DNA of 18,106 bases, taken from Chalciporus piperatus (taxonomy: Eukaryota; Basidiomycota; Agaricomycetes; Boletales; Boletaceae). Both the position numbers and the translations under genes were made by a program. A model generated the notes under the pieces. It saw only the letters and a list, made by a program, of their open reading frames with translations. It searched no databases and was not told the DNA's origin. This document shows positions 1 through 18,106 of this stretch, one piece after another. The number at the start of each line of letters is the position of its first letter. The stretch's first letter is position 1. The stretch is taken from contig JBBPTG010000380.1 of assembly GCA_038093975.1 (NCBI GenBank), positions 1 through 18,106 of the forward strand, read 5' to 3'.

Positions 1-998
1 GTCAAGGAACTAGTCGCATCCATCAAATTCAACGACGAGTATTCCTACGAGGACAACAAGGAAACTCATCGTAATCTATACAGTACACGTCCAATCCTTC
101 AAGTCAACTTGCGTCTTCTTGCCGTCTGATTTTTCTTCAGATGAACTCGTATCCCTCGTTCCACCTGATCATTCTGATTCTCTGGGCCAACCTCCCCCAT
201 CGCTCATATTCTACGCCGCACGCCACATCCTTTACCCATCCTTCATCATTGGACAAATCCCCGAATTACTCAACTACCTCTCCACCATCGACATGTATCG
301 CCAGTTCGTGGTAAAGAAGGCTGACGAGGCGCTCTTGTGGCAGGAGTACTATGCTAGCGAGCAGCGTGCGGGTCGCGCAGATGATGTGAGACTATTGACA
401 GAGAAAGAGACGCGCGTGTTACAGGGATACGTGACGAAGAAGGATGACAAACGGAGGGTGTATATCATGCTGATACGAAGCCTCATTCAAGTCGTGAGCA
501 TGATACACCATTACGATGATCTCTTCCACTGACTCTCTGACATCAATCCAGCACCTCCATTATATCTGGACAGCCCCAGAATCGTGTCTGATCGCAAAGC
601 GACTTCATGCGTTCTTCCCTGGATCGTTCGAGGGCATAGACGAGCCCTCGCCATTACAATTCCACGTACATCTGTCTGAGGACGAAAAGGCCCAACTGGG
701 ACAGCTCAAGGAAGAATGTCACGAGTGGATGAATGACGCTGTGGATTGGGCTGGTGTGCGTGAGGAGGAATGTCGGCAGAATGGGTAAACATCTTTCTAT
801 TCAATGTTCTTTCTTCTACGCTGACCAAGATCTAGGCTATCGGAAGAAGACATGGATGCAAGCTACGTAGATGACTTTCGAGAGGCGTTCCCCCCTCTGT
901 TTGAACCGGCCGAGATGGTTGAAGATGTCGAACTTTACATTACATATGTCGAGGGAATGCTACGAAAGCTTCTGGAGTGGTTTGGACCTTCGCCGTAG
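1..998 (+). CDS. Hypothetical fungal protein, 3' part (four exons, 5' end outside window)
   Basis: Partial gene running off the left edge. Exons join(1..70, 141..493, 552..784, 836..998) give an open frame of 272 residues ending at TAG 996-998. All three introns (70, 58 and 51 bases) start GT and end AG, and the phases (1, 0, 2) agree. The product is mainly helical and acidic-polar with no signal peptide or clear membrane span. It has an aromatic stretch early on (residues about 40-75), a central charged helix rich in Lys/Arg/Glu/Asp, and a C-terminal part rich in Glu and Trp with repeated acidic patches. I do not recognise the family and assign no function. It is convergent with VPS39, with about 580 bases between the two stop codons. 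The exon structure is well supported; the true start lies upstream of the window. Confidence 0.72.
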
Positions 999-1576
999 GG
1001 ACAGCCAATCGTACGCGCTCTCAGTGAGGTACCTTGAAGTCCTTGGACTGTCTCTTTGCCTAGGGTTGTTGCGTGATGGGTGATGGGGTTATTGGTGAGT
1101 TGTTGCAACATCGGAAATATGATATAACAGTTGCAACGGTCCCCAGTCAAACAAAGTGGATCTACCCGTCGCCGGATCGAACACAATAGGATAAGCGAAC
1201 GCTCTACGCTCTTCTCTCTCTCTCGTAAGAAGGCAGATTACTTAGAGAGCTCCGAATCGTGTGGAAGGTGGGTACTTAGAACTGATCTGCATCGTAGTCG
1301 GAGTCGTGGCACAAGCAAGTTCTTTCGAGCTGGTGTCATCCGTCGTATTCGGCTCACCTGCATGCACGGCAGTAATAAGTTTTGAATCCATCTATCTGCC
1401 GGTGATGATCTTGGATAAGGCCAGTGACCCAATTTCGCACATACCTGGATTATGCACTCGAGGGACAATTTTTACGAACGAATCGATTGGCAACGCAACA
1501 GACACGTAAGCAGTCGATACAACAGGCCTCATCTACTTACCAGCGCTGGCTATCCCACGACCACATCCTCAACACC
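999..1576. other. Convergent intergenic spacer (3' UTRs)
   Basis: The spacer lies between the stop codons of the unknown gene (+) and VPS39 (-). Several short open frames cross it on both strands, but none has recognisable content, splice support or a good start context. I see no tRNA-like fold and no repeat. On the minus strand a strong donor-like GTAAGT lies near 1540, downstream of the VPS39 stop, so an intron in the VPS39 3' UTR is possible. Otherwise it is treated as non-coding. Confidence 0.5.
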
Positions 1577-4500
1577 TCAACTCTGCTGTACAGCGAGGCG
1601 TCTGCTGGAAAACGCTTCCCGGCACTGATAATGCGTGACTTCGCCACTAGAAACATCACCAACGCAGCCCGTTAGCCTTTTGCATCCACAAAGAACGATA
1701 AAGCAGACGTCACGCACCGAGGAGCATGTACCGCAATGACACTATTCCCAAGACGTTTGTGACACTGAGGACATCTACGATAGCCCCCTCAGTTTTTCCA
1801 ACACGATGAAAGATACCAGGGAAAACATACATCCGACTGTCAGTCACCTTGACCCGCCTCGACTCGAGTACCATCAACCTCCTCTCCACCTCTTCTTTCC
1901 TCGCCGAGCTTACCTCCCTCACGACACTGCTATCAAATACGGGTGCTCTCAAGGACGGTATCAAGAACGGCTTCACATCTTGAGCGCTCACGAGAGGTGG
2001 GAGTAATTGCAGCGTCTCGATTGGATCGAGGCGAGCACTGTGTCGTGCGATGAGCGAGAGTGCGGGGAATAAAAGGTTCGGAGGGTTTGGGATGGTAGGT
2101 CGGAGGTAGAGTTTGAGAAGAGTGAGGAAGAAGGGCGAAGGGGTTGGCGTAGGGGAGGAAATCCGTTTGCAATGTCTGGAAATGTAAGGTTAATATTGCA
2201 GAATCCCGGGTCGAAGGACGGCTGGGATAGGAGGACTCACTCTTCCGCCTTGGCGTAGTCTCCAAGTTTGTATACATAAAGCTCAAGAGCATGTTCATGT
2301 CTATCCATGCGACCCAAGAGGATAGCACGCGCTTCATAAAGATCTACATAGAGGAGCTCAACTCCTCGACAGAGGTCACAAGAAATCTCACTCACCATCT
2401 GAGAGCAATCCGTACAATCGATCGGACCGGTAATGTTCGGTCGTGTCGATGAACTTGAGAAGCTTCGAATACACCTCTGCACGCTTGCCTGCTCCAATCA
2501 ACGAAGGAAGAAAAACATCAGTAAACGGATTCACGCGCATATAAGGGAAGGGACAGGAAAGGACGCACCCTCGTCCCCTCTCTTCTTAGCGGCCATCGTA
2601 ATTCCAAGATAGAGCTCTGCCAGTCGATCATGGAATCCCGCACTCTTCTCCTCTTTCTCCTGGATGAGATACTCGAGGTACCGGGCTGCAACCTGGGGGT
2701 CAAATCTTTCGAGGTAATCCGTAACAGCGCCCCGAGGAAGCTCTACATCATCGGATGTGAAGATCTGGGTGACGAGGTGCATTATCATTCATTAGTGAGA
2801 AGACTTCAAAGGCAGAAAAGCAGACCTCAAAGGCCATCTCTCGATCCTGTTCGAAAACCCATCTTGCGGACTCAAATATCTGATCCAAGTACTCCGGACC
2901 CAGTTTCCGGAGGTACGAAATTGATGGGCCCAGTTTATCCCTCATGTCTTCTTCTTTCTCGCTTAGCCTGCAAGTAAGGGGTGAGTGGAAACCTTGGGGA
3001 TCCATAAGACTTCAGACGTACTGCGCCAGTAACTTGAGCGCCTTTGCATGCATCTTCCTCCCATTGTACAGGAAGACAAGTTCCGCATGTTTCTAGATGC
3101 GGGGGTTAGTCGCCACTGTTCTCCTCGACGAGTCCCAAAGACAAGCGTCTCCACACTGAATGATATACAATGGCTCACCTCTCTCGCTCTCAATTCCTCT
3201 TCCACTTCCTCAACTTCACACCAATTCGGCAGCCTACAGAGCGGACCCAACATACTCGGTCGTCCAATCAAATAACTCTTAAACAACGCCGTGTCGACGA
3301 TCTGAGCTCTCTTCACGAGTTCGTCTTCCGTGAGATCTGAAAGTGCGACGCCAGACGGGAGAGCGTAGAGAGCGGCGGGTGAAGTAGAAGAGAGCGTTGG
3401 GAAGAGGTGTGACTGAGATGGGGTTATTTGGTGGGAAGAGAGGGCACCGGCAAGCTTCGGTCGCATGGAGGTTAGGTACCGCCATAGAGTCTCCAAGGAA
3501 CGGGTCGAGTCGTCTACAATGAGTACACACGTCAGGATTCCAAACGTACTCAAAGAGATCATTCCAGGCACGAGCAATGGTGAACGCACCGAGGACCTTC
3601 CCTTTCTTCTTCCCGGCCAGCGACGCAACATCGTCTTCCTTGGATACCGCTGCAGGTAATAAAGCTCCAAAACTTGTCTTGGTCCGGGCCCTGACTGAGC
3701 CTGTCGGGGATGGGGACCTCGAGATTGTAACTGCGAGTTTGTCTTTACTGCCCGCTGGACTCTCCTTGCTTTCGCTAGACTCTGTCGACGCGGCATCCTC
3801 CGCCTTCCCCGCGCCTCCGGTCGTATCACTTCCCCTGGTGGATTGCTCCTTCGGTTGTGCGGCTGGTCCACCGAATAATTCTACCCAATCCTCCTGCTTC
3901 ACCGCCAATCGTCCAGCCACCTTGTGAGGATACAGCGCGACGACCTTGGCAGGATTAACATCGAGCTCCAAAAACGTATTGACCGCATTGTCATACTTGC
4001 CCGAACGGAATTGTGATACTGCGTTGAGACCAAGGATAAGATTTCGTCTGGGGCTTGGACTTGGGCCGTAAACATGATCCAATAGGGCTAGGGCTTCAGT
4101 ATAGGAGGCTTGTGAAACTAATTCCTCGATTTGGGCGTCCCATTCTCGCATGGTAAATTTCCAGATGGTGGAGCCCTCCGCAGCGGCGAGCGTTCGATCG
4201 AGAGGGGTAGAGAAGAGGAAGATGCTAGAGGGAGACTTTGAAGTGGCTGGGAAATGGGCAAAGGTGGAATTCGTCGTGAGAAGTCGTAAGGAGACATTCA
4301 CCGGAGATGGATTGGCAGCACTCAGAGTAGAGGTCTGTGTAAAAGGAAAGGCTGCCGTCTGAACGGGATGCATGTTGATAGACGTTATGATCTGAATGAC
4401 GGGTGCTTGGATAAATGATGGTTGTGTCTGCGCTTGACTTATTTGTTGAGACATGGGTGTAGAGCCTGAGGGGACTAGGGAGGTCCCACTACCATTAGAA

Positions 4501-5829
4501 GATTCCCCGCTGACAGGAACTGTGACTGTGCCAGGTGGCAGTATAGAAAATATGTAAGGGTTCGCGTATGCTGCAGGCGTCCACAATGGACTTGAGTCGA
4601 GAATTTAAAATCATGACAGTACGGGAGTCCAGCTCACCAATTTCCTCGGGTTGACTCGGCCAATTTATGACTGACTCTTTCGTCTTCCCATCAACCGAAA
4701 CGACGAAACCCTGATCTAGAAGTATCGAATGTTCGTTGGACCGCACGGCGAATCACGAGATGGACCGCTTCACTTACTGTCCTTTACGATAACAGCCTCC
4801 TCTTCATTAATCCTCGCCAAACCAGGTTTCGCATTCTTGCTTCCCAGCCCGAGAGTCATATAACTTGACAGACCAGAAAAAGTACCCATTCCCAATCCTG
4901 TGGAAGATGATGCAGTGGGGACGGGTGCAGGCGTCGCAATATCTACAGTCGTGCAGTCGTCCAGAGAGAAAATCGCGTGTTCAGTGGAGGAGTATGCAAA
5001 GCACACATGAGAGGGATCCAAGAAAGCTATGGCACGGGGTGAATGAGGGAGTGGTGTTTCCTGTTCACCAAAGATTTCGAGGATAGTAAAAGAAATCGAC
5101 GATATACCACACGCGTTTTGACTTACCTTGACTGGCTGAGCTTCTCCATCTTCCCATGTATATACCACCACTTTCCGACGACAGCCTATCACGAGAGTCG
5201 TCACCATCGTTGGAATTGGTATCGGCTTTGTCTTCACTTCAAACCCGCCGGACCGGGGTGAGGCAGTTGGATCGGTACTCTGACCCCCCGGCGCATCGTG
5301 GACGCTTGAATGAATGGCGAACGATAATGCACCCTTGGCTTTGCTAAGTGGTGTTGGGGGAGAAAAAGAAGGTAGTGGATATAGTGTCGGGATGGTTTCT
5401 GCGAATAACACTATGAGTGAATGTGGGATACCGAACGGGAGTGATGCTCGAACCAGCAAGGACAACCAATGAATTCACATCCTTGATATACCCTAACTGA
5501 TCAATAGCTCTCCTTGATATTCCAACCTTCGTCTCCACAAGTGTAACCGTTGGGTCTTCACCTTCGGCTGAGCAGCCCACGCGACGATGAAGTTAAGTTG
5601 ATGAAGACGCAGAGGTAAGAGCCAGGACACACCAGACTGTTCATGCAAGTCATAAACATGAATACTCCCGTTCGCCGTACCAATGTATAGTCTATCTCCT
5701 GGAAGGGCAGCTGGTAAGGGGGTTGGGTGATCCGGGCTGCTACGAGCAATAATTACCTTGGACGAGCAGCGACTCTGGTCGTTCTTTGAATCCGGTAAGC
5801 ACTGCAGTCGGCGTATTGAACGGCGCCAT
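1577..5829 (-). CDS. VPS39: VPS39/VAM6-like HOPS complex subunit (CNH domain, Vps39 domains 1 and 2)
   Basis: Vacuolar sorting protein 39 tethers late endosomes, vacuoles and autophagosomes as part of HOPS with the Rab7/Ypt7 GTPase. Sixteen exons: complement of 5829-5757, 5698-5633, 5567-5454, 5398-5127, 5060-4778, 4715-4638, 4570-3590, 3513-3179, 3092-3022, 2967-2826, 2764-2569, 2488-2396, 2343-2241, 2175-1831, 1774-1718, 1646-1577. They total 1092 codons plus TGA, with all phases consistent. The citron-homology (CNH) beta-propeller begins at residue 1 (start MAPFNTPTAVLTGF) and contains the motifs RRAIDQLG, VIGCRRKVVVYTW and INWPSQPEEI. Exon 7 carries a Ser/Pro/Gln-rich disordered linker. 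Vps39 domain 1 is near residues 680-757 (ALFKSYL, LGPLCRLPN, EVEEVEEEL). Clathrin-like helices follow (LGPEYLDQIFE, HDRLAELYL, YEARAILLGRM), then Vps39 domain 2 ending in CPQC and HYQC, a possible zinc-binding set. Length fits fungal homologues. The acceptor of exon 4 could instead lie 12 bases upstream. A paralogous Vps3/TRAP1-like identity is less likely. Confidence 0.93.
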
Positions 5830-6406
5830 GTCGCTCGCCTGTCACCGGGATGGATGAAGTCCTGGACAACGACCAGGGCGATCCAACGTGTGGTAGTAGT
5901 GGCGTTACTCGAAGCCTGCGATGATTGACAGGCACAGCCACCACATACAAGGTTCTCTGAGTCTTTTGATCGTCTTCTCTTCTGCCATCGTTCTATCCAA
6001 GTACTAACACAGGCTGATCTGTGCTTGTGGTCAAGCTAACTCACTGCTGCGGTAGGCTTAGCACTTTCCCTGTCAAGCGTCGCACACAAACAGGCGTGTC
6101 ACGGTGCGACATACCCTGAATCATCATTGAGGTATGGCGACGTTGATGGCTAATAAGCGTGGCCGCGGAGACGATCAAGTCGAAACTGTAATCACAGGGT
6201 AGGTGTGTGGTGTTGCATAGACCCTAGGGCCGGATATCGATACGATTCTTGCTGTCAAGTCTCGAATGCGAGAGGACGTAGTATAGAAAGGAAGGCATGT
6301 GTACATAGATTGGGTCCAATAGAAACGCAGGCTTGAATCGAGGAGAGGCATAGAAAGGAAACATGCGTGAACAGGATCCTCACATGAAGAAGAGCTAAGT
6401 TAAATA
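5830..6406. other. Spacer between VPS39 start and TPR-CHAT stop
   Basis: Both neighbours are on the minus strand, so this spacer should hold the TPR-CHAT 3' UTR (right side) and the VPS39 promoter and 5' leader (left side). The part near 6255-6420 is A/T-rich on the side of the CHAT stop. No protein gene, tRNA or repeat is convincing. The only item worth naming is the small upstream reading frame listed separately. Confidence 0.5.
5905..5988 (-). promoter_or_regulatory. Candidate upstream ORF in the VPS39 leader
   Basis: A 27-codon reading frame with its own ATG (5988-5986) and TAA stop (5907-5905) lies 75 bases before the VPS39 ATG on the same strand. Its peptide begins MAEEKTIKRL and ends with a hydrophobic WWLCLSIIAGFE stretch. 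If the transcript starts upstream of 5988, this frame would be read first and could reduce translation of VPS39. A GTATGT donor-like site inside it (near 5947) means it could instead be spliced out. The transcript start is unknown, so this is a suggestion only. Confidence 0.25.
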
Positions 6407-9400
6407 TTATATACCGACATGAATAAACGGAACCCATGAAAAGAAAGACGCGTCAGAGTCACGGAGATGCTGGACAGCATAATGCAACGCTTCTGCAGCT
6501 TCGGTGCTGTCCGGCACTTTGCCATCCCGGAAGAGATGCTCGTACACATCCTTTGTCACTTTCGGTGCGTCATGGTCCATGATTGACCACATCGTTGCAA
6601 CGACACCGCTGTAACCAGCTAGAAGCATTCCTGCCGCGAGATGGACAGATTCTTCTGATAGCTTTTCCTCTCCCTGTGCGGTCTGACAGGCAGAAAGAAA
6701 AGCGAGACCACCTCGAGGGCGTGACAACCGAATGATGTCCGAAAGTTTCAGGCGACGACCATCGGCGAGGCAAAGCCCGCTGTCGAGCGGGTTGACAGGA
6801 TCTTGCACGCCATGACACGCGAAATGGACCCAGTCAGAATTAGACTCCATTTTTGCCAAGACGTCCTCGACCGTCCCGTCAGAGTCCCGAAGAGTTACGA
6901 ATCGAGAATTAGCGGACGAGGTTCTGATGTGATCGATCTCCTGTGGCACGGAGGCTAGCCGAGTCAACCCATCTGTCGGTGGCTGAGGGACGGCAACGAG
7001 GTGAATCTTGGACGAGGCGTTGCTCGTGTCCTTCTGAGGGGGTGGTGCAAGAGCACTGAGAGTTGGTGCATAGGACGATATGACGAAATCAGAAAGCTTG
7101 GTCCCGGGGCTAGTGGAACCATGAAGACCGGCGGCGTGTATGGGTAGGAATGCGAAGGGTCCAGTGGGACACCAAAAGATACGAGTCTTTTTCTCACCAC
7201 CCGACGGGGGAGTCTGAGAACATGCAAATATTAGTCGGAAAAGATCGAGGTTCCGATATTGACGACATACCGAAAAGCCGAGGGCACCAAGAACTGGGTT
7301 TACAACACTCTCCCAAAGGTGTGCGAGAATGAAACGGAACACTTCGTCAGGTGTGTATCCTTCGATTCGTTGGGGCTTAACTTTGACCGCCCTATCACAA
7401 TCCTGCATCAACAACGTATTGAGCAGGTCCTGCGACGCAAGATTCTCTTCGGAGGAAACCAGAGCAGATATATCATCACGTGAGATAATGAGACGACTCT
7501 GCTGGAGCAAATGACGGAGTAGTTTCTGTAGGCCTACCACCATCGGATAACTGATATCAGGAAGCGGGACATGAAGAACATTGCCCAAATCCTGCCTGAC
7601 AATCAATGCATCACATCGTTTGTGACTAGCATTGAGATACACGACGGGACCAGAGTGCGCCGAAGTGGCGAGTTGCTGGATGGTCTTCGGGAGCAAGAAC
7701 CGGTCGAAGCCCGGCAATGACCGTATGTCGGCAAGGAGTTTCTCTCGCGAGATAGCGAGTTCATGGTGTCTCTGGGTTTCCTTCTCGAGTGACAGAGTGG
7801 CAGCCTGAGGGCCTGCGTCACTTGACAGCCGGTGCGATGTGGAATTCTCACGAGAGCTGGCTTGCTCTAGCTCTCGGGAGATATCTCGGAAGTGATCAGC
7901 AAGAGTGGGATACTCGACGCGAAGCTCGTCTACTGGAGTGCGAAGCTGGAGGAATTGACTCCAGACAACCGAACGGCCTTGTTCGAGCCATTCAACAGCC
8001 ATCTCAGGAAAACCAGCTTCAACTGCGGCCGCGGCCGCGCCTCTTGCTACATCAGTAGCAGTGACGAGTAAACGGTGGCGCTCTGCGAGTGGCAGGCCGA
8101 TCCATGCCAAATCTGGAAGAAGGCTCATAGAGGTAGCATATGCATCAAGAAGAGCCTGGGAGTCATCTTGTAAGTGTGCAGACAAAGCCCAGCCGCGAGA
8201 GGCATGGAAGCGGTCAGGAGTGGGACCTGTGGTGGAGCGAGCGGCCAGTGAGAAGTGCAATGTAGCAGCAAGGAGACTGGAATCATCGTTGGAGTGGTTG
8301 AAATGTTCAATGAATAAGTTCCCGAGGCTTCTCAACTGATTTGGCTTGCCAGGATGGCCTTCGGGAGTGAGATGCACTGCCTCCTCGAACATCGAAATGG
8401 ACTTCTTGATGTCTGCGAGGTCGCCAAGCCGCTCAAAGCGACGAAATAACGACCTGCCAAGGTTGTTCAATAGAACTGGCTTGCTGGGATGGCCACCGGG
8501 AGTGAGATGCACTGCCTCCTCGAGCATTGAAGTGGACTTGTTGATGTCTGCGAGGTCACCAAGCTGCTCAAAGCGACGAAGCAACGAGGACCCGAAATTG
8601 GTCAATAGAGCTGGCTTGCTGGGATGGCCATCGGGAGTGAGATGCACTGCCTGCTCTTTCATCGAAATGGACTTGTTGATGTCTGCGAGGTCGCCAAGCC
8701 GCTCAAGGCGACAAGATAACGAGCTCCCGAGGTTGTTCAACCGACTTGGCTTGGCAGGATGGCCTTCGGGAGTGAGATGCACTGCATGCTCTTTCAGCGA
8801 AATGGACTTGTTGATGTCTGCGAGGTCACCAAGCCGCTCAAAGCGACGAAATAACGAGTTCCCGAGGTTGTTCAACCGACGTGGCTTGTCAGGATGACCT
8901 TCGGGAGTGAGATGCACTGCCTGCTCTTTCATCGAAATGGACTTGTTGATGTCTGCGAGGTCGCCAAGCCGCTCAAAGCGACAAGATAACGAGTTCCCGA
9001 GGTTGCTCAACCAACCTGGCTTGTCAGGATCGCCTTCGGGAGTGAGACACACTGCCTCCTCGAACATTGAAATGGACTTGTTGATGTCTGCGAGGTCACC
9101 AAGCTGCTCAAAGCGACGAGATAACGAGCTCCCGAGGTTGCCCAACTGACCTGGCTTGTCAGGATGGCCTTCGGGAGTGAGACACATTGCCTCCTCGAGC
9201 ATTGAAGCGGACTTGCTGATGTCTGCGAGGTCACCAAGCCGCTCAAAGCGACGAAATAACGAGTTCCCGAGGTTGTTCAACCGACGTGGCTTGTCAGGAT
9301 GACCTTCGGGAGTGAGATGCACTGCCTGCTCTTTCATCGAAATGGACTTGTTGATGTCTGCGAGGTCGCCAAGCCGCTCAAAGCGACAAGATAACGAGTT

Positions 9401-11025
9401 CCCGAGGTTGCTCAACCAACCTGGCTTGTCAGGATGGCCTTCGGGAGTGAGACACATTGCCTCCTGGAACATTGAAATGGACTTGTTGATGTCTGCGAGG
9501 TCACCAAGCCGCTCAAAGCGACGAAATAACGAGTTCCCGAGGTTGTTCAACCGACTTGGCTTGGCAGGATGGCCTTCGGGAGTGAGATGCACTGCCTGCT
9601 CTTTCATCGAAATGGACTTGTTGATGTCTGCGAGGTCGCCATGTCGCTCAAACCGACCAGCCAATAACCCTCCGAGGCCACCCAGGATCAGAGGCCGGCG
9701 AGGATCCCGATTTGACAGGTGCAGCAGCATAACCCGTTGCCTCCGTATCAGTTCCTCGTCACCAGATTCTCCACCGTCTGGGATCCCAGGCTTTATAGTC
9801 TGAATGGACGAGGGGGCCTCGGCCATCTCCAGTGCAAGGCTCGCTGCCCGGTAAGAGTAGCTCTCTACCGGGGAGAGCTCCAACACCCTGGAGAACAAAT
9901 CCTTGGCATCCGTCCTGTCTGCCTCCTGGCCTCGTTGCTGGAAACGGGCCAGAAGAGCGAAACCGAGATCGAGCGCTGTCGCGCAGTGATCCGAGTGACC
10001 CCTGGGGCGAAGCTGGAGTGCTTCCTGATACAACGTGATTGGAACATCTAGGTCGAGATAATTATTGTTGGCTCGACAGCGTATGAACCTCGCAGTGGCC
10101 AAGTTATATACTACATCAGAACGATCGGGGTGGTCGGGGGGACAGATCTCTCGGACCCGCTCGAAACGCGCGATAGCTTCGTCGAGATCCCTTTGGTCCT
10201 GGTGCCAGCGATAACGTAGGAGAGCGCGATGTCCGGCATCCGTGATCTCTCCCAGCTGGTTCATCGCGTCTGACTCTGGTGGCTATTATAATCGGGTGAG
10301 AACTCATCAACGAGATCAATGGGTCACTCACTTCAAGTCTCGATATGGATTCATTTAAATCGTACATTCGTCGTTCGGTTACGATCTTGAGTGACGAACA
10401 TGATGGGAAAACTTCGTTATCCTCCGGAACCGGAAACCTGATTGCTGCGACAGGATGTCAAGGTGGTAGGTATGACGAGCCGAGCGTTACTCACGCCAGA
10501 CCCGTTCGTTGCGATCGAGCACCTCTCCAACAGTAGTGTTGAATTGACAAAGTAATTCTCCATTTCCGAGCATTGAGCCAAGTTCAAAGGATGCGTAGAC
10601 CCTGAACGAAATGACAGATGATTCTTCCGACGGGCTTGGACCTTGGTCAGTCAAAGTAGTACAAACGGACAGATAGCGACTCACAGGACGATCTCTTCGT
10701 CCCATTCCACGATGTCCTCGGCTACCAAGACGGGTTTATTTGAGGTTTTCATCGTCTTCTCACCAATTTCTACAGCCATATAGAAACCTGCTGGAATGCG
10801 ACGGAGGCCAGCGACAACATCTGTCGCGCGGATTTCTACGCAGGGGTGTCAACGATATGCTTAGTTTGGCGTACACTACAACGTACGTGTTATTAGGGCA
10901 CATTCGCGTTTGTTTTTGTCAGATATGTTTGGTTCCGAGTCGTCTGATCCCCTTCTCTCCTGAGGACGTCGTTCAAGTTGTTGCGGGGCACGAGGTGGGG
11001 TTGAAACCGGAGAGTCTTTATCCAT
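6407..11025 (-). CDS. TPR-repeat CHAT-domain protein with C2-like N-terminus (putative caspase-like protease)
   Basis: Six exons: complement of 11025-10887, 10835-10685, 10634-10495, 10444-10332, 10282-7271, 7213-6407; 1453 codons plus TAA, phases consistent. Order: a charged, Pro/Gln/Arg-rich tail (residues 1-46); a C2-like beta domain (about 47-165, with IPAGFYMAVEIGEK and VYASFELGSMLGNGE); irregular TPRs (about 188-383); ten 45-residue TPR units (384-833); further TPR-like helices; and a CHAT domain (about 1040-1453). CHAT (caspase HetF associated with TPRs) is a clan CD protease fold. The catalytic His is in HFACHG (H1319) and the Cys in LSACQTA (C1361); both are present, so activity is plausible. 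Such proteins are numerous in agaricomycetes; their substrates are not known to me. The N-terminal ATG at 11025 lies in a good context (GTCCATGG), and exon 1 is the least certain exon. The ends GTP/ATP-free: no NTPase domain is visible. Immune or cell-death roles are inference from bacterial CHAT proteases. Confidence 0.88.
7214..7270 (-). other. 57-base phase-0 intron in the CHAT coding region, readable in frame
   Basis: The intron starts GTATGTCG and ends TTCTCAG, with a branch-like GACTAAT before the acceptor. Removing it joins LGFS to TPPSGGEKK, which fits the CHAT family. Its length is a multiple of three and it has no stop codon, so the unspliced message would stay open and add 19 residues near the start of the CHAT core. 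Splicing is the better model, because the inserted stretch has no counterpart in the family as I know it. Confidence 0.75.
8327..9676 (-). repeat. Ten tandem 135-bp repeats encoding 45-residue TPR units
   Basis: Inside the TPR-CHAT gene ten units of exactly 135 bases follow each other without gaps. Each encodes one 45-residue TPR-type helix pair around the core RRFERLGDLADINKSIS and LTPEGHPDKP. Units 3 and 6 are identical in protein. At DNA level positions 8812-9030 and 9217-9435 match over all 219 bases by eye, an offset of 405 bases or three units, so the array also has a three-unit higher-order period. Variation is concentrated at a few positions: the residues after S-I-S (KEQ, FEE, FQE, LEE), the CL/HL pair, and the three to five residues after KP (GWLSN, RRLNN, SRLNN, GQLGN). 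The outer units (1, 9, 10) diverge more, as expected for an array renewed by unequal exchange. Confidence 0.95.
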
Positions 11026-11852
11026 GGACGTCAAGCAGTAGGGAAGGAAAGAGCACGGGAAGTCTGGTCCGGTTCACGAGTGGTGAAGGTATGAGAGACG
11101 GCATTGTACACGCGGCCACACTTGGAGTGACCTTCACAGGATGACCCAGCTACTACACAGCCCGCTCACTGTGCTGTACTAGCCTGTGTAGGCCAAAGGT
11201 GAGTTATTGGAAGAAAGAGTTTCGTGGTTGCCGTGCCCATGCAAAGTTAATGGACGATCCAGCAACACACTCGACGAGCCATGAGCTGGCGCATTTGTCA
11301 AAGGAGGATCGGCTCGTCGTTGCTCAACCTTGTGAAAGTTGGACATGTCAATCGTGAATATTTGAATCGTGATGATGCTGTATCGTGATGCGGCCCGGGG
11401 AAGTTCAAGTTGCCAGCATGTGATTCTATCATAGCAATAGCACTGCGGCTGCTCCCGGCGACTCCGAGTCGCTATCTCGATCGAATAGCCTGACCTCAAC
11501 CTCATTTTCTTGAATACTACCATCATGTCCAGCCTACCCGCCATCTTCTACGATCCCGAGGACTCCCAACTGGCGGGAGATGCGAAGAAGGAAGTTCCAA
11601 AGCCCCAGGATTACTCCTACACTGTGACAGAACGGACATCATTCTGTACAATACTTGTCCATTCATGCGACTATACCTACTGAAGCTGAAGCCGTTAACG
11701 AAACGAGGTATAGTAAGGGGTTTGCCCACAAGTGCATGGGATGATCGTAATTTCGTAGTTCATCAATGAGCTCCAACGAGCTCCAGATCAGTACTAACAC
11801 TGCCAGCAACTCTGATCTACAAAGCAAGCTATACGGCAGACGACGCGTTCAG
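11026..11852. promoter_or_regulatory. TPR-CHAT upstream region and glutaminase 3' flank
   Basis: About 830 bases lie between the CHAT start codon and the end of the glutaminase remnant. This should contain the CHAT promoter and the glutaminase 3' UTR. An 8-base inverted repeat, CTACACAG (11153-11160) and CTGTGTAG (11184-11191), lies about 130 bases upstream of the CHAT ATG with a 23-base spacer; it may be chance. The stretch 11480-11524 is pyrimidine-rich on the plus strand, like a fungal core promoter, and precedes the orphan frame at 11525. An alternative last glutaminase exon could reach to about 11763. Confidence 0.45.
11525..11683 (+). CDS. Small orphan reading frame, possible first exon or relic
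   Basis: A 52-codon frame starts MSSLPAIFYDPEDS at an ATG in good context (ACCATCATGTCC) and ends with TGA 11681-11683. It follows a CT-rich stretch ending in TTGAATACTACCATC, which resembles a fungal 5' leader. The first 37 or so residues have a plausible protein composition (acidic, then Lys/Pro-rich), while the last 15 look like intron or random sequence, so it may be the first exon of a gene whose remainder is gone or unrecognised. It would be antisense to the glutaminase 3' flank. I recognise no family. It could be meaningless. Confidence 0.22.
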   Translation: MSSLPAIFYDPEDSQLAGDAKKEVPKPQDYSYTVTERTSFCTILVHSCDYTY

Positions 11853-14590
11853 TCATAGTTCCTCCGAGTCCCCTGGGACAGACAAACTCACCAAAGCAAG
11901 ATGCCCACCGACAACAGGACGTGCTCTGAACCCTTTCGATACTCCGCTTAGAGTATCATACCAATCGCTCAGAGGCATATTGTTGGACCCATCTGCGGCA
12001 AAATTGTATACCGCATCGATGAGCATATCCCTCGTCGCGTTATTCGTCATAAAGGCAGCAGTCCAAATCTGCCAGTCGGACTTGGTGTACGTATGACTGC
12101 GCAACACATGAGTCAATCAGGTTTTTCGCCGGAAGAACGTAGACTCGACTTACCGAGTGTCGAGAGGAACACCATAGGTATCTGATAATTCACTCAGTAA
12201 ACCAGTTGGTCACTAAAGGAACATATCTTACTATTGACAGTGGCGTACCAGGCGGTCTCTGGAGGCTAATGAGCACTGGAAACAGCTCGGCTCATGATAA
12301 ACTTACGCATTTCATAGACAGACTCAGGGAACACATTCGTGCGCAGGAGCTTGTCGGCGTACAAGTTATACGACAAGCCCCAACTAAACGGATGTCAGTA
12401 CACAAATGCAAGCCAAAACGAATCCCTACATACCTGCTGTCGTTGCCGTACGACAGGTCGAGGTGACGCCCATCGGCCGCAGTAGCAAACTTCAAAATCT
12501 GAGGCACGTAGCTGGCCACGATCGACTGTCAACAGTGGTCATTAGGCATGTACCTGTGTGGCTGGATGAACATACACTATAATTCTGCTGGTTGGCAGTG
12601 TCGCCAAGCATTCCAGAGATCACACTCATAGCTTGGATGCCAATTACACCCTTAATCGCGAGGTTGGTCTGGTTGGCAAGCGCGCCAGCGAAGTCGTCTG
12701 TGCTGATCTGGTCAGCAGGGATGAGGGCCTCGTTAATAAGATGCCCGGTCCATTGGGTGAGTAGGTCAGTCTGCAAAGCATTCAAAAAAAGGAGCCGCCA
12801 GGGTAGATGTCAAAATGACTCACGTAGCCAGTGATGATAGAGGTGTCGCCCGATGCTTGAGTATAGCTCAAAGTCATGATAAGCATGTTGCCGCACTCTG
12901 TATTTCAGTGAGTTGATGAAAATTGACACCTCCGTACACACTTGACCTTCGAGGGGCATGTCCTCTGCGTTACCATCATTGTGGCCGATCGCCTTCGGGT
13001 ATGTAGAACCTGACAGAGATGAAAGCACGCCCGTTGTGTTAGTCAGAAAACTTACCTAGGTCGTGTACGGCGTACGTTTGAGGCCATTGTCCTGTGGCTT
13101 GATACTGGAAAAGACCAAGGATTAGATATTTACCGAGCGCAGGGTTGGTGTAGAGCAAGATGGGCCAGGCTGGCATGATGACATCGACAGTGTTTACATT
13201 CTGATCGACCAACGCGTCTCCAAGTCAGAAAGGTCTCCGCCGCATGTGAACCAAGACATACCCCGTCACTAGAGATCTCTGTAGGTATCAGGTCCGAGTC
13301 ATTCGAAACGTGATCCGGCGGAGCAGTATGAATGAAACACAACATACCCTTCAAGAACATGAGAATATCGCTAGTATTCCACGAGCCATCACTGTTCTGC
13401 GACATCGTGAGTTCCATAGCACCAAATGCCTGCCTGACGGAGAGTTCAATCACGCCAGCATAATTGCTAGAAATGGCAGAGGCATCATTGTGGACTTTAG
13501 TGTCGAACGCCGAGGCCCTTTCTACTGCGTTGGGGAAGGCTTCAATGAATGATTCGATCTACACAGGGATATCAGTGGTCAAAAACACGGATGGTAGCGG
13601 GGTAAGATGATGACTCAACCATTTCCGTGACACCGCCAGGATAGGCACTCCAAGCATAAAGGCTTCTAGCCTGATATGCACCTCCGGCAATGATGTACTC
13701 GACGACAGGATCCCTTACATGACCCACGGTGAACACAACTGGGTCGCTAAGGCTGGAAATCATCCCAAGATCTTGAGCGAAAGCAAAGACTGGCCAATTG
13801 TCACGAATAGCACGGTAGTTGCTATCGAACGTATTCGCGAGGACACCGGTGTTGATAAATTGTGCGCGCACAACGATATCTTGTCCTGTCTGATAGGTAG
13901 TCGACATTCCATCCTGCGGCGAATGATCAGATTTCATGGTTTTAGACAACGTATGATCCCATACATTTGTCGTGGAGTAGTGGACACTTCCCTCTGGACG
14001 TGCCAGTCGTGGAAGAGTGAGTTCGGCAAAGGACAAGCAAGGACGCCGGACGTACGCAGAATGAAGTCATTGTATTCAGTATATTCTTCCTGTGTCTCGA
14101 GCATAACCTCGTGGGTGAATACCGGTCCAGTTGTCGTACTGTTCCATGTGACATTTCGCGTGTTATCGCTCGCACAAGCCCACTCGGCACTGACGTCGGT
14201 GTAGATGCTAACTGAATGTGGATTGCCATCCGTGGAAGCAGCTTGCACAGAGAGGTAGGAGAATGGAGTGGATTGCTTCACGAGGTCCGAGGGCTGAGGT
14301 CGAGAGCATGGTCGTAGCCTTGAAATGTGTAGGGGGGGCAGAGACGTACCTCAACGGGACTGAGGAAGGTAACGTTAAGGCTAACCGGTCCAGCACTCAT
14401 GACGAAGTAAGTGGAAGTAGCAGTGAACTAAAATCATGGACATCAAACATCAAATTCCTGACAAGTACCGAACACCTACCTGCATGCTTTCTTGTACTGC
14501 GAGAGCGGGGGATGTGCCAGCGACACCCGGATTTCCGAGGAATGTGTATGTCGTATTGTCAACCCTGACATACCCAGCCCATCCAAGATT
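11853..14590 (-). pseudogene. Secreted GtaA-type glutaminase gene, 5'-truncated by LINE insertion and probably frameshifted
   Basis: Fungal glutaminase A releases glutamate from glutamine outside the cell (N-terminal DUF5127, central DUF4965, C-terminal DUF1793 regions). About 640 codons remain in exons, complement of: 14590-14480, 14427-14350, 14293-14056, 13993-13965, 13913-13620, 13558-13348, 13278-13262 (17 bases), 13200-13056, 13009-12947, 12897-12824, 12770-12576, 12525-12434, 12383-12307, 12212-12154, 12096-11853. Family marks: GWAGYVRVDN, QTGQDIVVRAQF, DNWPVFAFAQDLG, VGHVRDP, RQAFGAMELT, GHNDGN, STDDFAGALANQTNLAIKG, YGVPLDTR and TKSDWQIWTAA. The signal peptide and first roughly 60-90 residues are missing because coding sequence begins right at the LINE poly(A) tail. 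Exon 12212-12154 holds TNWF, then a stop and frame change before TYGVPLDTR. Use of an acceptor at 12182 would bypass this with loss of about a dozen residues. The 3' end may instead be spliced to about 11763. Confidence 0.87.
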
Positions 14591-14591
14591 C

Positions 14592-14609
14592 TTTTTTTTT
14601 TTTTTTTTT
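14592..14609 (-). repeat. LINE poly(A) tail (A18 on the minus strand)
   Basis: Eighteen uninterrupted A residues on the minus strand follow the 3' UTR sequence AAAAACACTTGTCC and directly precede GAATCTTGG, where glutaminase codons begin. A homopolymer tail at the boundary between element and host is the mark of target-primed reverse transcription. An unbroken run also fits a recent insertion. Confidence 0.9.
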
Positions 14610-14770
14610 GGACAAGTGTTTTTATCATGTAGCAACTGACAAGTCTAGTCCTACATAATACACTAAGGCGGGAGTCAAAGACACCCGGTCCGAGGGAAAA
14701 TGCTCTTACGCACGCCCCGCATTTGCGGGGGGTGTGGGGCTCCGTAAACTACCCGGTGTCCCCGGTATCA
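14610..14770 (-). other. Structured LINE 3' UTR (nested hairpins)
   Basis: Between the stop codon and the poly(A) tail several inverted repeats nest. Outer arms GACACCCGGT (14680-14689) and ACCCGGTGTC (14751-14760) pair at 9 of 10 positions. Inside them TTACG (14706-14710) pairs with CGTAA (14743-14747), and the core CCCCGC-ATTT-GCGGGG (14715-14730) is a perfect 6-base stem with a four-base loop. A further pair, GGTATCA (14764-14770) and TGATACC (14791-14797), spans the stop codon. Many LINE reverse transcriptases recognise such a 3' structure in their own RNA; that role here is inferred. Confidence 0.65.
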
Positions 14771-17700
14771 GCAGGGGGGCCTAGGCAGGTTGATACCCAC
14801 TAAAACCTCAAGGTCGACCACCCAATCAGGGGGTAGGGGGTTTGGTTGCTGGACAGCTGCTGTCCAGGTGTGGGATACTTTTGATGTTCGTTTGGGGTCG
14901 CGTTTGGATTTGGCTGTCCGTCTGTCTATGTCTAGTCTTGCTAGTATTTTGTTTGTCCATCGCGTTTTGATTGCTTCGGCTGTGTGTTGTTTGCCGCTGA
15001 TTACTCGTTCGCATCTGATTGCCCAGATTAGGTGTGCAGATTCTGATATCAGTATTCTTTTCAGTCTCGCTTCTCCTCTTTCGTTTGCTGTGGGTTGGCT
15101 GTTTTCTCTTTGCTGTGGTGTTATGTTTCCGCATCCCAAGATCTGTCCGATCGAAGGTGGGAGCCAGTTTTGGTCAGCGTTGGGCCACAAACCTCGTGTT
15201 AGATTCCAGATCGTTTCTCGCTCTGGTGCTCTGCATTCGGTTAGTATGTGTTCTAGTGATTCTATGTCGTCGTTGCAGTGTGAGCATTTTGCTCTGATTT
15301 CGTAGTTTGGGATGTTTGACCAGAATCCTCCGACTCTCAGGGATCCGTTCATTGCTTTGTATAGGAAACTCTGGACCTGGCGTCTTATGTCCGCGTGTCT
15401 GAGATTTTTCCAGATCGACGCATCGGTTTCGAGGTTTCCGGTGAGATCTTGTATACCGTAGCGGGTAATATCAAGGTTCATCCAGGTTGTCCGTGTGTAA
15501 GGTGTTTTCTTCTTTTTGGTTAGTGCTTCGTACGCTGACTTCTGGGATAGCGTCTTTAGCTTCATTCCTTGGGTTTGGAAATTTTTGGGGACCGTTAGGT
15601 CTATGTTATCATGTTCTTCTTTTTTCGTTCCTTCGTTTGCTAGTTTGTCTGCTTGTTCGTTTCCTTCCTCTCCTGTGTGTCCTTTTACCCATTTGAAATG
15701 TGTTGGGGCCGCTCTACGGCGTAGGTGGTAAGCTGCTGATTGGAACCATTCTTTGTTGCTAATTCCTATCCATCCTCTTTCTTCCCATTCTCCTAGGTGT
15801 TTCGTCAGGCCATCCATGGCGTATCTTGAGTCGGTTATTATGGTCAGTGGTGCCGTTGGTTCTACTATTTGTAGTGTTTTGACTATTGCAGCAATTTCCC
15901 CTGTTTGGTTTGACTGATCAGGTCCGGGGACTTTCATTGCGCAGTTCATTGGATGGTTTTCTCCGATCCATATTCCAGCGCCGCAGGTTGCGTCTAGTTT
16001 GCCATTTTTGGTGCATGATCCGTCTGTGTATACTATTAGTGGTTCCACTGCCTGCCCTTGTTCTGGGCGGGGGTTTTGCATCCGGTATGCTGGTTCCAGC
16101 ACTTCGCTCGTTCCGTCTGTGAGGACTCTGAAACATTCATCTAGCGTTCCACGGGCCGTTATCGTTGGGTCGAAGACGATCTCATCTCCTTTGTCTATTC
16201 GTGCACTCTGGTTTTTCTCTTTTCGTCGGTGGGTAAGTGTCAGATTGTCTTTATTGGGGTGTTCATATGGGTCGTATAATGTGTCTAGGTTCCCGACAAT
16301 GTTCTTTGCCATGGATGCGCATTTATGGGGGTTTGAGCAGCCCGCTCGGCGGTCTTTACGACATTGTTTGCATTCGCAGTGCGTGCTTGGGTAGTGTTTC
16401 GAGCTAATTCGTGTCAGTCTCTTGCTTATCTTCACTAGGTCTTTTATGTTGGCTGCGTTATGTTTGTTTTTCAGGCAGGCGTTCTTTCCTTTGTGGTATT
16501 GGTTGGGCGGGACCCCTATGTGGTACCACGCTGGGAGTTGTCGTTTTAGTAGCTTTGATATTTTCCGGGGTGCGAAGGTGAGTTTGTGTTTCTTCGCAGC
16601 TTGCAGGAGTGATATTACCGGTCTTGGTATTCGTTTTCCGGATCTTGGTTGTCGACCTGACGGGCGGGTCGTTGTCAGGAAGGTGTTTATGTCTTTTAGG
16701 TTTTGTATGCCGTTTTTGTTCACATTGTTTATTATAGCGTCTGTGACGAAAGCCCATGTAGGGCGCTGTGCTGATAGGTCTAGGTATGTTTTCAGCCATG
16801 TGAGTTCTATCGCTTCGTTTCTGGCGTCGATGTTTAGTAGGTTTAACCCTCCTAGGTTCCTTGTTTTCATCAGTTGGGTTAGGCTCATTCCTGGGGGTGT
16901 TCGGCCGCCGTCCCACAGGAAGTTTTGGATTGTGTTTTGCAGAGATTTCGTCACAGTTTGTGGCATTCCTTGGGCTTTCGTTAGGAATTGAGTCGTTCCG
17001 CCTACTACCATTTGGACTATTAAGCGTTTTGCGTCTAGTGTGGGGCGTGTCCCTGCCCATCTATCCAGTGCGTTCTTTATTTTGTCAATTACTGCGCTCC
17101 AGGGTTGTGCTTGGTCTATATCGTTCCCGATCCAAGCTCCTAGAATGCGCGTCGGGTTTCCGCTTGTCGCGATCTTTATTCCTTGTGCCAATGCTTGGTC
17201 GTTGGGGTGGAGTTTCCTTGTATTTATTATCCTTTCTCTGTGTGTCTTTGTCCCGATCGGTATGATCTCCGTTTTTTCTAGGTTGAACTTGGCTCCTGAT
17301 GCTTTGCACCACGTTCGTAGGATGCTTTCCAGAGTTTCATACTTATCTGTTTCCGATAGGTATACGGTTGTGTCGTCGGCGTACAAGTTTACGATCACTC
17401 TAGTGTTGGCGCCCGGTATGTTGAATCCGGTTAGGTCAGGTGAGTTTCGTATTGTTGCTGCTAGTGGTTCTATCGCGAGGTCAAACAGGAGGCAGGAGAG
17501 AGGGTCTCCTTGTCGTACTCCTCTTGTTACTTGGTAGGGTTTACTAAGTACCCCGTTTATCATTACCCCAGTGTAGGCGTTTTTGTATAATGCTTCAACG
17601 GTTGTTATGAATATTTGAGGGAGTCGGAAGGCTTTCAGGGTGTCTATAAGGTACTTATGATCTATTTTGTCATATGCCTTTTCTTGGTCTAGTGCTACTA

Positions 17701-18106
17701 TGGCGCCGTTTTCTTCCATGTAGTCGGCGTAGGTACACATTGTTTCTGCTAGGCGTATTGGGTCGAAGATGGATCTAGTTGGCACAAAGCCTGTTTGATC
17801 TGGGTGGAGGAGGTCACAGGCATGTTTCGCTAGTTGTATGGCTAGTGCCTTTGTCATAATTTTGTAATCTGTGTTTAAGAGCGTGATAGGTCTGTAATTC
17901 TCTATTCTCGTTCTATCTTTTTTCTTGTATAGCGGGCACATCCATCCTATTGAGAAATCCGCGGTTGGGTCTGTTCCTTCCGTTTGGATGTTGTTGAACA
18001 CTTGCGTCAGGCAGAGAGTGACGTCAAAGGATGGTTTGTTTACCTTCGCGTTTTTAGTGTGGCGGTCATGTAGCGTTTTCCATAGCTCATATGGTAGGCC
18101 GTCTAG
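14768..18106 (-). CDS. LINE ORF2: reverse transcriptase - RNase H polyprotein, N-terminus outside window
   Basis: The frame is open from the window edge to TAG/stop at 14770-14768, giving 1112 residues; the first visible residues LDGLPYELWK belong to the region before the RT fingers, so the start is upstream. Residues counted from the edge: RT motifs ENYRPITLLN, QTGFVPTRS, motif A LDQEKAYDK (D140), motif B RQGDPLSC and motif C YADD (242-245). The usual catalytic aspartates are all present. A Cys/His cluster HCECKQC...GCSNPHKC lies near 577-600. The RNase H domain follows with TDGSC (D695), GEIAAI (E737), TDSRYAM (D759), KGHTGEEGNEQAD (D820), so the DEDD set is complete. A C-terminal CSHC...H...C finger near 940-965 resembles zf-RVT. 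It copies the element RNA at a nicked chromosomal target. No disabling change is visible. Confidence 0.93.
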   Translation of the reverse strand, partial: LDGLPYELWKTLHDRHTKNAKVNKPSFDVTLCLTQVFNNIQTEGTDPTADFSIGWMCPLYKKKDRTRIENYRPITLLNTDYKIMTKALAIQLAKHACDLLHPDQTGFVPTRSIFDPIRLAETMCTYADYMEENGAIVALDQEKAYDKIDHKYLIDTLKAFRLPQIFITTVEALYKNAYTGVMINGVLSKPYQVTRGVRQGDPLSCLLFDLAIEPLAATIRNSPDLTGFNIPGANTRVIVNLYADDTTVYLSETDKYETLESILRTWCKASGAKFNLEKTEIIPIGTKTHRERIINTRKLHPNDQALAQGIKIATSGNPTRILGAWIGNDIDQAQPWSAVIDKIKNALDRWAGTRPTLDAKRLIVQMVVGGTTQFLTKAQGMPQTVTKSLQNTIQNFLWDGGRTPPGMSLTQLMKTRNLGGLNLLNIDARNEAIELTWLKTYLDLSAQRPTWAFVTDAIINNVNKNGIQNLKDINTFLTTTRPSGRQPRSGKRIPRPVISLLQAAKKHKLTFAPRKISKLLKRQLPAWYHIGVPPNQYHKGKNACLKNKHNAANIKDLVKISKRLTRISSKHYPSTHCECKQCRKDRRAGCSNPHKCASMAKNIVGNLDTLYDPYEHPNKDNLTLTHRRKEKNQSARIDKGDEIVFDPTITARGTLDECFRVLTDGTSEVLEPAYRMQNPRPEQGQAVEPLIVYTDGSCTKNGKLDATCGAGIWIGENHPMNCAMKVPGPDQSNQTGEIAAIVKTLQIVEPTAPLTIITDSRYAMDGLTKHLGEWEERGWIGISNKEWFQSAAYHLRRRAAPTHFKWVKGHTGEEGNEQADKLANEGTKKEEHDNIDLTVPKNFQTQGMKLKTLSQKSAYEALTKKKKTPYTRTTWMNLDITRYGIQDLTGNLETDASIWKNLRHADIRRQVQSFLYKAMNGSLRVGGFWSNIPNYEIRAKCSHCNDDIESLEHILTECRAPERETIWNLTRGLWPNADQNWLPPSIGQILGCGNITPQQRENSQPTANERGEARLKRILISESAHLIWAIRCERVISGKQHTAEAIKTRWTNKILARLDIDRRTAKSKRDPKRTSKVSHTWTAAVQQPNPLPPDWVVDLEVLVGINLPRPPC

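What the first reader, a model, noticed from the sequence alone, without database searches (positions are those of the whole stretch)
8327..9676. Freshly amplified TPR array in a catalytically intact CHAT protease
Ten 135-bp units are almost identical, and one block of 219 bases (8812-9030 versus 9217-9435) is a perfect copy three units away. Synonymous sites have not diverged there, so conversion, unequal crossover or duplication is very recent. Variation is limited to a few residues per unit on what would be one face of the TPR solenoid. High internal repeat identity with selected variable sites is the known pattern of fungal NLR and allorecognition genes (HET/HIC repeats in Podospora). By analogy this TPR-CHAT protein may be a repeat-number-variable sensor with a C-terminal caspase-like effector. 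The sensor role is inference; the repeat structure is seen.
Basis: partly seen in the sequence, partly recalled or inferred. Interest (0 to 1): 0.78.

Follow-up and report, generated by a model that had tools for sequence, protein, structure and literature searches.

The report
Mushroom TPR-CHAT receptor with shuffled repeats
A mushroom-type fungus carries a caspase-like protease joined to a sensor made of nearly identical repeats that are duplicated in blocks and differ mainly where such repeats usually bind a partner, the pattern expected of a self/non-self or pathogen receptor, although its function has not been tested.

Summary
The array is real: ten 45-aa TPR units (window 8360-9709, minus strand) with a 219-bp perfect copy three units away. 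"Almost identical" is too strong: units 2-8 average 90% nt identity, unit 1 only 67-78%. Other members of this genome's family were homogenised independently, and one TPR relative carries a HET (heterokaryon incompatibility) domain instead of CHAT. Variation concentrates at TPR ligand-groove positions: clear across the family (pooled P 6e-9), borderline at this locus alone. CHAT is under purifying selection against the one intact close paralogue (dN/dS 0.13). Unit number could not be compared at this locus, but two near-identical Boletus edulis protein pairs differ by whole units. It has no NOD, so it is not an NLR, though it evolves like one. Best reading: an intracellular non-self or pathogen receptor whose TPR groove gates a CHAT protease. 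Function, trigger and substrate are inferred or unknown. Assembly method unknown; short reads are unreliable for such arrays.

The parts
10887..11025 (-). exon 1 of the TPR-CHAT gene (start ATG at 11025)
   Evidence: spliced model with a single terminal stop; region and ATG conserved in 4 of 4 close paralogues
10685..10835 (-). exon 2, N-terminal domain
10495..10634 (-). exon 3, N-terminal domain
10332..10444 (-). exon 4, end of N-terminal domain
   Evidence: N-terminal 185 aa matched in 62 of 197 fetched homologues; eight strands in the model of homologue P0148
7271..10282 (-). exon 5: divergent pre-array TPRs, the array, post-array helical linker
9575..9709 (-). TPR unit 1 (diverged, 67-78% nt to the others; nearest unit is unit 1 of paralogue C209)
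8360..9574 (-). TPR units 2-10, 135 bp each (unit 2 = 9440-9574 ... unit 10 = 8360-8494)
8812..9030 (-). 219-bp perfect copy, in units 7 and 6
9217..9435 (-). 219-bp perfect copy, in units 4 and 3
7214..7270 (-). 57-bp in-frame intron (GTATGT...CAG) read through by the ORF
   Evidence: 3 of 4 close paralogues have a 61-62 bp gap with a frame change at this point
6407..7213 (-). exon 6: CHAT protease domain and stop
   Evidence: PF12770 E 2.6e-32; Craspase TPR-CHAT chains E 4e-8
6812..6814 (-). catalytic His codon (HFACHG)
   Evidence: sequence; column invariant in 30 of 30 aligned sequences
6686..6688 (-). catalytic Cys codon (LSACQT)
   Evidence: sequence; column invariant in 30 of 30 aligned sequences

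Best explanation
The gene encodes a NOD-less intracellular receptor-protease: an N-terminal beta-sandwich (C2-like by my reading), a TPR superhelix whose inner groove reads a protein or peptide ligand, and a C-terminal caspase/separase-type CHAT protease. New specificities arise because TPR units are duplicated, deleted and shuffled in multi-unit blocks by unequal crossing-over or conversion, while selection keeps the scaffold and favours change at groove positions. Binding of a non-self or pathogen-altered ligand would release the CHAT protease, which cleaves a substrate (a gasdermin-like pore former is the leading candidate) and triggers cell death or rejection. Shown here: gene structure, homogenisation, block duplication, groove-biased variation in the family, purifying selection on CHAT, and a relative with a HET effector. 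Inferred: ligand sensing, protease activation, substrate, cell death.
For: 9 of the 10 units of this gene (2-10) are nearest to another unit of the same gene, while coding regions outside the array differ from the close paralogues at dS 0.18-0.63 and inner-unit dS is 0.061, so the array was homogenised after the paralogues split. Homogenisation recurs: 6 of 26 arrays of 6 or more units in this genome (this one included) and 84 of 197 fetched homologues reach 85% over 100 aa; in 51 of the 63 such proteins of the first list the best lag is not a single unit. A-priori groove columns (TPR positions 2, 5, 9, 12, 13; PMC1261162, passages) have entropy 1.50 against 0.35 elsewhere in units 2-10 (P 0.0002), are more variable in 22 of 25 other arrays, and pooled over the 11 less diverged arrays of 26 have omega 1.28 against 0.64 (P 6e-9). 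CHAT dN/dS is 0.13 against C49a, the intact close paralogue. Near-identical B. edulis proteins differ by whole units: P0181/P0056 are 99.4% identical over 1474 aligned residues with a 135-aa gap (plus one of 27 aa); P0154/P0164 97.6% over 1235 with gaps 180, 45, 45 aa. Relative C243:25823-29797 joins the homologous TPR region to a HET domain in one 1325-codon frame. Model: regular two-helix units, pLDDT mostly 81-96; highest structural Z are Craspase TPR-CHAT 22.9, LGN TPR 19.9, separase 19.7. Literature passages: a CHAT allele at A. fumigatus hetB is implicated in incompatibility (PMC11138114); a TPR-bearing CHAT protease activates a gasdermin in P. anserina (PMC12881547).
Against: No NOD domain. 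No phenotype, ligand or substrate. At this locus nonsynonymous steps show no excess over the whole array (52:21, P 0.72 at kappa 2; units 2-8 27:4, P 0.03-0.09 by kappa), omega for units 2-8 is 1.90 with bootstrap range 0.76-8.6, groove columns in units 2-8 alone are 7:0 (P 0.11), and the one-face helix test gives P 0.09. Taken one array at a time, no other array of the pool has a significant nonsynonymous excess at groove columns (binomial P 0.198 or more in 10 of 10); the pooled result is a contrast between columns. Three of four close paralogues (C209, C49b, C49c) carry stops or frame breaks, compatible with a decaying clade. No strain comparison. Gasdermin neighbours were not searched. Variable groove positions are a general feature of TPRs (PMC1261162).
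Confidence: 0.6

Rival explanations
1. Neutral repeat turnover under relaxed constraint: unequal crossing-over homogenises the array and surface positions drift because nothing depends on them; the gene belongs to a birth-and-death clade on its way to decay.
For: Overall N:S in the array is close to neutral; three of four close paralogues are broken; the omega range for units 2-8 includes 1; no single array in the pool other than this one has a significant nonsynonymous excess at groove columns.
Against: CHAT is strongly constrained against the intact paralogue (dN/dS 0.13); the gene is intact through six exons; N:S differs between groove and other columns in the pooled arrays (P 6e-9); the scaffold residues of the unit are conserved among homologues (consensus).
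Confidence: 0.2
2. A regulatory or scaffold protease (separase-like) of ordinary cell biology whose TPRs bind internal partners; repeat identity is incidental.
For: Fold matches to separase and LGN.
Against: Large, variable, partly broken multigene family (46 CHAT matches in this genome; broken copies) and whole-unit differences between near-identical proteins of two assemblies of one species are not expected of a housekeeping protease; a HET-effector relative exists.
Confidence: 0.12
3. Assembly artefact: unit number or order was collapsed, expanded or made chimeric; the gene is real but the array as printed is not. (Not exclusive of the other readings.)
For: The window begins and ends in repeats (left 1.2 kb 92-95% identical elsewhere; right end a LINE-type ORF); PMC12222747 (abstract and passages) reports that short-read assemblies of such arrays are unreliable and can contain chimeric repeats; the sequencing method here is unknown.
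Against: Units carry private differences outside the 219-bp block; family-wide homogenisation and whole-unit differences are seen independently in proteins from contigs of 0.3-2.7 Mb.
Confidence: 0.15

Closest known systems
Fungal NLRs with high-internal-conservation (HIC) repeats, e.g. Podospora het-d/het-e (PMC12222747) and the TPR NLRs of Dyrka et al. 2014 (PMC4986451)
   Same: Near-identical sensor repeats, concerted evolution, length changes, variation biased to the ligand face; for one TPR locus the positively selected sites lie on the concave side (passages).
   Different: No NOD domain here; effector is a C-terminal CHAT protease; TPR rather than WD40 (het-d/e); recognition role not shown.
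Fungal TPR-CHAT proteases that control gasdermins (Podospora; Clave et al. 2022, not held, known here through passages of PMC10197012 and PMC12881547)
   Same: CHAT protease fused to TPRs.
   Different: No gasdermin partner identified or searched for here; the array here is HIC; found here in large basidiomycete families; extra N-terminal domain.
Aspergillus fumigatus hetB CHAT allele (PMC11138114, passages)
   Same: Large CHAT-domain protein (1327 residues) implicated in heterokaryon incompatibility.
   Different: Idiomorphic two-allele locus in an ascomycete; no HIC array mentioned in the passages read.
Craspase TPR-CHAT (Csx29) of type III-E CRISPR
   Same: TPR plus CHAT with alignable His and Cys; highest structural Z (22.9) and best PDB sequence match (E 4e-8).
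   Different: Bacterial, works with Cas7-11 and RNA; no near-identical repeats mentioned in the abstract starts seen.

Membership tests
fungal NLR | NACHT or NB-ARC nucleotide-binding domain | tested here: not met
   Pfam scans of the ORF (E<=0.001) and of the spliced N-terminal 397 aa (E<=10) list only TPR and CHAT models
fungal HIC repeat protein (criterion of PMC4986451) | >85% identity of repeats over at least 100 aa | tested here: met
   96 of 100 identical at lag 135 aa
fungal HIC repeat receptor | diversifying selection at ligand-face codons | tested here: inconclusive
   this locus 14N:0S at groove columns, P 0.024, but units 2-8 alone P 0.11; pooled arrays differ between groove and other columns, P 6e-9
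fungal HIC repeat receptor | repeat-number polymorphism at this locus among strains | not testable with these tools
   no same-species homologue found, best 53%; seen in Boletus edulis relatives only
TPR-CHAT protease (clan of caspases/separase) | CHAT domain with His and Cys dyad | tested here: met
   activity not tested
TPR-CHAT protease (clan of caspases/separase) | TPR solenoid joined to CHAT through a helical linker, fold as in Craspase | tested here: met
CHAT protease of a gasdermin pair | gasdermin gene next to the protease gene | not tested
het (incompatibility) gene | allelic difference causes rejection on fusion | not testable with these tools
   needs strains and crosses

The most novel reading that the evidence does not exclude
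Mushroom-forming fungi use a NOD-free receptor superfamily in which one TPR sensor chassis, re-coded by block duplication of 45-aa units and tuned at groove residues, is joined to interchangeable death effectors (CHAT protease or HET domain); these genes are candidates for the unidentified somatic-incompatibility or antiviral/antibacterial sensors of basidiomycetes.
Probability: 0.35. Interest if true: 0.82.

Novelty: new variant of a known kind. Interest (0 to 1): 0.6.

Why it matters
Somatic incompatibility in basidiomycetes is poorly understood and its models come from ascomycetes (PMC8229728, start of abstract in the listing). This family offers concrete, countable predictions (unit number, groove codons, CHAT or HET effector) that long-read population data and deletion tests can check, and it suggests that the HIC repeat strategy known from fungal NLRs also works without the NOD module.

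Tried and rejected
Pseudogene: rejected, the spliced model has one terminal stop. ORF of 1285 codons as the protein: rejected, intron 7214-7270 and upstream exons; a first splice attempt failed because of a wrong acceptor for intron 2 and was corrected. Named N-terminal domain: no non-TPR Pfam hit for the window's N-term at E<=10 and no C2 hit in 6 homologues at E<=1; C2-like is my reading of eight strands in a modest model of homologue P0148 (mean pLDDT 65), not searched by fold. Same-species strain comparison: none among the 120 best of 2359 matches. Partner gene: by DNA similarity the window shares with the close paralogues only the 5' exons with some upstream sequence, part of the 3' flank and the start of a neighbouring gene; a wider partner survey was not possible. 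One-face test at this locus alone: not significant, although 24 of 25 other arrays are. A dyad motif count with a faulty pattern gave 0 of 31 loci; corrected: 10 of 32 (31 loci and the window), one of these (L011) with a frame change and HFACHA; 12 more loci, read, keep His and Cys as SACH instead of SACQ; the remaining 10 did not match. Nine of those 10 have no PF12770 match in the genome search, and 8 of the 9 were scanned for other domains (10 ORFs): one HET, the rest TPR models, weak unrelated matches or nothing. The nine B. edulis pairs are reciprocal best by the C-terminal part (9 of 9 differ in unit count, from 29 and 28 usable proteins), but several are probably paralogues; three pairs were aligned and two are clean enough to read as alleles; gene-model errors are possible. 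CHAT dN/dS against C209 (0.25), C49b (0.14) and C49c (0.10) comes from copies with breaks. Nothing is claimed about absence from print beyond titles and abstract starts in the listings, none of which showed a paper on HIC TPR-CHAT proteins of basidiomycetes.
Full report
What is there. The minus strand of 6407-11025 carries one gene. TRF finds a 135-bp array at 8317-9657; in frame it is ten 45-aa TPR units at 8360-9709. The 219-bp perfect copy (8812-9030 and 9217-9435) is exact and not extendable, and 0 of 5000 random placements of the mismatches at that lag give a run as long. The first 358 bp compared at lag 405 hold 11 mismatches, and the next stretch is much denser in them, so the copy is part of a three-unit block duplication or conversion. 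Mean nucleotide identity is 90.4% for units 2-8, 87.7% for 2-10 and 84.7% for all ten; unit 1 is 67-78% to the others. Among units 2-10, 27 of 45 codon columns vary, 20 of them in amino acid.

Gene structure. The ORF of 1285 codons is incomplete. Alignment to four close paralogues in the same genome shows conserved upstream exons, and a six-exon model with five introns of 49-57 bp, chosen at GT and AG, gives 1453 aa with one terminal stop. The last intron (7214-7270) is a multiple of three without a stop, so the ORF reads through it; in 3 of 4 paralogues the same point has a 61-62 bp gap with a frame change. The N-terminal 185 aa recur in 62 of 197 fetched homologues; in a modest model of homologue P0148 they form eight strands, which I read as C2-like, although Pfam gives no C2 match.

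Effector. CHAT is PF12770 at E 2.6e-32. Its exon matches Craspase TPR-CHAT chains at E 4e-8. The His (HFACHG) and Cys (LSACQT) are present, and their columns are invariant in 30 of 30 aligned sequences, the window and 29 homologues. The AlphaFold model of ORF residues 86-1285, intron read-through included (mean pLDDT 74.6, pTM 0.59; blocks over the array mostly 81-96), shows each unit as helix A (columns 4-22) and helix B (columns 25-41). Foldseek lists separase first (E 4e-12) with Craspase, CTPR and OGT TPRs below; the structural second look gives Craspase Csx29 the highest Z (22.9, 496 residues, rmsd 8.2), LGN TPR 19.9 (311 residues, rmsd 2.5), separase 19.7 and SAVED-CHAT 17.2 (171 residues, rmsd 2.4). 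Rows within one Z unit are tied, and TPR solenoids match widely.

Family in the genome. The genome (35.5 Mb, 484 contigs) has 82 matches to the ORF (36 of 135 candidates scored) and 46 CHAT matches (47 candidates scored). I fetched 31 paralogue stretches. Arrays of six or more units were extracted from 26 sequences including this one. In this gene 9 of 10 units are closest to another unit of the same gene; unit 1 is closest to unit 1 of paralogue C209. Other genes show their own block patterns: C35 (L017) a three-unit period, C49a (L010) a four-unit period, C50 (L035) a longer block. By the rule of at least 85% over 100 aa, 6 of 26 arrays qualify. Among homologues from other fungi (Boletus, Mycena, Serendipita and others), 63 of the 120 best hits and 21 of 77 further ones qualify; the first list is ranked by score and so favours repeats.

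Selection. Counting minimum steps over whole units, this array shows no excess of nonsynonymous change (52:21, P 0.72 at kappa 2; units 2-8 27:4, P 0.03-0.09 by kappa); omega for units 2-8 is 1.90 (bootstrap 0.76-8.6). I then fixed the test columns from outside: TPR positions 2, 5, 9, 12 and 13, among the most variable and concave-face positions of TPRs (PMC1261162, passages), placed at unit columns 7, 10, 14, 17, 18 by my own alignment to the recalled TPR consensus. In units 2-10 these hold 14 nonsynonymous and 0 synonymous steps (P 0.024) against 26:10 elsewhere (Fisher P 0.025); entropy is 1.50 against 0.35 (permutation P 0.0002). In units 2-8 alone it is 7:0 (P 0.11). The columns are more variable than the rest in 22 of 25 other arrays. 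Pooled over the 11 of 26 arrays with dS up to about 0.62, this one included, omega is 1.28 against 0.64 (Fisher P 6e-9); none of the other ten has a significant nonsynonymous excess there by itself, and the sequences are related, so the pooled P is optimistic. On a helical wheel the variability of helix A points to one face in 24 of 25 other arrays (mean angle 333 degrees, core 177); this array points the same way (342) but P is 0.09. CHAT dN/dS is 0.13 against the intact paralogue C49a, the linker 0.31, the pre-array part 0.47 and the N-terminal part 0.41.

Length change. No strain of the window's species was found (best identity 53% for the array-free part). In two Boletus edulis assemblies, 9 of 9 reciprocal best pairs differ in counted units. 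Two of the three pairs aligned are near-identical: P0181/P0056 align over 1474 residues at 99.4% with a 135-aa gap (three units) plus a 27-aa gap and small end differences; P0154/P0164 align over 1235 at 97.6% with gaps of 180, 45 and 45 aa. This supports whole-unit turnover in the family, subject to assembly and gene-model error.

Effector exchange. Nine loci have related TPR arrays but no CHAT match; ten ORFs from eight of them were scanned. One (C243:25823-29797, 1325 codons in one frame) has a HET domain at residues 920-1053 (E 1.2e-21) after a TPR region that is 39% identical to this gene over residues 4-638. Its HET part occurs again at 100% at the end of contig C209, and its first 587 residues occur at 97% elsewhere in C209, so that region is duplicated or shared between contigs; the fusion rests on one contig.

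Interpretation. Fungal NLRs show HIC repeats, length change and diversifying sites on the concave TPR face (PMC4986451, passages; PMC12222747, abstract and passages). CHAT proteases act with gasdermins and are implicated in incompatibility in one case (PMC10197012, PMC12881547, PMC11138114, passages). This protein lacks a NOD, so it is not an NLR, but it shows similar evolutionary signs. I therefore favour a groove-reading receptor with a protease effector (0.6), with neutral turnover, a cell-biological protease and assembly error as rivals. Which cue it reads (another individual, a bacterium, a virus) and what it cuts are open.

Noticed in passing
L019 (G000:C243:25823-29797): TPR array homologous to the window's sensor, fused in one 1325-codon frame to a HET domain instead of CHAT; parts occur again at 97-100% identity in contig C209.
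   Followed up: partly
G000 whole genome: 72 matches to the HET family PF06985 (93 candidates scored) and 46 to CHAT (47 scored): a rich incompatibility-type repertoire; many HET matches cover only part of the model.
   Followed up: no
L035 (G000:C50:152800-159000): The most homogeneous array of the set (mean unit identity 0.85, some units identical), with three further units in another reading frame upstream (intron, frame break or assembly error not resolved).
   Followed up: no
window 14768-18106 (-): LINE-type ORF with reverse transcriptase and RNase H, open at the window's right end; the last 110 bases or so before 14700 are 79-97% identical to many places in the genome.
   Followed up: no
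window 1-1207: Repeat 92-95% identical to stretches of contigs C273 and C89, so the window is bounded by repeats on both sides.
   Followed up: no
window 11526-11640 (+): Short divergent coding fragment beside the gene (reads like the start of a MaoC-type dehydratase; name recalled, not searched), with a counterpart beside paralogue C49b: trace of a segmental duplication.
   Followed up: partly
window 2966-5465 (-): Pieces of a Vps39-like gene (PF10366 match in one ORF, 2966-3871); neighbouring ORFs had no Pfam match.
   Followed up: no
window 13575-14281 (-): Two overlapping ORFs with DUF5127 (PF17168) matches to successive parts of the model.
   Followed up: no
L009, L011, L012: Three of four close paralogues (C209, C49b, C49c) have stops or frame changes; C49a (L010) looks intact in the parts aligned.
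   Followed up: partly
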